A stretch of DNA of 64,000 nucleotides from positions 62,001-126,000 of the forward strand of contig JADBYZ010000013.1 in assembly GCA_020402745.1 (NCBI GenBank), given 5' to 3'. Position 1 is the stretch's first letter. Each line of letters starts with the position of its first letter. Below, in pieces: positions 1-64,000 of the stretch. Under the pieces are notes generated by a model. That model was given only the letters and a program-made list of their open reading frames with translations. It made no database searches and was not told where the DNA came from. This DNA is from Phenylobacterium sp. (GTDB lineage Bacteria > Pseudomonadota > Alphaproteobacteria > Caulobacterales > Caulobacteraceae). The position numbers and the translations under genes were made by a program.

Positions 1-76
1 CGGAAATTTTCGTTGACTCCAGGAAAGCCAATTTCGCCAAGGCGCTGCCGTTCTCTTGTCGCATTTCGAGACACTT

Positions 77-98
77 CGCCGGCCTTCCAAGGCCGGCG
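77..98. repeat. Perfect 10-bp inverted repeat, 2-base loop
   Basis: CGCCGGCCTT at 77-86 is followed after two bases by its exact reverse complement AAGGCCGGCG at 89-98. No T-run flanks it, so it is not a standard terminator. It lies about 20 bp beyond the rpsT terminator, in the segment where the leader of the next leftward gene (dnaA by synteny) would be expected. The function is unknown. Confidence 0.6.
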
Positions 99-118
99 TG
101 AAGGCGTGCCAAAACGAC

Positions 119-145
119 AAAACCCCGCCAGAGGCGGGGTTTTTT
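119..145. terminator. Intrinsic terminator downstream of rpsT, possibly bidirectional
   Basis: A 7-bp all-GC stem (CCCCGCC 123-129, GGCGGGG 133-139) with the loop AGA is followed by six T on the plus strand (140-145) and preceded by four A (119-122). The structure can therefore stop transcription in both directions. It lies about 50 bp past the rpsT stop codon and would end the rpsT transcript on the minus strand with a short U-run. Confidence 0.8.
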
Positions 146-197
146 GCAAATAAACACAAAAGCTTAGAAGGATGTAGTCCAGAACGAGCTTGTCTGC

Positions 198-467
198 TCA
201 GGCCGCTGCCGCCTTGCGCAGGCGGGCCGCCAGACGGGACACCTTCCGAGAGCCGGTGTTGTGGTGAACCACGCCCTTGGAGACGGCCCGCATCAGTTCG
301 GACTCGGCCTCGACGAAGGCGCTCTTGGCGGCGACCAGGTCGCCCGACGCCAAGGCCTCATCGAACTTCCGCAGGAAGGTCCGGACCCGCGACCGGCGCG
401 CCTTGTTCACTTCCGTACGACGGGCGATCTTGCGGACCGCCTTCCGGGCGCCAGGGTTGTTGGCCAT
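198..467 (-). CDS. rpsT: 30S ribosomal protein S20
   Basis: The 89-residue basic protein begins with [20 protein letters not shown] and is rich in Lys and Arg throughout, as expected for bS20, which binds 16S rRNA in the small subunit. The length matches the family. The gene has its own strong promoter (531-559), a leader of roughly 55 bases and a terminator downstream. In many alphaproteobacteria the order echA-rpsT-dnaA is conserved, so dnaA probably lies just beyond the left edge of the window. S20 autoregulates its translation in E. coli; nothing here tests that for this leader. Confidence 0.97.
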
Positions 468-530
468 GCTTCAGCTCTCAGAGTGGTCGCCGGCGCCCGT
501 TGCAGGACGGCGGCCGAAATTGGAGGCGCG

Positions 531-559
531 GATATACGGTAAGGCGCTCCGCCGGTCAA
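531..559 (-). promoter_or_regulatory. Sigma-70-type promoter of rpsT
   Basis: Read on the minus strand, TTGACC (559-554) is separated by exactly 17 bases from TATATC (536-531). This is one of the best matches to the housekeeping consensus in the window, and it sits about 65-90 bp upstream of the rpsT start codon. Transcription would begin near 524. Confidence 0.7.
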
Positions 560-583
560 TGCGGTGAAGGCCCCCCAACAGGC

Positions 584-1360
584 TCAGCGCCCGCGGAATT
601 CCGGCTTTCGCTTTCCGATAAAGGCGGCCATCCCCTCCTTCTGGTCCTCGAAAGCGAAGAGGGAGTGGAACAAGCGTCTCTCCATGGACACACCAGCCGA
701 CAGGGTCGTCTCGTAGGCGGCGTCCACAAGCTCGATGTTCATCATGACCGCCAGGGGCGACTGGCCGGCGATCTTCGCCGCCGCTTCGAGGGCCTCAGCC
801 ACCAGCCGGTCGGTCGGAACGATGCGCGAGACAAGGCCGGCGCCCTCGGCCTCGGCGGCATCCATCATCCGGCCGGTCAGGATCATGTCCATGGCCTTGG
901 ACTTGCCCACCAGCCGGGTCAGCCTCTGGGTGCCGCCAATGCCGGGCATGACCCCCAGGTTGATCTCTGGTTGGCCAAACCTAGCGGTCTCGGAGGCGAT
1001 GATGAAGTCGCAGAGCATGGCCAACTCGCAGCCGCCGCCCAAGGCGAAGCCGGAGACGGCGGCGATGATGGGCTTGCGGCAGGCCTCGATCCGCCGGGCG
1101 GCGGGGCCGAAGAAGTCCGACCTGAACATCTCGGCATAGGACTTGTCCGACATCTCCTTGATGTCCGCGCCGGCGGCGAAGGCGCGCTCGGAGCCGGTCA
1201 GGACCAGGCAGCGGACGCTGGAATCCGCCTCGGCGGCGTCGAGGGCCTGGCACAGTTCCTCCAACAAGCGGCTGTTCAGGGCGTTGAGCGCTTCGGGCCG
1301 GTTCAGCCGGATCAGGGTGACGGCGTCATGTGCTTCGACGATCAGGGTCTCGTAGGCCAT
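584..1360 (-). CDS. Enoyl-CoA hydratase (crotonase family)
   Basis: This is a 258-residue crotonase-fold enzyme that hydrates trans-2-enoyl-CoA to 3-hydroxyacyl-CoA in beta-oxidation or related acyl-CoA pathways. The oxyanion-hole segment FAAGADIKEM lies at about 61-70 and GFALGGGCELAML at 104-116. Glu112 and Glu132 are 20 residues apart, matching the catalytic pair of rat mitochondrial hydratase. The family is functionally broad, but both acid residues being present favours true hydratase activity. It lies between mutM and rpsT, a conserved alphaproteobacterial arrangement, and probably follows mutM on one transcript. Confidence 0.92.
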   Translation of the reverse strand: MAYETLIVEAHDAVTLIRLNRPEALNALNSRLLEELCQALDAAEADSSVRCLVLTGSERAFAAGADIKEMSDKSYAEMFRSDFFGPAARRIEACRKPIIAAVSGFALGGGCELAMLCDFIIASETARFGQPEINLGVMPGIGGTQRLTRLVGKSKAMDMILTGRMMDAAEAEGAGLVSRIVPTDRLVAEALEAAAKIAGQSPLAVMMNIELVDAAYETTLSAGVSMERRLFHSLFAFEDQKEGMAAFIGKRKPEFRGR

Positions 1361-1436
1361 GGGGATCTCCGGCGGGGTGAGGGCTCCGGTTTAGGCGGCG
1401 CGGAGGCAAACGCCAAGGCCGGCGGGCCCGGCCGGC

Positions 1437-2297
1437 TCACCTCTGGCAGGCGGGACACCAGAAGGTCGAGCGACCCGCCTGGACCTTTCGGCGGACGGTC
1501 CCGCCGCAGCCCAGGTTGACGCAGGCGGCGCCCTCCCGGTCGTAGGCCCGAAAGCTGTGCTGGAAATAGCCGAGGGCCCCGTCGGCGGCCGAGAAGTCGC
1601 GCAAGGTCGAACCTCCGGCGGCGATAGCCCGCTCCAGGACGGCCTTGACCGTGCGGGCCAGCACGTCCAGGCGACCGGCGGAGATCCGGCCTGCGGGCCG
1701 GAAGGGCGAGATGCGCGCCTCGTGCAGGGCCTCGCAGACATAGATGTTTCCCAGCCCGGCCACGGTCCTCTGGTCCAGGAGAAGGGTCTTGGGGCCCTGG
1801 CGACGATCGCGGAAGGCCTGGACCAGCCGGGCGCCGCCGAAGGCGTCCGACAGGGGCTCAGGCCCCATGGCGGCGAACCAGGGGTGCAGGTCCAGGTCCT
1901 CCGTGGACGCCAGCCCCATGAACCCGAAACGGCGCGGGTCGTGATAGACGATCCGGTCGCTCGTTTCCGTCTCGAAGACCACGTGATCGTGCCGGGGGTC
2001 CTCGCCGACGGCGTGATGGAAGCGGCCGGGCGCAGCGGGCCCGGGCCCCTCAATGCGGAACCGTCCGCTCATGCCCAGGTGGGCGATCAGGGTCTCGCCC
2101 CGGTCGAGGTCGGCCAGCAGGTACTTGGCCCGTCGCCTCAGGGCGACCACCCGCGCCCCGGCCAGGCGCTGGACGAAGCCCTCGGGGAAGGGAAACCTCA
2201 GGTCTGGACGGCGCGCCTCCACCCGGACGAGGCGTCGCCCCTCAAGGACGGGCGCCAGGCCGCGGCGGACGGTCTCGACCTCGGGAAGCTCAGGCAT
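1437..2297 (-). CDS. mutM: Formamidopyrimidine-DNA glycosylase
   Basis: The 286-residue enzyme removes 8-oxoguanine and formamidopyrimidines from DNA and nicks the abasic site. The start at 2297 gives the diagnostic N-terminus [13 protein letters not shown], where Pro2 becomes the catalytic N-terminal amine after Met removal and Glu3 assists. Lys58 is in the expected conserved RRAKYLL context. The C-terminus is the zinc finger with pattern C-x4-C-x16-C-x2-C. The open frame continues far upstream of this Met without recognisable protein sequence. The gene is divergent from ubiE with 96 bp between the start codons. Confidence 0.96.
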
Positions 2298-2393
2298 GAG
2301 GCCTGCCTCGCACGGTCGCAGCCGCCCGGCAACCGGGGCCGGATTCGCCGGAAGCGGCTTTCCCGCGGGACTGCGGCGTTCTAAGAGCCCGTC

Positions 2394-3143
2394 ATGAGCG
2401 CGACCTTCGGATTTCGGGATGTCGATCCCCGCGAGAAGCCGGGCCTGGTGCGCGGCGTCTTCGACCGCGTGGCGAGCCGCTATGATCTCATGAACGACGT
2501 CATGAGCGCCGGCGTCCACCGGCTCTGGAAGGACGCCACCGCCGCGCGCCTCAATCCCCAGCCCGGCGAGACCATCATCGACTGCGCCGGCGGCACCGGC
2601 GACATGGCCCGGCGCTTCGCCGACCTGGCCCGCAGGGCCCGGGACCGGCGCGGCGGCGACGACGCCCGGATCCTGGTCGTGGACTACAATGCAGAGATGA
2701 TCGCCGCGGGTCGGGCGCGGGGCCTGGAGCCCGAGATCGACTGGGCTGTGGGCGACGCCCAGAGGCTGCCCCTGCCGGACGCCTGCGCCGACGCCTACGT
2801 CATCAGCTTCGGAATTCGCAACGTCACCGAGATTCCCGCCGCCCTGCGCGAGGCCCGGCGGGTCCTGAAGCCTGGCGGACGCTTCCTGTGCCTGGAGTTC
2901 TCCCGGCCCCCGGCCCCGGCCCTGGCCCGCCTCTACGACGCCTATTCCTTCAAGGTCATTCCCTTCATGGGCGAGCGGATCGCCGGGGATCGGGACTCCT
3001 ACCAGTACCTGGTGGAAAGCATCCGCCGCTTCCCCGACCAGAAGACCTTCCAGGGCATGATCGAGGCCGCCGGCTTTCGCCGGGCGGGCTACACCAACTT
3101 CACCGGCGGGGTCGCGGCCCTGCACCACGGCTGGGCGGCCTGA
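2394..3143 (+). CDS. ubiE: Demethylmenaquinone/2-polyprenyl-benzoquinol methyltransferase
   Basis: This 249-residue class I SAM-dependent methyltransferase carries out the C-methylation step in ubiquinone synthesis. The N-terminal [20 protein letters not shown] (about 26-45) and the SAM-binding [13 protein letters not shown] (63-75) are UbiE/COQ5 signatures. Its stop codon is two bases before the ubiB start, so the two ubiquinone genes are co-transcribed. The order mutM-ubiE-ubiB is common in alphaproteobacteria. Confidence 0.96.
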
Positions 3144-3145
3144 CC

Positions 3146-4645
3146 ATGCTGGCCAGCCTGGGGGTGGCGGCGAGGCTGGCGGCGGCGGGCTGGCGCCTGG
3201 CCCGCGCCGACGCCCTGCTGCCCCGGGAGCTGAGGGCTCTCTACCCGCCGGCGCTCCATCGGATTTCCCGGCTGGCCGGGCTGCTGGCCGGACCCGCCGC
3301 CCGGCGCGGCCGCCCCGGCGAGCGCCTGGCCCGATGCCTGGAGGGCATGGGTCCGGTGGCGATCAAGCTGGGCCAGCTCTTGTCCACCCGCGCCGACATC
3401 TTCGGGGCCGAGTTCGCCCAGGACCTGGCCCGGCTGAAGGACAGGCTGGAGCCCTTTCCTACAGAGACGGCCCTGAAGGAGATCGCCGCCAGCCTGGGTC
3501 GCCCGGCCGAAGACCTCTTCGCCGAGTTCGGACCGCCCGTCGCCGCGGCCTCCCTGGCCCAGGCCCACCCGGCCCGGCTGAAGGACGGACGCAGGGTCGC
3601 GGTCAAGGTCCTGAGGCCCGGGATCGAGCGCCGGGTCGAGGCCGATGCCCGGGTCATGGGCCTGGCGGCGGGACTGGCCGAGCGGTTCGCCCCAGACGCC
3701 AAGCGCCTCGAGCCCCGCACCCTCGCCGCCTCGGTGATCGAGTCCGTCCGCCGGGAGCTGGACCTGCGGCTGGAGGCGGCCGGGGCCGACGAGCTGGGGG
3801 CGATCATGGCCCGGGACGGCTACATGTCCGCACCGGCGGTGGTCTGGGATGGGGTTGGGCGCCGGGTCCTGACCCTGGAGTGGGCCAGGGGGATGCCGCT
3901 TTCCGATCCCGCCAGCCTGGTGGCGGACGGCGTCGACAGGCAGGCCCTGGCGACAGGGCTGATCCGCGCCTTCCTGGCCCAGGCCCTGGACCACGGCGTC
4001 TTTCACGCCGACCTCCACGAGGGCAATCTCTTTGTCTCCGCCCCTGACCGGATCGAGGCGGTGGACTTCGGCATTGTCGGCCGGCTGGGGCCCGAGCAGA
4101 GGCGCTACCTGGCCGAGATCCTCTGGGGCTTCCTGCAGCGCGATTACGAACGGGTGGCCCGCGTCCACTTCGAGGCCGGTTACGTCCCCGCCCGCCACGC
4201 GGTGGGGGACTTCGCCCAGGCCCTCCGCGCCGTCGGCGAGCCGATCTTCGGCCGGACGGCCCGGGACGTGTCCATGAGCCGGGTCCTGATCCAGCTCTTT
4301 GAGATCACCGGCCAGTTTGACATGCACCTGCGGCCGGAGCTGGTCCTCCTGCAGAAGACCATGATGACCGCCGAGGGGGTCGCACGGTCGATCTGGCCCG
4401 ACCTCGACATCTGGACGGCGGCCGATCCGGTGGTACGTCGATGGATGACCCGGGAGCTGTCGCCCGCCGCCCGCCTCACCCGGCTGGGCGAGCAGGCCGG
4501 ACGCATCCTGTCCCGCCTGTCGGCCCTGGCCGATCCGCCGCCGCCTTGCCCGCCGCCGCGAGGCCCCAGAGCCGCCGTCATCCTGGCGGGGAGCGCCCTG
4601 GCGGTGGCCCTGGCGGCCCTCATTCTGGCCGCCTCAGCCCTCTGA
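3146..4645 (+). CDS. ubiB: UbiB/ADCK-family atypical kinase for ubiquinone synthesis
   Basis: This 499-residue member of the UbiB (ABC1/ADCK) protein-kinase-like family supports ubiquinone biosynthesis as a membrane-associated ATPase. The KxGQ signature appears in [14 protein letters not shown] (about 72-85), the Ala-rich loop in AAASLAQAH, and the catalytic segments in DLHEGNLFV and VDFGIVG. The C-terminus is a hydrophobic helix followed by the stop codon, fitting the membrane anchor of this family. The ATG at 3146 directly follows ubiE. The 3' end overlaps the convergent lipoprotein gene by 12 bp. Confidence 0.94.
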
Positions 4646-5221
4646 GGCGCGGTCGCTCCCGGCCCGGGCGGAGCGCGCCTGGGTTTCCCGCGCCTTCTGG
4701 GTCTCCCAGTATGCGCCGCCCTGGTCGGGGTGGAAGAAGGCCCGAGGTTGTCCCTCCCGGCTGGCCACCGCGAAGGTGTTGGACGCCGGATGATAGATCA
4801 GGACGTCGCCGTTCCGCCGGGTCAGCCGCTGGGCGCCCTTCGGCGGGTCATCGATGAAGGTCCGCGCCTTGCGGACATAGGCCTCAAGGCTGGAGGCGCC
4901 GAAGCTTTCGCCATTCCGCGCGAAGGCGCGCTGGGCGTTCTCTTCAGCCGAACCCCGGCGGCTGGACGTCCAGAGCGGACGACCATCCAGGAGGGGCGCC
5001 GGGGCCTCGGCGCGTTCGCCGGACCGGCCGCCGTCATAACGGTTGTTCCTCTCAGACGTATCGGCCGGCGCCGCCGGCGAATAGGCGGTGTCGGCGGCGG
5101 CGGAGGCGGAGGCGCCATCCGCCCGGACGGCGGAGGGGCGCTCGCAGCCAGCGAGGGATAAGGCCAGGGACAGGGTCCCCAGAAGCAGGACGACAGGGGT
5201 GCTGATGGACCGGACGGTCAT
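4634..5221 (-). CDS. Lipoprotein with toxin-like C-terminal domain, candidate SOS gene
   Basis: The predicted protein has 195 residues. The start at 5221 is chosen because GGGAG precedes it at normal spacing; an in-frame start 12 codons upstream is less likely. Residues 5-22 form a signal peptide ending in the lipobox LAGC with Cys26, and Glu rather than Asp follows, which favours the outer membrane. Residues 27-85 are Ala/Pro/Ser/Arg-rich linker. Residues 88-176 form a compact domain with NGDVLIYHP, NTFAVASREG, AFFHPDQGG and YWETQ, a pattern resembling C-terminal RNase toxin domains of the BECR group; that assignment is inferred by eye. A LexA-type box lies 31 bp upstream. No immunity gene is evident. 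It could instead be a periplasmic protein of unrelated function. Confidence 0.75.
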   Translation of the reverse strand: MTVRSISTPVVLLLGTLSLALSLAGCERPSAVRADGASASAAADTAYSPAAPADTSERNNRYDGGRSGERAEAPAPLLDGRPLWTSSRRGSAEENAQRAFARNGESFGASSLEAYVRKARTFIDDPPKGAQRLTRRNGDVLIYHPASNTFAVASREGQPRAFFHPDQGGAYWETQKARETQARSARAGSDRASEG

Positions 5222-5251
5222 TGTGGTCTCCCATTGCGCCCGCCCAGGCCG

Positions 5252-5266
5252 GAACAAATTAGGAAC
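5252..5266 (-). promoter_or_regulatory. Candidate SOS (LexA) box, GTTC-N7-GTTC
   Basis: On the minus strand the site reads GTTC CTAATTT GTTC, an exact match to the alphaproteobacterial LexA motif GTTC-N7-GTTC with an AT-rich spacer. It is 31 bp upstream of the lipoprotein start (5221) and about 70 bp upstream of the divergent coaBC start. About one such match per 64 kb is expected by chance at this GC content, but most would fall inside genes. CoaBC is not a known SOS target, so the lipoprotein is the more likely regulated gene. Confidence 0.55.
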
Positions 5267-5336
5267 AACTTGTCCGGTTTGTCGAGTCCCGATGTTTTGG
5301 CGTAAGAGGCGGGGCGTTGGTGGAGGCGCCGGGATC

Positions 5337-6545
5337 GTGTCGGACAGACGAGTGCTACTGATCGTGGGCGGCGGAATTGCGGCCTATAAGTGTCTGGAGC
5401 TTGTCCGCCTGCTGCGCGGACAGGGGATCGCCGTGCGTCCGGTCCTGACCCAGGCGGGCGCCCAGTTCGTGACCCCCCTCTCCCTGGCCGCCCTGTGCGA
5501 GGACAAGGTTCACACCGACCTCTTCTCCCTGACCGACGAGGCCGAGATGGGGCATATCCGCCTGTCCCGGTCGGCGGACCTCATCGTCGTCGCGCCGGCG
5601 ACCGCTGACCTGATGGCGCGGGCGGCGGCGGGCCTGGCCAATGACCTGGCGACGACACTTCTCCTGGCCACCGACACCCCGGTGATGATGGTCCCGGCCA
5701 TGAACGTGCGCATGTGGACCCATCCGGCGACCCAGAGGAACGTGAAGACCCTGCAGTCGGACGGCGTACGCCTGGTCGGCCCGGAGGTGGGCGACATGGC
5801 CTGCGGCGAGACGGGGCCGGGCCGTATGGCCGAGCCCGCGGCGATCTGCACCGCCATCCTGGAGGCCCTGTCAGGGACCCCGGAGCGCCCGCTGGCGGGT
5901 CGTCGGGCCCTGGTGACCGCTGGCCCCACCGCCGAGCCTGTTGATCCCGTCCGTGTGCTGACGAACCGCTCCAGCGGCAAGCAGGGCTTCGCCATCGCCG
6001 GCGCCCTCGCCGCCCTCGGCGCCGAGGTGACCCTGGTGGCCGGCCCGGTGACTGAACCTACGCCCCCCGGGGTCCAACGGGTGGACGTCGAGACGGCGCG
6101 GGAGATGCTGGCCGCCTGCGAGGCCGCCCTGCCCGCCGACATCGCCGTCTGCGTCGCCGCCGTGGCCGACTGGCGCCCGGCGGAGGTCGCCTCGGGCAAG
6201 ACGAAGAAGGTCGCAGGGGCGCCGCCGCCCGAGATCCGGCTGGTGGAGAACCCCGACATCCTCGCCACCCTGTCCCGCAGCCCGGACCGCCCGACCCTGG
6301 TCATTGGCTTCGCCGCCGAGACGGAAACGGTCGAGGACCACGCCCGGGCCAAGCTGGCGCGCAAGGGCTGCGACTGGATCGTCGCCAATGACGTATCCCG
6401 GCCCGGAGTCATGGGCGGGACCGAGAACACGGTCTCCATCGTCACCCGCGGGGGGATCGAGCGCTGGGAAGAGGCGCCCAAGGCCGAGGTCGCCCGCCGC
6501 CTCGCCAGCCGGATCGCCGCCGCCCTTGCCGGAGGCGCCGCATGA
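5337..6545 (+). CDS. coaBC: Bifunctional phosphopantothenoylcysteine decarboxylase/synthetase
   Basis: This 402-residue fusion enzyme carries out two steps of coenzyme A synthesis. The N-terminal flavoprotein domain (CoaC) has GGGIAAYK, the His-containing [10 protein letters not shown], the PAMNxxMW motif and the ACGE cysteine. The C-terminal domain (CoaB) has [10 protein letters not shown] and NRSSGKQG. The GTG at 5337 is preferred because TGGAGG lies about ten bases upstream and the protein length then matches the family; an ATG at 5292 would add 15 non-conserved residues. The stop overlaps the dut start as ATGA. Confidence 0.95.
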
Positions 6546-6997
6546 CGCCTGTCGTCGACATCCGGCGCCTGCCGCACAATTCCGACCTGCCCCTGCCGGC
6601 CTATGAGACCGCTGGGGCGGCCGGCATGGACCTGAGGGCCGCCGTACCCCAGGACGAGGCCCTGGTCCTGCATCCAGGCGCCCGGACCGCCGTGCCCACC
6701 GGCCTGGCCTTCGCCCTGCCCGACGGGTTCGAGGCCCAGGTGCGGCCGCGCTCGGGCCTGGCGCTGAAGTCCGGCGTGACCGTCGCCAACGCCCCCGGCA
6801 CCATCGATGCGGACTATCGCGGCGAGCTGAAGGTGCTTCTTATCAACCTGGGCGAGGAGGACTTTGTGATCCGCCGGGGCGACCGGATCGCCCAGCTGGT
6901 CATCGCTCCCGTCGTTCAGGCGGCCTGGCGCGAGGTGGGCGCCCTGGACGCCACCGACCGCGGGGCCGGCGGCTTTGGATCCACCGGCGGGCGCTAG
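6542..6997 (+). CDS. dut: dUTP diphosphatase
   Basis: The 151-residue trimeric dUTPase converts dUTP to dUMP, which keeps uracil out of DNA and supplies the dTMP precursor. All five family motifs are visible in order: [35 protein letters not shown] and the C-terminal [10 protein letters not shown] that closes over the substrate. It is coupled to coaBC by a 4-bp ATGA overlap, a pairing conserved in many proteobacteria. Confidence 0.97.
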
Positions 6998-7025
6998 GCC
7001 CACCCCCCCTGAACGGAGAGACCCC

Positions 7026-7613
7026 ATGGAGCTGATCCTGGTTCGCCACGGACGTCCCGCCCGGATGGAGACCACCTCCGACCCACACCTGAACGAAGTC
7101 GGCCAGGAACAGGCCCGCCGGGCCGCCGCCTGGCTGGCCCTGGAGCCCATCGACGCCACCTGGTCCTCCACCATGCTCCGCGCCGTACAGACGGCGGAGG
7201 CCTTCGCCAGCCTCGTCGGCCACGAGGTCCAGCGTCATCCGGGCATTGTCGAGTTCGACCGCAACTCCGGCGTCTACATCCCCACCGAGGAACTCAAGAA
7301 AGAGAACTTCGAGGCCTGGCAGGCCATGGCCACTGGCGGCCACGGCGTGGACATGGCCGAGTTCCAGAAGATGGTGGTGGACGGCATGGAGGAGATCATC
7401 GCCGCCCACCCCGGAGGCAGGGTGGCGGTCTTCTGCCATGGCGGCGTCATCAATGTCTGGGCTGCCCACGTCCTGGGTATCGAGCCCCGGGTCTTCTTCG
7501 AGGCCGACTACACAAGCCTCAACCGCTTCCTCGCCGCCCGCAGCGGCCAGAGGGCGGTGGTCAGCCTCAATGAGCGCGCTCACCTTCTGGACGACGTCCG
7601 GCGGCCAGCTTGA
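7026..7613 (+). CDS. Histidine phosphatase family protein
   Basis: This 195-residue protein of the phosphoglycerate mutase-like superfamily has the phosphohistidine motif RHG at residues 7-9 and the second histidine in FCHGGVINV. The substrate cannot be inferred; related proteins dephosphorylate sugars, nucleotides or alpha-ribazole phosphate. A GGAGAG element precedes the ATG at 7026. It lies 28 bp after dut and is probably the third gene of the coaBC operon. Confidence 0.85.
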   Translation: MELILVRHGRPARMETTSDPHLNEVGQEQARRAAAWLALEPIDATWSSTMLRAVQTAEAFASLVGHEVQRHPGIVEFDRNSGVYIPTEELKKENFEAWQAMATGGHGVDMAEFQKMVVDGMEEIIAAHPGGRVAVFCHGGVINVWAAHVLGIEPRVFFEADYTSLNRFLAARSGQRAVVSLNERAHLLDDVRRPA

Positions 7614-7644
7614 CCGGCCGCCGCCGGCGTTCCCTGATCCGGGC

Positions 7645-8418
7645 TCAGCGCCGGAAGCCGAGCACATCCCGCATGTCATAGGCTCCGGGATCGCGCGAGA
7701 CGGCCCAGCGGGCGGCGGCCAGGGCGCCGCGGGCGAAGAGGCCCCGGTCCCGGGCGGAATGGCTGAGGGTCAGGATCTCGTCCTCGCCGGCGAAGATGAC
7801 GGAGTGCTCGCCGATCACCCCGCCGCCACGCACGACGGAAAAGCCGATGGCGCCTTCGGGGCGCGCCCCGGTGATCCCATCCCGGGCGCGGATGGAGACC
7901 CGGTCCAGGTCCACCCCGCGCCCGCGCGCCGCGGCCTGACCCAGCATGAGGGCCGTGCCGGAGGGGGCGTCGACCTTGCGGCGGTGGTGCGCCTCGGTCA
8001 CCTCGATGTCGAACTCGGCGGGCGACAGGGCGGCGGAGGCCAGCTCGACCAGCCCCATCAGCATGTTCACCCCGAGGGAGAAGTTCCCGGCCCGGACGAT
8101 GGGAATGCGCAAGGCCGCCTCGGCCAGGGCGTCGATCTCGCCTGGCGAGAAGCCCGTGGAGCCGATCACCAGGGCCGGGCGGCCAAGGGTCGCCGCCTCC
8201 CCGGCCAGGGCGACGGAGGCGGCCGGCGTCGAGAAGTCGACCACCACATCGGCGCCTTCGAGCGCCGAGGCCCGGTCCATCAGGATCGGATCCACCGCAT
8301 CCGGTCGATCGAACCGGCCAGCGAGGACGAGATCCGGCGAGGCCTCCACGGCTTCGGCCACGGCGAGCCCCATACGGCCGAGGGCGCCGGAGACAGCGAT
8401 GCGGATGGGTGGGGTCAC
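7645..8418 (-). CDS. dapB: 4-hydroxy-tetrahydrodipicolinate reductase
   Basis: The 257-residue NAD(P)H-dependent reductase acts in the diaminopimelate/lysine pathway, producing tetrahydrodipicolinate for peptidoglycan and lysine. The N-terminal Rossmann motif is [14 protein letters not shown]. The diagnostic catalytic segment [16 protein letters not shown] is present with both His and the Lys. It is convergent with the phosphatase gene and divergent from maeB, so it is probably transcribed alone. Confidence 0.96.
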
Positions 8419-8497
8419 GGGGGCCTCCGGGGCTCTGGCGGACCCCCTTGTCCCGCGACGGGGTCCTGCGGGTCAATGCCCTGTGGGTCCTGCGAGG

Positions 8498-8526
8498 TTG
8501 TCCGGTCCGCAGCCGGCCTGTAGGTT
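8498..8526 (+). promoter_or_regulatory. Possible maeB promoter
   Basis: TTGTCC (8498-8503) is followed after 17 bases by TAGGTT (8521-8526) in the dapB-maeB divergent region, placing a transcription start about 45 bp before the maeB ATG. The -10 match is modest. Confidence 0.3.
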
Positions 8527-8576
8527 GCCGGCCTTTCGGGGCCTGTCCGGCCCGAACCCAAGGAAACGCCGCCCCG

Positions 8577-10865
8577 ATGAGCGACGCTAGGAAGCGCACC
8601 TTCACCGACGAGGAAGCCCTCAGCTTCCATCAGTTCCCGACGCCCGGGAAGCTGGCCATCACGCCGACCAAGCCCATGGCGACCCAGCGGGACCTGAGCC
8701 TCGCCTACTCGCCGGGGGTGGCCGTACCGGTGCTGCGCATCGCCGAGGACCCCGAGACCGCCTACGACTACACCTCCAAGGGCAACCTGGTGGCGGTGAT
8801 CTCCAACGGCACGGCCATACTGGGCCTGGGCAACCTGGGCGCCCTGGCCTCCAAGCCGGTGATGGAGGGCAAGAGCGTCCTCTTCAAGCGGTTCGCTGAC
8901 GTGGACTCCATCGACATCGAGGTCACCGCCACCGACCCGGACGAGGTCATCACGGTGGTCAAGAACATCGGCGTGACCTTCGGGGGCATCAACCTGGAGG
9001 ACATCAAGAGCCCGGAGTGCTTCCGGATCGAGACCGAGCTCCAGGAACTGCTCGACATCCCGGTCTTCCATGACGACCAGCACGGCACGGCGATCATCTC
9101 GGCGGCCGGCCTCATCAACGCCTGCAAGATCACCGGGCGCGAGCTGAGGGACGTCAAGCTGGTGCTGTGCGGCGCCGGGGCGGCGGGCATCGCCTCCCTC
9201 GAGCTGATCAAGGCTATGGGCGTGCGGGCCGAGAACTGCATCGCCGTGGACAATACCGGCGTCATCTATCGGGGCCGCACCTCGGGTATGAACCAGTGGA
9301 AGTCCGCCCATGCGGTGGAAACCGACGCCCGCACCCTGGCCGACGCCCTCAAGGGCGCCGACGTCTTCTTCGGCCTGTCGGTGAAAGGCGCCCTGACGCC
9401 CGAGATGGTGGCCTCCATGGCGCCCAACCCGATCATCTTCGCCATGGCCAATCCCGACCCGGAGATCACGCCGGAGGAGGTTGCCGCCGTGCGCAGCGAC
9501 GCCATCGTCGCCACCGGCCGCAGCGACTATCCCAACCAGGTCAACAACGTCCTGGGCTTCCCCTACATCTTCCGCGGCGCCCTCGACGTGCGCGCCCGCC
9601 GGGTGAACATGGAGATGAAGGTCGCTTGCGCCAACGCCCTGGCTCAGCTGGCGCGGGAGGACGTGCCGGACGAGGTGGCCGCCGCCTACCATGGCAAGCA
9701 GCTGAAGTTCGGGCCGGACTACATCATTCCCTCGCCCTTCGACCCGAGACTGATCTCCTACATCCCGCCCTTCGTGGCCCAGGCGGCAATGGACTCCGGG
9801 GTCGCCCGCACACCCATCGCCGACATGGACGCCTACCGGGCCTCCCTGGCCCAGCGCCTCGATCCCACAGCGGGCTTCCTGCAGAAGATCCAGGGCGTGG
9901 TCCTGAAGTCGCCGGAAAAGCGCATCGTCTTCGCCGAGGGCGAGGAGCCCAGCGTTATCCGCGCCGCCTTCGCCTTCCAGAACGCCGGGCTGGGCCGGGC
10001 CATCCTGGTCGGCCGCGAGGACCTGGTGGAGGAGAATATGCGGCTCGCCGGCCTCGATCCCGCCGAGGCGGACCTCAAGGTCGTCAACGCCCGGGTCTCG
10101 GAGCACAATCCCGAGTTCGTCGAGTTCCTCTATGGACGGCTGGCCCGTCAGGGCTATCTGAAGCGCGACGTCCTGCGGCTGATCAACCAGGACCGGAACT
10201 CCTTCGCGGCCTCCATGGTCGCCCTGGGTCACGCCGACGGCATGGTCACCGGTGTGACCCGGTCCTACGACCAGGCCCTGGAGGAGATCCTGCGGGTGAT
10301 TGATCCGTCCCCGGATGGCCGGGTCATCGGCATGAGCGTCCTTCTGGCCAAGGGCCGGACCCTCTTCATCGCCGACACCAACGTCACCGAGATGCCGGAC
10401 GCCGACGAGCTGGTCGAGATCGCCTGCGAGGCGGCCCGGGCGGTGAAGATCCTGGGCTATCGGCCGCGGATCGCGTTTCTGTCCTACTCCACCTTCGGCA
10501 ACCCCATGGGCCAGAGGTCGGAGAAGGTCCGCGAGGCGGTGGCCATGCTAGACGAGATGGATGTCGGCTTCGAGTATGAGGGAGAGCTGCCCCCGGACCT
10601 CGCCCTCGACACCGCCAAGTGGGCCAACTACCCCTTCATGCGCCTGAGCGGACCCGCCAACGTCCTGATCATGCCGGCCATCCACTCGGCGGCCATCTCG
10701 ACCCTGCTGGTCCAGGAGCTGGGCGGAGCAACCGTGATCGGGCCCCTGCTCCTTGGCCTGCAGAGGTCCGTTCAGATCACGCCCCTGGGCGCCTCGGTGT
10801 CCAAGATCCTGCAGATGGCGACCCTGGCCGCCTACGAGCAGGACGTGGCGGACGACCAGGCCTGA
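8577..10865 (+). CDS. maeB: NADP-dependent malic enzyme with phosphotransacetylase-like domain
   Basis: The 762-residue MaeB-type malic enzyme decarboxylates malate to pyruvate with NADP. Residues about 20-430 hold the malic enzyme domains with SLAYSPGVA, FHDDQHGTAI and the nucleotide-binding LCGAGAAGIASLEL. Residues about 435-760 form a phosphotransacetylase-like domain (from SPEKRIVFAEGEEP to IGPLLLGLQ) that typically regulates these enzymes by acetyl-CoA rather than catalysing. The ATG at 8577 has AAGGAAA about ten bases upstream. Its stop directly abuts the stop of the convergent permease gene. Confidence 0.95.
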   Translation: MSDARKRTFTDEEALSFHQFPTPGKLAITPTKPMATQRDLSLAYSPGVAVPVLRIAEDPETAYDYTSKGNLVAVISNGTAILGLGNLGALASKPVMEGKSVLFKRFADVDSIDIEVTATDPDEVITVVKNIGVTFGGINLEDIKSPECFRIETELQELLDIPVFHDDQHGTAIISAAGLINACKITGRELRDVKLVLCGAGAAGIASLELIKAMGVRAENCIAVDNTGVIYRGRTSGMNQWKSAHAVETDARTLADALKGADVFFGLSVKGALTPEMVASMAPNPIIFAMANPDPEITPEEVAAVRSDAIVATGRSDYPNQVNNVLGFPYIFRGALDVRARRVNMEMKVACANALAQLAREDVPDEVAAAYHGKQLKFGPDYIIPSPFDPRLISYIPPFVAQAAMDSGVARTPIADMDAYRASLAQRLDPTAGFLQKIQGVVLKSPEKRIVFAEGEEPSVIRAAFAFQNAGLGRAILVGREDLVEENMRLAGLDPAEADLKVVNARVSEHNPEFVEFLYGRLARQGYLKRDVLRLINQDRNSFAASMVALGHADGMVTGVTRSYDQALEEILRVIDPSPDGRVIGMSVLLAKGRTLFIADTNVTEMPDADELVEIACEAARAVKILGYRPRIAFLSYSTFGNPMGQRSEKVREAVAMLDEMDVGFEYEGELPPDLALDTAKWANYPFMRLSGPANVLIMPAIHSAAISTLLVQELGGATVIGPLLLGLQRSVQITPLGASVSKILQMATLAAYEQDVADDQA

Positions 10866-11981
10866 TCAGGCCGCGTCGGCGGGCGCCGGGCGGGAGGGCT
10901 CGCCGGGCTGGCCGTCCTCCGACAGGAGGATGGCGACCCACCGGGATCTGCGGAACTGGGCGCAGATCACCATCACGATCACGGTGAGCGGAGTCGACAG
11001 GAACATACCGACCACGCCCCAGAGCCACCCCCAGAAGGCCAGGGACAATAACACCACAAGGGGGTCCATATTGAGGCTGCGCCCCTGCATGCGCGGAACG
11101 ACGACGTTACCGACAACCAGGTGCAGGCCCTGCAGGACGACGTAGAGGAAGACCGCCTGCCAGTGGCTCTCGAACTGCAGGAGGGCGAAGACCGGCGCAG
11201 CGACCACACCGAGGGCGGCGCCGACGATCGGGATATAACAGGCGAGGAAGATCAGGATCGCGAGAAAGGTCGCCCCGTCGAGCCCCACCGCCGCCATGGC
11301 CGCCCAGGAGGCCGCCGCGATGATCAGCCCGGTGACGGTCTGGACCCACAAGTACTGCTCCACCGAGGTGATGATGGCGCGATAGGCCGCCGCCACCGCA
11401 CGCCTCTCCTCGCGGATGTCTGACAGATTCAGAACCTTTCGCTCCAGGCTCCGACGCGAGGCGAGGATGAAGCCCAGATAGACCAGGATCAGCAGGGTAT
11501 CGGCGGCCATGCTCTGGACCACGCCGGCGGCGCTGACGAGGTAGCCGCCGGGATCCAGTCGCGGGAGGATCTCGTCCAGGCTCGGCGCTGCGGCGATCGG
11601 GGCCGCCTCGGCGAGCTCGGCGACCAGGGCGCTGAGCCTGGGACCATAGCTCATGAGCTTGGAGGCGAAGGCCGAGGCGTTGTCGATGGTCAGCACAAGG
11701 AGCCCGGAGAAGAGGAGACCGGTCAGGGCGAGGGCGAGCGGCATCCCCAGCCGGCGCCGGCTCCGAAGGACGCCGCCCAGACCTCGCTCCAGGGAACTGG
11801 CGAAGCTCGCCAGCACCACCGCGAGGAAGAGGGCCATGGCGAAGGGCGCCAGGACCCCCGAAAGGGCCTTTGCGGCAGCGGCGGCGGCGATGACAGCGAG
11901 GACCACAAGGCAGGCGCGCTCAAGGCCGCGCCCGCGCTCGGGCGGCGGAGAGGGGAGGACTTCGGTTTCGACGCGGCTCAT
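10866..11981 (-). CDS. AI-2E/PerM family transporter
   Basis: This 371-residue polytopic inner-membrane protein has about eight hydrophobic helices, including VVLAVIAAAAAAKALSG near the N-terminus and LVVGNVVVPRMQGRSLN in the conserved C-terminal region of the AI-2E/PerM family. Family members export autoinducer-2, sodium or unknown solutes; the substrate cannot be inferred here. The start MSRVETEVL at 11981 is chosen because the frame upstream lacks transporter-like sequence. It is divergent from the HerA-like gene with about 106 bp between the starts. Confidence 0.85.
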   Translation of the reverse strand: MSRVETEVLPSPPPERGRGLERACLVVLAVIAAAAAAKALSGVLAPFAMALFLAVVLASFASSLERGLGGVLRSRRRLGMPLALALTGLLFSGLLVLTIDNASAFASKLMSYGPRLSALVAELAEAAPIAAAPSLDEILPRLDPGGYLVSAAGVVQSMAADTLLILVYLGFILASRRSLERKVLNLSDIREERRAVAAAYRAIITSVEQYLWVQTVTGLIIAAASWAAMAAVGLDGATFLAILIFLACYIPIVGAALGVVAAPVFALLQFESHWQAVFLYVVLQGLHLVVGNVVVPRMQGRSLNMDPLVVLLSLAFWGWLWGVVGMFLSTPLTVIVMVICAQFRRSRWVAILLSEDGQPGEPSRPAPADAA

Positions 11982-12087
11982 ATCCCCATCCTGCCATGGC
12001 TGACCGGCTTGGCGAAGACCCGGCTGCGGGCCATACAGGATCGGCGGGGGCTGTGGGCGGCCGCGCGCCGCTTCGGGAGGGTGGAGA

Positions 12088-13557
12088 ATGACGCAGACCG
12101 CGCCGGCTGGCGATGTCCTGATCGGGGGATCAGGCCAGCCCGAGACGCTCCGCCTGGATCGCGCCAACCGGCACGGGCTGGTGGCAGGAGCGACGGGGAC
12201 GGGCAAGACCGTCACCCTGCAGATCCTGGCCCAGGGGCTTTCTGACGCCGGGGTGCCGGTCTTCGCCGCGGACGTGAAGGGCGACCTCAGCGGGGTCGCC
12301 GCCCCCGGCGAGCCCGGGGAGAAGATGCTGGCGCGGGCGCGCTCCATGAACCTGGAGCTGGTTCCCCAGGCCGCGCCGACCCTGTTCTGGGACCTCTTCG
12401 GCGAGAAGGGCCACCCCATACGGACGACGGTCTCGGAGGTGGGGCCCCTCCTCATCGCCCGCATGCTCGAGCTCAATGAGGTGCAGGAGGGCGTGCTCTC
12501 CGTGGTGTTCCGGGCCGCCGACGAGGAGGGTCTGCTGCTCCTGGACCTGAAGGACCTGCAGGCGGCCCTGACCTTCGCCGCCGAGAACGCCGCCGCCCTG
12601 GGTGCGCGCTATGGCAACGTTTCGACAGCCACGGTGGCGACCATCCAGCGCAAGCTGCTGGTCCTTGAGGACCAGGGCGGCGCCCGCCTGTTCGGCGAGC
12701 CGGCCCTCGACCTCTCGGACTTCATGCGCAAGGACGGGGACGGGCGGGGCTATGTCAGCATCCTGGCCGCCGACCGGCTGATCACCTCTCCCCGCCTCTA
12801 CGCCACCTTCCTGCTCTGGTTGATGTCCGAGCTCTTCGAGGTCCTGCCTGAGGTGGGAGACGCCGACCGGCCGAGACTCGCCTTCTTCTTCGACGAGGCC
12901 CACCTGCTCTTTTGCGATGCGCCGAAGTCCCTGCTGGAGAAAATCGAGCAGGTGGTCCGCCTGATCCGCTCCAAGGGCGTAGGGGTCTATTTCGTCACCC
13001 AGAACCCGGCCGACATCCCCGACGCGGTCCTGGGCCAGCTGGGCAACCGGATCCAGCACGCCCTGAGGGCCTACACCCCCGCCGACCAGAAGGGGCTGAG
13101 GGCCGCCGCCAGCAGCTTCCGCACCAATCCGGAGTTCAACACGGCCGAGGCGATCCAGGCCCTGGGCGTAGGCGAGGCCCTGGTGTCGGTCCTGGACGAG
13201 AAGGGCGCACCGACGATCGTGCAGAAGACTCTGATCCGGCCGCCGGTCTCGCGCCTGGGGCCCCTGACCCCGGCGGAGCGGGCCGCGGTTCTTGGGGCCA
13301 GCCCTCTTCGCGGGATCTATGAGGCCGCGGTCGACCGGGAGAGCGCCTTCGAGGTCCTGAGGGTCCGCACCGAAGCCCGGACCCGGGCGGAGGCGGAGGC
13401 CCGTTCCGTCCCGCCTGCCCCCGTGCGGGCGCCGGCCGCCGGACGCGGGCGCCAGACCCTGACCGAGACCTTCGCCAAGCAATTCCTGCGCACCCTTGCC
13501 TCCGCGGCAGGGCGGGAGATCCTGCGCGGGGTCCTGGGCGGCATGCGCCGCCGCTGA
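12088..13557 (+). CDS. HerA-like ATPase (DUF853/YjgR family)
   Basis: This 489-residue P-loop ATPase of the HerA/FtsK superfamily has Walker A GATGTGKT at residues 34-41 and Walker B-like LAFFFDEAHLLF near residue 268. The following GVGVYFVTQNPADIPD is the sensor segment typical of YjgR proteins. The C-terminus (about 440-489) is Arg/Ala-rich and ends in ILRGVLGGMRRR. The cellular role is undefined; related HerA proteins translocate DNA with NurA, but no nuclease gene is adjacent. It is a single-gene unit ending before a minus-strand terminator. Confidence 0.88.
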   Translation: MTQTAPAGDVLIGGSGQPETLRLDRANRHGLVAGATGTGKTVTLQILAQGLSDAGVPVFAADVKGDLSGVAAPGEPGEKMLARARSMNLELVPQAAPTLFWDLFGEKGHPIRTTVSEVGPLLIARMLELNEVQEGVLSVVFRAADEEGLLLLDLKDLQAALTFAAENAAALGARYGNVSTATVATIQRKLLVLEDQGGARLFGEPALDLSDFMRKDGDGRGYVSILAADRLITSPRLYATFLLWLMSELFEVLPEVGDADRPRLAFFFDEAHLLFCDAPKSLLEKIEQVVRLIRSKGVGVYFVTQNPADIPDAVLGQLGNRIQHALRAYTPADQKGLRAAASSFRTNPEFNTAEAIQALGVGEALVSVLDEKGAPTIVQKTLIRPPVSRLGPLTPAERAAVLGASPLRGIYEAAVDRESAFEVLRVRTEARTRAEAEARSVPPAPVRAPAAGRGRQTLTETFAKQFLRTLASAAGREILRGVLGGMRRR

Positions 13558-13572
13558 AGGCGGGCGCCCACG

Positions 13573-13603
13573 AAAAAGGAGCCGGCCCCGAAGGACCGGC
13601 CCC
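13573..13603 (-). terminator. Intrinsic terminator with TTCG loop, after the SDR gene
   Basis: On the minus strand an 11-bp stem (GGGGCCGGTCC with GGGCCGGCTCC, allowing two G-T pairs) closes a TTCG tetraloop and is followed by five T (13577-13573). It lies 22 bp past the stop of the minus-strand SDR gene at 13626 and separates it from the convergent HerA-like gene. Confidence 0.85.
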
Positions 13604-13625
13604 TCGTGTCGCACAGGTTTGCGGT

Positions 13626-14408
<783 letters not shown>

Positions 14409-14465
14409 GGACGCTGAGCTCCCGTGCTCGTCTGAGAAAAAACCTGTAGCCTTGCCTTTAACCTG

Positions 14466-14897
14466 ATGAACGCCGACTCAAAAGCATCACGCGACGTCAA
14501 TCCGGAGGGAATCGAGCCGGACTCCCCGATCGCGCCCGAACGCGCTCTGGTTCCTGCAGTCGCCCGCCTGAATGCACGCCGGGTCGAGTCGGGATTCTGG
14601 CCGAAGATGCGGCGGGTCGCCGCGCGCATTCCCTTCGCCGTGGACGCGCTCGCGGTATGGCGCTGCGCCCGTGATCCCGCGACCCCCCGGACAGCCAAGG
14701 CCATCATGCTCGCGGCCCTCGCCTATTTCGTGCTGCCCACCGACGCCGTTCCCGACATTCTTGCCGCTGTAGGGTTCACGGACGACGCGGCGGTCTTCGC
14801 CGCCCTCCTGGCGGTGATCGGCAAGCACCTGAAGCCCGAGCACCGGGCGGCGGCCGAGGCGGACCTGCAGCGCCTTCGCGGGGAGGAGTGGCCCTAG
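14466..14897 (+). CDS. YkvA-family (DUF1232) membrane protein
   Basis: This 143-residue protein carries the DUF1232 core at about 75-115, with AIMLAALAYFVLPTDAVPDI and GFTDDAAVFAALL, the signature of YkvA proteins. The single hydrophobic stretch suggests membrane association. Function of the family is unknown. The stop codon is the first part of a 50-bp palindromic element (14896-14945). Confidence 0.85.
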   Translation: MNADSKASRDVNPEGIEPDSPIAPERALVPAVARLNARRVESGFWPKMRRVAARIPFAVDALAVWRCARDPATPRTAKAIMLAALAYFVLPTDAVPDILAAVGFTDDAAVFAALLAVIGKHLKPEHRAAAEADLQRLRGEEWP

Positions 14898-14945
14898 ATC
14901 ATGTTCCGATAAGCGGGAACCGGTTATCGGATCGAAACATGATCT
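14896..14945. repeat. Palindromic intergenic element, copy A
   Basis: The 50-bp element has outer arms AGATCATGTT (14896-14905) and AACATGATCT (14936-14945) and inner arms CCGATAA (14906-14912) and TTATCGG (14924-14930). It begins inside the stop codon of the YkvA-like gene and lies between two convergent genes. Its reverse complement matches the element at 34197-34246 at 40 of 50 positions with no gaps. A REP-like or bidirectional terminator role is plausible. Confidence 0.8.
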
Positions 14946-14997
14946 CACGTATTGAAATGAGAGCCTGCAACGGGCCGGCTCCCCCTTGGTGGAGGAG

Positions 14998-15897
14998 TTA
15001 GGGGCGGCGGGAGGCGGCGTGTTCGCGCCAGGTGATGAAGAGGGTGGAGGCCACCACCACGGCGGCCCCAACGATCGTCCAAACGGTAGGGATCTCGGCG
15101 AACAGGAAGAAGCCGACGGCGGCGGCGAAAACCAGCCGGATGTAGTCTACCGGGGCCATGGCGGCGGCGTCGCCCGCGGCCATGCCCCGGATGTAGAAGG
15201 CCTGGGTCGCGGTGCCCATGACGCCCATCACGGACAACAGGGCGAGGTCCATGGGCTCGGGCCAGCGCCAGGACAGGAGGGCGCCGGGGACGGAGAAGAC
15301 CAGGCCCAGGGTCGCCGCCCAGACTAGGAGGACGGTCGGCGTATGATCCCGGGTCAGGACCTTCATCCCCGTGACCGTCAGGGCGAAGAGGAAGGACGAG
15401 GCCAGCATGGCGAGGGCCGGCAGGCCCAGGGCGAAGTGCCCCTCGGCGCCGGGCCGCACCATGATCAGAACGCCGGCGAAGCCCGCCAGGGCGGCGAAGA
15501 GGCGCAAGGGCCCGATCCGTTCGCCCACCACGAAGGCGGCCAGGGGCACCAGCCAGAGGCTGCGGGTGAAGGATAGGGCGTTCGCGTCCGCCAGGGGCAT
15601 GGTCTGGAAGGCGTAGAAGGACAGCAGGGTGCCCAGCGTCCCGGCCCCGGCCCGGAAGAGGAGCAGGCCCGGGCGGCTGGTGGCGAAGGCCGCCGACCGG
15701 TGACGGAGGATGATCGGAAGCAGGATCAGGAAGCCCGCCGCCTGACGGTAGAAGGTCTGGAGTCCCGCCGAGTATCCCTCGCCGAGGAACTTGATGAGGG
15801 TCGACATGACCGTGAAGGCCAGGGCCGACGCGGTCATCCACAGGGCGCCCTGGATGTTGGGAGACAGGCCGGCGAAGGCGCGGACGACCCGGTTCAA
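14998..15897 (-). CDS. DMT-superfamily (EamA) transporter
   Basis: This 299-residue inner-membrane protein has about ten hydrophobic helices arranged as two EamA halves, with the first half around GALWMTASALAFTVMSTL and the second around LPALAMLASSFLFALTVTG. Such permeases export metabolites or drugs; the substrate is unknown. The start overlaps the stop of the upstream SDR gene by 4 bp, so the two are translationally coupled. Confidence 0.88.
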   Translation of the reverse strand: MNRVVRAFAGLSPNIQGALWMTASALAFTVMSTLIKFLGEGYSAGLQTFYRQAAGFLILLPIILRHRSAAFATSRPGLLLFRAGAGTLGTLLSFYAFQTMPLADANALSFTRSLWLVPLAAFVVGERIGPLRLFAALAGFAGVLIMVRPGAEGHFALGLPALAMLASSFLFALTVTGMKVLTRDHTPTVLLVWAATLGLVFSVPGALLSWRWPEPMDLALLSVMGVMGTATQAFYIRGMAAGDAAAMAPVDYIRLVFAAAVGFFLFAEIPTVWTIVGAAVVVASTLFITWREHAASRRP

Positions 15898-16763
15898 GTC
15901 TGCCCGGGACCGGCCGCCATCTGCATGAAGGACTCCCCGAAGATCGCCGCGAAGGGCGAACCCGCCTCAGGGTCCCAGCTGTGCCGCGAGCCCACCGTGA
16001 TGCCGCCGTCCACCACCAGGTGGGTCCCGGTGACAAAGGCCGAGGCGTCGGAGGCCAGGTAGAGGGCGGCCTCAGCGATATCCTGCGGCAGGCCCGGCTT
16101 CTTCACCGGCTGGGCGATCTGGGCGTTCTGGGCCACCAGGGCGGCCATCTGGTCGGCGGCGTCCCGGGTCATGCCAAGGGTGGCGCCGAAGATGGAGGTG
16201 GCGATCAGGCCGGGGCAGATGGCGTTGACCCGGATGCCCTGGGGCGAGAGCTGGGCGGCGGCGCAACGGCTCATGTGCACCACCCCGGCCTTGGCTGTGG
16301 AATAGGCGATCGGGCCCCAGCCTGCCTGCAGGCCGGCGATGGAGGCGGTGTTGATGATCGACCCCCCTCCGCGCTTCAGCATGGCGGGAACCGCGTGCTT
16401 CATGCCCAGGGCCGGGCCGCGGACCAGGATGTCGAAGATCCAGTTCCAGCCGTCGGCGGTGACCTCGGTGATGGTCCCCATCCGGTCGGAGATGCCGGCG
16501 TTGTTGAACTGGATGTCCAGTCCGCCGAAGGCGCTCTCGGCCAGGGCCACGGCCGCGGCGAGGTCCGCCTCGGCGGTGACGTCGCAGCGCACATAGCGCA
16601 CGGCGTCGGGGAACCGGCGCTCGAGCATGGCGCCCTTCTCGTCCTGGATGTCGGCGGCGACCACCTTCGCCCCCTCCGAGACAAAGAGCTCGACGGTTCC
16701 CAGGCCGATGCCCGAGGCCGCCCCCGTAATCATCGCCACCTTGCCTTCAAGCCGTCCGGCCAT
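15894..16763 (-). CDS. Short-chain dehydrogenase/reductase
   Basis: This 289-residue classical SDR has the dinucleotide motif TGAASGIGLGT at about 13-23, NNAG in the fourth strand region, the catalytic Ser in IINTASIAG and Tyr-Lys in AYSTAKAG. The C-terminal extension of about 30 residues after VVDGGITVG is longer than usual. The substrate is unknown. It lies 24 bp after the quinone oxidoreductase gene and is coupled to the EamA permease, forming a three-gene minus-strand unit. Confidence 0.9.
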   Translation of the reverse strand: MAGRLEGKVAMITGAASGIGLGTVELFVSEGAKVVAADIQDEKGAMLERRFPDAVRYVRCDVTAEADLAAAVALAESAFGGLDIQFNNAGISDRMGTITEVTADGWNWIFDILVRGPALGMKHAVPAMLKRGGGSIINTASIAGLQAGWGPIAYSTAKAGVVHMSRCAAAQLSPQGIRVNAICPGLIATSIFGATLGMTRDAADQMAALVAQNAQIAQPVKKPGLPQDIAEAALYLASDASAFVTGTHLVVDGGITVGSRHSWDPEAGSPFAAIFGESFMQMAAGPGQT

Positions 16764-16787
16764 GTCCGTTCTCCTGTCCCGTTTCCG

Positions 16788-17792
16788 TCAGTCGCCGAGG
16801 GTGACGACGACCTTGCCCATGGCCTTGCGGCTGCCCAGGTGGGCGATGGCGTCCGCGGCCTTCGCGAAGGGGAAGCGCTCGGACACGTAGGGTCGGATCT
16901 TGCCCTGGGCGTAGAGGTCGATGAGTTCGAGGTTGGACTTCTGGAACAGGTCCGGATTGCGGGCCGTCCAGTTGCCCCAGATCACGCCGACAATGTCGCA
17001 GCCCTTCAGCAGGGGCAGGTTCAGCGGGATCTTCGGGATCTCGCCGGCGGCGAAGCCGATGACGAGGTAGCGGCCTTCCCAGGCGATGGAGCGCAGGGCC
17101 GGTTCGGCGTAGTCGCCGCCGATGGCGTCGTAGATCACGTCCGCGCCGTTCTCGCCGCAGGCCTCCTTAAACAGCTGGGAAAGCTGCTTCTGGCCGTCGC
17201 GATCAAAGGGGCCGCGGCCGTAGACCACGCCGGACTCCGCACCGTGGCGGATGGCGAGGTCGACCTTCTCCTGGGTGGAGCAGGCGGCGATGACCCGGGC
17301 GCCCATGGCCTTGCCCAGCTCGACGGCCGCCAGGCCGACGCCGCCGGCGGCGCCGAGGACCAGCATGGTCTCGCCGGCCTTCAGGCAGCCCCGGTCCTTC
17401 AGCGCGTGGTAGGAGGTGCCGTAGGTCAGGATGAAGGCGGCGGCCTCGTCGTAGGGCATGGCGTCCGGGATCGGGGTCAGGCGCCCGGCGGGGGCCGCGA
17501 TCTCCTCGACCAGGCCGCCGTGGCCGATCTGGGCCAGGACCCGGTCGCCCACCTTCACCTCGGTGACGCCTTCGGCGATCTCCGTGACAATGCCCGAGAC
17601 CTCGCCGCCGGGGGCGAAGGGACGGGGGGGCTTGGACTGGTACTTGTCCTCGATGATCAGGACGTCCGGGAAATTGATGCCCACAGCCTTGACCTTGACG
17701 CGCGCCCACCCGGGGCGCAGCTCGGGCGCCGGAATGTCCTCGATCACCAGGGTTTCGGGCCCGCCGACAACCTTGCTCAAGACCGCTTTCAT
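16788..17792 (-). CDS. NADPH:quinone oxidoreductase (zinc-free MDR family)
   Basis: This 334-residue medium-chain reductase matches the quinone oxidoreductase branch: [16 protein letters not shown] near 34-49, [14 protein letters not shown] and the nucleotide-binding [20 protein letters not shown]. The structural-zinc cysteine cluster of alcohol dehydrogenases is absent. It probably reduces quinones or enoyl-CoA-like substrates with NADPH. It is the first gene of the unit with the SDR and EamA genes and diverges from rlmN. Confidence 0.9.
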
Positions 17793-17890
17793 GTCTCTCT
17801 CCCCTATTCCTGGCGCGCTTCGCGATGGCCGCGCACGCTAGCCCAGCCGTCCGGCGCGCGGAAGCCGTCGGGGGCAAAGAATCACCGGAT

Positions 17891-17919
17891 TTGGCGGGCG
17901 TGCCGGCCTCGCCTATATT
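17891..17919 (+). promoter_or_regulatory. rlmN promoter, supports the GTG start
   Basis: TTGGCG (17891-17896) is 17 bases before TATATT (17914-17919). Transcription would begin near 17926, after the alternative ATG at 17825, so the GTG at 17945 is the better rlmN start. The predicted leader is about 20 bases. Confidence 0.5.
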
Positions 17920-17944
17920 CCGCCCTCCTGTCGCCGAGGCTTCC

Positions 17945-19165
17945 GTGTCCATCACCCTTGACCTCTCCCGGTCCCGAGACGCCGCCGTCCCGGCGCGGCG
18001 GCCGAACCTGACGGGCCTGACCCGGCAGGGCCTGGCCGACGCCCTCGTCGAGGCCGGGCTTGTGCCGCAGGCTAAGGCCCGGATGCGGGCCACCCAGCTC
18101 TGGCGCTGGATGCATCACTACGGCTTGACGAACTTCGCCCTGATGACCGACGTGGCCAAGGAGCTGCGGGCGGCCCTGGCCGAGGCCTTCGACCTGTCGC
18201 GCCCGGAGGTGGTCGAGCGCCAGGTCTCCGTCGACGGAACCCGGAAGTGGCTGATCCGCATGGCGCCCGGGGTCGAGGTGGAGACCGTCTACATCCCGGA
18301 CGTCGGACGGTCCGGCGCCCTGTGTGTCTCCAGCCAGGTGGGCTGCACCCTGAACTGCACCTTCTGCCACACGGGCACCCAGCCCCTGGTTCGCAACCTG
18401 ACCGCGGCGGAGATCGTCGCCCAGGTCCAGGTCGCCCGGGACGAGCTGGGCGAATGGCCCTCGCCCAAGGAGGACCGGCGGCTCTCCAACATCGTCTTCA
18501 TGGGCATGGGCGAGCCGCTCTATAATCTCGACAGCGTGGCCGACGCCATCGACATCATCGCCGACCATGAGGGGATCGCCATCTCCCGGCGGCGGATCAC
18601 CGTCTCGACCTCAGGCGTGGTCCCCCAGCTGAAGGCCCTGGGCGAGCGGACCCAGGCCATGCTGGCCATCTCGCTGCACGCCACGAACGACGCCCTGCGC
18701 GACGAGCTGGTGCCCCTGAACCGGAAATATCCCATCGCCGAGCTGATGGCCGGCATCCGGGCCTATCCGGGGCTGGGCAACGCCCGGCGGGTGACCTTCG
18801 AATACGTCATGCTGAAGGGGGTCAACGACAGCCCCGCCGAGGCCCGCGCCCTGGTGAAGCTGCTGGCCGGCGTCCCGGCCAAGATCAACCTGATCCCCTT
18901 CAATCCCTGGCCGGGGAGCCCCTACGCCTGCTCGGACTGGGGGACCATCGAGGCCTTCGCCGCGATCCTGAACCGGGCCGGCTACGCCTCGCCCATCCGT
19001 ACGCCCAGAGGGCGCGACATCCTCGCCGCCTGCGGCCAGCTCAAGAGCGAAAGCGAGAAGGAGCGGGCCTCGGTTCGTCGGGCCCGCGAGCGCGCCATCG
19101 CGCCTCTGGCCGCTCCAGATCGGGACCCGGCATTCTACGAGACCCCCTCCCAGGACCGCGACTGA
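17945..19165 (+). CDS. rlmN: Dual-specificity RNA methyltransferase RlmN
   Basis: This 406-residue radical-SAM enzyme methylates C2 of A2503 in 23S rRNA and A37 of some tRNAs. The 4Fe-4S cysteines are Cys134, Cys138 and Cys141 in [12 protein letters not shown]. The methyl-carrying cysteine is in the C-terminal ILAACGQL. From the GTG at 17945 the length fits the family; a start at 17825 would lie upstream of the likely promoter and add 40 low-complexity residues. The related Fe-S and SAM genes metK and miaB lie downstream on the opposite strand. Confidence 0.95.
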
Positions 19166-19176
19166 ACGGAGCTCCC

Positions 19177-19605
19177 ATGCCCAGCGCCATCGCCTCCCCT
19201 GAAATCCTGGCCTTCGCGGCGGGCTTTCCCCTCGCCCTGCTGCACGCGGCCGCAACCCTGGCCATCCTCGTCGCAGGCGCCACCCTATACGCCACCGTCA
19301 CCCCGCATCGCGAGATCGCCCTTATTCGTGAAGGCAACACCGCAGCGGCCATCTCTTTCGGCAGCGTCCTTGTCGGCCTCGCCCTGCCTCTGGCCGCCGC
19401 CATGACCGCCTCTACCTCGCTGCTCGAGATTATCATGTGGGGCGCCCCGACCATTGTGGTTCAGCTGCTGGTTTTCCGGCTGGTGGATCTCTTGCTGAAG
19501 GGCCTTCCGGAGCGCATTCAGCACGGCGAGATGTCAGCGGCCGCCCTCCTGGCCGGCGCAAAGCTGGCCTCGGCCGTCGTGCTCGCCGCCGCCGTCGCGG
19601 GGTAG
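19177..19605 (+). CDS. DUF350 (YjfL-like) membrane protein
   Basis: This 142-residue protein has four hydrophobic helices in the DUF350 arrangement, with LIREGNTAAAISFGSVLVGL at about 48-67 as the family's most recognisable stretch. The function of the family is unknown. It follows rlmN by 11 bp and precedes the anchored protease by 9 bp, so the three genes are probably co-transcribed. Confidence 0.85.
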   Translation: MPSAIASPEILAFAAGFPLALLHAAATLAILVAGATLYATVTPHREIALIREGNTAAAISFGSVLVGLALPLAAAMTASTSLLEIIMWGAPTIVVQLLVFRLVDLLLKGLPERIQHGEMSAAALLAGAKLASAVVLAAAVAG

Positions 19606-19614
19606 GAGGCCGGC

Positions 19615-20445
19615 GTGCATTTTCCGCGGCTCAGCGACTGGCTGATTTATGTCGTCATCATCGTGGCCGTCGTCGTCGTGGCGATCGCCCGAAGAGAACG
19701 ATCAGACGCACCCCCGCCGCCGCCACCGCCGGCCGGCGAGGGCCTGCCGCTGGGCCCGGCCTCGCCCTTCGACCCCTCCGTGATCGTCGAGGCGCCGGCC
19801 ACCCCAGAGCCTGGCTCCGGCACCGCCTTTTCCATCGACGAGCGCGGGGTCTGGATCACCGCCCGTCACGTCGTGGACGGCTGCAAGCGCGCCGCCGTGG
19901 TTGTCGCTGAGGGGCGTGGAGTCGCCGCCGAGGTGCGGATAGACCCCCAGGGCGAGGTGGCGGTCCTGACCACGGAGGGCGGCGCCGCCCCCTTGCCTGT
20001 GGCGGTGGGCAGGACCCTTAGGCGGGGGGAGAGGGCCTATCATCCGGGCTTTCCCCAAGGCAGGCCAGGGGAGGCCACCTCACGCCTGATCGGGCGCGAG
20101 AACATGGTCATCAGGGGCCACGGCGAACGCACGGAGTCTGTCCTGGTCTGGGCTGAGACTGGACGGACGGACCAGCTCCGCGGGAGCCTCTCAGGTCTGT
20201 CGGGAGCACCCGCACTTGACGGCGCCGGGCGGGTGATCGGCGTGACCGTGGCGGAATCCCCCCGTCGGGGACGAATTTACACCACCTCCCCTGAGACTCT
20301 GGTCAACGCCCTGAAGTCGGCTAACGAGCAGCCCCAGCCGGGGGCCGTAGGGGAGTCTGTGACCACCACCAACTACGGGATCGTCTCCGACAGTCTGCGG
20401 CGAGACCTGCGGGTCGCACGGGTTATCTGCCTCGACGCAGCCTGA
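19615..20445 (+). CDS. Membrane-anchored trypsin-like serine protease
   Basis: The 276-residue protein starts at GTG 19615, preceded by TAGGAGG. Residues 9-25 form one transmembrane helix, residues 32-40 a Pro-rich linker, and residues 60-240 a trypsin-like fold probably facing the periplasm. His85 (ITARHVVDG) and Ser196 (GLSGAPALD) fit the catalytic residues. At the position usually held by the catalytic Asp, in DPQGEVAVL, there is Glu114. Activity is therefore uncertain. The segment from ESPRRGRIYTTSPE is typical of a poorly characterised alphaproteobacterial protease family. Confidence 0.82.
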   Translation: MHFPRLSDWLIYVVIIVAVVVVAIARRERSDAPPPPPPPAGEGLPLGPASPFDPSVIVEAPATPEPGSGTAFSIDERGVWITARHVVDGCKRAAVVVAEGRGVAAEVRIDPQGEVAVLTTEGGAAPLPVAVGRTLRRGERAYHPGFPQGRPGEATSRLIGRENMVIRGHGERTESVLVWAETGRTDQLRGSLSGLSGAPALDGAGRVIGVTVAESPRRGRIYTTSPETLVNALKSANEQPQPGAVGESVTTTNYGIVSDSLRRDLRVARVICLDAA

Positions 20446-20460
20446 GGTTCCCTTGCTGGT

Positions 20461-21141
20461 TCAGTCAGAGCGACGGATGAAGTCCAGCCAGACAGGTGAG
20501 CAGTCGCCCAGGCGCTTGGCCTCATAGCGGGTGACGATGTGATCCGCCGGGGCATCCCGCCAATCGGCGGCGCTCCGGGCGGGCCATTCGAACCGAGGCT
20601 CCGCCAGAAGGACCCTGAGCATCTGGTCGGCGTAATCCGCCCAGTCGGTGGCCAGGCGCAACTGGCCTCCTGGCTTCAGAAGTTGCGCCGCCTCAGCGGC
20701 GAAGGCGGGGTTCACCAGCCTGCGCTTGTTGTGCCGAGCCTTCTGCCAGGGATCAGGAAACAGGACGAACAGGCGGTCCAGGCTGGCGTCCGGCAGCCGC
20801 GACATCAGGTCGCGGGCGTCGCCGTCATGGATCCGGACGTTCTTAAGGCCCGCCTCGTCCACGTGCCGCAGGGCGCTGGCGACCCCGTTGACGAAGGGCT
20901 CGGCGCCGAGGACCAGCACGTCGGGCCGGGCCGCGGCCTGGGCGGACATGTGCTCGCCGCCGCCAAAGCCGATCTCCAGCCAGGTCTCGCGCGCGCCCGG
21001 CATGAGGATGGCGGGATCGACGGGTCCCTCCGCTGGCGGGCGCAGGGCCGGCAACAGGGTCTCCATCAGGGAGGCCTGGCGGGGCTTCAGGGTGCGCGAG
21101 CGGATCCGTCCGAAGGACCGCAGGGGCGGCGGGGTCTCCAC
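20461..21141 (-). CDS. trmB: tRNA (guanine-N7)-methyltransferase
   Basis: This 226-residue SAM-dependent enzyme makes m7G46 in the variable loop of tRNA. Visible motifs are the SAM-binding WLEIGFGGGEH and the catalytic region LFVLFPDPWQKARHNKRR. The GTG at 21141 is chosen because it lies 7 bp after the metK stop and gives the usual family length; the frame upstream lies inside metK. It is the last gene of the nfu-to-trmB run and would use the SAM made by metK. Confidence 0.94.
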   Translation of the reverse strand: METPPPLRSFGRIRSRTLKPRQASLMETLLPALRPPAEGPVDPAILMPGARETWLEIGFGGGEHMSAQAAARPDVLVLGAEPFVNGVASALRHVDEAGLKNVRIHDGDARDLMSRLPDASLDRLFVLFPDPWQKARHNKRRLVNPAFAAEAAQLLKPGGQLRLATDWADYADQMLRVLLAEPRFEWPARSAADWRDAPADHIVTRYEAKRLGDCSPVWLDFIRRSD

Positions 21142-21148
21142 GCGGCGG

Positions 21149-22369
21149 TCAGGCGAGGCCCTTGAGGGCGTCCACCAGGTCCGTGCGTTCCCAGGAGAAG
21201 CCGCCGTCGGAGTCCGGCTCGCGGCCGAAATGGCCGTAGGCCGCGGTCCGGGCATAGATGGGACGGTTAAGCCCGAGGTGACGCCGGATGGCCGCCGGCG
21301 TGGCGCCGCCGATCAGCTCGGGCAGGACCGCCTCCAGCTTGGCCGGATCGATCTCTCCCTCGCCGTGAAGATCCACGTAGAAACTCAGTGGGGAGGAGAC
21401 GCCGATGGCGTAGCTGATCTGGATGGTGCAGCGGCGCGACAGGCCCGCGGCGACCACATTCTTGGCGAGGTAGCGGCAGGCATAGGCGGCGGAACGGTCC
21501 ACCTTGGTCGGGTCCTTCCCGGAGAAGGCGCCGCCGCCATGCGGGGCCGCGCCGCCGTAGGTGTCGACGATGATCTTCCGGCCCGTCAGGCCGGCGTCGC
21601 CGTCGGGTCCGCCCTGCACGAAGCGGCCGGTCGGGTTGACGTGCCAGACGGTCTTCCGGCTCAGGAGCCCGTCGGGGAAGACGCTCTCCACCAGGGGGCG
21701 GATGGCCTCCTTGACCCGCGCCGGGGTGGCGAGCCTCAGGCCGATGCGCTTGGCGTGCTGGGTGGAGATGACCAGCTGGGTCACCGCGACGGGCCGGCCG
21801 TTCTCGTAGGCCAGGGTGACCTGGCTCTTGGCGTCCGGCTCCAGGAAGGGCATCTCGCCGGAGTGACGGGCGGCGGCCAGGCGACGCAGGACCTCGTGGG
21901 AATACTGCAGGGTCGCAGGCATCAGGACGGGGGTCTCGTCGCAGGCATAGCCGAACATGATCCCCTGGTCGCCGGCGCCCTCGTCCTTGGAATTGGTGGC
22001 GTCGACACCCTGGGCGATATCGCCGGACTGGCCATGCAGGTGACAGGCGTACTTCGCCTTGTCCCAGTGGAAGCCCTTCTGCTCGTAACCGATGTCCTTG
22101 ACCGCAGCCCGCACCCGCGGCTCCAGCGAGGAGATCACCTCACGTGTGAAGGCCTTGTTCTCGGCCTTGTCGGCGCCGGGCCGGGAGGCGCGGACCTCGC
22201 CGGCCAGAATGATCCGATTGGTGGTGACCAGGGTCTCGCAGGCCACGCGGGCCTCAGGGTCGGCGGCGATGAAGGCGTCGACCACCGTATCGGAGATCCG
22301 GTCGGCGACCTTGTCCGGGTGGCCTTCGGAAACGCTTTCGCTGGTGAAGATGTAGGAGGGTCGGGTCAC
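21149..22369 (-). CDS. metK: S-adenosylmethionine synthetase
   Basis: This 406-residue enzyme makes S-adenosylmethionine from methionine and ATP. Signatures are [12 protein letters not shown] near residue 17, [15 protein letters not shown], and [19 protein letters not shown]. It is slightly longer than the E. coli enzyme, as is usual in alphaproteobacteria. Its ATG overlaps the lnt stop by 4 bp. No SAM riboswitch precedes it, since the upstream sequence is lnt coding. Confidence 0.97.
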
Positions 22370-23988
22370 GGGACGGCTCCGTCTGGATCACGCCGCGCCC
22401 TGGACCGGCGCCAGCGGTTCGCCAGACCTATAAAGATTTCTTTATGTCCTGCAAGGGCGGCGGCCGACAGGAGAAGCATGACCAGGAAGGGCAGGTCTCC
22501 CCACCGGGCGTAGAGGGTGGGCGGACGGGCGGGCGGCAGGGGGAGATCAATCACCCCGGCGGCGCCTAACCCGAGAACGGGACCCACCGTCCGACCGCTG
22601 GAATCGATCACCGCCGAGACGCCGGTCGGCGTCGAGCGGACGATAGGCAGGCCTTCCTCGATGGCCCGGTAGCGGGCCATGTTGAGATGCTGCCAGGGGC
22701 CGGTGGCGCGGCCGAACCAGGCGTCGTTGGACACGTTCAGGATCCAGTCGGGGCGCGCGCCGCCGCGGCGGGCGGCGGCGCGGGTGAAGCCCGGGAACAG
22801 GGCCTCGTAGCAGATCATGGGCTGGACGCCGGGCAGGCCTGGGATCGCCAGAGGAACGGGCGGCGGACCGGCGGTGAAGTCCTCGGGCATGCGGACGAGG
22901 CTGCGCAGGCCGATCCGCCCGGCCAGGTCGCCCAGGGGCAGGAACTCGCCGAACGGCACCAGTCGGTGCTTGTCGTAGACGCCGGCGAGGGCGATGTCAC
23001 GGCCCGCTCCCTCCAGGAAGAAGAGGCTGTTGCGGTAGGTCAGCGCCCCCCGGGCGTCCAGTTCGACCCGGTAGGCGCCCATGGCCAGGACCTGTCCTGG
23101 CGCCAGGGCCTGAGCCAGGGCGGCGCGCCAGGGCGAACCCGGCGCCAGGAGATTATTGATGACGGCTGGCAGGGCGCCCTCGGGCCAGACCACCAGGTCG
23201 GGACGGACCGCAGAGGGCGTTGCGCTGAGGTCCAGGTAGGTCTGGAAGATCCCGGCCAGGTTCTCAGGTCGCCATTTGGTCTTCTGGTCGATGTCGGCCT
23301 GGACGATCCGGATCACGGGACCGGCCGGACCCTGGGGCGTGGCGGCGATGCGGGCCGCGCCCCAGGCGTGCAGGGCCAGGAAGGCGCCAGCGACCGCGGT
23401 CGCCCGGGTGAGCCGGCGACCTGGCGCCCCTGGGCCAAGGATCCAGGCGGGGGAGGCGCAAAGGACAAGGGTCACCCAGGTCAGGCCATAGGCGCCCACG
23501 AGGGCGGCGCCTTGGGACAGGGGCGATCCCGCCGGCCAGGCCTCCCCCGGCAGGTTCCAGGGAAAGCCGGTCAGGACATGGCCTCGGAGCCACTCCGCGC
23601 CTGAAAGGCAGGCGGCGAAGGCGAGGAGCCCCGGCAGGCCGCGGGCCCCGATCCCGCGCCAGAGGGCGGCGGCGGCCGCCCAGAAGAGGGAAAGCCCGCC
23701 GGCCATCAGGACCAGGGCGAAAGGCGCCATCCACCCGTGGGTCCGCTCATCCACCAGGAAGGGCTCGACGATCCAGTTCACCGAGATGGCGAAGTAGCCG
23801 AGGCCCGCAAGGCCACCCCTCAGGGCCACGGCGCGCACCGGCCGGGCGGCGGGCCGGGACAGGGACCAGAGGATAAGGGCGAATCCCGCGAGGCCGGGCA
23901 GGAAGCCGTAGGGCGGGAAGGCGAGGGCCGCGAGGAGTCCTCCCGCCAGGGCGGCGATGCCGGCTGCTGCGGAGGCGCGGTCGGGCAA
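22366..23988 (-). CDS. lnt: Apolipoprotein N-acyltransferase
   Basis: This 540-residue integral membrane enzyme adds the third acyl chain to lipoproteins. About six N-terminal helices (residues 1-215) are followed by a periplasmic nitrilase-like domain in which the catalytic triad is readable as Glu270 (VVWPEGALP), Lys340 ([12 protein letters not shown]) and Cys393 ([10 protein letters not shown]). It lies 2 bp after the corC-like gene and overlaps metK. The corC-lnt pairing is conserved. Confidence 0.96.
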
Positions 23989-23990
23989 GG

Positions 23991-24884
23991 TCAGTCCACG
24001 CCCGCCGCCACCGCTGGCGGCGGCGTGGGGCGGATCCGCACCCGCTTGATCCGCCGGGGGTCTGCATCCAGGACCTGGATCTCGTAGCCTTCGGGATAGG
24101 CGATCACCTCGCCCCGGCGGGGCAGGCGTCCGGCGACGGCAGAGACCAGTCCGCCCACCGTGTCGATCTCCTCGTCGAGGTCGGGCGGCGCAAGATCGCG
24201 CCCCAGGGCCGCCTCGAGCTCTTCGAGGGGCGCCCGGGCGTCGGCCTCGAAGGCGCCATCGGGTCTTTGCTGGACCCCCGCCGCCTGGGCCTCGTCGTGC
24301 TCGTCGTCGATCTCGCCGACCACGGCCTCCACCAGGTCCTCGAGGGTGACGAGCCCATCTGTGCCGCCGAATTCATCGATCACCAGGGCCATGTGGGTCC
24401 GGGTGGCCTGCATCCGCAGCAAGAGGTCTGCGGCCCGCATGGACGCCGGCACATAGAGGGCTTCGCGCTTGAGCCGCATGAGGCCGGAGTCCGCAGCCCC
24501 GCCCCGCCGGGCCTTGGGCCGGGCGCCGGTGGCCATCTGCTTGAAGACATCCTTGACGTGGACGACGCCCAGGGGATCGTCGAGGGTCTCTCGATAGATC
24601 GGCATGCGGGAGTGTTCGGCCTCGAGGAAGCAGGCCACGACCTCGTCGAAGGGCGTGTCGACCTCCACCGCCACGATGTCGGCCCGCGGCGTCATGACAT
24701 CATCGACCCTGAGGGTCTGGAAGGCCTGGGCCTGGTCGACCAGCCGGCCGCCGGCCGACTCGGAGAGGGCTTCCGCCGCGGTGGCGGCGGGGTCCTGGCT
24801 GCGGGCCCCGAACAGCCGGCCAAGCCAGCCTCCGGGACCCCTTCCCTGTCGCCCCTCCGGGGCGGGCGCGTCATAACTGGCCAT
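23991..24884 (-). CDS. CorC/HlyC-like CBS-domain protein
   Basis: This 297-residue cytoplasmic protein has two CBS domains (about 60-190, with [20 protein letters not shown] and [19 protein letters not shown]) followed by a C-terminal transporter-associated CorC_HlyC domain. No transmembrane helices are present, as in E. coli CorC (YbeX). Family members affect Mg/Co efflux and ribosome function. The start overlaps the ybeY stop by 14 bp. Confidence 0.92.
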
Positions 24885-25362
24885 GGTCTCCCCTTTCGGC
24901 GGCGTAGGGGTCAGGCGCCCCCAGGCCCGCCAGGATCTTCACTTCGAGGGCTTCCATCTCCGCCGCGTCGGCGTCGCCCTCATGGTCGTAGCCTACAAGA
25001 TGCAGGACCCCGTGCGCTACGAGATGTTGCAGGTGATGCTCCAGCCGCTTGCCCTGGGTCTCGGCTTCCCGCCGGCAGGTCTCGAAGGCGAGGGCGACGT
25101 CGCCCAGCCAGCCTTCGGGGTTCTCGGGGGCCGGGAAAGACAGGACATTGGTCGGGCCGGCCTTGGACCGGAAGGCGAGGTTCAGCTCGGCCAGCCGGGC
25201 GTCATCGGCGAGAAGAATGGCGAGGCCCCCGCGAACGCCAGCCGCCGACAGGGCGGCCTCGGCGGCGCGGACGGCCAGGTCGCCGATGTGGGGACGGGAG
25301 CCCTCCCAGGCCTCCGCCTCGACCAGGACCTCGATCCCGGCGAGTTCGCCCTCCGGGGTCAT
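24871..25362 (-). CDS. ybeY: Endoribonuclease YbeY
   Basis: This 163-residue metalloprotein matures 16S rRNA and takes part in ribosome quality control. The metal-binding motif H-x3-H-x4-G-Y-D-H is seen in VAHGVLHLVGYDHEGD, and the conserved TNVLSFPAPE lies before it. It overlaps phoH upstream by 4 bp and the corC-like gene downstream by 14 bp, forming the conserved phoH-ybeY-corC block. Confidence 0.96.
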   Translation of the reverse strand: MTPEGELAGIEVLVEAEAWEGSRPHIGDLAVRAAEAALSAAGVRGGLAILLADDARLAELNLAFRSKAGPTNVLSFPAPENPEGWLGDVALAFETCRREAETQGKRLEHHLQHLVAHGVLHLVGYDHEGDADAAEMEALEVKILAGLGAPDPYAAERGDHGQL

Positions 25363-26312
25363 GACGCCGAGCCGGGTGGCCGACCGTCGGCCTCGTAGGC
25401 CCGGACGATCCGTTCGACCAGGGGGTGGCGGACCACGTCCTCGGGACCGAACCGGGCGACGCCGATCCCCTTTTCGCCCTCCAGGAGGGAGACGGCGTGG
25501 GCGAGGCCCGAGTCCCGGGGCTGGGGCAGGTCGATCTGGCTAGGATCGCCGGTGACCACCATCTTCGCGCCTTCGCCCAGCCGGGTCAGGACCATCCGCA
25601 TCTGCATGCGCGAGCAGTTCTGGGCCTCGTCGACGATGACATAGGCGTGCGACAGAGTCCGGCCGCGCATGAAGGCGATGGGCGCCAACTCGATCTCGCC
25701 CTTCTCGCGGCGACGGCGGAACTGGTCCGCGCCCAGGATGTCGGTCAGGGCCTCCCAGACCGGGGCCATGTAGGGGTCGACCTTCTCGGTCAGGTCGCCG
25801 GGCAGGAAGCCCAGGCGTTCGCCGGCCTCCACCGCCGGGCGGGAGACGATCAGTCGCTCGACATCGCCGCGCAGGAGGGCGCCGACGCCCGCCGCCACGG
25901 CCAGGAAGGTCTTGCCGGTGCCGGCGGGGCCAAGGCCGAAGACCAGGTCGCACCTGGCCAAGGTGTCCAGGTAGCGGGCCTGGGCCGGGGTGCGCGGGGA
26001 GACCGGGCCGCGACGGCCCGACGGCAGGGCGCCGGGGGGTGAGCCCCGTCCGGTCCGCGCCTGGCCGATGGCGACACGCACGTCGGCTTCGGCCACTTCA
26101 AGGCCTCGCTCGGCGCGAAGGGCCAAGACCTCCACCACCTTCTTGGCCGAGGCGCGACCGCGGACATCGCCGGTCAGGCTGACGCCCCCGCCGGGGGTCT
26201 CAACGAGCACGTCGAAGGCGTCCTCGATCAGGGCTGCGTGACGGCTGGAGGGGCCAGCCACAGCGCGGGCGGCCGCATCGGACAGGGTGACGAACTCTGC
26301 GTTGCGGCTCAT
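25359..26312 (-). CDS. PhoH-like ATPase (YbeZ)
   Basis: This 317-residue P-loop protein of the PhoH family has Walker [16 protein letters not shown] at about 138-152 and Walker [17 protein letters not shown]. An N-terminal domain of about 110 residues precedes the ATPase core. YbeZ proteins work with YbeY in RNA metabolism. It overlaps miaB by 4 bp and ybeY by 4 bp. Confidence 0.93.
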
Positions 26313-27661
26313 GCAGGCTGCGCTTCACCCAACAGGGTCCCGGAGAGGCTCATCCGGGCGCTGGCGTCGATTCGGACCGGGGCGATCTGTCCGATGAGCT
26401 CGGTCGGCCCCTCGCAGTGGACAGCCTGCAGGTAGGGGCTGCGGCCCGACAGCTGGCCGGGATGGCGGCCGGGCTTTTCGAACAGGACCGGCAGGACCCG
26501 GCCCTCTTGGGCGGTATTGAAGGCGCGCTGCTGGGACTCGATCAGGGCGTTCAGGCGGGCGAGGCGCTCATCCTTGACGGCCTCGTCCACCTGGCCGGGC
26601 TGGGCGGCGGCGGGCGTCCCGGGCCGGCGGGAATACTTGAAGGTGAAGGCTGAGGCGTACCCCGCCTCGCGCACCAGGGCCAGAGTCGCCTCAAAGTCGG
26701 ACTCCCGCTCGCCGGGGAAGCCGACGATGAAGTCGCCCGACAGGGCGATATCGGGCCGCGCGGCGCGGATTTTCTCCACCAGGCGCAGGTAGGACTCAGC
26801 GGTATGACCGCGGTTCATGGCCTTGAGGATGCGGTCTGACCCGGACTGAACGGGCAGGTGCAGGTAGGGCATCAGCTGGGGGAGTTCGGCGTGGGCGGCG
26901 ATCAGGTCATCGTCCATGTCCCGGGGGTGGCTGGTGGTGTAGCGGATCCGGTCCAGGCCCTCGATCCGGGCCAGCTGGCGGGCCAGGCCGCCAAGGCCAC
27001 CCTCGCCCGACCAGGCGTTGACGTTCTGCCCCAGGAGCGTGACCTCGCGCACCCCGCGGGCCGCCAGGCTCCGGGCCTCGGCGAGGATCGCCTCGGCCGG
27101 CCGCGACCACTCCCCGCCGCGAGTGTAAGGCACCACGCAGAAGGTGCAGAACTTATCGCAGCCCTCCTGGACGGTGAGGAAGGCGGTGACGCCCGAGGTT
27201 GAGCGCTCGGCGCCCAGGGCGTCGAACTTGGCCTCGGGGGCGAAGTCGGCGGCGAGGCGCTCGCCCCGTGCGCGGTGGGTCCGGGCGATCAGCTCGGGCA
27301 GCTGGTGGTAGGCCTGCGGTCCGACGACGAGGTCCACCGCAGGCTGACGGCGCAGAATCTCCTCACCCTCGGCCTGGGCCACGCATCCGGCCACGGCGAT
27401 GGTCATCCCGAGCCCAGCGGCGGCGCGCTCGGTCTTCAGGGCTTTGAGCTGACCCAGCTCGGAATAGACCTTGTCAGTGGCCTTCTCGCGGATGTGGCAG
27501 GTGTTGAGGACCACAAGGTCGGCCTCCTCAGGCCGCTCGGTCATGGCGTAGCCCAGCGGCGCCAGCACGTCGGCCATGCGCTCGCTGTCATAGACGTTCA
27601 TCTGGCAGCCATAGGTGCGGATGTAGAGCCGCCGCGAGGCCGGGGGAGGGGCGTCACTCAT
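26309..27661 (-). CDS. miaB: tRNA-2-methylthio-N6-dimethylallyladenosine synthase
   Basis: This 450-residue radical-SAM methylthiotransferase converts i6A37 to ms2i6A37 in tRNA. The N-terminal auxiliary cluster cysteines are in [18 protein letters not shown] and AGCVAQAEG. The radical-SAM cluster is in [20 protein letters not shown] domain forms the C-terminus. The start overlaps the fur stop by 8 bp. It needs both Fe-S clusters and SAM, which the neighbouring nfu and metK help provide. Confidence 0.96.
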
Positions 27662-28061
27662 TGATGGGAAGGCCGTACAGCTCCAGCCGATGATCCACCA
27701 GGCGATAGCCCAGGCGGCGGGCGATGGCCTCCTGCAGGGCTTCGATCTCAGGGTCGACGAACTCGATCACCTTGCCAGTGGTCATGTCGATCAGGTGGTC
27801 GTGATGCGCTTCTGACGCCTCCTCGTACCGAGACCGGCCATCCCGGAAATCCAGGCGCGAGATGATGCCCGCTTCCTCGAACAGCCGCACCGTGCGGTAG
27901 ACCGTGGCGATGGAGATGCGCGGATCGACGGCGTGCGACCGCCGGTGGAGCTCCTCCACGTCGGGATGATCCTGGGCCTCGGACAGCACGCGGGCGATCA
28001 CCCGGCGCTGCTCGGTCATGCGCATGCCCTTGGCGATGCAGAGGTTCTCGATACGGTCCAA
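27654..28061 (-). CDS. fur: Fur-family iron-responsive regulator
   Basis: This 135-residue metalloregulator has the winged-helix recognition segment [18 protein letters not shown] at about 48-65 and the metal site HHDH at 86-89 followed by [11 protein letters not shown]. The two C-terminal CxxC motifs of E. coli Fur are absent, as is normal for alphaproteobacterial Fur/Mur. It is followed directly by miaB. An iron or manganese role cannot be distinguished from sequence alone, although fur next to miaB is the arrangement in Caulobacter. Confidence 0.92.
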
Positions 28062-28093
28062 GCGGAAGTCTCCTGTTGGGCAGGATAGGGCTT

Positions 28094-28525
28094 TCAGGGC
28101 GTCGTGTTAAGCGCCCGGCGCAGGACGAGGGCGTCCACCGCACCGGCGCCGGGGCGCGGATAGTAGGCTGGCCGCCGGCCGACCTCCTCGAACCCGCGGC
28201 CGGCATATAGCCGACGGGCATTCGGGTTGTCCTCGGCGACCTCGAGAAATACGGATTCGGCGCCGTCCGCCCGCGCAGATTCCAGGGCGGCCTCCAGGAG
28301 ACGGCGGCCGACTCCGGCGCCGCGCAGCTCCGCCCGGACGCCGACCGTGAGGATTTCGGCCTCACCCGCGATAGTCCGTACAAGGATCAGGCCCGCGCCG
28401 TCCTCGATCAGGGCGACGGCGTCCAGGGCGGCGATCTCGTCGGCGCTCCAGCCGGGCGAGAAGGCTGCGGCGTGCAGCGCCGCGAGGGCGGCCATGTCCG
28501 AAGGGCCGGCGCGACGGACGCTCAT
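28094..28525 (-). CDS. rimI: GNAT acetyltransferase, RimI-like
   Basis: This 143-residue acetyltransferase carries the acetyl-CoA-binding RGAGVGRRLLEAAL (about 73-86) and the ENPNARRLYAGRGFEEVGRR segment typical of RimI. RimI acetylates the N-terminus of ribosomal protein S18 in E. coli. It overlaps tsaB by 4 bp, a pairing seen in most proteobacteria, and lies 32 bp upstream of fur. Confidence 0.88.
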   Translation of the reverse strand: MSVRRAGPSDMAALAALHAAAFSPGWSADEIAALDAVALIEDGAGLILVRTIAGEAEILTVGVRAELRGAGVGRRLLEAALESARADGAESVFLEVAEDNPNARRLYAGRGFEEVGRRPAYYPRPGAGAVDALVLRRALNTTP

Positions 28526-29154
28526 GGGGGCGCCCGCCCGCCCGGCAAACGGGCGTCAGGCGGCCTCATGTAGAGGGGGACGAGGGCTTCTGGCCGACGG
28601 GAGGCGGCGAGTCGGCCCGCGACAACGGCGTCCGGCGTGGAGGCCGGGGTCCGCACGGCGCCGGGCAGGGCCTCGCCCGCCAGGTCCGGCGCGCCGACGA
28701 TGCGCTCTACAGGGCCTAGGGCGTCAAGGTCTGCGACCTGGCCGAGAATCGGCGGGGCGAGGGCAAGCCCGCCTTCGAAGACCTGGCTGCAGATCGACTC
28801 GCCCCGCCCTGGCAGGAGGGCGAGGGTCCGGCCGGGGGCGGCGGCGTAGGGCGCGGCCAGCACCTCCAGGCAACCGAGGCCGATCACGGGGCGGTCCAGG
28901 GCCAGGCCCAGGCCCTTGGCGAAGGCCAGGCCGACGCGCAGTCCCGTGAAGGAGCCCGGCCCGAGGGTGACGGCGATCCGGTCCAGGTCGGAGAAGGCCA
29001 GGCCCGCCCGTTCCATCACCTCCCGGGTCAGGGGGGCGAGGCGCTCCTGGTGGCCCCTCTCCATGGGCTCGGAGGCCCAGGCCAGGGTCCGCTCGCCGTC
29101 AAGGACGGCGACGGAGCAGGCGGACAGGCAGGTGTCGAGGGCGAGGACCCGCAC
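28522..29154 (-). CDS. tsaB: tRNA t6A37 biosynthesis protein TsaB
   Basis: This 210-residue protein of the ASKHA fold is a partner of TsaD in making N6-threonylcarbamoyladenosine in tRNA. The N-terminus VLALDTCLSACSVAVLDG and the LGPGSFTGLRVGLAFAKGL segment (about 64-82) are the family signature. It lies 6 bp after nfu and overlaps rimI by 4 bp. Confidence 0.94.
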   Translation of the reverse strand: MRVLALDTCLSACSVAVLDGERTLAWASEPMERGHQERLAPLTREVMERAGLAFSDLDRIAVTLGPGSFTGLRVGLAFAKGLGLALDRPVIGLGCLEVLAAPYAAAPGRTLALLPGRGESICSQVFEGGLALAPPILGQVADLDALGPVERIVGAPDLAGEALPGAVRTPASTPDAVVAGRLAASRRPEALVPLYMRPPDARLPGGRAPP

Positions 29155-29160
29155 GCAGGC

Positions 29161-29727
29161 CTAGAGGGTCTGCTCGACCCGCGTGACCTCAGGCACATAG
29201 TGCTTGAGCATGTTCTCCACACCCGACTTGAGGGTGGCGGAGGACGACGGGCATCCGGCGCAGGCGCCGCGCATGTGAAGCCAGACCGTCCCGCTGTCGG
29301 GCTCGAACCGGTCAAAGAGGATGTCGCCGCCGTCCCGGGCGACCGCAGGGCGGATCCGGGTGTCGAGGAGTTCACGGATCTCGGCGACCACCTGGGCGGT
29401 CTCGCCCTCGTAGGCCTCCCCGCCTTCACCCGTGCCGGAAGCCGCCTCGAACAGGGGCTGGCCGGAGGTGAAGTGGTCCATGATGGCCGCCAGCACAGGA
29501 GCCTTCAGATGGTCCCAGTCGGCCGAGGCGACCTTGCCCACGGTCAGGAAGTCGCCGCCGAAGAAGACGCGGTTGACGCCCTCCAGGGCGAAGATCTCGG
29601 TCGCGAGGGCCGAGGCGGCGGCCTCTTCGGCGGAACGGAAGTCCTGGGACCCGGACTCCATCACGGTGCGGCCGGGCAGGAATTTCAGGACCTGCGGATT
29701 GGGGGTGGGTTCGGTCTGGATGAACAT
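29161..29727 (-). CDS. nfuA: NfuA-type Fe-S cluster carrier
   Basis: This 188-residue protein has an N-terminal Nfu_N domain (MFIQTEPTPNPQVLKFLPGR) and a C-terminal NifU-like domain with the cluster-binding Cys156 and Cys159 in GACAGCPSS. It delivers Fe-S clusters to targets that could include MiaB and RlmN encoded nearby. It is the first gene of the minus-strand run that continues through tsaB, rimI, fur and miaB. Confidence 0.93.
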   Translation of the reverse strand: MFIQTEPTPNPQVLKFLPGRTVMESGSQDFRSAEEAAASALATEIFALEGVNRVFFGGDFLTVGKVASADWDHLKAPVLAAIMDHFTSGQPLFEAASGTGEGGEAYEGETAQVVAEIRELLDTRIRPAVARDGGDILFDRFEPDSGTVWLHMRGACAGCPSSSATLKSGVENMLKHYVPEVTRVEQTL

Positions 29728-29788
29728 GGATTTGATTTGGCGTTTCCCGGGCGACGACGCAAGACCGGCCGGGCCCAGGGCCGGTGCA

Positions 29789-29817
29789 TTGAACCCGCCG
29801 GGGAAAGGGTGTATCGC
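29789..29817 (+). promoter_or_regulatory. Possible kup promoter
   Basis: TTGAAC (29789-29794) lies 17 bases before TATCGC (29812-29817), in the 149-bp nfuA-kup divergent region. The spacing is ideal but the -10 match is weak. Confidence 0.3.
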
Positions 29818-29876
29818 GCGGCCCGCACGTCGGCATCGGGCCGCCGGGGCGGGGCGAAGGCCCCTCGGGGACAGAC

Positions 29877-31802
29877 ATGGCGGATCCGGCCGAGCCTACG
29901 AGCGGCGCTCCTGCCGCGCCCGCGGACGCTCACCAGGGCCGGCGGGAGGGCTTCATGGCCCTGGCCGTCGGCGCCCTCGGCGTGGTTTTCGGCGACATCG
30001 GCACCAGTCCGCTCTACGCCATGCGCGAGGCCCTGGCCCATTCGCGCGCAGATGTTTCCGCGGAACTCTCCGTCCTGGGCGTCGTCTCCCTCATCACCTG
30101 GGCCCTGATCCTGGTGGTGACGCTGAAGTACGTCGCCCTGATCATGCGCGCCGACAACAAGGGCGAGGGCGGGACCCTGGCCCTGATGGCCCTGGCGCAG
30201 CGCGCCCTGAACCGTCGGTCCGGCGTGGTGCTCCTGCTGGGCATGGCGGGGGCCGCGCTTTTCTATGGCGACGGGGTGATCACCCCGGCCATCTCCGTCC
30301 TGGGCGCAGTGGAGGGGCTGCGGGACGCCCCCGGGGTGAGCCCCGAGCTGGGCGGGCTTGTCCTGCCCATCGCCGGCGCCATCCTGGTGACGCTCTTCCT
30401 GGTCCAGTCCCGGGGGACGGCCAGCATCGCCCGGGCCTTCGGACCGATCACGGCGGCCTGGTTCCTGATCCTAGGCGGGCTGGGCCTCTATCACATCTTC
30501 GACAGCCCCGACGTCCTGCGGGGCCTTCTGCCGCACTACGGTGTGATCTTCCTCCTGAACAATGGGTTCGTGGGCTTCGTCATCCTGGGCAGCGTCTTCC
30601 TGGCCGTCACCGGAGCCGAGGCGCTTTACGCCGACATGGGCCACTTCGGAAAAGCGCCCATCCAGGCCGGCTGGCTGGCCCTGGTTCTGCCGGCCCTGCT
30701 GCTCAATTATCTGGGCCAGGGCGCCATGGTTCTGGCGCACCCGGAGATGCGGGAGAACCCCTTCTTCGGCATGGTCCCCACCCTGGTCTACTGGCCGGTC
30801 CTGCTGATGGCCACGGCGGCCAGCGTGATCGCCAGCCAGGCGGTGATCACCGGCGCCTTCTCCATGACCCAGCAGGCGGTTCAGCTGGGCCTTCTGCCGC
30901 GGATCGATATCCGCCGGACCTCAGAGACCCAGGCCGGGCAGATCTATGTGCCCCAGGTCAACACCTTCCTGATGATCGGCGTCATCCTGCTGCTGGTGAC
31001 CTTCCAGACATCTTCCAACCTCGCCGCCGCCTACGGCATCGCCGTGACGGGCTCGATGTTCGTCGACACCCTCCTGTTCTTCGTGATCATCCGGTACCTC
31101 TGGAAGAAGCCCCTGTGGCTCGCCATCCTGGCGGCGGTCGGGTTCGGCGCCCTGGACCTCGTCTTCTTCTCCTCCAACCTGCTCAAGCTGCCGCAGGGCG
31201 CCTGGCTGCCCCTCGTGGCGGGCGCCCTCATGGTGGTGATCATGTGGACCTGGCACCGGGGCACGCGGATTCTCTCGGAGAAGACCCGCCAGGACTCCGT
31301 CGCCCTCACCGAACTGTCCGACATGTTGCAGGCCCGGCCGCCGCACAGGGCTCCCGGCGCCGCCATCTTTCTGACCTCCGACCCCGACGTCGCCCCGGTC
31401 GCCCTGATGCACAACCTCAAGCACAACAAGGTGCTGCATGAGCGCAACATCATCCTGACGGTGATCACCGCCCAGACCCCCCGGGTCCGCGACGAGGACC
31501 GCATCCGGATCGACCCCTTCAACGACGACTTCAAGAAGCTGACCGTGACCTATGGCTTCATGGAGAGCCCGAACATCCCCAAGGCCCTGACCCTGTGCCG
31601 GCAGAAGGGCCTGAAGCTCGACATCATGGCCACCAGCTTCTTCCTCGGCCGGCGGTCGGTGGTGCCCTCGGCCAGTTCGGGCATGCCGCTGTGGCAGGAC
31701 AAGCTGTTCATCTTCCTCATGCGCAACGCCGCCAACCCGACGGACTTCTTCCGGATTCCGCCCGGCCGCGTCGTCGAGATGGGCGCCCAGGTCACCGTCT
31801 GA
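29877..31802 (+). CDS. kup: KUP-family potassium uptake protein
   Basis: This 641-residue inner-membrane transporter has about 12 hydrophobic helices in residues 20-450 and a cytoplasmic C-terminal tail. The N-terminal GVVFGDIGTSPLYAMREAL is the KUP signature. The tail contains RVPPHRAPGAAIFL-like sequence and HERNIILTV as in other Kup proteins. It imports K+ with protons. The gene is alone on the plus strand between nfuA and argG. Confidence 0.95.
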   Translation: MADPAEPTSGAPAAPADAHQGRREGFMALAVGALGVVFGDIGTSPLYAMREALAHSRADVSAELSVLGVVSLITWALILVVTLKYVALIMRADNKGEGGTLALMALAQRALNRRSGVVLLLGMAGAALFYGDGVITPAISVLGAVEGLRDAPGVSPELGGLVLPIAGAILVTLFLVQSRGTASIARAFGPITAAWFLILGGLGLYHIFDSPDVLRGLLPHYGVIFLLNNGFVGFVILGSVFLAVTGAEALYADMGHFGKAPIQAGWLALVLPALLLNYLGQGAMVLAHPEMRENPFFGMVPTLVYWPVLLMATAASVIASQAVITGAFSMTQQAVQLGLLPRIDIRRTSETQAGQIYVPQVNTFLMIGVILLLVTFQTSSNLAAAYGIAVTGSMFVDTLLFFVIIRYLWKKPLWLAILAAVGFGALDLVFFSSNLLKLPQGAWLPLVAGALMVVIMWTWHRGTRILSEKTRQDSVALTELSDMLQARPPHRAPGAAIFLTSDPDVAPVALMHNLKHNKVLHERNIILTVITAQTPRVRDEDRIRIDPFNDDFKKLTVTYGFMESPNIPKALTLCRQKGLKLDIMATSFFLGRRSVVPSASSGMPLWQDKLFIFLMRNAANPTDFFRIPPGRVVEMGAQVTV

Positions 31803-31872
31803 AGCCTTGCGCCTTCCGCCCGTCCACAGCTAGAGGGCCTTGTCTCCCCGTCTCCCATCCGGAACGCCCGCC

Positions 31873-33102
31873 ATGACCCGTGACATCAAGAAGGTTGTCC
31901 TCGCCTACTCTGGCGGCCTCGACACTTCGATCATCCTGAAATGGCTGCAGACCGAGTACGGCGCCGAGGTGGTGACCTTCACCGCCGATCTGGGACAGGG
32001 TGAGGAAATCGAGCCGGCGCGGGCCAAGGCCCTGGCCGCCGGGGTCAAGCCCGAGAACATCTTCATCGAGGACGTGCGCGAGGAATTCGTCCGCGACTAC
32101 GTCTTCCCCATGTTCCGGGCCAACACGGTCTACGAGGGCCAGTATCTCCTGGGCACCTCCATCGCCCGGCCGCTGATCGCCAAGAAGCAGATCGACATCG
32201 CCCGCCAGACCGGCGCCGACGCCGTTAGCCACGGCGCGACCGGAAAGGGGAATGACCAGGTCCGCTTCGAGCTCGGCTACTACGCCCTGGAGCCCGACAT
32301 CCACGTGATCGCGCCCTGGCGGGAGTGGGACTTCAAGTCCCGGGAGGCCCTGCTGGACTTCGCCGAGAGGCACCAGATTCAGATCACCAAGGACAAGCGC
32401 GGCGAGGCGCCCTTCAGCGTCGACGCCAACCTCCTGCACTCGTCTTCAGAGGGCAAGGTGCTGGAGGATCCGGCCGTGGAAGCGCCGGAATTCGTGCACA
32501 TGCGCACGATCTCGCCGGAGGACGCCCCGGACGAGCCCACCGTCTTCACCCTGGACTTCGAGGGCGGCGACCCCGTGGCCATTGACGGGGTGCGGATGAG
32601 CCCGGCGACGCTCCTGACCCGTCTGAACCAGCTGGGCCATGACAACGGGATCGGCCGGCTGGACCTGGTGGAGAACCGCTTTGTCGGCATGAAGTCCCGC
32701 GGCGTCTACGAGACCCCGGGCGGGACCATCCTGTTGGCCGCCCACAGGGGCATAGAGTCCATCACCCTCGACCGCGGGTCCATGCACCTGAAGGACGAGC
32801 TCATGCCGCGCTATGCCAGCCTGATCTACAACGGCTTCTGGTTCGCCCCAGAGCGCGAGATGCTGCAGGCGGCCATCGACCTGTCGCAGAAGCACGTGAC
32901 CGGCCAGGTCCGGGTCAAGCTCTACAAGGGCAATGTGAGCGTGATCGGTCGGACCAGCCCCTGGTCACTCTACGACCAGGACCTCGTGACCTTCGAGGAG
33001 GGCGCCGTGGCCTACGATCACCGGGACGCCGCGGGCTTCATCAAGCTCAACGCCCTGCGCCTGCGGGTCCAGGCCCGCCGAGACCGACGCATCCGGGGGT
33101 AG
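31873..33102 (+). CDS. argG: Argininosuccinate synthase
   Basis: This 409-residue enzyme condenses citrulline and aspartate in arginine synthesis. The ATP pyrophosphatase loop [15 protein letters not shown] lies at about 11-25, and [18 protein letters not shown] is the second signature. The ATG at 31873 is chosen because it gives the standard N-terminus [15 protein letters not shown]; the open frame extends 11 codons further without homology. The gene stands alone, 70 bp after kup. Confidence 0.97.
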
Positions 33103-33153
33103 TTCCCTCCCGGGGCGGGTCATGTCACCTTCCGGGAAACCGGAGGAAATCCC

Positions 33154-33549
33154 ATGAGCTTCCCGCACGCCACCGCCATCGTCACCCTTCTCGCCCTCCT
33201 GGCCTATGTCTGGATGGGGGTCCGGGTCGGCGGCGCCCGCCGCACTTCGGGCATCGACGCCCCCGCCATGTCCGGCGACCCCATGCTGGAGCGCTACCTG
33301 CGCGTTCAGGGCAATACCCTGGAGTGGCTGCCCATCTTCCTGGGCTCCCTCTGGCTCTTCGCCCACTACTGGGGCGACCTGCCGGCTGCGGTCCTGGGAC
33401 TGGTCTGGATCGTCGGCCGCCTCCTTTACGCCCTGGGCTACTCCGCCGCCGCCGATAAGCGCGAGCTCGGCTTCATGGTCCAGCTCGTCGCGACGGCGGT
33501 CCTGCTGTTCGGGGCCCTGGGCAAGGCGGTCCTGGTCCTGCTCGGGTGA
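33154..33549 (+). CDS. MAPEG-family membrane protein
   Basis: This 131-residue protein has four hydrophobic helices and the MAPEG-type loop ERYLRVQGNTLEWLPIFLG at about 46-64. Family members in eukaryotes conjugate glutathione or make eicosanoids; bacterial roles are mostly unknown. GGAGG-like sequence precedes the ATG. The next gene, a lipoprotein, starts 65 bp downstream. Confidence 0.85.
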   Translation: MSFPHATAIVTLLALLAYVWMGVRVGGARRTSGIDAPAMSGDPMLERYLRVQGNTLEWLPIFLGSLWLFAHYWGDLPAAVLGLVWIVGRLLYALGYSAAADKRELGFMVQLVATAVLLFGALGKAVLVLLG

Positions 33550-33613
33550 GCCTTGGCCATACTTTCGCCGGAGATTGGCTCCAGGCTGTTTCAACCTTCT
33601 GCTGGAGTCCCGT

Positions 33614-34198
33614 ATGCAACTGAAGAGACTCGCCCTGATCGCCAGCCTCGCCGCAGCGGCAGGCCTCGCGGCCTGCACCACCGCCACGCCCTACCAGCCC
33701 CTCCTGGAGGGAAGCTCAGGGCGCGGCGGGTATTCAGACGTGCGGATCGAGCCGGGCCGCTACCGGGTGACCTTCACCGGCAACAGCCTCACCTCGCGGG
33801 AGACGGTGGAGCTGTACCTCGCCTACCGGGCGGCGGAGCTGACCCTGGCCAACGGCTATGACACCTTCACCCTGGTCAGCCGGGATACCGACCGCAAGAC
33901 CACGACGCGGATCGAGCCCAATCCCGCCTCCCTGCCCTACTGGCGGCCCTACTGGCGGTATTACGGGCCCTACGGCTGGCGGTTCTATGATCCCTGGATG
34001 GGCGGACCCTTTGACCGGACTCCGACAGAGGTTTCGACCATTGAGAAGTTCACCGCATCTGCGGAGATCGTCCTGGGTAAGGGTCCCAAGCGGGCCGACG
34101 ACACTGACACCTTCGACGCCCGCGCGGTGATGGAGAATCTCCGCCCGCGCATCCAGCGGCCGGATGACGGGCGAACGAAGGCCAAGGCCGGCGGCTAG
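33614..34198 (+). CDS. Conserved lipoprotein of unknown function
   Basis: The 194-residue protein has a signal peptide (MQLKRLALIASLAAAAGLAA) with a lipobox ending at Cys21. The mature region has RVTFTGNSLTSRETVELYL and AAELTLANGYDTF, which I recognise from a widespread proteobacterial lipoprotein family without known function. A Trp/Tyr-rich stretch follows at about 112-134 (YWRPYWRYYGPYGWRFY). Its stop codon overlaps palindromic element copy B. Confidence 0.8.
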   Translation: MQLKRLALIASLAAAAGLAACTTATPYQPLLEGSSGRGGYSDVRIEPGRYRVTFTGNSLTSRETVELYLAYRAAELTLANGYDTFTLVSRDTDRKTTTRIEPNPASLPYWRPYWRYYGPYGWRFYDPWMGGPFDRTPTEVSTIEKFTASAEIVLGKGPKRADDTDTFDARAVMENLRPRIQRPDDGRTKAKAGG

Positions 34199-34246
34199 AT
34201 CCTGTTTCGATCCGATAACCGGCGTCCGCTGACCGGAGAAGGGTCT
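34197..34246. repeat. Palindromic intergenic element, copy B
   Basis: The 50-bp sequence matches the reverse complement of 14896-14945 at 40 positions without gaps; the strongest match is the block TTTCGATCCGATAACCGG at 34205-34222. It fills the space between two convergent genes and overlaps both stop codons (TAG 34196-34198 on plus, and the minus-strand stop at 34247-34245). Confidence 0.8.
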
Positions 34247-35399
34247 AGGCCGTCTCGTCGGTGAAGGTCAGGCCGGCCCGGCTGGCGAGGCGGTCGATAA
34301 GGTCCACGCCGAGGGCCGCGCCCGGGGTCCAGACGCCGCCCGCCGTCGCCGGGGTGCGGATCAGCTGGATCGCCGTCTCGGCCATCATCTTCGAAGTCGA
34401 ACCATAGCCCGGATCGCGGTCGCCCTTGACCGAGACCCGCACCTTCCGGCCGTCTGCGGCGATGCCGACGAAGAGGATGTCGTAGAACCCGTTCTCGCGC
34501 TCCTCAAGGCTGGGCCCTTCGCCCGGCTTCGGCGCGCCGGCGCCGCCCAGGTCGGTGAAGGAGGTGCTGGAGCCGGGCGCCGTGACGGACATCTCGTCGT
34601 AGGCGAAGTCCGTCCCCCAGGGATGGCCCTGGAGGAAGTTCGAGCGGTGGACGTTCTTGGTATTGATGGCGGCCATCATGAAGGGGCCGACCTCGGCCCC
34701 GACATCCTCGTCGAAGGCCGTTTCATTCCCCGACGGCTGGGCCGGCCCAGTGAATCCGGGCGTCAGGGCGAAGGGGTTGATCATCAGCTGGAAGAGGGCG
34801 GGGTTACGCCGGATGGCGTCCATGGTGGCCGCACCGCTGGCGGCGGTGCCGCCGGACAGGCCGCCGCGCATGCTCCGCACCCGCCCCTTCACCCGGGGAA
34901 CCGGCGCACCAAGGCGACGCTTGGCGGTCTCCTCAGCGAAGAGCACCCCCAGCTCGAAGGGGATGGAGTCAAAGCCGCAGGAGAAGAGGATGCGCGCGCC
35001 GGAGGCCCGGGCGGCCTCATGATGGGCGGCGACCATCTCGGCCATCCAGTTGGACTCGCCGCAAAGGTCCACATAGTCGGTCCCCGCCTCGACACAGGCG
35101 GCGACCAGGTCCGAGCCATAGAGCTGGTAGGGCCCGACGGTGGTGACGATGACCTTGGCCCGGCGGACCATGGCCTTCAGTTGAGCCGGGTCAGCAGCGT
35201 CGCAGACCACCAGCGGGGTGGAGGCCGGGGCGCCGATCAGGTCGCGGACCTCGGCCAGCTTGTCCGCCGAACGGCCCGCCATGGCCCAGGAGACCTCGCC
35301 CCCCGGCGGCTGGGTGCGGACCAGGTGCTCGGCGACAAGCCGGCCGGTGAAGCCGGTGGCGCCATAGACGATGATGTCGAATTCCGCGTCGGTCCGCAT
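34245..35399 (-). CDS. Saccharopine dehydrogenase-like/trans-acting enoyl reductase family protein
   Basis: The 384-residue protein has an N-terminal Rossmann motif VYGATGFTGRLVAEHL (about 11-26), the second region TTVGPYQLYGSDLVAACVEAG and DYVDLCGE, all typical of saccharopine dehydrogenase-like NAD(P)-binding proteins, including mycobacterial trans-acting enoyl reductases. The substrate is unknown. The start at 35399 is preferred over one 39 codons upstream because GGAGGG lies seven bases before it. Confidence 0.85.
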   Translation of the reverse strand: MRTDAEFDIIVYGATGFTGRLVAEHLVRTQPPGGEVSWAMAGRSADKLAEVRDLIGAPASTPLVVCDAADPAQLKAMVRRAKVIVTTVGPYQLYGSDLVAACVEAGTDYVDLCGESNWMAEMVAAHHEAARASGARILFSCGFDSIPFELGVLFAEETAKRRLGAPVPRVKGRVRSMRGGLSGGTAASGAATMDAIRRNPALFQLMINPFALTPGFTGPAQPSGNETAFDEDVGAEVGPFMMAAINTKNVHRSNFLQGHPWGTDFAYDEMSVTAPGSSTSFTDLGGAGAPKPGEGPSLEERENGFYDILFVGIAADGRKVRVSVKGDRDPGYGSTSKMMAETAIQLIRTPATAGGVWTPGAALGVDLIDRLASRAGLTFTDETA

Positions 35400-35445
35400 G
35401 GGTCCCTCCCTGGTTGTCGCGTCCGATATGGACCTTCGCGGGGCG

Positions 35446-35610
35446 TCAGCCAAGCCGCCGGCGCGCCAACCAGACCGAATGCCCGCCACAGCCGGGGTCT
35501 TCGGGCATGAAGGCAAGGACGTCGAAGCCCTCCGCCGCCAGGAGGCCGCGATAGGCCGAGAGGGCGCGGGCCTGCCCTTGGCCCCTGCGCCATGCTAGAC
35601 TTAAGGCCAT
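35446..35610 (-). CDS. Possible small protein, 54 residues
   Basis: This short frame encodes MALSLAWRRGQGQARALSAY, then a segment with GLLAAEGFDVLAFMPEDPG and CGGHSVWLARRR. Codon third positions are GC-rich like real genes here, and the composition looks protein-like. Its ATG lies in the palindrome CCATGG, which also holds the ATG of the divergent YjbR gene, and neither has a clear ribosome-binding site. I do not recognise a family. It may be a remnant or a chance frame. Confidence 0.3.
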   Translation of the reverse strand: MALSLAWRRGQGQARALSAYRGLLAAEGFDVLAFMPEDPGCGGHSVWLARRRLG

Positions 35611-35947
35611 GGCCGTGACACCCGCCCGCGCGAAAGAGCTCGCGCTCAGCCTGGAGGGCGCCTTAGAGCGCCCGCACTTTGATCGGACGGCGCTCCGGAC
35701 GCCGCGCAAGACCTTCGCCACGCTCGCCGGCGACGGCGCCGACATCAATCTGATGTTTGATCCGGACCTGCGCGACTTTTTCTGCGAGCAGGTTCCGCTG
35801 GCTTTCGCGCCCGTCCCCGGCGGCTGGGGCCGGATGGGCGCCACGCGGTGCGATCTTGCGATCGTGGACGAACCCACCCTCGTGTCCGCGCTCAAGGCCG
35901 CCCACGCCCTGGCCGCGCCCCGACCGAAGACACCGCGGAAGCGCTGA
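35609..35947 (+). CDS. MmcQ/YjbR family protein
   Basis: This 112-residue protein is of the YjbR fold, with an N-terminal helical part, ERPHFDRTALRTPRKTFATL at about 19-38, DINLMFDPDLRDFF and a C-terminal WGRMGATRCDLAIVDEPTL. Members are proposed DNA-binding proteins but have no established function. The annotated ATG lacks a clear Shine-Dalgarno sequence. Confidence 0.8.
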   Translation: MAVTPARAKELALSLEGALERPHFDRTALRTPRKTFATLAGDGADINLMFDPDLRDFFCEQVPLAFAPVPGGWGRMGATRCDLAIVDEPTLVSALKAAHALAAPRPKTPRKR

Positions 35948-36126
35948 TCCACCGGCGTCGAAACTGCGCATGGAAGCCCCTCGGGCGCGGCGACTGCCTC
36001 GGGCGCCTATTCGCCGAGGAGGAGGCTCGACCCTCTTGCTATACCTCTTGAGGGCGCATTTGCCCGCCCTCGCAAGCTCAGCGGAGGCCGAGGCCGGCGC
36101 TCGGTTCGCCCGTTAGGGCCGCCCGC

Positions 36127-36456
36127 CTACTTCCGCTTCTGCTTGCGGGCGGCGTAGCGCAGGTCTCGGGCTTCTTTCTGGCGGGCGCGGAGGTCCAGTT
36201 CGCGGGCTTCCTGGGTGAGGGCCTCATCCTCCAGGCGAAGGCGCTCGGCCTCGGCGGCGGCGGCGCGCTTGGCTTCACGTTCGGCGTTGCGGGCGGCGCG
36301 AACGGCCTCCAGCTCGGCGGCCGCAGCGGCCTTGCGGGCCTCAAGGTCGGGATCGGTGACATGGGGCTTGGGCTTGAACCGCTCCAGCATCGCCTTCTTG
36401 GCGGCGGCGGACGCCTGCTGGCGGTCTTCGTATTTCATGCCCTTGGGTTCGGCCAT
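36127..36456 (-). CDS. DUF6481-type charged helical protein
   Basis: This 109-residue protein is almost entirely charged Ala/Arg/Glu/Lys-rich alpha helix (about 30-109) and probably forms a coiled coil. It resembles the alphaproteobacterial DUF6481 family, with MKYEDRQQASAAAKKAMLER near the N-terminus. No function is known. The 179 bp before it, back to the YjbR gene, shows nothing recognisable. Confidence 0.75.
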   Translation of the reverse strand: MAEPKGMKYEDRQQASAAAKKAMLERFKPKPHVTDPDLEARKAAAAAELEAVRAARNAEREAKRAAAAEAERLRLEDEALTQEARELDLRARQKEARDLRYAARKQKRK

Positions 36457-36546
36457 TTGTTCTCAGCGTTCGACGTTCGGGAGGGCGATTGCGGGCCGCC
36501 GCCCCTAAAGTCCGGGGCCGCCCAGCCTGCGACGTGATCCATTTTT

Positions 36547-36621
36547 TGGAGCGGGCGAGGCGATTCGAACGCCCGACCCCAACCTTGGCAAGGTTGTGCT
36601 CTACCCCTGAGCTACGCCCGC
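36547..36621 (-). tRNA. tRNA-Gly (anticodon GCC)
   Basis: The 75-nt minus-strand gene folds as a complete cloverleaf: acceptor GCGGGCG with CGCCCGC, D arm GCTC with GAGC, anticodon stem CAACC with GGTTG around TTGCCAA, and T arm with TTCGAAT. The anticodon GCC reads GGC and GGT glycine codons. The 3' CCA is encoded. A GGCTCC/GGAGCC hairpin lies about 10 bp upstream of its 5' end. Confidence 0.97.
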
Positions 36622-36700
36622 GCTCCGTGAGGCTCCTTGCGGAGCCCCGATGTTCGGGAGCCGGCTTATGGCAGAGGGCCGGCGGCTTGGCAAGACGGTC

Positions 36701-37444
36701 TCAGCCCATGAAGCGGGGGGTCTTGAGGCGGCGCTTGTTCACGTGCTCGGCGTGGGCGGGGCCGGTCTCGTCCGGCAGTTCGCCGCGGAAGTAGAAGCGC
36801 TGCCAGGCCTCCTTGGTCGCCTCGGGGTCGAAGCGCATGATCCGGCGGTTGAACTCGGCCCGGTGCTTCTCCCAGGCGTCGTACTGGCCGCGCAGCTCGG
36901 GATTTCGGGACATGGATCGGATCACGGGCTGGAAGTCCGCCATCTCGCGGTCCTTCATCAGGGTGATGAAGCAGAAGGGCTCGCCCTTCTCAAACCTCAC
37001 CCTGCCCGGGCGGGTGAAGATCCAGTTCATGGTGAAGGGGAAGGGGAGCCAGTCCGTCTCCACCAGGCCCGACAGGGGTTGGATTCCGTCCTTCACGTGG
37101 TTGGGCGGGCCCTGGGCCAGGACCGACCAGCCGGGTGGGGTGCGGAAGAGGTAGCCCGGGTGCATGGTCACCACGCCCGAGGAGAAGTGGCTCATGACGA
37201 AGCGGTGGAACTCAGGGTGCGGGCGGTCGGGGGTGAGGGTGATGTCCTCCTGCATGACCCCGCCGTTCCACTCGGCGGTGAAGCTCATGGGGCAGAGGAT
37301 CTCCCAGCCGGTGGTGTTGGCCATCGACAGGGGCAGGCAGCGATAGGGGTGCCGGGCGGCGAACTTGTCCATCCAGGCGCGCTGGGGCCGGCCGGGCACG
37401 ATCTCGGGCGGGCGGTCGGCGGTAGGATAGCACTCAAGCTCCAT
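36701..37444 (-). CDS. DUF6065 family protein
   Basis: The 247-residue soluble protein matches the alphaproteobacterial DUF6065 type, with [17 protein letters not shown] near residue 33 and [17 protein letters not shown] in the second half. No catalytic motif is recognised. The start at 37444 gives [10 protein letters not shown]; the frame is open far upstream without protein-like sequence. It diverges from the YbaK gene with 97 bp between them. Confidence 0.75.
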
Positions 37445-37541
37445 GGCGGGCTCCCGGTCCTGTTCTGTCCTTCCCCTTAGCGAGGGCGCGCGCGCAACGT
37501 CCACCGCTTTTCCGGCGGGCGGGGGAAGGGTAAGGAGCGCC

Positions 37542-38060
37542 ATGCTCGACCGCGCCGGCCTCCTCGCCCTCTTCGACCAGTTGGGGATCGCCCACGCCAC
37601 CCTGGACCATCCGGCGGTCTTCCGGGTCGGCGAAGGGGCGGAGATCAAGGCGAGGATCCCCGGCGCCCACACCAAGAACCTGTTCCTGAAGGACGCCCGG
37701 GGCGACCTCTGGCTGGTCTGCGCCAAGGATGACACGGCCATCGATCTGAAGCGCCTGCACGGGGTGATCGGCTCGGCCCGCCTGTCCTTCGGCGCTGCAG
37801 ACCTAATGGAGGCCGCCCTGGGGGTGACGCCCGGCTCGGTGACCCTGTTCGCCCTTGTCAACGATCCCCTGCACCGGGTGCGGCTGGTCCTGGACCTGGC
37901 CCTGGCGCAGGCCGACCAGGTCAGCTTCCACCCCCTCGAGAACACCGCCACCTCCACGGTGGAACAGGGGGGCCTGCGCCGGTTCCTGGATCACCTCCGC
38001 CGCGAGCCCCTGGTGGTGGATTTCCCGCATCTGGCGCTCTGTCCGCTTCCTGCGCGTTGA
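37542..38060 (+). CDS. YbaK/ProX-type prolyl-tRNA deacylase
   Basis: This 172-residue protein of the YbaK/EbsC fold probably hydrolyses Ala-tRNA(Pro), as ProX/PrdX proteins do. Signature segments are [20 protein letters not shown] at about 48-67, the Lys near [17 protein letters not shown], and [20 protein letters not shown] precedes the ATG. It is followed by the thioredoxin/TPR gene after 54 bp. Confidence 0.88.
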
Positions 38061-38114
38061 AGCCGTGGCCCGGAAGGTCCATCTTGCACCCTCAACTTCC
38101 CCACGGAGAGCCCC

Positions 38115-39023
38115 ATGGCGCTGATCGGTGAAAACTCGGCCCCCCTCGCGGGTGCGGCGCCCGCCGGCCTGATCAAGGACGGGACCGACGCCGGCTTCAT
38201 GGCCGACGTGATCGAGGCCTCGCGCGAGACGCCGGTCATCGTCGACTTCTGGGCGCCCTGGTGTGGTCCCTGCAAGCAGCTGGGCCCGGCCATCGAGCGC
38301 GCCGTCACCGCCGCCAAGGGCAAGGTGAAGCTGGTGAAGATCGACATCGACCAGCACCCCCAGTTCGCCGGCCAGCTCCGCGTCCAGTCCATTCCCGCCG
38401 TCTTCGCCTTCGTGGGCGGTCGGCCCGTGGACGGCTTCACCGGCGCCCTGCCTGAGAGCCAGATCAAGGCCTTCGTCGAGCGCCTGGCCGCCCAGGCCCC
38501 CGCCGACGCGGGCGATGAACTGATCGCTGTCGGGCGCGAGGCCCTTGAGGCCGGCGACCTCAACACCGCCGCCCAGGCCTTCGCCCGGGTGTTGCAGTCC
38601 GACCCGCAGGACGTCCGCGCCCTGGGCGGGATGGCGAAGGTCTACCTGGAGGGCGGCGACCTGGAGCGCGCCGCCGAGATCGCCGCCATGGCGCCGGAAG
38701 GGGCCAAGGACCCAGGGCTGGAGAGCGTGCGCGCGGCCCTCGCCCTGGCCGACGCCGCCCCCGCCGAGACCGCCGCCTTCGAGGCGCGGCTGGCGGCCGA
38801 TCCCGCAGACCATGAGGCCCGCTTTGAGCTGGCCCGGGCCCTGGCCGGCGCCGGCCGGCTGGAGGCGGCCATGGACCATCTGCTGCAGATCATCGCCGCT
38901 GACCGCGACTGGAACGAAGGCGCGGCGCGCGCCCAGCTGCTGATCGTCTTTGAAGCGGCCGGCGCCGCCTCCGACCTGGCCCGCCAGGGCCGGCGGCGGC
39001 TTTCCGCCATCCTGTTCTCCTAA
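38115..39023 (+). CDS. Thioredoxin/TPR co-chaperone (YbbN/CnoX-like)
   Basis: This 302-residue protein has an N-terminal thioredoxin domain (about 22-130) with the redox-active Cys50 and Cys53 in FWAPWCGPCKQLGP, followed by TPR-type helices (about 135-300) such as ALEAGDLNTAAQAFARVL. E. coli CnoX protects proteins during bleach stress and hands them to GroEL; that protein lacks the full CxxC, which is intact here. It heads the group with the LonN and Trm112 genes, starting 4 bp before the next gene. Confidence 0.92.
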   Translation: MALIGENSAPLAGAAPAGLIKDGTDAGFMADVIEASRETPVIVDFWAPWCGPCKQLGPAIERAVTAAKGKVKLVKIDIDQHPQFAGQLRVQSIPAVFAFVGGRPVDGFTGALPESQIKAFVERLAAQAPADAGDELIAVGREALEAGDLNTAAQAFARVLQSDPQDVRALGGMAKVYLEGGDLERAAEIAAMAPEGAKDPGLESVRAALALADAAPAETAAFEARLAADPADHEARFELARALAGAGRLEAAMDHLLQIIAADRDWNEGAARAQLLIVFEAAGAASDLARQGRRRLSAILFS

Positions 39024-39027
39024 GTCG

Positions 39028-39678
39028 ATGGCGTCCCGGCCCCTCCGCATCGAGTTGCCCCAGACCCTTCCGGTCTTCCCGCTGGACGGCGCCCTCCTGC
39101 TGCCCGGGGCGGAGCTGCCCCTGCGCATCTTCGAGCCGCGCTACCTGAACATGCTCGACGACGTCATGGCCGGCGCGCGGATGATCGGTATGGTCCAGAC
39201 CGCCGGGGGTGAGAAGGCCCGGCCCAACCTGGCGCGGATTGGCTGCGCCGGCCGGGTCACCCGCTTCAAGGACGGCGCCGAGGGGGACTACCTGATCACC
39301 CTGACCGGGGTCTGCCGATTCCGGTTCGCCGAGGAGCTGGCCCTGCCGACACCCTACCGCCAGGTCCGAGCAGACTATGGCCCCTTTACGGACGACCTCA
39401 AGCCGGGCCGGCGGACCGGGGGCGAACGCTCGCGCCTGGCCCGAGCCCTGAAGACCTATCTCAACCGACGCGATATGGACGTGGATGAGTCCGCCCTGAA
39501 CGCCGCCCCTCTGGACGAACTGGTGGCCGGTCTGGCCATGAGCCTGCCCTTTTCTCCGGCGGAAAAGCAGGCCCTCCTGGAGGCGCCGGACAAGTCGGAC
39601 CGACAAGACGTCCTGACCGCCCTCCTGGAGATCGACGCCCTGACGGACGACGACGGCCCGCCGGAAACCCTGCAGTAG
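39028..39678 (+). CDS. Lon substrate-binding (LonN) domain protein
   Basis: This 216-residue protein consists only of the N-terminal substrate-binding domain of Lon, with [20 protein letters not shown] and [14 protein letters not shown] at about 13-45; the AAA+ and protease domains are absent. Such proteins are conserved beside thioredoxin/TPR genes in alphaproteobacteria, but their role is not established. It starts 4 bp after the thioredoxin gene and ends 8 bp before the Trm112-like gene. Confidence 0.88.
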
Positions 39679-39686
39679 GACTTGAG

Positions 39687-39896
39687 ATGACCGATTTCTC
39701 GCCGGACGCACCGCTTCCGCCCCTCGACGCCGGGCTCGACCCGCGCCTGCTGGAGATCCTGGTCTGCCCGGTGACCCACGGGCCCCTGGAGTACGACCGG
39801 GCTGCGGGGGAGTTGATCAGCCGCAAGGCGAACCTGGCCTACCCGGTCCGGGACGGCGTTCCCGTCATGCTGCCCGAGGAAGCCCGGGCGCTCTGA
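39687..39896 (+). CDS. Trm112-family protein
   Basis: This 69-residue protein has the Trm112/YcaR fold sequence [17 protein letters not shown] at about 23-39 and [17 protein letters not shown] near the end. It retains one Cys of the usual zinc-type pair. In eukaryotes Trm112 activates methyltransferases; in bacteria its partners are mostly unknown. It is the last gene of the thioredoxin-LonN-Trm112 unit and is convergent with the monooxygenase gene. Confidence 0.9.
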
Positions 39897-39903
39897 TCAG
39901 GCT

Positions 39904-41145
39904 TCAGGGCGCCTCACCGCGCAGGAGCCGCGGCAGGTCGCCGACGGCGCCGCCGGCCTCCTGCATGAAGAAGCGCCGGGCGGGGCCGATCCGGTTCACC
40001 GTCGACAGGCCCAGGCCGCGGACGGCCCTGAGGATCGGATTGTCGTTCGAGAACAGTCGGACGAAGGCGTCCGCCGCCACCGCGAGGCCGATATTGTCGA
40101 CGCTGCGCCAGCGGGCATAGCGGTCCAGCACGACCTCCGAGCCGATGTCCTCCCCCAGCCGGACGGCCTCGGCCAGGACCTGGACGAGGGCCGCAGCGTC
40201 CTTCAGGCCCAGGTTCAGCCCCTGCCCCGCCACCGGGTGCACCCCATGGGCGGCGTCGCCGAGAAGGGCGGCGCGGGGGGCGGTGATAGCCTCGGGCAGG
40301 TGCAGGGACAGGGGATAGGTGAAGACCGGACCTTCCAGCCGGGGCCGGCCCAGGAGGTCGCCGAACCGGCGCTGCAGGTGGGCGTGGAAGATCTCCGGGC
40401 GGGCGGTCCGCAGGGCCTCGGCCCGGGTGGGAGATTCGGTCCAGACCAGGCTCGCACGCTGGTCGGTCAGGGGCAGGATGGCGAAGGGCCCGGAGGGCAG
40501 GAAATACTCGTGGGCGACGCCGCCGTGCGGCTGGTCCAGCCGGACCGTGGCCACCACCCCGGTCTGGGGATAGGTCCAGCCCGTGCTGCGGATCCCCGCC
40601 GCCGCGGCCACAGTGGAGCTGCGGCCCTCGGCGCCAACGGCGAGGGGGGCGGCCAGGACCCGGCCGTCTTCCAGGCGGACCACCGCCGCCTCGGGGGCGA
40701 CGTCGACCCCGGCGACCCGGGCCGGGGCCAGGACCTGGACTCCCTCGCGCCGGACGGCCGCCGCGAGGGCGGCGCGGATCCGCCGGTTCTCGATCATGTA
40801 GCCCAGGGGCTCGCCTTCCACGCGGTCGGCGATCTCCGCGGCGTCAAAGCGCAGAAAGGCCCAGGCGGGCGTCCCGGCGGAGGGACCCGGCGTTCGACCA
40901 TCTGTGACCAGGATCTCGGCGATACGTTCTGCGTGGGGCTCAAGGTCGGGGGCGACGCCGAGGGCCCGCCACTGGCGGAAGCTGGAATAGGCGATGGCCG
41001 AGGCGCGGCCGTCAAAGTCCGGCGCGAGCTGGGCGTCGAAGGGTTGAGCGTCCACCAGGATGGGCTTCAGGCCGCTGCGGGCCAGGCCCAGGGCGAGGGT
41101 CGCGCCGGCCATGCCGGCGCCGGCGATGATCACGTCGGCGTCCAT
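39904..41145 (-). CDS. UbiH/UbiF-family FAD monooxygenase
   Basis: This 413-residue flavin hydroxylase has the FAD-binding IIAGAGMAGATLALGLARSG at about 6-25 and the second FAD motif GDAAHGVHPVAGQGLNLGLKD near 288-308. These are typical of ubiquinone-ring hydroxylases UbiH, UbiF or UbiI; which carbon it hydroxylates cannot be decided. The start at 41145 (MDADVIIAGAG) is chosen because residues before it are not conserved. It diverges from a TetR gene, with an 18-bp palindrome between them. Confidence 0.9.
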   Translation of the reverse strand: MDADVIIAGAGMAGATLALGLARSGLKPILVDAQPFDAQLAPDFDGRASAIAYSSFRQWRALGVAPDLEPHAERIAEILVTDGRTPGPSAGTPAWAFLRFDAAEIADRVEGEPLGYMIENRRIRAALAAAVRREGVQVLAPARVAGVDVAPEAAVVRLEDGRVLAAPLAVGAEGRSSTVAAAAGIRSTGWTYPQTGVVATVRLDQPHGGVAHEYFLPSGPFAILPLTDQRASLVWTESPTRAEALRTARPEIFHAHLQRRFGDLLGRPRLEGPVFTYPLSLHLPEAITAPRAALLGDAAHGVHPVAGQGLNLGLKDAAALVQVLAEAVRLGEDIGSEVVLDRYARWRSVDNIGLAVAADAFVRLFSNDNPILRAVRGLGLSTVNRIGPARRFFMQEAGGAVGDLPRLLRGEAP

Positions 41146-41206
41146 GCCGCGATATGCCGCCGCAGAAGCGCCGGCGTCCAGCCCCCTCGAACGCGTCGCA
41201 GATTTC

Positions 41207-41224
41207 ATGGACTTCCTGGTCCAT
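41207..41224. promoter_or_regulatory. Palindrome, possible TetR operator
   Basis: ATGGAC (41207-41212), six bases, then GTCCAT (41219-41224) form a perfect 6-6-6 inverted repeat in the 233-bp divergent region between the monooxygenase (41145) and TetR (41379) genes. Size and position suit a TetR dimer, but no experimental match is known. Confidence 0.4.
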
Positions 41225-41378
41225 TTTGGAGTTGTGCCAGACTGCAGCGAGGCCCAAGGTGAACAACAAGGGAGACGGGAAGCTCCCGAGTGCACTGGGG
41301 GGAAGAGATGGACCGCAGATGTCCAGGACGGCTTGGCGGTGGCGCCAGGCTCCGGGCTGCGAGCGGAGGGGTCAGCTG

Positions 41379-41987
41379 ATGCCGCGCCGGCTAGGTCAGG
41401 TCGACGAAGCCAAGGGGATCGCCATCCTCGAAGCCGCCCGCGAGGCCCTGGCGGAGCGGGGCTTAGGCGCATCCATTGAGAACATCGCCCGGCGGGCCGG
41501 GGTGTCCAAGCAGACAGTCTACAATCGGTTCGGCTCCAAGGCCGAGTTGGTCCGGGTTCTGGTCGAGCGGCGTGTCGATGAGATTACGGCGCATCTCGAC
41601 AGTCCAGGGTCGGGCGACGGGCCGGAGGAGGCCCTGAGCGGTTACGCCCGTGTGGTGCTGGAATCGATCGCCAACCCCTCATCGACCGCCCTCCTGCGGA
41701 TCCACATCCAGGGGGCGGCCGAGATGCCGGAACTGGCCAGGACCTTCTTCGAGACTGGCGCGCGGACCTCGCGCGCGCGCCTGGCGGCCTTTCTGGAGGG
41801 GGAGACCCGCGCCGGGCGCCTGCGTGTGGACGACTTCGCCCTGGCGGCCGAGTTCTTCGCCGGCTTGGTCATCGGCTCCCACCAGACCAGCCGGCTACTG
41901 GGTGTGGACTCCAACCTGACCCCAACGGCCATCGAGCGGATCGCCCGGGAGGCGGCCAACCGCTTCGTGAGGGCCTACCGGACCTGA
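41379..41987 (+). CDS. TetR-family transcriptional regulator
   Basis: This 202-residue regulator has an N-terminal helix-turn-helix, with ENIARRAGVSKQTVYNRFGS at about 34-53, and a variable ligand-binding C-terminal domain. GGAGGGG precedes the ATG at 41379, which decides the start over an in-frame one 75 codons upstream. It may control itself and the divergent monooxygenase through the palindrome at 41207-41224. The ligand is unknown. Confidence 0.9.
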   Translation: MPRRLGQVDEAKGIAILEAAREALAERGLGASIENIARRAGVSKQTVYNRFGSKAELVRVLVERRVDEITAHLDSPGSGDGPEEALSGYARVVLESIANPSSTALLRIHIQGAAEMPELARTFFETGARTSRARLAAFLEGETRAGRLRVDDFALAAEFFAGLVIGSHQTSRLLGVDSNLTPTAIERIAREAANRFVRAYRT

Positions 41988-42009
41988 GTTTCCGGGCGCC
42001 GAGTGGAGC

Positions 42010-42825
42010 TCAGCCCTCTTCAGCCTCGTCCGGCAGGCCCATCATGTGGAAGCCGGCGTCCACATGGACCACCTCGCCGGTGGTCGAGCGTCCGAGATCG
42101 GACAGGAGCCACAGGGCGGCCCCGGCGACGCCCTCCATGGAGGTGTCCTCCTTCAGGGCCGACAGGGCCCGGCCCTGGGCCAGCATGGAGCGGCCGCCGG
42201 AGATGCCCGCCAGCGACAGGGTGCGCATGGCGCCGGCTGAGATGGCGTTGGCGCGGATGCCCTGGGGCCCGAGGTCGCGGGCGATATAGCGGGTGGCGGC
42301 CTCCAGGGCGGCCTTGGCCACGCCCATGGTGTTGTAGTTCGGGATCGCCCGTTCCGAGCCCAGGTAGGTCAGGGTGACCAGGGAGCCGCCGTCCGGCATC
42401 ATCCGGCTGGCCCGGCGGGCGCAATCGACGAAGCTGTAGGCCGAGATGTCCATCGCCGTGAGGAAGCCCTCCCGCGTGGCGTTTTCCACGAAGGAGCCCT
42501 TGATCTGGTCCCGGGGCGCAAACGCCAGGGCGTGAAGGAAGAAGTCGATCTTGCCGAAGGCCGCCTCCACGGCGGCGAATCCGGCGTCCATGCTGGCGTC
42601 GTCGGTGACGTCGACAGGCTCGATCACGGTCGCGCCCACACTCTCGGCCAGGGGGCGCACCCTGCGCTCCTGGCCCGGCAGGTGGAAGAAGGCGAGGTCA
42701 GCGCCCTGTGCGGCCAGCTGGCTGGCTATGCCCCAGGCGATGGACTGGTGGTTGGCCACCCCGGTGATGATCCCGCGCTTGCCCTTCATGAGCTCGCCCC
42801 GCGGCATGTCGTAGTCGTCGGCCAC
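42010..42825 (-). CDS. fabI: Enoyl-[acyl-carrier-protein] reductase (NADH)
   Basis: This 271-residue SDR-type enzyme performs the last reduction of fatty-acid elongation. The dinucleotide region is GIITGVANHQSIAWGIA near residue 18, and the catalytic Tyr-x6-Lys is in YNTMGVAKAALEAATRY. It is a FabI, the triclosan target, rather than a FabK or FabV. It is the third gene of fabA-fabB-fabI, 38 bp after fabB. Confidence 0.96.
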   Translation of the reverse strand: MADDYDMPRGELMKGKRGIITGVANHQSIAWGIASQLAAQGADLAFFHLPGQERRVRPLAESVGATVIEPVDVTDDASMDAGFAAVEAAFGKIDFFLHALAFAPRDQIKGSFVENATREGFLTAMDISAYSFVDCARRASRMMPDGGSLVTLTYLGSERAIPNYNTMGVAKAALEAATRYIARDLGPQGIRANAISAGAMRTLSLAGISGGRSMLAQGRALSALKEDTSMEGVAGAALWLLSDLGRSTTGEVVHVDAGFHMMGLPDEAEEG

Positions 42826-42863
42826 TTTGTGTCTCCTGGAGGGTCGGGAAGGCGGGGGGCGGG

Positions 42864-44075
42864 TCAGACCCTGGACATCACCAGGCAGCCGTTGGTGCCG
42901 CCAAACCCGAAGCTGTTGGACATGACGGTCTCGACCTGGCGGTCTTCGCGCCGGCGAAGGATGGGCAGGCCCTCGAAAGCGGGGTCGAGGGTCTCGATAT
43001 GGGCGCTCTCGGCCAGGAAACCGCCGTTCAGCATCAGGAGCGAATAGATCGCCTCCTGGGCGCCGGCGGCGCCGAGGCTGTGGCCGGTCAGGGACTTGGT
43101 GGAGGAGATGGCGGGAGGCGCATCGCCAAAGACCTCGCGGACGGCCTCCATCTCCTTGATGTCGCCCACGGGCGTCGAGGTGCCGTGCGGGTTCAGATAG
43201 TCGACCTTGCGGTTTCCGGCCCGGGAGAGGGCCAGGCGCATGCAGCGCACGGCGCCCTCGCCGGAGGGGGCGACCATGTCAAAGCCATCGGAGTTGGCGG
43301 CGTAGCCGACGATCTCGCCGTAGATCTTCGCCCCGCGCGCCTTCGCGCGCTCCAGCTCCTCGAGCACAAGAATCCCGGCGCCGCCGGCGATCACGAACCC
43401 GTCCCTGTTGGCGTCGTAGGCCCGGCTGGCCACCGCCGGCCGGTCGTTGAAGCTGGAGCTCATGGCCCCCATGGCGTCGAACAGGACCGAGAGGGTCCAG
43501 TGCAGTTCTTCGGCGCCGCCGGCGAAGACCACGTCCTGGTTGCCCAGGGCGATCTGCTCAAAGCCCGCGCCGATGCAGTGGGTGGAGGTCGCACAGGCCG
43601 AGGAGATCGAATAGTTCAGGCCGCGGATCTTGAACCAGGTCGAAAGGACGGCGGACACCCCCGAGCTCATCGCCTTAGGGACAGCGAAGGGGCCGACCCG
43701 CTTTGGGCCCTTCTCACGGGCGATGGCGGCGGATTCGATGATCGCCTTGGTCGACGGTCCTCCCGAGCCCACGATCAGGCCGGTCATCTCGTGGGAGACC
43801 TCGGCCTCGGTCAGGCCGGAGTCGGCGATGGCCTGCTCCATGGCGATGTGGCCGAAGGCCGTCCCCTGGGCCAGGAAGCGGGCGGCGCGGCGGTCGACAG
43901 CGGCCTCCCAGTCGAGGCCGGGGTCAGCGTGCACCTGGCAGCGGAAGCCAAGCTCGGCGTACTCCGGGGCCGCGACGATTCCCGACCGGGCGCCGTGGAG
44001 CGAGGCCCGGACATCGTCCAGGGTGTTGCCGATGGATGAGACGATGCCCATGCCGGTTACGACGACGCGCCGCAT
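42864..44075 (-). CDS. fabB: 3-oxoacyl-[acyl-carrier-protein] synthase I
   Basis: This 403-residue condensing enzyme has the catalytic Cys161 in [10 protein letters not shown] and the two histidines in [11 protein letters not shown] and TGHSLGAAG. FabB elongates the cis-3-decenoyl product of FabA, giving unsaturated fatty acids. The genes fabA and fabB are adjacent (26 bp apart), as is usual for the FabA-FabB route of unsaturated fatty-acid synthesis. Confidence 0.96.
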
Positions 44076-44101
44076 GCCCTATTCCCCCCGATACGCCGGT
44101 T

Positions 44102-44629
44102 TCAGACCAGATCCTTGGGATCGTACAACCCGACCCTCAGATCCTTGGCCTCGTAGATGACCTTCCCGTCGGCCTCCATCACGCCATCGCCTATGCCCAG
44201 CACGAGCTTGCGCATGATCACGCGCTTCAGGTCGATGCGATAGACAACCTGCTTGACCTTCGGGGTCACCTGTCCGGCAAAGCGAACCTCCCCGACCCCG
44301 AGAGCCCGTCCCTTACCAGGGGCGCCGGACCAGCCGAGGAAGTAGCCAACAAGCTGCCACATGGCGTCGAGACCCAGGCAGCCCGGCATGACCGGGTCAT
44401 CGATAAAGTGACAGTCGAAGAACCAGAGGTCCGGCCGGACGTCGAGCTCGGCCACCACATGGCCCTTGCCGTAGGCGCCGCCCTCGTCCGTGATCGTCGT
44501 GATGCGGTCGAACATCAGCATGGGCGGGACGGGGAGCTGGGCGTTGCCCGGCCCGAACATCTCGCCCCGACCGCAGGCCAGAAGCTCCTCTCGGGAATAA
44601 TGGTCCTTGGCCTTGGCGCCGGGAATCAT
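44102..44629 (-). CDS. fabA: 3-hydroxydecanoyl-ACP dehydratase/isomerase
   Basis: This 175-residue hot-dog-fold enzyme both dehydrates 3-hydroxydecanoyl-ACP and isomerises the double bond. Catalytic His74 and Asp88 are in [20 protein letters not shown]. It is the first gene of fabA-fabB-fabI. In rhizobia irr often lies upstream of fabA; here an SH3-domain gene lies there instead. Confidence 0.97.
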
Positions 44630-44717
44630 GGATGGCCCTTCCGCGGGTCTTTTTTCAGGATCGCCCGGCGACGCGCCGGACGGGAGAAGCCCGATCTATC
44701 AGAGGAGGCGGGGTCGC

Positions 44718-45272
44718 TCAACGGGCCGGGGCCGAGCCGCACTGGGGACGGTCGTCAACCCCCCAGAGGCTGGCGGCGGGAACCCAGCCGGAAACGCCAT
44801 CGGCGCTGATCCGGCACCAGCCGGATTCGCAGCGCTGAAGCGCGGCCAGGGCGCGGGGCTGGAGCAGGGCGAGGGTTCGGGAGTCCGACCTAGCGGCAGC
44901 CTGAACCCTGAGGGGGGCGCCGGCAAGGTGGAGGACATTCCTGCGGCCATCCGTGGTGCGCATATGCACCCAGGCCACGCCGCGGTCCGGATCGCAAATT
45001 CTGCGCCACTCGGAGGACTCGGCGATCACCTGAACCGGCAGGCCGCGGACCTGGTACGCCCAAAGTGCGGGGTAGTCGTCCCCTGGCCCGGACCGGGCGT
45101 TCACCGACCCGAACTTCAGGGTGACATAGCGCGGGACAGGAAGGCCGGAGGGCGTTCGGCGCGCGTCGGCGATGGCGGCCGCGCCCAGGGGCGCCAGGGC
45201 GAAGGCTGTCGCCAGCAGGACGATGCCGGCGACGCCGGGTCTGCGGCGGGAAGGCTCAACTTGGCCGTTCAT
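44718..45272 (-). CDS. Secreted bacterial SH3-domain protein
   Basis: This 184-residue protein begins with a basic region and hydrophobic segment (about 15-34, GIVLLATAFALAPLGAAAIA), probably a signal peptide. Two SH3-like domains follow: SVNARSGPGDDYPALWAYQV at about 55-74 and another near PLRVQAAARSDSRTLALL. Such domains bind peptidoglycan or other envelope ligands. It is upstream of and in line with fabA, 88 bp apart. Confidence 0.82.
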   Translation of the reverse strand: MNGQVEPSRRRPGVAGIVLLATAFALAPLGAAAIADARRTPSGLPVPRYVTLKFGSVNARSGPGDDYPALWAYQVRGLPVQVIAESSEWRRICDPDRGVAWVHMRTTDGRRNVLHLAGAPLRVQAAARSDSRTLALLQPRALAALQRCESGWCRISADGVSGWVPAASLWGVDDRPQCGSAPAR

Positions 45273-45352
45273 GCCCTCTTTGCTAGAGGTTCGGCGACGA
45301 AGGCGCCAGAGCGCCGTTTCGCCGGACGCTGAAATTCGGGACCCCGCCGCTG

Positions 45353-46339
45353 ATGCCGACGCGCAAGCCGAAAGTGATTGTGACCCGCAGGCTCCCGGAC
45401 GCCGTCGAAACCCGTCTGCGCGAGCTGTTCGACACCGAGCTCAACCTCTCAGATGCGCCCATGAACCGGGAGGCCCTCATCGACGCGGTGGGCCGCTGCG
45501 ACGTCCTGGCCCCGACCATCACTGACCGGATCGACGCGGGCGTCATCGAGGCGGCCGGCGAGCGGCTCAAGCTGATCGCCAACTTCGGGGCCGGGGTGGA
45601 CCATATCGATGTCGCCGCGGCGGCGGCTCGGGGGGTGACGGTCACCAATACGCCGGGAGTGCTCACTGAGGACACCGCAGACCTGACCCTCGCCCTGATG
45701 ATGGCGGTGTCCCGCCGGATCGTGGAGGGGGCCCGGTCCATCGAGGCTGGGGAGTTCAAGGGCTGGGCGCCCACCTGGATGCTGGGGCGGCGGCTGTCAG
45801 GCAAGCGCCTCGGCGTCATCGGCATGGGTCGGATCGGCCAGGCGGTGGCCCGTCGCGCCCGGGCCTTTGGCATGCAGATCCACTACCATAACCGCTCGCC
45901 GGTCAGCGCCCGGATCGCCGAGGAGCTGGAGGCCACCTACTGGGAAAGCCTCGACCAGATGCTTGCCCGCATGGACATCATCTCCGTGAACTGCCCGCAC
46001 ACGCCGGCCACCTACCATCTCCTGTCGTCGCGGCGGCTGAAGCTGATGCCGGCGCACGCCATCCTGGTAAACACCGCCCGGGGGGAGATTATCGACGAGT
46101 CCGCCCTCGCCGACCTCCTGGCCTCAGGCGGCATCGCCGGAGCGGGCCTCGACGTCTTCGAATTCGAGCCGGCGGTGAACCCCAAACTGCTAGGCTTGCA
46201 CAACGCCGTGCTTCTGCCGCATCTGGGCTCGGCCACCGTCGAGGCGCGCACCGAGATGGGCGAGAAGGTCCTCATCAACATCCGGACCTGGATGGACGGC
46301 CACCGACCGCCCGACCGGGTCCTGCCGTCCATGCTCTGA
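45353..46339 (+). CDS. D-2-hydroxyacid dehydrogenase (glyoxylate/hydroxypyruvate reductase type)
   Basis: This 328-residue NAD(P)-dependent enzyme has the Rossmann motif GVIGMGRIGQAVARRA near residue 153 and the catalytic Arg, Glu and His in VNTARGEIIDESAL, GLDVFEFEP and LPHLGSATVEAR. It reduces glyoxylate, hydroxypyruvate or a similar 2-oxoacid; the exact substrate cannot be settled. It is followed by the AbgT transporter after 84 bp. Confidence 0.9.
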   Translation: MPTRKPKVIVTRRLPDAVETRLRELFDTELNLSDAPMNREALIDAVGRCDVLAPTITDRIDAGVIEAAGERLKLIANFGAGVDHIDVAAAAARGVTVTNTPGVLTEDTADLTLALMMAVSRRIVEGARSIEAGEFKGWAPTWMLGRRLSGKRLGVIGMGRIGQAVARRARAFGMQIHYHNRSPVSARIAEELEATYWESLDQMLARMDIISVNCPHTPATYHLLSSRRLKLMPAHAILVNTARGEIIDESALADLLASGGIAGAGLDVFEFEPAVNPKLLGLHNAVLLPHLGSATVEARTEMGEKVLINIRTWMDGHRPPDRVLPSML

Positions 46340-46423
46340 CTCAGACGGCTTGAACCCGCCGCCGCCCCGCCGACGTCCGTGATGGGCGCAGGCCCCATCT
46401 GACCTGAAGGACCGGAGATAACC

Positions 46424-48022
46424 TTGGCCGCCCCAGACGCCCCCCCGCCTGCATCGCGGCGCTCCCTCCTCGACCTTGTGGAGCGCATCGGCAACCGGTT
46501 ACCGGAGCCGGTGATGATCTTCGTCTGGCTGATCGGGGGCCTCTTCATCCTGTCGACGATCGGGGCCATCCTCGGCTGGTCCGCCTCCCTGCCCTTCCGC
46601 GGCGAGACGCCTCCGACCTGGGGCGTGCTGGAGGATGGGCGGCTGGTGTTCCGGGCCGAGAGCCTCCTGTCTGAGGACAACCTGGAGAGGCTCTTCACCG
46701 AGACGGCCAAGACCCTCACCGGCTTCGCCCCCCTCGGCGTGGTCCTGACCGTGATGTACGGCGCCGCCGTCGCCGAACGCTCCGGCTTCTTCAGCGCGCT
46801 GATCCGGGCCAGTCTCCGGGGCGCCGACCGCCGGTGGCTGACCCCGATCGTAGCCCTGATCGGCATGGTCTCGCACCATGCCTCGGACGCCGCCTACCTG
46901 GTCTTCATCCCGCTGGCCGCCCTGCTCTACGCCGCCGTCGGGCGTCACCCCCTGGCCGGCCTGACCGCCGCCTTCGCCGCGGTCTCCGGAGGCTATGCGG
47001 GCAACATCACGCCCGGCCAGATCGACATCGTCCTGTTCAGTTTCACGCAGGAGGCGGCGCGCATCATCGATCCGACCTGGACCCTCAACCCCCTGGGGAA
47101 CTGGTGGTTCATCCTGGCCATTGTGGGGGTCTTCACCCCGCTGATCTGGTTCGTGACCGACCGGATCATCGAACCCCGCCTCGGACCCTGGCGGGGTGAG
47201 CCGGACGCCGACCTGACCGCCGAGCTGGCCCAGTCGGCCCCCACCGAGGCTGAGCGGAAGGGCCTGCGCCGCGCCGGTCTCGCCGCCCTCCTCGTCGTCG
47301 CCGGCTTCGTCGCCCTGGCCCTCTGGCCGGGCTTTACGCCCCTGGTCGACGAGACCAAGGCCGGGCCGGCGGCCCTCCAGCCCTTCTACACCGCCCTGAT
47401 CGCAGGGTTCCTTGTGCTCTTCCTGGCGACGGGCATGGCCTTCGGGACCGCGACCGGGGCCATCCGGTCGCACCGGGAGGTCTTCGCCATGATGACCGAG
47501 GGCATCCGGGCCATGGCGCCCTACCTCGTCTTCGCCTTCTTCGCCGCCCATTTCGTGGCCATGTTCAACTGGTCACGCCTGGGGCCGATCGCGGCCATCA
47601 ATGGCGCCCATGTCCTGGAAACCCTCAACCTGCCGGCGCCTGCCCTCCTGCTGGGCGTGCTCGGCTTCTCGTCGGGCCTGGACCTCTTCATCGGCTCGGC
47701 CAGCGCAAAGTGGAGCGCCCTGGCGCCGGTCGTGGTGCCGATGTTCATGCTGCTGGGAATCAGCCCGGAGATGACCACGGCGGCCTACCGCATGGGGGAC
47801 AGCTTCACCAACATCATGACCCCGCTGATGGCCTACTTCCCTCTGGTCCTCGGGTTCTGTCGACGCTGGGACGCCTCGATCGGCGTGGGCTCGCTCCTGG
47901 CGCTCATGCTCCCCTACGCCCTCGCCTTCATGACGGCCGGAGCGCTGATGACAGGTCTTTGGGTGGTCTTCGACTGGCCCCTCGGGCCTGGCGCCCAAGT
48001 CAGCTATCAGCCCCCGATCTGA
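46424..48022 (+). CDS. AbgT-family transporter
   Basis: This 532-residue inner-membrane protein has about 12 hydrophobic helices and the AbgT-type segments LIGMVSHHASDAAYLVFIPL and the C-terminal GDSFTNIMTPLMAYFPLVLG. E. coli AbgT imports p-aminobenzoyl-glutamate; other members export sulfonamides. The start is TTG at 46424, supported by CCGGAGATAACC directly upstream. The 3' end overlaps the convergent moeB-like gene by 16 bp. Confidence 0.92.
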   Translation: MAAPDAPPPASRRSLLDLVERIGNRLPEPVMIFVWLIGGLFILSTIGAILGWSASLPFRGETPPTWGVLEDGRLVFRAESLLSEDNLERLFTETAKTLTGFAPLGVVLTVMYGAAVAERSGFFSALIRASLRGADRRWLTPIVALIGMVSHHASDAAYLVFIPLAALLYAAVGRHPLAGLTAAFAAVSGGYAGNITPGQIDIVLFSFTQEAARIIDPTWTLNPLGNWWFILAIVGVFTPLIWFVTDRIIEPRLGPWRGEPDADLTAELAQSAPTEAERKGLRRAGLAALLVVAGFVALALWPGFTPLVDETKAGPAALQPFYTALIAGFLVLFLATGMAFGTATGAIRSHREVFAMMTEGIRAMAPYLVFAFFAAHFVAMFNWSRLGPIAAINGAHVLETLNLPAPALLLGVLGFSSGLDLFIGSASAKWSALAPVVVPMFMLLGISPEMTTAAYRMGDSFTNIMTPLMAYFPLVLGFCRRWDASIGVGSLLALMLPYALAFMTAGALMTGLWVVFDWPLGPGAQVSYQPPI

Positions 48023-48774
48023 CCGCCGCCGCAGGAGGGGCAGTGGGGGTCCGGCGCGACCCTGACGGTCCGGGTCATGGACGAAAGGGCGTCATAGACA
48101 AGGAGCCGGCCAGCGAGGCTGTCTCCGGCGCCCGTGATCAGCTTGATCGCCTCCAGCGCCATCATGGAGCCGATGACGCCGGCCAGGGCCCCGATCACGC
48201 CCACCGCCTGGCAGGTCTCGGCGTCGGGGGGGCTCTCCGGCACGAGGCACCGGTAGCAGGGGCGGCCGGTGAAGACGCCCACCTGTCCGGTCCATCGGCC
48301 GATGGCGCCCGAAACGAGCGGTACGCCTGCGGCCAGGCAGGCGTCGCTGACCACGAGGCGCGTCGCAAAGTCGTCCGTTCCGTCCAGGACGAGATCAAAT
48401 CCCTCGATCAGGTCGCGGGCGTTCCGTCCTTCGACGGCGAGCTGAAGAGCCTGGGTCTCGACATTAGGATTGAGGGCGGTCAGGCGCTGTAGGCCGGCGT
48501 CTACCTTGGATCGGCCGCAGTCCGTAGTGGTGAAAAGCACCTGACGCTGGAGATTGGAGGTCTCCACACTGTCGGGATCGGCGATCACCAGCCCGCCGAT
48601 TCCTGCGGCGGTGAGGTAGAGGCTGGCCGGCCCGCCGAGGCCGCCGAGGCCGATGATGAGGACCCGCGCAGCCTTCAGCTTCTGCTGGCCGGGCCCGCCG
48701 ATTTCGCGAAGCACCAGGTGGCGGGCGTAGCGTTCAACCTCTTCAGCGCTGAAGGCCGGGGGCCGGGTCACCAA
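48007..48774 (-). CDS. moeB: MoeB/ThiF-family adenylyltransferase
   Basis: This 255-residue E1-like enzyme activates the C-terminus of a ubiquitin-like sulfur carrier such as MoaD or ThiS. The nucleotide-binding motif is GLGGLGGPASLYLTAAGIGG at about 43-62, followed by NLQRQVLF. The zinc cysteines are the pairs CYRC and CPSC. The rhodanese domain of some MoeB proteins is absent. No moaD or thiS gene is nearby, so the partner is unknown. It overlaps the DUF2244 gene by 7 bp. Confidence 0.88.
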   Translation of the reverse strand: MVTRPPAFSAEEVERYARHLVLREIGGPGQQKLKAARVLIIGLGGLGGPASLYLTAAGIGGLVIADPDSVETSNLQRQVLFTTTDCGRSKVDAGLQRLTALNPNVETQALQLAVEGRNARDLIEGFDLVLDGTDDFATRLVVSDACLAAGVPLVSGAIGRWTGQVGVFTGRPCYRCLVPESPPDAETCQAVGVIGALAGVIGSMMALEAIKLITGAGDSLAGRLLVYDALSSMTRTVRVAPDPHCPSCGGGQIGG

Positions 48775-49250
48775 GCCAGGGCCTGGGGCCGGCGGGCCTG
48801 TTCGAGAGCGGCCTCCAGGCGCCGCCTCAACTCTTCACGGGCCTTGGGTCCGAGCGCCCGCCCGACCAGGGCGTTCCGACCTGAAACCGTCAGCCTCAGC
48901 TCTACGATACGGTCGTCTTCGATCTCTGATGTCAGACGGGTGAAGGCGGTGGGGCCCTCCCACACCAGGACCCGGCGGCGGGGTGTTTCCTGGAGGAGAC
49001 GCACCCGCGTTTCGGTCACCACAACCCGTTCAATTCGGCGGGCGGACGCGAAACTGACAGCGAAGGCCACCGCCACCGCCACAACATCCAGAGCCAGAAA
49101 GATCGGCACGAGTGTTGCGCCCATGGACAGAAAAACCGCGGCCGTCACACAGTTGATCGCGGTGATGACTGAGATCAAGATGATGAGGCCCCGGTCTGAA
49201 AGCGAACGGTGCGGACGAATCTCGACATTCAGGAGTTCAAGATCGCTCAT
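48768..49250 (-). CDS. DUF2244 membrane protein
   Basis: This 160-residue protein has two adjacent hydrophobic helices (about 20-65, from LIILISVITAINCVTAAVF) and a soluble C-terminal part with FTRLTSEIEDDRIVELRLTV, the DUF2244 pattern. The family has no established function. It is coupled to moeB by a 7-bp overlap. Confidence 0.8.
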   Translation of the reverse strand: MSDLELLNVEIRPHRSLSDRGLIILISVITAINCVTAAVFLSMGATLVPIFLALDVVAVAVAFAVSFASARRIERVVVTETRVRLLQETPRRRVLVWEGPTAFTRLTSEIEDDRIVELRLTVSGRNALVGRALGPKAREELRRRLEAALEQARRPQALAW

Positions 49251-49292
49251 CGCCCCATGACCTAGCCGGAGATTGGTCTTCTTGGAAGCCCT

Positions 49293-49745
49293 TCAAGTCC
49301 TGTGGCGGCGGTTCAGGTCCATGCGTACGCGCCGGAGAAGCGGCAGGACGGCGAGGAGGTCCTGTTCGGGAAAGTCGGCCAGGAAGGAGCCGAGTAGAGG
49401 ATCAAGGGCGGCGACAGCCAGATCCCTCCGCCGCTGACCCTCCGGGGTGAGGGCGACGATCTTGGCGCGCCCGTCCCGCGGGTCCTGAGACAGGGCGATC
49501 AGGCCGCGGGCCTCGAGACGCTTAAGCAGGGCGGTCACGGTGCCCTTGGTGACCATGAGCGCCTGGGCGAGCCGGGCGGGGGAATCGGCGCCGCCCTTGC
49601 TGGTCAGGTGATTCAGCAGCCCGAAGCTCGCCATCGAGACGCCCTCCGGCAGCGCGCGCTCCATCGCCGTACCGGCGAGCTGGTCGATCACGGAGATCTC
49701 GAGGAAGAAGTCAAAGGCGACGGGATGCCTGGAGGGCGTGGTCAT
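49293..49745 (-). CDS. MarR-family regulator, paralogue 1
   Basis: This 150-residue winged-helix regulator has the DNA-binding core LAQALMVTKGTVTALLKRLE at about 59-78 and the wing DPRDGRAKIVALTPEG. It is clearly paralogous to the next MarR gene: FFLEISVIDQL and ALPEGVSMASFGLLNHL align with FFTDISIIEQL and RLPAGLSMAGFSVINHM. It is the last gene of the nitroreductase-MarR block. Confidence 0.9.
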   Translation of the reverse strand: MTTPSRHPVAFDFFLEISVIDQLAGTAMERALPEGVSMASFGLLNHLTSKGGADSPARLAQALMVTKGTVTALLKRLEARGLIALSQDPRDGRAKIVALTPEGQRRRDLAVAALDPLLGSFLADFPEQDLLAVLPLLRRVRMDLNRRHRT

Positions 49746-49826
49746 CCGAGCGGGCTCTGGGGCGCCACCGACAGGGCGTCATCCGGCTGTTATCCGGATT
49801 GTCGCCCGACGGCAACGGACAAGGCG

Positions 49827-50276
49827 TCAGCCCTCCCGGTTACGGTCAAGGTGCTCCCGGATCTCCCGGATCGCCGGATGGATCCTTCGGATGGCCTCGA
49901 GGTCCATCTCGGCTTCGAACCGCGCCACCAGCGGGGCCATGCCAGCCAGGGCCGACATCCGGGCTGTGTGACCCGCTGGGGTCACCCGGACCTTCTTGCC
50001 GCGGCCGTCCCTTGGGTCCGGCTCCAGGGTGACGAAGCCCTCGGCGGTCAGCTTGTGGAGGACGCCGGTGACGGCGCCCCGGGTGACCTGCAGGGCCCGG
50101 GCCAGGGCCGCCGGCGAAGCGGTGTCCTGACCAGTCCGGACCATGTGGTTGATCACACTGAAACCGGCCATGGAGAGACCGGCGGGCAGCCGGCGCTCCA
50201 TGAGAGTGCGCACCAGCTGCTCAATGATCGAAATGTCCGTGAAGAAGGCGAACACGTCGGGGTCTCGGCTGGTCAT
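49827..50276 (-). CDS. MarR-family regulator, paralogue 2
   Basis: This 149-residue MarR protein has the recognition region LARALQVTRGAVTGVLHKLT and the wing DPRDGRGKKVRVTPAG. It starts 13 bp after the stop of nitroreductase copy A, so the two are probably co-transcribed, and MarR proteins usually repress their own operon. A candidate operator is found only upstream of nitroreductase copy B (52882-52895). Confidence 0.9.
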   Translation of the reverse strand: MTSRDPDVFAFFTDISIIEQLVRTLMERRLPAGLSMAGFSVINHMVRTGQDTASPAALARALQVTRGAVTGVLHKLTAEGFVTLEPDPRDGRGKKVRVTPAGHTARMSALAGMAPLVARFEAEMDLEAIRRIHPAIREIREHLDRNREG

Positions 50277-50285
50277 GCCCCCTTC

Positions 50286-51451
50286 GGCATCACGCCATGA
50301 TCAGGTCGTCAAGTCTCCGCCTGGGGGCGGGATTCGACGGCCGTCGCGTCTTGCCCATCCTGGCCAGCATCTGGACGGGCGCATCCGGACCCGCGCCGAG
50401 GAGTTCCTGGGTCTGGCGATAGAGCCCAGCCATCTCGGGGAACTCCTGAAGGGTCATGCTCCAGGGATGCAGGGCGAGACCCTGGGCGGCGGCGGTAAGC
50501 TGGGCCCGGGCATAGGCGCGTCCCGCAGCCAGCTGGACAGCCCGGTCCGCGGTCTCACTTCGGATCCAGAAGAAACCGGGTGTGGCCTCAATCATCTTCC
50601 GCCACATGTCGTCGCCGCTCCGGCTGGCCGTGGAGTTTGGGTCGGCCAGGGCCTCCCGGGTTAAGATGCCTGTCAGCGCCAAGATCTCCATCATGCCCCC
50701 CGACAAGGCTATTCCGTCGGGGTTGCGGGCGATCTCGGTCTGTCCGATCCGCATCAGCCTCACCGTTTCCATGTGAGTCCGCGGCGTCCGCGACTCGATC
50801 TCCCAGCCCTTCCAGCTGATTGAGATGAGCTGGTCGCGAAGATCCGGCTCCCGGGTCTCTCCCGCCACAAGGCCCGGCCCCGCGGCGGCGGCGAGCACAG
50901 ACTGCACTGCGGCGTCAGAAGGGCGATCCTGGAGAAAGGGGGTCCTCTCTGTCCGCCGGCGCGCGATCTGGTCGAAGAGCGGGCCCGCCTTCACCCCGGC
51001 GTCCGCCCTCAGGGCGACCCTGGCGAAGGGTCGGTCATCCAGCTGAGGGCCGGGTGCGCCCTCGGGCCATTCCTGGATGTCCGCCACAAGCCCGAGGCGG
51101 GGTGCAGCCAGGGCGATCATTTCCAGAAAGGCGCCGCACCCGATAACAATCTGACGGCCGAACGGGTCTAACTCGGGCAGGAGGCGGGTCCGGTCCACAT
51201 AGAGAGACATGGCGGAGGGTCCCTCCAGCCGGACCAGCCAGGGCTGGCGATTGTGTGGGCTGGGCGCCAGGAGGCCGTGGGCGAGGACGAAGCGGCGGGG
51301 GTCGGTCTCCCCCTGGCCGGGATTGCGCCAGGCGGCGTAGGGATCCAGGGCGGGGGCGGCGGAAGCGCATCCGGCGACGCCCAGGACAGGGGCGGCGGCC
51401 AGGACCTCGAGGATGTGGCGTCGGTTGGGCATGGCGGAACCTCTTGCTTAG
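50286..51451. repeat. Tandem duplication unit A (1166 bp)
   Basis: This unit contains nitroreductase copy A and matches 51702-52867. Both units are 1166 bp, begin at GGCATCACGCCATGATCAGG and end at the shared CTTGCTTAG. Outside them the sequences differ at once. The 250 bp between them is an IS481 remnant. Confidence 0.85.
50290..51432 (-). CDS. Acg-like nitroreductase-family protein, copy A
   Basis: This 380-residue protein has a Tat-type N-terminus (NRRHILEVLAAAPVLGVAG) with a lipobox cysteine at residue 22. The nitroreductase fold follows, with SPHNRQPWLVRLEG at about 58-71 as in Acg proteins, which often act as flavin-storage or reductase proteins. It is about 90% identical to copy B by eye, most strongly in the C-terminal third. 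Its promoter region is replaced by IS481 end sequence, so expression may be altered. marR2 lies 13 bp downstream. Confidence 0.85.
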   Translation of the reverse strand: MPNRRHILEVLAAAPVLGVAGCASAAPALDPYAAWRNPGQGETDPRRFVLAHGLLAPSPHNRQPWLVRLEGPSAMSLYVDRTRLLPELDPFGRQIVIGCGAFLEMIALAAPRLGLVADIQEWPEGAPGPQLDDRPFARVALRADAGVKAGPLFDQIARRRTERTPFLQDRPSDAAVQSVLAAAAGPGLVAGETREPDLRDQLISISWKGWEIESRTPRTHMETVRLMRIGQTEIARNPDGIALSGGMMEILALTGILTREALADPNSTASRSGDDMWRKMIEATPGFFWIRSETADRAVQLAAGRAYARAQLTAAAQGLALHPWSMTLQEFPEMAGLYRQTQELLGAGPDAPVQMLARMGKTRRPSNPAPRRRLDDLIMA

Positions 51452-51701
51452 CTGTCGGAGCTACGAAGGTTGTCCACCCGGGGATCCATTTGAACGAAGC
51501 TGGGGTTGCGAGACACCCACGTCATCGGAGCCCCCCGGATGAACCTCCATAAGAATGCCCATCTTACGCCTTCGGGTCGAGCGTTGTTGGCGGATCGTGT
51601 GGCGAGCGGCGGGACTGTGAAGGCGGGGGCCGGGGCTGCCGGCGTATCCAGACGGACCGGCCACAAGTGGCCGGCCCGGCATCGTCTCGGGGGCGAGCGA
51701 A
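51452..51701 (+). mobile_element. IS481-type insertion sequence remnant
   Basis: The 250 bp begins with TGTCGGAGCTACG (51453 on), which looks like an IS481-family terminal repeat. It carries a short plus-strand frame from ATG 51539 encoding MNLHKNAHLTPSGRALLADR and then VSRRTGHKWPARHRLGGE, the N-terminal helix-turn-helix of an IS481 transposase. It stops abruptly where duplication unit B begins, after about 55 of the expected 300-350 codons. No catalytic DDE part remains, so it is inactive. Confidence 0.8.
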
Positions 51702-52867
51702 GGCATCACGCCATGATCAGGTCATCAAGTCTCCGCCTGGGGGTGGGACCTGATGGTCTCTGTACCTTGCCCATTCTGGCCAGCATCTGGACGGGCGCGT
51801 CCGGACCCGCGCCGAGGAGTTCCTGGGTCTGGCGATAGAGCCCAGCCATCTCGGGGAACTCCTGAAGGGTCATGCTCCAGGGATGCAGGGCGAGGCCCTG
51901 GGCGGCGGCGGTAAGCTGGGCCCGGGCATAGGCGCGTCCCGCGGCCAGCTGGCCCGCCCGGTCCGCGGTCTCACTGCGGATCCAGAAGAAACCGGGCGTG
52001 GCCTCAATCATCTTCCGCCACATGTCGTCGCCGCTCCGGCTGGCCGTGGAGTTTGGGTCGGCGAGGGCCTCCCGGGTTATGATGCCTGTCAGCGCCATGA
52101 TCTCCATCATGCCCCCCGTCAAGGCTATTCCGTCGGGATTCCGGGCCACCTCGGCCTGTCCGATCCGAATCAGCCTGACCGATTCCATGTGAGTCCTGGG
52201 GGTTCGGGACTCGATCTCCCAGCCCCTCTGGCAGACCTCGATCAGCGCGTCGCGAAGACCCGGCTCCCGACTCTCGCCCGCCACAAGGCCTGGCCCTGCG
52301 GCGGCGGCCAGGACGGACTGCACCGCGGCGTCGGCGGGACGATCCTGGAGAAAGGGGCTCTTCTCGGTCCGCCGGCGCGCGATCTGGTCGAAGAGCGGGC
52401 CTGCCTTCACCCCGGCGTCCGGCCTCAGGACCACCCGCGCGAAGGGTCGGTCATCCAGCTGGGGGCCGGGTGCGCCCTCGGGCCAGGGCTGGATGTCCGC
52501 CACAAGCCCGAGGCGGGGCGCAGCCTGGGCGATTAACTCCAGAAAGGCGCCGCACCCGATAACAATCTGACGGCCGAACGGATCTGTCTCCGGAAGCAGT
52601 CGGTTCCGGTCCGCATAGAGAGACATGCCGGCGGGCCCCTCCATCCGGACCAGCCAGGGCTGTCGATTGTGTGGATTCGGCGCCAGGAGGCCGTGGGCAA
52701 GGACAAACCGCCTGGGGTCGGTCTCCCCCTGGCCGGGATTGCGCCAGGCGGCGTACGGATCCGGAGCGGAGGTCGAGGAACCGCATCCGGCGACGCCCAG
52801 GACAGGGGCGGCGGCCAGGACCTCGAGGATGTGGCGTCGGTTGGGCATGGCGGAACCTCTTGCTTAG
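51702..52867. repeat. Tandem duplication unit B (1166 bp)
   Basis: This unit is the partner of 50286-51451 and has the same orientation and length. It holds nitroreductase copy B and keeps the native upstream region with the operator-like palindromes immediately beyond its end. Confidence 0.85.
51706..52848 (-). CDS. Acg-like nitroreductase-family protein, copy B
   Basis: The 380-residue paralogue of copy A has the same twin-arginine N-terminus and lipobox cysteine. Differences cluster just after Cys22 and in the middle (for example VCQRGW against ISWKGW), while residues about 260-360 are almost identical. It keeps a complete promoter with MarR-like palindromes at 52868-52895. It diverges from nth. 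Confidence 0.87.
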   Translation of the reverse strand: MPNRRHILEVLAAAPVLGVAGCGSSTSAPDPYAAWRNPGQGETDPRRFVLAHGLLAPNPHNRQPWLVRMEGPAGMSLYADRNRLLPETDPFGRQIVIGCGAFLELIAQAAPRLGLVADIQPWPEGAPGPQLDDRPFARVVLRPDAGVKAGPLFDQIARRRTEKSPFLQDRPADAAVQSVLAAAAGPGLVAGESREPGLRDALIEVCQRGWEIESRTPRTHMESVRLIRIGQAEVARNPDGIALTGGMMEIMALTGIITREALADPNSTASRSGDDMWRKMIEATPGFFWIRSETADRAGQLAAGRAYARAQLTAAAQGLALHPWSMTLQEFPEMAGLYRQTQELLGAGPDAPVQMLARMGKVQRPSGPTPRRRLDDLIMA

Positions 52868-52875
52868 GTCTAGAC

Positions 52876-52904
52876 TAACTAGCTTAGCCCTAAGCGTTTT
52901 GCAA
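52876..52904 (-). promoter_or_regulatory. Promoter of nitroreductase copy B with embedded MarR-like operator
   Basis: On the minus strand TTGCAA (52904-52899) and a weak -10 TAGTTA (52881-52876) have 17 bases between them. That spacer contains the perfect palindrome GCTTAG-CC-CTAAGC (52882-52895). A second palindrome, GTCTAGAC (52868-52875), lies next to it. TTAG/CTAA repeats of this kind are common in MarR operators, and two MarR genes follow the operon. Confidence 0.5.
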
Positions 52905-52942
52905 GGCCTTGCCGTCATCGCAGGGGCCGGGGATGATCCCGC

Positions 52943-53623
52943 ATGCCCAGGTCACCCGCAAAGCGACGCCCCGCCCCCCGGAAGCCCCCGGCGGAGCGCG
53001 CAAGAATCCAGGCTCTGTTCGAGAGGTTCGAGGCGGCCGAGTCCGATCCGCGGACCGAGCTCAGCTACACCTCGCCCTACACCCTGCTCGCCGCCGTCGC
53101 CCTTTCCGCCCAGGCGACGGATATCTCGGTCAACAAGGCCACCGCCCGCCTGTTCGCCGTCGCCGACACGCCCGCGAAGATGCTGGACCTCGGGGAGGAG
53201 GGGATCATCCCCTACATCGCCTCCATCGGCCTGTTCCGCACCAAGGCGAAGAACCTGGTGGCGGCGGCCCGCATCCTCCTGGAGCAGTATGGCGGCGAGG
53301 TTCCCCTCGAGCGGGACGCCCTTCAGGCCCTCCCGGGCGTCGGCCGCAAGACCGCCAGCGTGGTGCTCAATGAGCTGGGGGTGGAACCCGCCATCGCGGT
53401 CGACACCCATGTCTTCCGGGTCGCCCACCGCCTGCGCCTCGCCCGCGGCAAGACGCCCGACCTGGTCGAGCATGAGCTGATGGCCGCCATACCGGACCCC
53501 TGGCGGACCCGAGCGCACCACTGGCTGATCCTGCACGGCCGCTATGTCTGCATCGCCCGGCGACCGAAGTGCGCGGAGTGCTCCGTCGCAGACCTCTGCG
53601 CCTCGCCCGAGAAGTCCAGGTAG
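52943..53623 (+). CDS. nth: Endonuclease III
   Basis: This 226-residue base-excision-repair glycosylase/AP lyase has the helix-hairpin-helix ALPGVGRKTASVVL with catalytic Lys136 and Asp154 in AVDTHVFRV. The 4Fe-4S cluster cysteines are Cys203, Cys210, Cys213 and Cys219 with C-x6-C-x2-C-x5-C spacing. It is transcribed divergently from nitroreductase copy B and may share the control region between them. Confidence 0.96.
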   Translation: MPRSPAKRRPAPRKPPAERARIQALFERFEAAESDPRTELSYTSPYTLLAAVALSAQATDISVNKATARLFAVADTPAKMLDLGEEGIIPYIASIGLFRTKAKNLVAAARILLEQYGGEVPLERDALQALPGVGRKTASVVLNELGVEPAIAVDTHVFRVAHRLRLARGKTPDLVEHELMAAIPDPWRTRAHHWLILHGRYVCIARRPKCAECSVADLCASPEKSR

Positions 53624-53628
53624 AGCGC

Positions 53629-53757
53629 TGGCCCTCGGGGTCGAGGTCCGGGTGGGCCGAGCCGCCTCCTTCGCGGGTCTCGGGTTTTCCCGTCTGGGTC
53701 ACGAAGCCGGGGATCACCCGGTGGAAGAGAAGGCCGCCACATTGCTCCAGACCGGCT
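53629..53757 (-). pseudogene. Cyclophilin (peptidyl-prolyl isomerase) remnant
   Basis: On the minus strand this stretch encodes GGLLFHRVIPGFVTQTGKPE followed by TREGGGSAHPDLDPEG, the core of a cyclophilin around its FHRVIPGF motif. About 43 residues are left of the usual 150 or more. The flanks in this frame lack cyclophilin sequence, and it lies between nth and the kinase gene. It appears to be a decayed gene fragment. Confidence 0.65.
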
Positions 53758-53802
53758 TTGCCTGTAGCAGGACCGCGCTTGGCCAACCCCCGGGGAGCCC
53801 CC

Positions 53803-54792
53803 ATGACCGAACTCTTCGACGTCGCCGCCATCGGCAACGCCATCGTCGATGTCATCGCCCCGGCGGAGGAAGCCTTCATCGCCGGAGAAGGCCTCTCCCG
53901 GGGGGCCATGACCCTCGTAGACGAGGCCCGGGGCCGGGCGCTTTACGCCCGCATGGCGCCGGGGGTGGAGACCTCCGGCGGATCGGCGGCCAACACGGTG
54001 GCGGGCCTTTCCAGCCTGGGCGCCCGCACGGCCTTCCTCGGCAAGGTGGCCGATGACCAGCTGGGGGAGGTCTTCGCCCACGACCTGAGGGCCATCGGCG
54101 CCCATTTCCCGAGCCGCCCCCTACGCGGCGGGCCGGCGACCGCCCGCTGCCTCGTCAACGTCACCCCGGACGGTCAGCGCACCATGTGCACCTTCCTGGG
54201 CGCCTCTGTGGAGTTCACCGACGACGATATCGACCCGGCGGTCATCGAGCAGGCGCGTATCGTCTACCTGGAAGGCTACCTCTTTGACGCCGAGGCCGCC
54301 CGGCGCGCCTTCGCCAAGGCCGCGGGACTGGCCAGGGGCGCAGGTCGGCTTATCGCCCTGACCCTTTCCGACGGATTCGTCGTCGAGCGCCACCGCGCCG
54401 CCCTCCTGGGTTTCATCTCCTCCCAGGTCGACCTCCTCTTCGCCAACGAGGCCGAGGCCCTGGCTCTGTTCGAGACCGACGATCTCGCTGTGGCGCTCGA
54501 CGGCCTGCGCAGCCGCACCCGCCTGGCCGCCGTCACCCGGAGCGAGCGCGGCTCGCTCCTGCTGAGTGACGGCGAGGTGGTCTCGATTCCGGCCGCCGCC
54601 GTGGAAAAAGTCGTGGACACGACCGGCGCCGGAGACCAATACGCAGCCGGCGTGATGTACGGCCTCGCCCGGGGCCGCCCCCTCGAGGTCTGCGGACACC
54701 TGGGGTCCCTGACGGCGGCCGAGGTGATCTCTCACTATGGGCCGCGGCCGCAGGTATCCCTGCGCGAGCTGGCGGCCCGGGAAGGATTCTAG
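53803..54792 (+). CDS. PfkB-family adenosine kinase
   Basis: This 329-residue sugar/nucleoside kinase has the substrate motif SGGSAANTVAGLSSLGART at about 57-75 and the ATP/anion-hole signature DTTGAGDQYAAGVMYGL near 273-289. The AIGNAIVDVIAP N-terminus favours an adenosine kinase. The ATG at 53803 is chosen by homology; a longer frame runs back through the cyclophilin remnant. It starts the block that leads into hisB, 3 bp downstream. Confidence 0.9.
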   Translation: MTELFDVAAIGNAIVDVIAPAEEAFIAGEGLSRGAMTLVDEARGRALYARMAPGVETSGGSAANTVAGLSSLGARTAFLGKVADDQLGEVFAHDLRAIGAHFPSRPLRGGPATARCLVNVTPDGQRTMCTFLGASVEFTDDDIDPAVIEQARIVYLEGYLFDAEAARRAFAKAAGLARGAGRLIALTLSDGFVVERHRAALLGFISSQVDLLFANEAEALALFETDDLAVALDGLRSRTRLAAVTRSERGSLLLSDGEVVSIPAAAVEKVVDTTGAGDQYAAGVMYGLARGRPLEVCGHLGSLTAAEVISHYGPRPQVSLRELAAREGF

Positions 54793-54795
54793 GCC

Positions 54796-55386
54796 ATGGC
54801 GCGCAGGGGCGAGGTGGTTCGCGAAACCCGCGAGACGAAGATTTCCGTCCGGGTCGACCTGGATGGCGCGGGCCAGACCCGCATCGCCACCGGGATCGGT
54901 TTCCTGGATCACATGCTGGACTCCCTCGGTCGCCACGGCTCGCTCGACCTCGAGGTCGAAGCCAAGGGTGACCTTCACATCGACTTTCACCACACGGTGG
55001 AGGATGTCGGCATCGTCCTCGGCCAGGCCGTCCGCCAGGCCCTCGGGGACTTCCGCGGAATCCGGCGGTTCGGGCTGGCGGTCATCCCCATGGACGAAAC
55101 CCTGACCCGCTGCGCCATCGACCTCTCCAACCGGCCCTACCTGGTCTGGCGGACCACCTTCCCGACGCCGAAGGTTGGCGAGATGGACACCGAACTCTTC
55201 AAGGAGTTCCACCACGCCTTCGCGAGCAATGCAGGCGCCTGTGTGCATCTTGAGACCTTCTATGGGGCCAATTCGCACCATATCGCCGAGAGCGGCTTCA
55301 AGGCCCTTGGGCGGGCCCTCCGCGAGGCGGTGGAGATCGATCCGCGGGCCGGCGGACAGGCGCCCTCCACCAAGGGCTCGCTCTGA
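54796..55386 (+). CDS. hisB: Imidazoleglycerol-phosphate dehydratase
   Basis: This 196-residue monofunctional HisB catalyses the sixth step of histidine synthesis. It has the metal-binding motifs [23 protein letters not shown] and [11 protein letters not shown]. It lacks the phosphatase domain of E. coli HisB, as usual in alphaproteobacteria. It is 3 bp after the kinase gene and 4 bp before hisH. Confidence 0.97.
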
Positions 55387-55390
55387 CCGC

Positions 55391-56023
55391 ATGAGCCGCC
55401 TCGCCCTGATCGACTATGGGTCGGGCAATCTCCGCTCGGCCGAGAAGGCGCTCGTCCGGGCCGCCGGCGGCCGGGTCGAGGTCCGGGTCACCCATGTTCC
55501 GGAGGATGTGCTGGCCGCCGATCGCATCGTTCTTCCCGGGGTCGGCGCCTTCGCCGCCTGCATGTCCGCCCTCGGTGCGCGGCCTGGACTGCGCGAGGCC
55601 CTGGACGAGGCTGTCCGCGGCCGGGGCCGTCCCTTCCTGGGAATCTGCGTCGGCATGCAACTGATGGCCTCGCGGGGCCTGGAGTTCGGCGAGACGCCCG
55701 GGCTGGGGTGGATCCCGGGCGAGGTGCGCCGGCTGCGCCCCTCGAATCCGGCGGCCAAGATCCCTCATATGGGTTGGAACGACCTCATCAACCCGCATGG
55801 GCCCGACCTCATCGCCGCCATCGGCGCGGCGCCCATGTACTTCACCCACTCCTTCGCCTTCTGGCCGGATGACGCAGCCGACGTGGCCGCAGAGGCGGAC
55901 CATGGTGCAAGGTTCCCCGCCGCCGTCGTGCGGGAGAATATGGCTGGGGTGCAGTTCCACCCCGAAAAATCCCAGTCCGCCGGACTGGCCCTGCTGTCGC
56001 GTTTCCTGGAGTGGCGCCCTTGA
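55391..56023 (+). CDS. hisH: Imidazole glycerol phosphate synthase, glutamine amidotransferase subunit
   Basis: This 210-residue class I amidotransferase supplies ammonia to HisF. Cys86 lies in FLGICVGMQLM and the His-Glu pair in VQFHPEKSQSAG. The ATG at 55391 gives MSRLALIDYGSGNLRS, the standard N-terminus. hisA begins inside its last codons. Confidence 0.97.
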   Translation: MSRLALIDYGSGNLRSAEKALVRAAGGRVEVRVTHVPEDVLAADRIVLPGVGAFAACMSALGARPGLREALDEAVRGRGRPFLGICVGMQLMASRGLEFGETPGLGWIPGEVRRLRPSNPAAKIPHMGWNDLINPHGPDLIAAIGAAPMYFTHSFAFWPDDAADVAAEADHGARFPAAVVRENMAGVQFHPEKSQSAGLALLSRFLEWRP

Positions 56024-56742
56024 TCCTCTATCCGGCCATCGACCTGAAGAACGGGGATTGCGTCCGCGTCCTGCATGGCGACCTCGACACGGCCACGGTC
56101 TTCAACACCTCGCCGGCCGCCCAGGCCCGCGCCTGGGCCGACGCCGGGTTCCACTGGATCCACGTGGTCGACCTGAACGGCGCCGTCGAAGGCCGGGCCG
56201 TCAACGGCGAGGCCGTTGAGGCGATCCTCGAGGCGGTCTCCACCCCCGTCCAGCTGGGTGGGGGCATCCGCAGCCTTCAGGATGTGGAGCGGTGGATCGA
56301 GGCCGGGGTCTCCCGGGTCATCCTCGGCACCGTCGCGGTGACCCACCCCGAAATGGTGATCGAGGCCGCCCGGCTCTGGCCGGAACAGATCGCCGTCAGC
56401 GTGGACGTGCGCGCGGGCAAGGTCGCAACCCAGGGCTGGACCGAGAGCACGGACCTGGACGCCGTCACGGTCGCCCGCCGCTTCGAGGACGCGGGGGTGG
56501 GCGCCCTCATCATCACCGACATTGACCGGGACGGGACGGTGATGGGTTTCAACGTCGAGGCCTTCGGGGCCATTGCCGACGCCGTGGCCATCCCGGTCAT
56601 CGCCGCCGGCGGCCTGGCCTCCGTGGAAGACATCATCCGGCTGAAGGCGCGGCGCGGCGCGCCCGTGGCGGGCGCAGTCCTGGGCCGGGCCCTCTACAAC
56701 GGGGCCATCGACCCGGCCGTGGCACTGGCGGCCTCGGCCTGA
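56020..56742 (+). CDS. hisA: ProFAR isomerase
   Basis: This 240-residue TIM barrel isomerises ProFAR to PRFAR. The TTG start at 56020, overlapping the hisH stop codon, is preferred to the GTG at 56011 because TGGAG lies eight bases before it and because it gives the usual N-terminus (M)[11 protein letters not shown]. The second half contains [15 protein letters not shown] and [11 protein letters not shown]. It is one base from hisF. Confidence 0.95.
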
Positions 56743-56743
56743 C

Positions 56744-57517
56744 ATGCTCAAGGTCCGCGTCATCCCCTGCCTCGACGTGAAGGACGGGCGCGTGGTCAAG
56801 GGCGTGAACTTCGTCGCCCTGCGTGACGCCGGCGATCCTGTGGAGCAGGCCCGGGCCTACGACGCGGCCGGGGCGGACGAACTCATGTTCCTCGACATCA
56901 CCGCCAGCCATGAAGGCCGGGGCGCCATCCTCGACGTGGTCGCGCGCACGGCGGACGTCTGCTTCATGCCCCTTTCGGTGGGCGGGGGAATCCGCACGGT
57001 GGAGGACGCCCGGGCCCTGCTCCTGGCTGGGGCCGACAAGATCAGCGTCAATACAGCCGCCGTGGAGGACCCCGACCTGATCTCCCGCTGCGCCGACGCC
57101 TTCGGCTCCCAGGCGGTGGTCGCTGCCGTCGACGCCCGGGCGACGCCCGAGGGGGGCTGGCGCGTCTTCACCTACGGCGGGCGCCGGGACACGGGCCTAG
57201 ACGCCCCGGCCTGGGCCGAGGAGGTGGTGCGGCGCGGGGCCGGCGAGATCCTCCTGACCTCCATGGACCGGGACGGGGTCCGCAGCGGCTACGATCTGGG
57301 CCTGTTGCGGGCGGTCACGAACGCGGTCAAGGTTCCCGTCATCGCTTCGGGTGGCGCAGGAGAGGCCCGGCACATGGTCGAAGCTGTGACCGAAGGCGGG
57401 GCGGACGCCGTCCTGGCCGCCTCAATCTTCCACTTTGGCGATGTCTCCATCCGCGAGGTCAAGGCCGCTATGGCGGCGGCCGGCCTGCCCGTCCGCCAGA
57501 CGGAGCCGGCCGGATGA
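56744..57517 (+). CDS. hisF: Imidazole glycerol phosphate synthase, cyclase subunit
   Basis: This 257-residue TIM barrel partner of HisH makes imidazole glycerol phosphate and AICAR. The active-site aspartates are in [17 protein letters not shown] (Asp near 11) and [13 protein letters not shown] (Asp near 130). It overlaps hisE by 4 bp. Confidence 0.97.
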
Positions 57518-57849
57518 GCCGGCTCGGCGAGGTGCTCGGGCGGCTGGAGACCGTCATCGAGGCCCGGCGGGAGGCCGACCCGGAGACCTCCTGGACCGCC
57601 CGTCTTCTCCAGGACGGTCCGCCGCGCGCGGCCCGCAAGCTGGGCGAGGAAGCGGTGGAGGCCATCGTTGCCGCGGTCTCCGGGGACCGGGACGGCCTGG
57701 CTGCAGAGGCCGCAGATGTTCTCTACCACCTCCTGGTGCTGCTGGCGGCGGCGGGGGTCTCGGCGGACGAGGTCGCCGCCCGGCTGGAGGCCCGCGAAGG
57801 CGCCTCGGGCCTGGAGGAGAAGGCGGCCAGGACCCGGGCCGGGCTGTGA
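57514..57849 (+). CDS. hisE: Phosphoribosyl-ATP diphosphatase
   Basis: This 111-residue all-helical MazG-like enzyme performs the second step of histidine synthesis. [20 protein letters not shown] and [18 protein letters not shown] carry the metal-binding acidic residues. HisI is not in the window, so it is a separate gene elsewhere, as usual in alphaproteobacteria. The stop overlaps the symporter start as GTGA. Confidence 0.95.
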
Positions 57850-59093
57850 AGGCGCCGTCCCCCACCACCCTTATCCTCCTGGGCCTGGGCGGCGGCGTCG
57901 CCGCGGGCGCCGTTCTGCACGCCGTGGAGGCGCCCGGAGAGGCGGGTCTTGTCGCTGCTGCAGAGGCCATCGGGGGCGTCTGGCTCGACGCCCTGCGCAT
58001 GACCATCATTCCGCTGGTCTTCGCCCTCCTGGTCACCGGCATGGCGCGGGCCGCCGACGCGGTGGGGCGGGGCGGCCTGGCGGGGCGCGCCCTCCTGACC
58101 TTCGGCGGCGGTCTCCTCTTGGCCGCCAGCCTCACAGCCCTGCTTACACCGGCCCTGCTGGCCGCCTGGCCCGCGCCGGGCGAGGCGGCGGCGGCCCTTC
58201 GGTCGACGGCGACAGGGGGGCGCGCGGAGATCCCGCCGACCCCGCCCCTCTCGGAGTGGCTCAGCGCCTTCATCCCGGCCAATCCCTTCAAGGCCGCGGC
58301 CGATGGGGCCATGGCCTCCCTGGTGGTCTTCGCCCTGATCTTCGGATTGGCCGTCTCCCGGCTCGACGCGGCGCGTCGGGACATGCTCGTCACGGTCTTC
58401 GACAGCGTGCAGGCCGCCATGATGGTGATCGTCCGCTGGGTCCTTGTCCTGGCGCCCGGCGGCGTCTTCCTCCTGGCCCTCACCGTGGGAGCTCGGACGG
58501 GCTTCGGCGCCGTAGGCCTGCTGGGCCATTATGTGGTCGTCGTCAGCCTGATGTGCCTGATGGCCGGAGCCCTCGGCCTCATCGCGGCCCTGGCCGGCGG
58601 GCGGACCCGGCCCCGCGAGCTGGCGGGCGCCATGGCGCCAGTGGGCGCCATGGCCATCTCCACCCAGTCCTCCCTGGCCTGCCTGCCTGTCATGCTGGCG
58701 GCCTGCGCCCGGCTGGGGATCCCGGAGCGGGTCAGCGGCCTTGTCCTGCCCATGGGCGTGGCCCTCTTCAGGATCACCAGCCCGGCCGGAAACCTGGCGG
58801 TGGCCCTCTATGTGGCTCACCTCTACGGGGTCACCCTCGCCCCGTCACAGGTGGCCGCCGGGGTGCTGGTGGCGGCCCTGGTCAGTCTGGCGGCGGTGGG
58901 CGTGGCGAGCTCGGTGAGCTTCTTCACCACCCTGGTCCCCATCTTCATGAGCCTGGGCCTGCCCATGGAGCTCCTCCCCCTGCTGCTGGCGGTGGAGACC
59001 TTCCCGGATTTCTCGCGCACCCTCGGCAATGTCGCGGGGCATGTGGGCGTCACGGCCTGGGCGGCGCGTTGGCGCCGGGCGGACGTCGCTTGA
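57846..59093 (+). CDS. Dicarboxylate/amino acid:cation symporter (DAACS family)
   Basis: This 415-residue inner-membrane protein of the SDF/DctA family starts at GTG 57846, inside the hisE stop. It has eight or so helices with the conserved Ser-rich region ISTQSSLACLPVMLAACARL and FRITSPAGNLAVALYVAHL. The exact substrate is unknown. The 3' end overlaps the convergent smr gene by 44 bp. Confidence 0.9.
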   Translation: MKAPSPTTLILLGLGGGVAAGAVLHAVEAPGEAGLVAAAEAIGGVWLDALRMTIIPLVFALLVTGMARAADAVGRGGLAGRALLTFGGGLLLAASLTALLTPALLAAWPAPGEAAAALRSTATGGRAEIPPTPPLSEWLSAFIPANPFKAAADGAMASLVVFALIFGLAVSRLDAARRDMLVTVFDSVQAAMMVIVRWVLVLAPGGVFLLALTVGARTGFGAVGLLGHYVVVVSLMCLMAGALGLIAALAGGRTRPRELAGAMAPVGAMAISTQSSLACLPVMLAACARLGIPERVSGLVLPMGVALFRITSPAGNLAVALYVAHLYGVTLAPSQVAAGVLVAALVSLAAVGVASSVSFFTTLVPIFMSLGLPMELLPLLLAVETFPDFSRTLGNVAGHVGVTAWAARWRRADVA

Positions 59094-59601
59094 GGGCGAT
59101 GTAGAGGGCGCCTTCGCCCCCATGCCGTCGGTGCGCCTCCGAGATCCCCGCCACGACCGCCTGGAGGTGCGGGGCCGCCAGCCATTCCGGCGTCAGGCGG
59201 CGGAGAACGCCGTCGCCCCGGACGCCCTTGCCCGTGATGACAAGCACCGCGCGCAGGCCATCGCGCCAGCACTCCAGGACAAACCGCTCCAGGGTCGCCC
59301 GGGCGGCGTCCTGGCCCAGGCCATGGAGATCGATGTGGGCGCCGATGGGATCCCGCTCTCGTGAGATGCGCCGCCGGCGCGCGGGCTCCAGGGCCTTGGG
59401 GCCAGCCTTAGGTGAGGGATTTCGGATCGTGGACGAGACCGCCACCCGGAGGGGCGGGCCGGCGGGGTCCGGCGCCGGCAGGGCCTCGCCAGGGCTGGCG
59501 GGCGGCGCCTCCGGGGCGCTGGCCCGCCCGGGCAGGGGGTGCACTGTGGAGGCGACCTGGGACCAGAGCCGGCGTTCCTCCGGTCGGAGAGGGCGCCTCA
59601 T
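59050..59601 (-). CDS. Smr/MutS2 C-terminal-domain protein
   Basis: This 183-residue protein has a disordered Pro/Ala-rich N-terminal half and a C-terminal Smr domain (about 95-175), with DLHGLGQDAARATLERFV and the nuclease-type motif LVITGKGVRGDGVLRR. Smr proteins nick or bind DNA or RNA; the role here is unknown. It overlaps mltA by 4 bp. Confidence 0.9.
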   Translation of the reverse strand: MRRPLRPEERRLWSQVASTVHPLPGRASAPEAPPASPGEALPAPDPAGPPLRVAVSSTIRNPSPKAGPKALEPARRRRISRERDPIGAHIDLHGLGQDAARATLERFVLECWRDGLRAVLVITGKGVRGDGVLRRLTPEWLAAPHLQAVVAGISEAHRRHGGEGALYIALKRRPPGANAPPRP

Positions 59602-60698
59602 GGTCGGGGCGCCAGCCGGTAGAGCCGGAGGACATGACGGATGCGGCCTGCTTCCAGGCCGGCCTCAGGCCCCTGCCCGAGGTAGAGGTCGGCGCGGATG
59701 GGACCGCGGATGGCCCCACCCGTGTCGAGCGCGGTGACCAACCGCCGGTAGGTGGGGAAGGCGCCGGCCAGGATCGGGCTCTGCGCGTCGATCCAGTAGA
59801 GGTCGCCAGAGGTGTGCAAGGAAAGATCTACGGCGATGGCGCGACCCGCCGGCAGAGGAACGCCGGCCGCGCCCCGCGGCGGCAGGCCATCGTCGGCGGT
59901 CAGGCGGAAGAAGACGTAGCGGGGATTGAGGGCCATGATCTCCGCCGCCTCCGGGCCCCTATGAGCGGCGAGCCAGGCGCGGATTCCCTCCGCCGAGGTT
60001 TGGCCGGCCTCCAGCAGGCCGCGCTCGCGCATGGCGTTGGCCACACCAGAGAAGGGCTGGCTGTTGGTCCCGGCGAAGACGGCTCTCTGCGGTGGGCCCT
60101 CCGGAAAGATCAGGGTCCCGGAGCCTTGTATCTGGAGGAAGAATTTGTCTTCCGGCCGAAGCCAGGCAAGGGCGTCAGAGGCGGGCCTGGCCTCTATGGC
60201 CGCCCGGTCGGGATAGATCCCGCCTTCCGCAGGGAGATCCTCGGGGCGGGGGCGAAGGGGAGCGGAGAATTCGGCGTCCGGGGATCGGCGCGCCTCGTAA
60301 ATCGGAGCGAAGTATCCGGTCAGCACCCCCTCGCCAGGGAGAGGTTGTCCCAGAAACCTTTCCTCGAAGAAGCGCCTGGCCGCCTCCGAGTCCAGGAGAT
60401 CCACGGCCATGGCGTCCCGGCAAGCCGAGGCGAAAGCGGGAAGCCGTCGGATCGAGCAATTCGCCCGCCAAGCCTCGAAGGCCGCGACATGATCGTCCTG
60501 CGACCAGCCTGGCAGATCGGTCAGGGGCACAAGCGCGGGCTCCGGACGGGGCGGGGCCGGGCGCTGTTCGGGCGCCGTAGGCGTCACCTCGGGGCCCGGT
60601 GAGGGCGGAGGTACAGGCCCGGGGCGGAGCGCGCCGGGCGCGGCGCAGGCGGCGAGCAGGAAGAGCCCGGCCAGAGCGATCAGGCCGGACAGGCGCAC
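59598..60698 (-). CDS. mltA: Membrane-bound lytic murein transglycosylase A
   Basis: This 366-residue enzyme cuts peptidoglycan with anhydro-muramyl formation. It has a lipoprotein signal (LIALAGLFLLAACAAPG), a Pro-rich linker (about 25-50), the MltA barrel domain and a C-terminal 3D domain with its conserved aspartates in AIAVDLSLHTSG and DTGGAIRGPIRADLYLGQG. It lies 3 bp after the Tim44-like gene. Confidence 0.94.
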   Translation of the reverse strand: MRLSGLIALAGLFLLAACAAPGALRPGPVPPPSPGPEVTPTAPEQRPAPPRPEPALVPLTDLPGWSQDDHVAAFEAWRANCSIRRLPAFASACRDAMAVDLLDSEAARRFFEERFLGQPLPGEGVLTGYFAPIYEARRSPDAEFSAPLRPRPEDLPAEGGIYPDRAAIEARPASDALAWLRPEDKFFLQIQGSGTLIFPEGPPQRAVFAGTNSQPFSGVANAMRERGLLEAGQTSAEGIRAWLAAHRGPEAAEIMALNPRYVFFRLTADDGLPPRGAAGVPLPAGRAIAVDLSLHTSGDLYWIDAQSPILAGAFPTYRRLVTALDTGGAIRGPIRADLYLGQGPEAGLEAGRIRHVLRLYRLAPRP

Positions 60699-60701
60699 GG
60701 A

Positions 60702-61322
60702 TCAGGCCTCGGCGACATCGACGCCGGCCAGACGCCAACCCCCGTCCCTGTCCGCGAGGTTACGCTCGAAGGTCCAGAGTTCGGCGGTGCGACGCTGCAC
60801 GACGCGGGGCTCAGCCTCATCAGGCGCCTTCACGGTCTGAAGGAGCTCACCCAGGAAGCGTAACGCGACACGAGCCCGGTCGCCGTCGATCTCGACAGTT
60901 TCCACATCGCAGCGGGGCGGGTGGGGAAGGTCTACGCTTTCGATCCGGCCCGAAGACTCGCGTTCGGCGATCCCGGCCTCAAAGGCCGAGCGGACCTCTT
61001 CTGACAGGAGAGGCGCCAAGGCGTCGCGGTCGCCCGCAGCATAGGCGGTGATGATCGTGCGGTAGAGGTTTCGCGCATTGGCCAGGAAGACCTGAGGGTC
61101 GAAGGCCGGATCGCGGGCCCGGATCGCCGAAAGCCCTGCAGGCGCCTCTTCCAGAGGGACGGGGTCGGTCACAAGGGGCGTTACGGGCCGACGTACGGCG
61201 CCCGCTGGCTCCGGCTGGGCCGCACGCTCTTCGGGTTGACGGCCCATGCGGCGTCCAAGCACCGCATAAAGCTGAAGCAGGGCGACGGCGGCGACAAGGG
61301 CGAGAAGGATGAGCTGGAGCAA
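60702..61322 (-). CDS. Tim44-like domain protein (TimA type)
   Basis: This 206-residue protein has one N-terminal membrane helix (LILLALVAAVALLQLYAVL), a low-complexity linker and a Tim44-like domain (about 85-205) resembling the matrix translocase motor subunit of mitochondria. Alphaproteobacterial TimA proteins are inner-membrane proteins of unclear role. It is followed by mltA and smr as one unit and driven by the promoter at 61362-61390. Confidence 0.9.
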   Translation of the reverse strand: MLQLILLALVAAVALLQLYAVLGRRMGRQPEERAAQPEPAGAVRRPVTPLVTDPVPLEEAPAGLSAIRARDPAFDPQVFLANARNLYRTIITAYAAGDRDALAPLLSEEVRSAFEAGIAERESSGRIESVDLPHPPRCDVETVEIDGDRARVALRFLGELLQTVKAPDEAEPRVVQRRTAELWTFERNLADRDGGWRLAGVDVAEA

Positions 61323-61361
61323 GGCGGTGTCAGATGGCTTCGGATAGGGATGTCAGACGCC

Positions 61362-61390
61362 AATATAGCGGCTTATTTTCTTCGCGTCAG
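61362..61390 (-). promoter_or_regulatory. Promoter of the tim44-mltA-smr unit
   Basis: On the minus strand CTGACG (61390-61385) is 17 bases before TATATT (61367-61362). The expected transcription start near 61355 gives a leader of about 33 bases before the ATG at 61322. Confidence 0.5.
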
Positions 61391-61491
61391 GGGTCGGGGC
61401 TCGAGATTGCGCACGGCACGGCCGCATGTTAGCCAGCCCCGCCGGATTTAAGGCCGCTATGGGCGGTCCATGCCCCCGATGGAGCCCGCGA

Positions 61492-61974
61492 ATGTCAGAC
61501 GCTGATACCCCTCCCGCCGCCCCGGCTGAGCCCGGCATACGGATACTGGCGCAGTTCGTCCGGGACCTGTCCTTCGAGAACCCGCGGGCTCCGGACATCC
61601 TCCGCTCAGGAGGCGCCCAGCCACAGATCGACATGGGCGTAGAGATGAACGCCCGGGGTCGCGAGGACGGCCTGTTCGAGGTTGACCTCAAGCTTTCAGC
61701 GCGCGCCGCGCGGGATGATGGGCCTTTCTTCGTGGTGGAGCTGGTCTATGGCGGGCTTTTCGCCATCGACGGCGTGCCTCCGGAGAACCTCGAACCGGTT
61801 CTTCTGGTCGAGTGCCCCAGATTCCTTTTCCCCTTTGCGCGCCGGATTATCGCCGATGTGACGGCGGATGGGTCCTTCCCGCCCTTCATGCTGGATCCGA
61901 TCGACTTCGGAGCGGTCTATATGGCCCGAAAGGCAGAGGCGGAGGGCATGGGGGCGGTGGTCGGCACCGCCTGA
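61492..61974 (+). CDS. secB: Protein-export chaperone SecB
   Basis: This 160-residue acidic chaperone keeps preproteins unfolded for SecA. The N-terminal region [16 protein letters not shown] and [18 protein letters not shown] near the end are SecB signatures. The ATG at 61492 is chosen because it gives the family N-terminus; the frame is open 22 codons further upstream. Convergent with dnaQ. Confidence 0.96.
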
Positions 61975-61990
61975 AGCCCCGGGACGGCTC

Positions 61991-62689
61991 TCACAGCCAG
62001 GCCTTCCAGAGCTCTGACTTCACGGTCTTTAGGACAAACTCAGCGTGAGCGTCGCGCTCCGCCTCCGTAGAACGAGGGGCCAGGGGCCTGGGCCGTGCGC
62101 CATAGTCTGACGCCACCTGGTCAGCGACCGCCCAGGTGCTGGCGACGACCGTCAGCTCAAGACCGCGCTCCCGCCCGCCGCAGAGCTCCAGGTAGACGGA
62201 GGCCAGGAGCCGGGCATCGATAAGGGCGCCGTGTTTCTCCCGCTCGGAAAGCGAGATCTTGAACCTTTTGCAGAGGGCGTCGAGAGAGTTCTGCATGCCG
62301 GGAAAGCGGCGGCGGGCGAGGGCCAGCGTATCCACCCAGCGCGGCTCAGGGATATCGGGCAGGCCGGCAAGGCCGAGCTCCCAGTTGACGAAGGCCCGGT
62401 CGAAGGCCGCGTTGTGGGCCACGATCGGAGCCTCGCCTACGAAGTCCAGAAAGGCGCTGGCCACCTCTGGGTCCGCGAACCGGGGTTTGCCCCTCAGAAA
62501 GGCGGCGGACAACCCATGGACCCTCTCGGCGTCGGCGGGCATGTCCCGCTCCGGATCGATATAGGTGTGAAAGCTTTTGCCCGTCGGCAGAAAGTCTTCG
62601 ATCTCCAGGGCCGCGATCTCGACGAGCCTGTGGCCCAGGTGGGGCTCAAACCCTGTGGTCTCGGTGTCGAGGACGATCTCGCGCGCCAT
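61991..62689 (-). CDS. dnaQ: DNA polymerase III epsilon subunit (3'-5' exonuclease)
   Basis: This 232-residue proofreading exonuclease has Exo I IVLDTETTGFEP at residues 5-16, Exo II AHNAAFDRAFVNWEL and Exo III KHGALIDARLLASVYLEL. The C-terminal part binds the polymerase alpha subunit. The ATG at 62689 gives MAREIVLDTETTG; an in-frame TTG at 62725 overlapping the coaE stop is a possible alternative. Confidence 0.95.
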   Translation of the reverse strand: MAREIVLDTETTGFEPHLGHRLVEIAALEIEDFLPTGKSFHTYIDPERDMPADAERVHGLSAAFLRGKPRFADPEVASAFLDFVGEAPIVAHNAAFDRAFVNWELGLAGLPDIPEPRWVDTLALARRRFPGMQNSLDALCKRFKISLSEREKHGALIDARLLASVYLELCGGRERGLELTVVASTWAVADQVASDYGARPRPLAPRSTEAERDAHAEFVLKTVKSELWKAWL

Positions 62690-62721
62690 GAGAAGGGGAA
62701 TGCCCTGTTTCGCTCCGGTCT

Positions 62722-63345
62722 TCAATCCGAAGCGGTGGCCCTTCGGGACTTCCAGGCGGGGTCACGGATCGCCTCCAGTACACAGCGTACGCTCTCTCGC
62801 GCCGCCTCCAGGCCCCGGCCCGTATCAATCACAAAGTCCGCTCGCGCGCGCTTCTCTTGGTCGGGCGTTTGTCGGGCGAGGATGGCGTCGAGCCGCTCCG
62901 GCGTCATCCCTTCCCTGGCGAGGACCCGGGCCCTCTGCACATCGGCAGGCGCGGTGACGACCACGACCGCGTCCATGTTCCGCTCGCCCCCTGTCTCGAA
63001 CAGCAAGGGGATGTCAAACACCAGAACGTCGGCGCCCAAAGCCTCGGCACGGCGGTGAAACTCCAGTCGGTCCCGGCCTAGGAGGGGATGGACCACCGCG
63101 TTCAGCCGGGTCATGGCCGCGTCATCACCCAGGACACGTCGTCGCAGGGCCTCGCGGTCGACAGCGCCATCACGGGTCACACCGGGAAAGGCGGCCTCCA
63201 ACGGCTCCACCGCCGCTCCGCCTTGCACGTAGAGGTCGGCGACGGCGGCGTCGGCGTCGTAAACCGGGACGCCGGCGTCCCGGAACATCTGGGCGGTGGT
63301 GGACTTGCCCATGCCGATGGAGCCGGTCAGGCCGATATGGATCAC
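62722..63345 (-). CDS. coaE: Dephospho-CoA kinase
   Basis: This 207-residue P-loop kinase performs the last step of CoA synthesis. Walker A is [17 protein letters not shown] at about 5-21; [15 protein letters not shown] carries the substrate-binding segment. Its ATG overlaps the aroE stop by 4 bp. It lies at the opposite end of the window from coaBC, another CoA gene. Confidence 0.96.
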
Positions 63346-64000
63346 GGAGCCTCTCCCAACAGACGAAGGACGCGCCCCCGCACGTCGGCGGCGGCGGGGG
63401 GCGGTTGGCCGAAAAAGGCCGTAAAGGCAGGTATGGCCTGGCCGATCAGCATGTCCAGGCCGTCGACAGTCCTAAGGCCTCGGGCGGCGGCGGCCTTAAG
63501 GAAGGGCGTGCGCAAGGGCCTGTAAGTCATGTCCATGGCGACAGCGGTGGTGGGCGCCCCTGAAAAGTCGGGCGGCGGCGGCGCGTCGGGTCCAAGTCCT
63601 GCGGAGCTGGCGTTGACCAGGGCGGCGGCTCCGGACAGAGCGTCGGGATCGGTGGTGTTCAGCGCCCTGACCCGGTCGCCGAAGCGTGCGGCCAAGTCCT
63701 CGGCCCGGGCGCGGGTCCGGTTGAGGAGGCGCACCTCTGGACATCCGGCCTCGAGGAAGGCGGCGACGGCCCCTCGCGCCGCGCCTCCGGCGCCGTAGAG
63801 GACCAGGGGTCCGCTGTCGGGGCGGAACCCCGGCGCCTGCCGGGCGAAGGCGTAGAGAAGGCCTTCTCCGTCCGTGTTGTCGGCGCTGACGGATCCGTCG
63901 GGGCCGAAGACCAGGACATTGGCTGCACCGGCGGCGTGCGCGCGGGCGCTGACCCGGTCAGCGGCGGCCAGGGCTTCGGTCTTGAAGGGCAAGGTCACGT
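63342..64000 (-). CDS. aroE: Shikimate dehydrogenase, partial at the window edge
   Basis: About 218 C-terminal residues are present and the gene continues past position 64000. [16 protein letters not shown] is the substrate-site region, normally preceded by GANVTIP-type sequence. The NADP-binding [20 protein letters not shown] and [15 protein letters not shown] follow. It reduces 3-dehydroshikimate. Its stop overlaps coaE by 4 bp, giving the conserved aroE-coaE-dnaQ order. Confidence 0.93.

What the first reader, a model, noticed from the sequence alone, without database searches (positions are those of the whole stretch)
5221..5337. LexA-type SOS box in front of a lipoprotein gene
GTTC-N7-GTTC occurs 31 bp upstream of the lipoprotein start at 5221, in a 115-bp divergent region shared with coaBC. 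About one such match is expected by chance in the whole window, but few would fall in a promoter. An SOS-controlled, envelope-exported protein is unusual: most SOS genes encode cytoplasmic DNA-repair or division-control proteins. In Caulobacter an SOS-induced endonuclease (BapE) drives an apoptosis-like response; whether this protein is related is untested.
Basis: partly seen in the sequence, partly recalled or inferred. Interest (0 to 1): 0.72.

Follow-up and report, generated by a model that had tools for sequence, protein, structure and literature searches.

The report
SOS-controlled lipoprotein with tamed toxin domain
A DNA-damage switch conserved across a bacterial family sits in front of a gene for a membrane-anchored protein whose main domain descends from a toxin that bacteria use against each other, which points to a little-explored envelope side of the DNA-damage response.

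Summary
GTTCCTAATTTGTTC lies at 5252-5266 (minus strand), 30 bp before the lipoprotein ATG. In the window alone it is no better than chance (1 found, 1.04 expected). Comparison settles it: an exact box lies upstream of 94 of 130 family orthologues read, against 3 of 130 for the reversed motif; 92 of 130 against a mean of 0.8 in resampled sequence. The genome has such boxes before lexA, recA, ssb, ruvC and uvrA.

New here: the C-terminal domain is homologous (profile E = 1e-27) to PDB 8EY4, a toxin domain found at the ends of CDI and RHS proteins and followed by a CPCC-type small gene in 8 of 8 outside loci read. Only 3 of 130 lipoprotein loci have that neighbour. A His present in 13 of 13 aligned outside relatives is Asn or Asp in 101 of 130 lipoproteins.

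Best reading: a LexA-repressed lipoprotein carrying a domesticated toxin domain. LexA binding, induction and molecular activity are not shown. No link to BapE was found. The C. crescentus orthologue is most likely CCNA_03826; whether published SOS lists already hold it could not be checked.

The parts
5252..5266 (-). LexA box GTTCCTAATTTGTTC
   Evidence: conserved upstream of 94 of 130 orthologues
5280..5285 (-). -35-like element TCGACA (inferred); C[TG][CG]GAC lies within 40 nt 5' of the box in 68 of 81 loci with the box in gene orientation, 8 of 243 control windows
   Evidence: no consensus sigma-70 promoter was called there
5284..5288 (-). GANTC (CcrM) site beside the promoter
   Evidence: GANTC within 30 nt 5' of the box in 42 of 81 loci
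4634..5221 (-). lipoprotein gene, 195 aa
5144..5221 (-). signal peptide and lipobox LAGC, lipidated Cys26 (inferred)
   Evidence: Cys invariant in alignment A1 (65 sequences); lipobox-like pattern in 128 of 130
4697..4978 (-). toxin-derived C-terminal domain, about residues 82-175
4913..4915 (-). codon of Asn103, at the position of the His of outside relatives

Best explanation
The box is a real LexA operator. In undamaged cells LexA sits on the core promoter of the lipoprotein gene; after DNA damage RecA-stimulated self-cleavage of LexA frees it. The product is exported and lipid-anchored, probably facing the periplasm. Its globular end is a domesticated polymorphic-toxin domain that elsewhere comes with a CPCC-type cysteine-rich partner, presumably its immunity protein; most Caulobacteraceae have neither the partner next door nor the His that is constant in the outside relatives aligned. 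I think the protein works in the cell's own envelope during the SOS response, most likely by binding, or weakly cutting, nucleic acid or another target in the periplasm, and is no longer a potent killer toxin. Shown: the box and its conservation, the lipobox, the homology, the missing partner gene, the changed residue. Inferred: LexA binding, induction, membrane sorting, and the molecular activity (I give the nucleic-acid role about one chance in three).
For: Box conservation far above two controls, with 36 different sequences among 81 gene-oriented boxes and an inverted form in g3, g4, g7 and g9 (13 loci). Boxes before lexA, recA, ssb, ruvC, uvrA, a YifB gene and radC in the same genome. The box stays in 4 of the 6 loci in which coaBC was not found next door. 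A -35-like element stands at fixed distances from it. In C. crescentus the third-highest hypomethylated GANTC of a genome survey lies where the GANTC beside this box is expected, so a protein occupies the promoter. Lipobox pattern in 128 of 130. Homology to PDB 8EY4 at E = 1e-27 and to RHS, hemagglutinin-repeat and CdiA C-termini. CPCC-type frame behind the domain in 8 of 8 outside loci but beside only 3 of 130 lipoproteins. His in 13 of 13 aligned outside relatives, Asn or Asp in 101 of 130 lipoproteins.
Against: No binding or expression data were seen for this gene. 36 of 130 orthologues lack an exact box, all 11 of g14 among them. 16 of 130 lipoproteins keep the His, 5 of them with a box; and the three loci that keep the CPCC neighbour have Asn, Asn and Asp, so loss of the His and loss of the partner do not go hand in hand. 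Two remnant copies outside the family (L194, L196; broken, left out of the count) also lack the His. Whether the His is catalytic is not known. The fold was not predicted.
Confidence: 0.6

Rival explanations
1. It is still a working toxin: an SOS-timed, lipid-anchored effector used on neighbours or on the producer itself (colicin-like timing, SitA-like format), with protection provided in another way.
For: The domain is a toxin domain elsewhere; most other signature residues are kept; 2 genera keep a CPCC neighbour; colicins are SOS-controlled (recalled).
Against: Present in 189 of 199 family genomes at one place next to coaBC (124 of 130 loci) with one domain type, unlike polymorphic toxins; no CPCC gene next door in 127 of 130; the window genome has no PF14206 match; the His is changed in most.
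Confidence: 0.15
2. An envelope checkpoint protein: the domain has become a pure protein-binding module that slows division or wall growth after damage, as SidA does by another route.
For: SOS control and membrane anchoring fit; SOS division inhibitors are known in Caulobacter (passages).
Against: No sequence or genetic link to division was seen; nothing tested here speaks to it.
Confidence: 0.15
3. The box serves coaBC, not the lipoprotein.
For: Shared 115-bp gap; coaBC is divergent in 124 of 130 loci.
Against: 4 of the 6 loci without coaBC next door still have the box (in L100 it is 73 bp away and less convincing); the box keeps a near-constant distance to the lipoprotein start (21-44 bp in 61 of 81 gene-oriented cases).
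Confidence: 0.05
4. The box is a chance match.
For: About one match is expected per window, and genome-wide there are 60 sites against 40 for the reversed pattern.
Against: 94 of 130 orthologues against 3 of 130.
Confidence: 0.01

Closest known systems
LexA/SOS regulon of Caulobacter crescentus (47 genes by the criteria of PMC12700426; section 6 read)
   Same: Same operator GTTC-N7-GTTC in the promoter of a gene of the same bacterial family; same repressor type.
   Different: An exported lipoprotein with a toxin-derived domain; whether CCNA_03826 is among the 47 could not be read.
C-terminal toxin domain of PDB 8EY4 ('PT-VENN domain-containing protein') and its RHS and CdiA relatives
   Same: Homologous domain over its whole length.
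   Different: Those sit at the end of large secreted carriers (where annotated) with a CPCC-type gene behind; here a small lipoprotein, usually without that gene and with Asn or Asp for His.
SitA lipoprotein toxins of myxobacteria (recalled)
   Same: Lipoprotein carrier plus a toxin-type C-terminal domain.
   Different: SitA proteins are polymorphic, paired with SitI immunity and passed by outer-membrane exchange (recalled); here one domain type, a fixed locus, mostly no partner gene, SOS control.
Colicin operons (recalled)
   Same: LexA control of a protein with a nuclease-toxin-like domain.
   Different: No immunity gene next to it in the window, chromosomal and family-wide, membrane-anchored.
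SidA and BapE of Caulobacter
   Same: SOS-induced proteins beyond plain repair (passages).
   Different: No relative of this lipoprotein was found around the bapE promoter of G130; SidA was not compared.

Membership tests
Alphaproteobacterial LexA regulon | GTTC-N7-GTTC operator in the promoter | tested here: met
Alphaproteobacterial LexA regulon | Operator conserved in orthologues | tested here: met
   94 of 130 exact, control 3 of 130
Alphaproteobacterial LexA regulon | Genome has LexA and RecA with the same boxes | tested here: met
Alphaproteobacterial LexA regulon | LexA binds, and DNA damage induces through RecA | not testable with these tools
   supplementary tables and ChIP data were not available
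Bacterial lipoprotein | Signal peptide with lipobox Cys | tested here: met
   pattern in 128 of 130
Bacterial lipoprotein | Lipidation and membrane location | not testable with these tools
   -
CPCC-partnered CDI/RHS toxin (8EY4 type) | Homologous domain | tested here: met
   E = 1e-27
CPCC-partnered CDI/RHS toxin (8EY4 type) | Large secreted carrier protein | tested here: not met
   195-aa protein
CPCC-partnered CDI/RHS toxin (8EY4 type) | CPCC-type gene directly behind | tested here: not met
   none in the window genome; beside 3 of 130 orthologues
CPCC-partnered CDI/RHS toxin (8EY4 type) | His of the [KR]H[GS] motif | tested here: not met
   Asn103 in the window protein
CPCC-partnered CDI/RHS toxin (8EY4 type) | Toxic nuclease activity | not testable with these tools
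   activity of the 8EY4 toxin itself was not found in the library
BapE | Gene behind the published bapE promoter | tested here: not met
   other contig in G130, no match of the profile to the frames around it
SitA-type lipoprotein toxin (recalled) | Immunity gene next door and interchangeable toxin domains | tested here: not met
SitA-type lipoprotein toxin (recalled) | Outer-membrane exchange proteins in the genome | not tested

The most novel reading that the evidence does not exclude
A family-wide, mostly vertically inherited SOS effector made from a tamed interbacterial toxin domain and tethered in the cell's own periplasm: damaged cells deploy a toxin fold on their envelope as part of their own stress response (a growth brake, a guard against incoming DNA or phage, or a last-resort self-directed effector), with g14 (no box, His kept) and g4/g9 (CPCC gene kept) as possible survivors of earlier states.
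Probability: 0.4. Interest if true: 0.78.

Novelty: new variant of a known kind. Interest (0 to 1): 0.62.

Why it matters
SOS genes are mostly known as cytoplasmic repair and division-control genes. A conserved LexA-controlled lipoprotein built on a polymorphic-toxin domain would show a chromosome taming a weapon for its own damage response, and it can be tested at once in a model organism (CCNA_03826). The work also describes a toxin domain that matched no Pfam or NCBIfam model in the members tried and proposes CPCC proteins as its immunity partners.

Tried and rejected
Chance match: rejected by conservation. Box for coaBC: unlikely. BapE: not supported. Pfam and NCBIfam with the protein and with 65 orthologues gave scattered weak hits, each in at most 6 of 65 members, none taken as a family. 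In PHROGs a 'portal protein' model matches 51 of 65 members, best E 1.4e-6; for the window protein the match is to the C-terminal end of the model; not followed. Structure prediction was off, so no fold comparison. Immunity gene behind the window gene: none seen; the ubiB frame runs in from the other side and overlaps the end. CPCC genes elsewhere: 14 of 199 family genomes have a PF14206 match; among the 15 loci returned the domain lies beside it in three. The own-genome search for PF14206 found nothing, with the tool's warning that its 14 control genomes gave nothing either; one search shows that the search does find the family. Order: of 249 genomes 51 of the window's family match, and 5 of other families match marginally (E 3.6e-4 to 6.7e-4), four mainly in the N-terminal part; the fifth (G353) covers part of the domain and was not followed. 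Class: of 385 genomes 9 outside the family match, one of them (G718) marginally and N-terminally. A second copy in the window genome: none, three weak matches only (E 0.002 to 0.04). The regex counts were crude and were replaced; only the orientation by genus is used. The tree is the quick method with many weak forks, and its counts of changes (9 for presence, 10 with orientation) carry no shuffle comparison. Papers: PMC12700426 (abstract, section 6, passages); PMC9086364 (abstract, first part of section 14); PMC5172544 (section 7, passages); passages only of PMC5869019, PMC12907096, PMC12340889, PMC13189344, PMC3482391, PMC13384398, PMC6237742, PMC4211646, PMC1839093, PMC11005374 and PMC9731502. 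Three key papers (SOS regulon 2008, checkpoint 2011, BapE 2012) are not held. That I saw nothing in print on this gene as an SOS lipoprotein, or on CPCC as immunity, rests on searches of an open-licence library; there was no paper with 8EY4.

Full report
What is there. On the minus strand, 30 bp before the ATG (5221) of a 195-aa protein, lies GTTCCTAATTTGTTC at 5252-5266, in a 115-bp gap shared with the divergent coaBC gene. It is the only exact GTTC-N7-GTTC in the window and about one is expected by chance. The whole genome (2.87 Mb, 46 contigs) has 60 sites against 40 for the reversed pattern, so many sites could be chance and the motif alone proves nothing. Close relatives of the gene are in records titled Phenylobacterium.

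The genome has an ordinary SOS system. I read the surroundings of 50 of the 60 sites. Boxes lie before frames whose first 63-90 residues NCBIfam names as lexA, recA, ssb, ruvC, uvrA, a YifB-family gene and radC (7 of 8 tried). An imuA-like frame, the eighth, was named by eye only.

The box is conserved. Orthologues occur in 189 of 199 genomes of the family; I read 130 of these loci. An exact box, in either orientation, lies upstream in 94 of 130, the reversed control motif in 3 of 130. In a fixed stretch (-150 to +20) it is 92 of 130, against a mean of 0.8 and at most 5 in 200 rounds of order-1 resampling. The 81 boxes in gene orientation have 36 different sequences, so the spacer varies while the half-sites stay. 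In g3, g4, g7 and g9 the box is inverted (13 loci) and lies 47-58 bp from the start; elsewhere it is 21-44 bp in 61 of 81 cases, the outliers being partly starts that my script placed wrongly. No exact box was found in 36 of 130: all read members of g14 (11), g2 (5), g10 (3), g12 (3), g17 (2) and g11 (1), and some of g20 (3 of 5), g22 (3 of 26), g21 (2 of 9), g3 (2 of 11) and g1 (1 of 38); in 6 of the 36 the best forward site has one mismatch. On the protein tree presence needs 9 changes. coaBC is divergent in 124 of 130 loci; 4 of the other 6 still have the box. A -35-like C[TG][CG]GAC lies within 40 nt 5' of the box in 68 of 81 against 8 of 243 control windows; with a usual spacer the -10 would fall in the box in this window, so LexA would cover the core promoter (inference). 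A strict sigma-70 scan found no promoter.

Occupancy evidence from C. crescentus. A table in PMC5869019 (passage) gives CCNA_03826 at 3991771-3992325 (minus, 'conserved hypothetical protein') with CCNA_03825 overlapping it by 4 bp. Genome G077 has the same layout: 184-aa protein, next frame at -4 and 120 aa long, divergent from coaBC. I therefore take CCNA_03826 as the orthologue; the NA1000 sequence itself was not read. In G077 the box is 38 bp from the ATG with GANTC motifs starting 12 and 7 bp before it. In a genome-wide survey of hypomethylated GANTC sites the third-highest score is at 3992382-3992384, between CCNA_03826 and CCNA_03827, not a MucR target and not marked as persistently unmethylated (PMC5172544, section 7). 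That is 57-59 bp before the start, exactly the GANTC 7 bp from the box if the spacing is that of G077. LexA is not mentioned in that paper's main text. So something occupies this promoter in growing cells; LexA is the obvious candidate, RNA polymerase another (inference).

The protein. A lipobox-like pattern is found in 128 of 130, with Asp after the Cys in 88 of the 128 and Glu in 17, the window protein among them. Asp there favours the inner membrane in E. coli (recalled). After a variable linker comes a conserved domain of about 90 residues. Pfam and NCBIfam do not name it. A profile of 65 orthologues finds PDB chain 8EY4_A, 'PT-VENN domain-containing protein', at E = 1e-27 over 81 profile positions. 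The window's domain alone finds 38 plasmid records, among them RHS, hemagglutinin-repeat and CdiA proteins, and one phage record. So it is a polymorphic-toxin domain. Its activity was not found in print. Many characterised CDI toxins are BECR-fold tRNases (PMC9086364, section 14), but the fold of this domain was not established here.

The partner gene. I read 8 of those 39 records (two Rhizobium, two Pantoea, Variovorax, Paenibacillus, Lactococcus, a phage). In 8 of 8 a small Cys-rich CPCC-type frame follows the domain directly (by motif). Of five such frames tested, the g4 one included, four match PF14206; the Paenibacillus one does not. I propose it as the immunity gene (inference). Beside the lipoprotein it is present in g4 (2 loci, overlapping) and g9 (1 locus, directly behind), 3 of 130. 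The window genome has no PF14206 match (the tool's control genomes have none either, but 14 of 199 family genomes do).

The changed residue. In an alignment with 6 toxin domains and 7 exported relatives from outside the family, a His in the motif [KR]H[GS] is present in 13 of 13, but in 16 of 130 lipoproteins; 86 have Asn and 15 Asp. Among the 94 with a box 5 have His. The window protein has Asn there, and Ala where 13 of 13 outside relatives have Thr. All 11 g14 proteins, which lack the box, keep the His. Against a simple story: the three loci with a CPCC neighbour have Asn, Asn and Asp; two broken outside copies that I left out (L194, L196) also lack the His; and the link between box and residue is confounded by descent.

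Spread. In the order no convincing member was found outside the family, with one partial marginal hit not followed. In the class 8 genomes of other families carry the domain. Several are small proteins with a signal-peptide-like or membrane segment and the His; a Cys-rich frame follows in L248, L254 and L255 and was not seen in L249-L252. None of the nine such loci showed an exact LexA box in the stretch scanned.

Verdict. Regulation and architecture are well supported; binding, induction, location and activity are not shown. The published SOS tables could not be opened, so LexA control of CCNA_03826 may already be listed; the toxin-domain origin and the missing partner and His are what I did not find described in the searches named. 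BapE appears to be a different gene.

Noticed in passing
L193-L200 (seven plasmid records, one phage record): A toxin domain that Pfam and NCBIfam did not name in the members tried is followed by a CPCC-type Cys-rich frame in 8 of 8 loci: a probable toxin/immunity pair.
   Followed up: partly
L248, L254, L255, L249-L252: Small stand-alone proteins with the domain and a signal-peptide-like or membrane segment in other Alphaproteobacteria, with (first three) or without (last four) a Cys-rich frame behind.
   Followed up: partly
window 5284-5288; L082 upstream of the box: A GANTC site beside the LexA box; in C. crescentus the matching site is the third-highest hypomethylated GANTC of a genome survey.
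   Followed up: partly
L082, L085, L044, L075, L079, L102: In several Caulobacter-like genomes a small conserved frame of about 104-120 codons follows the lipoprotein gene (the CCNA_03825 equivalent in L082); it was not identified.
   Followed up: no
alignment A1 against phrog_15528: 51 of 65 lipoproteins match a phage 'portal protein' model, for the window protein at its C-terminal end: perhaps a toxin-like extension on some portal proteins.
   Followed up: no
L017 and L176 (window genome): LexA-type boxes also lie before a YifB/ComM-type gene and radC.
   Followed up: no
L258 (G130): Some way behind the bapE-like promoter, on the same strand, a frame starts with a signal-peptide-like stretch and looks like an endonuclease/exonuclease/phosphatase-type protein (by eye); whether it is bapE was not settled.
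   Followed up: no
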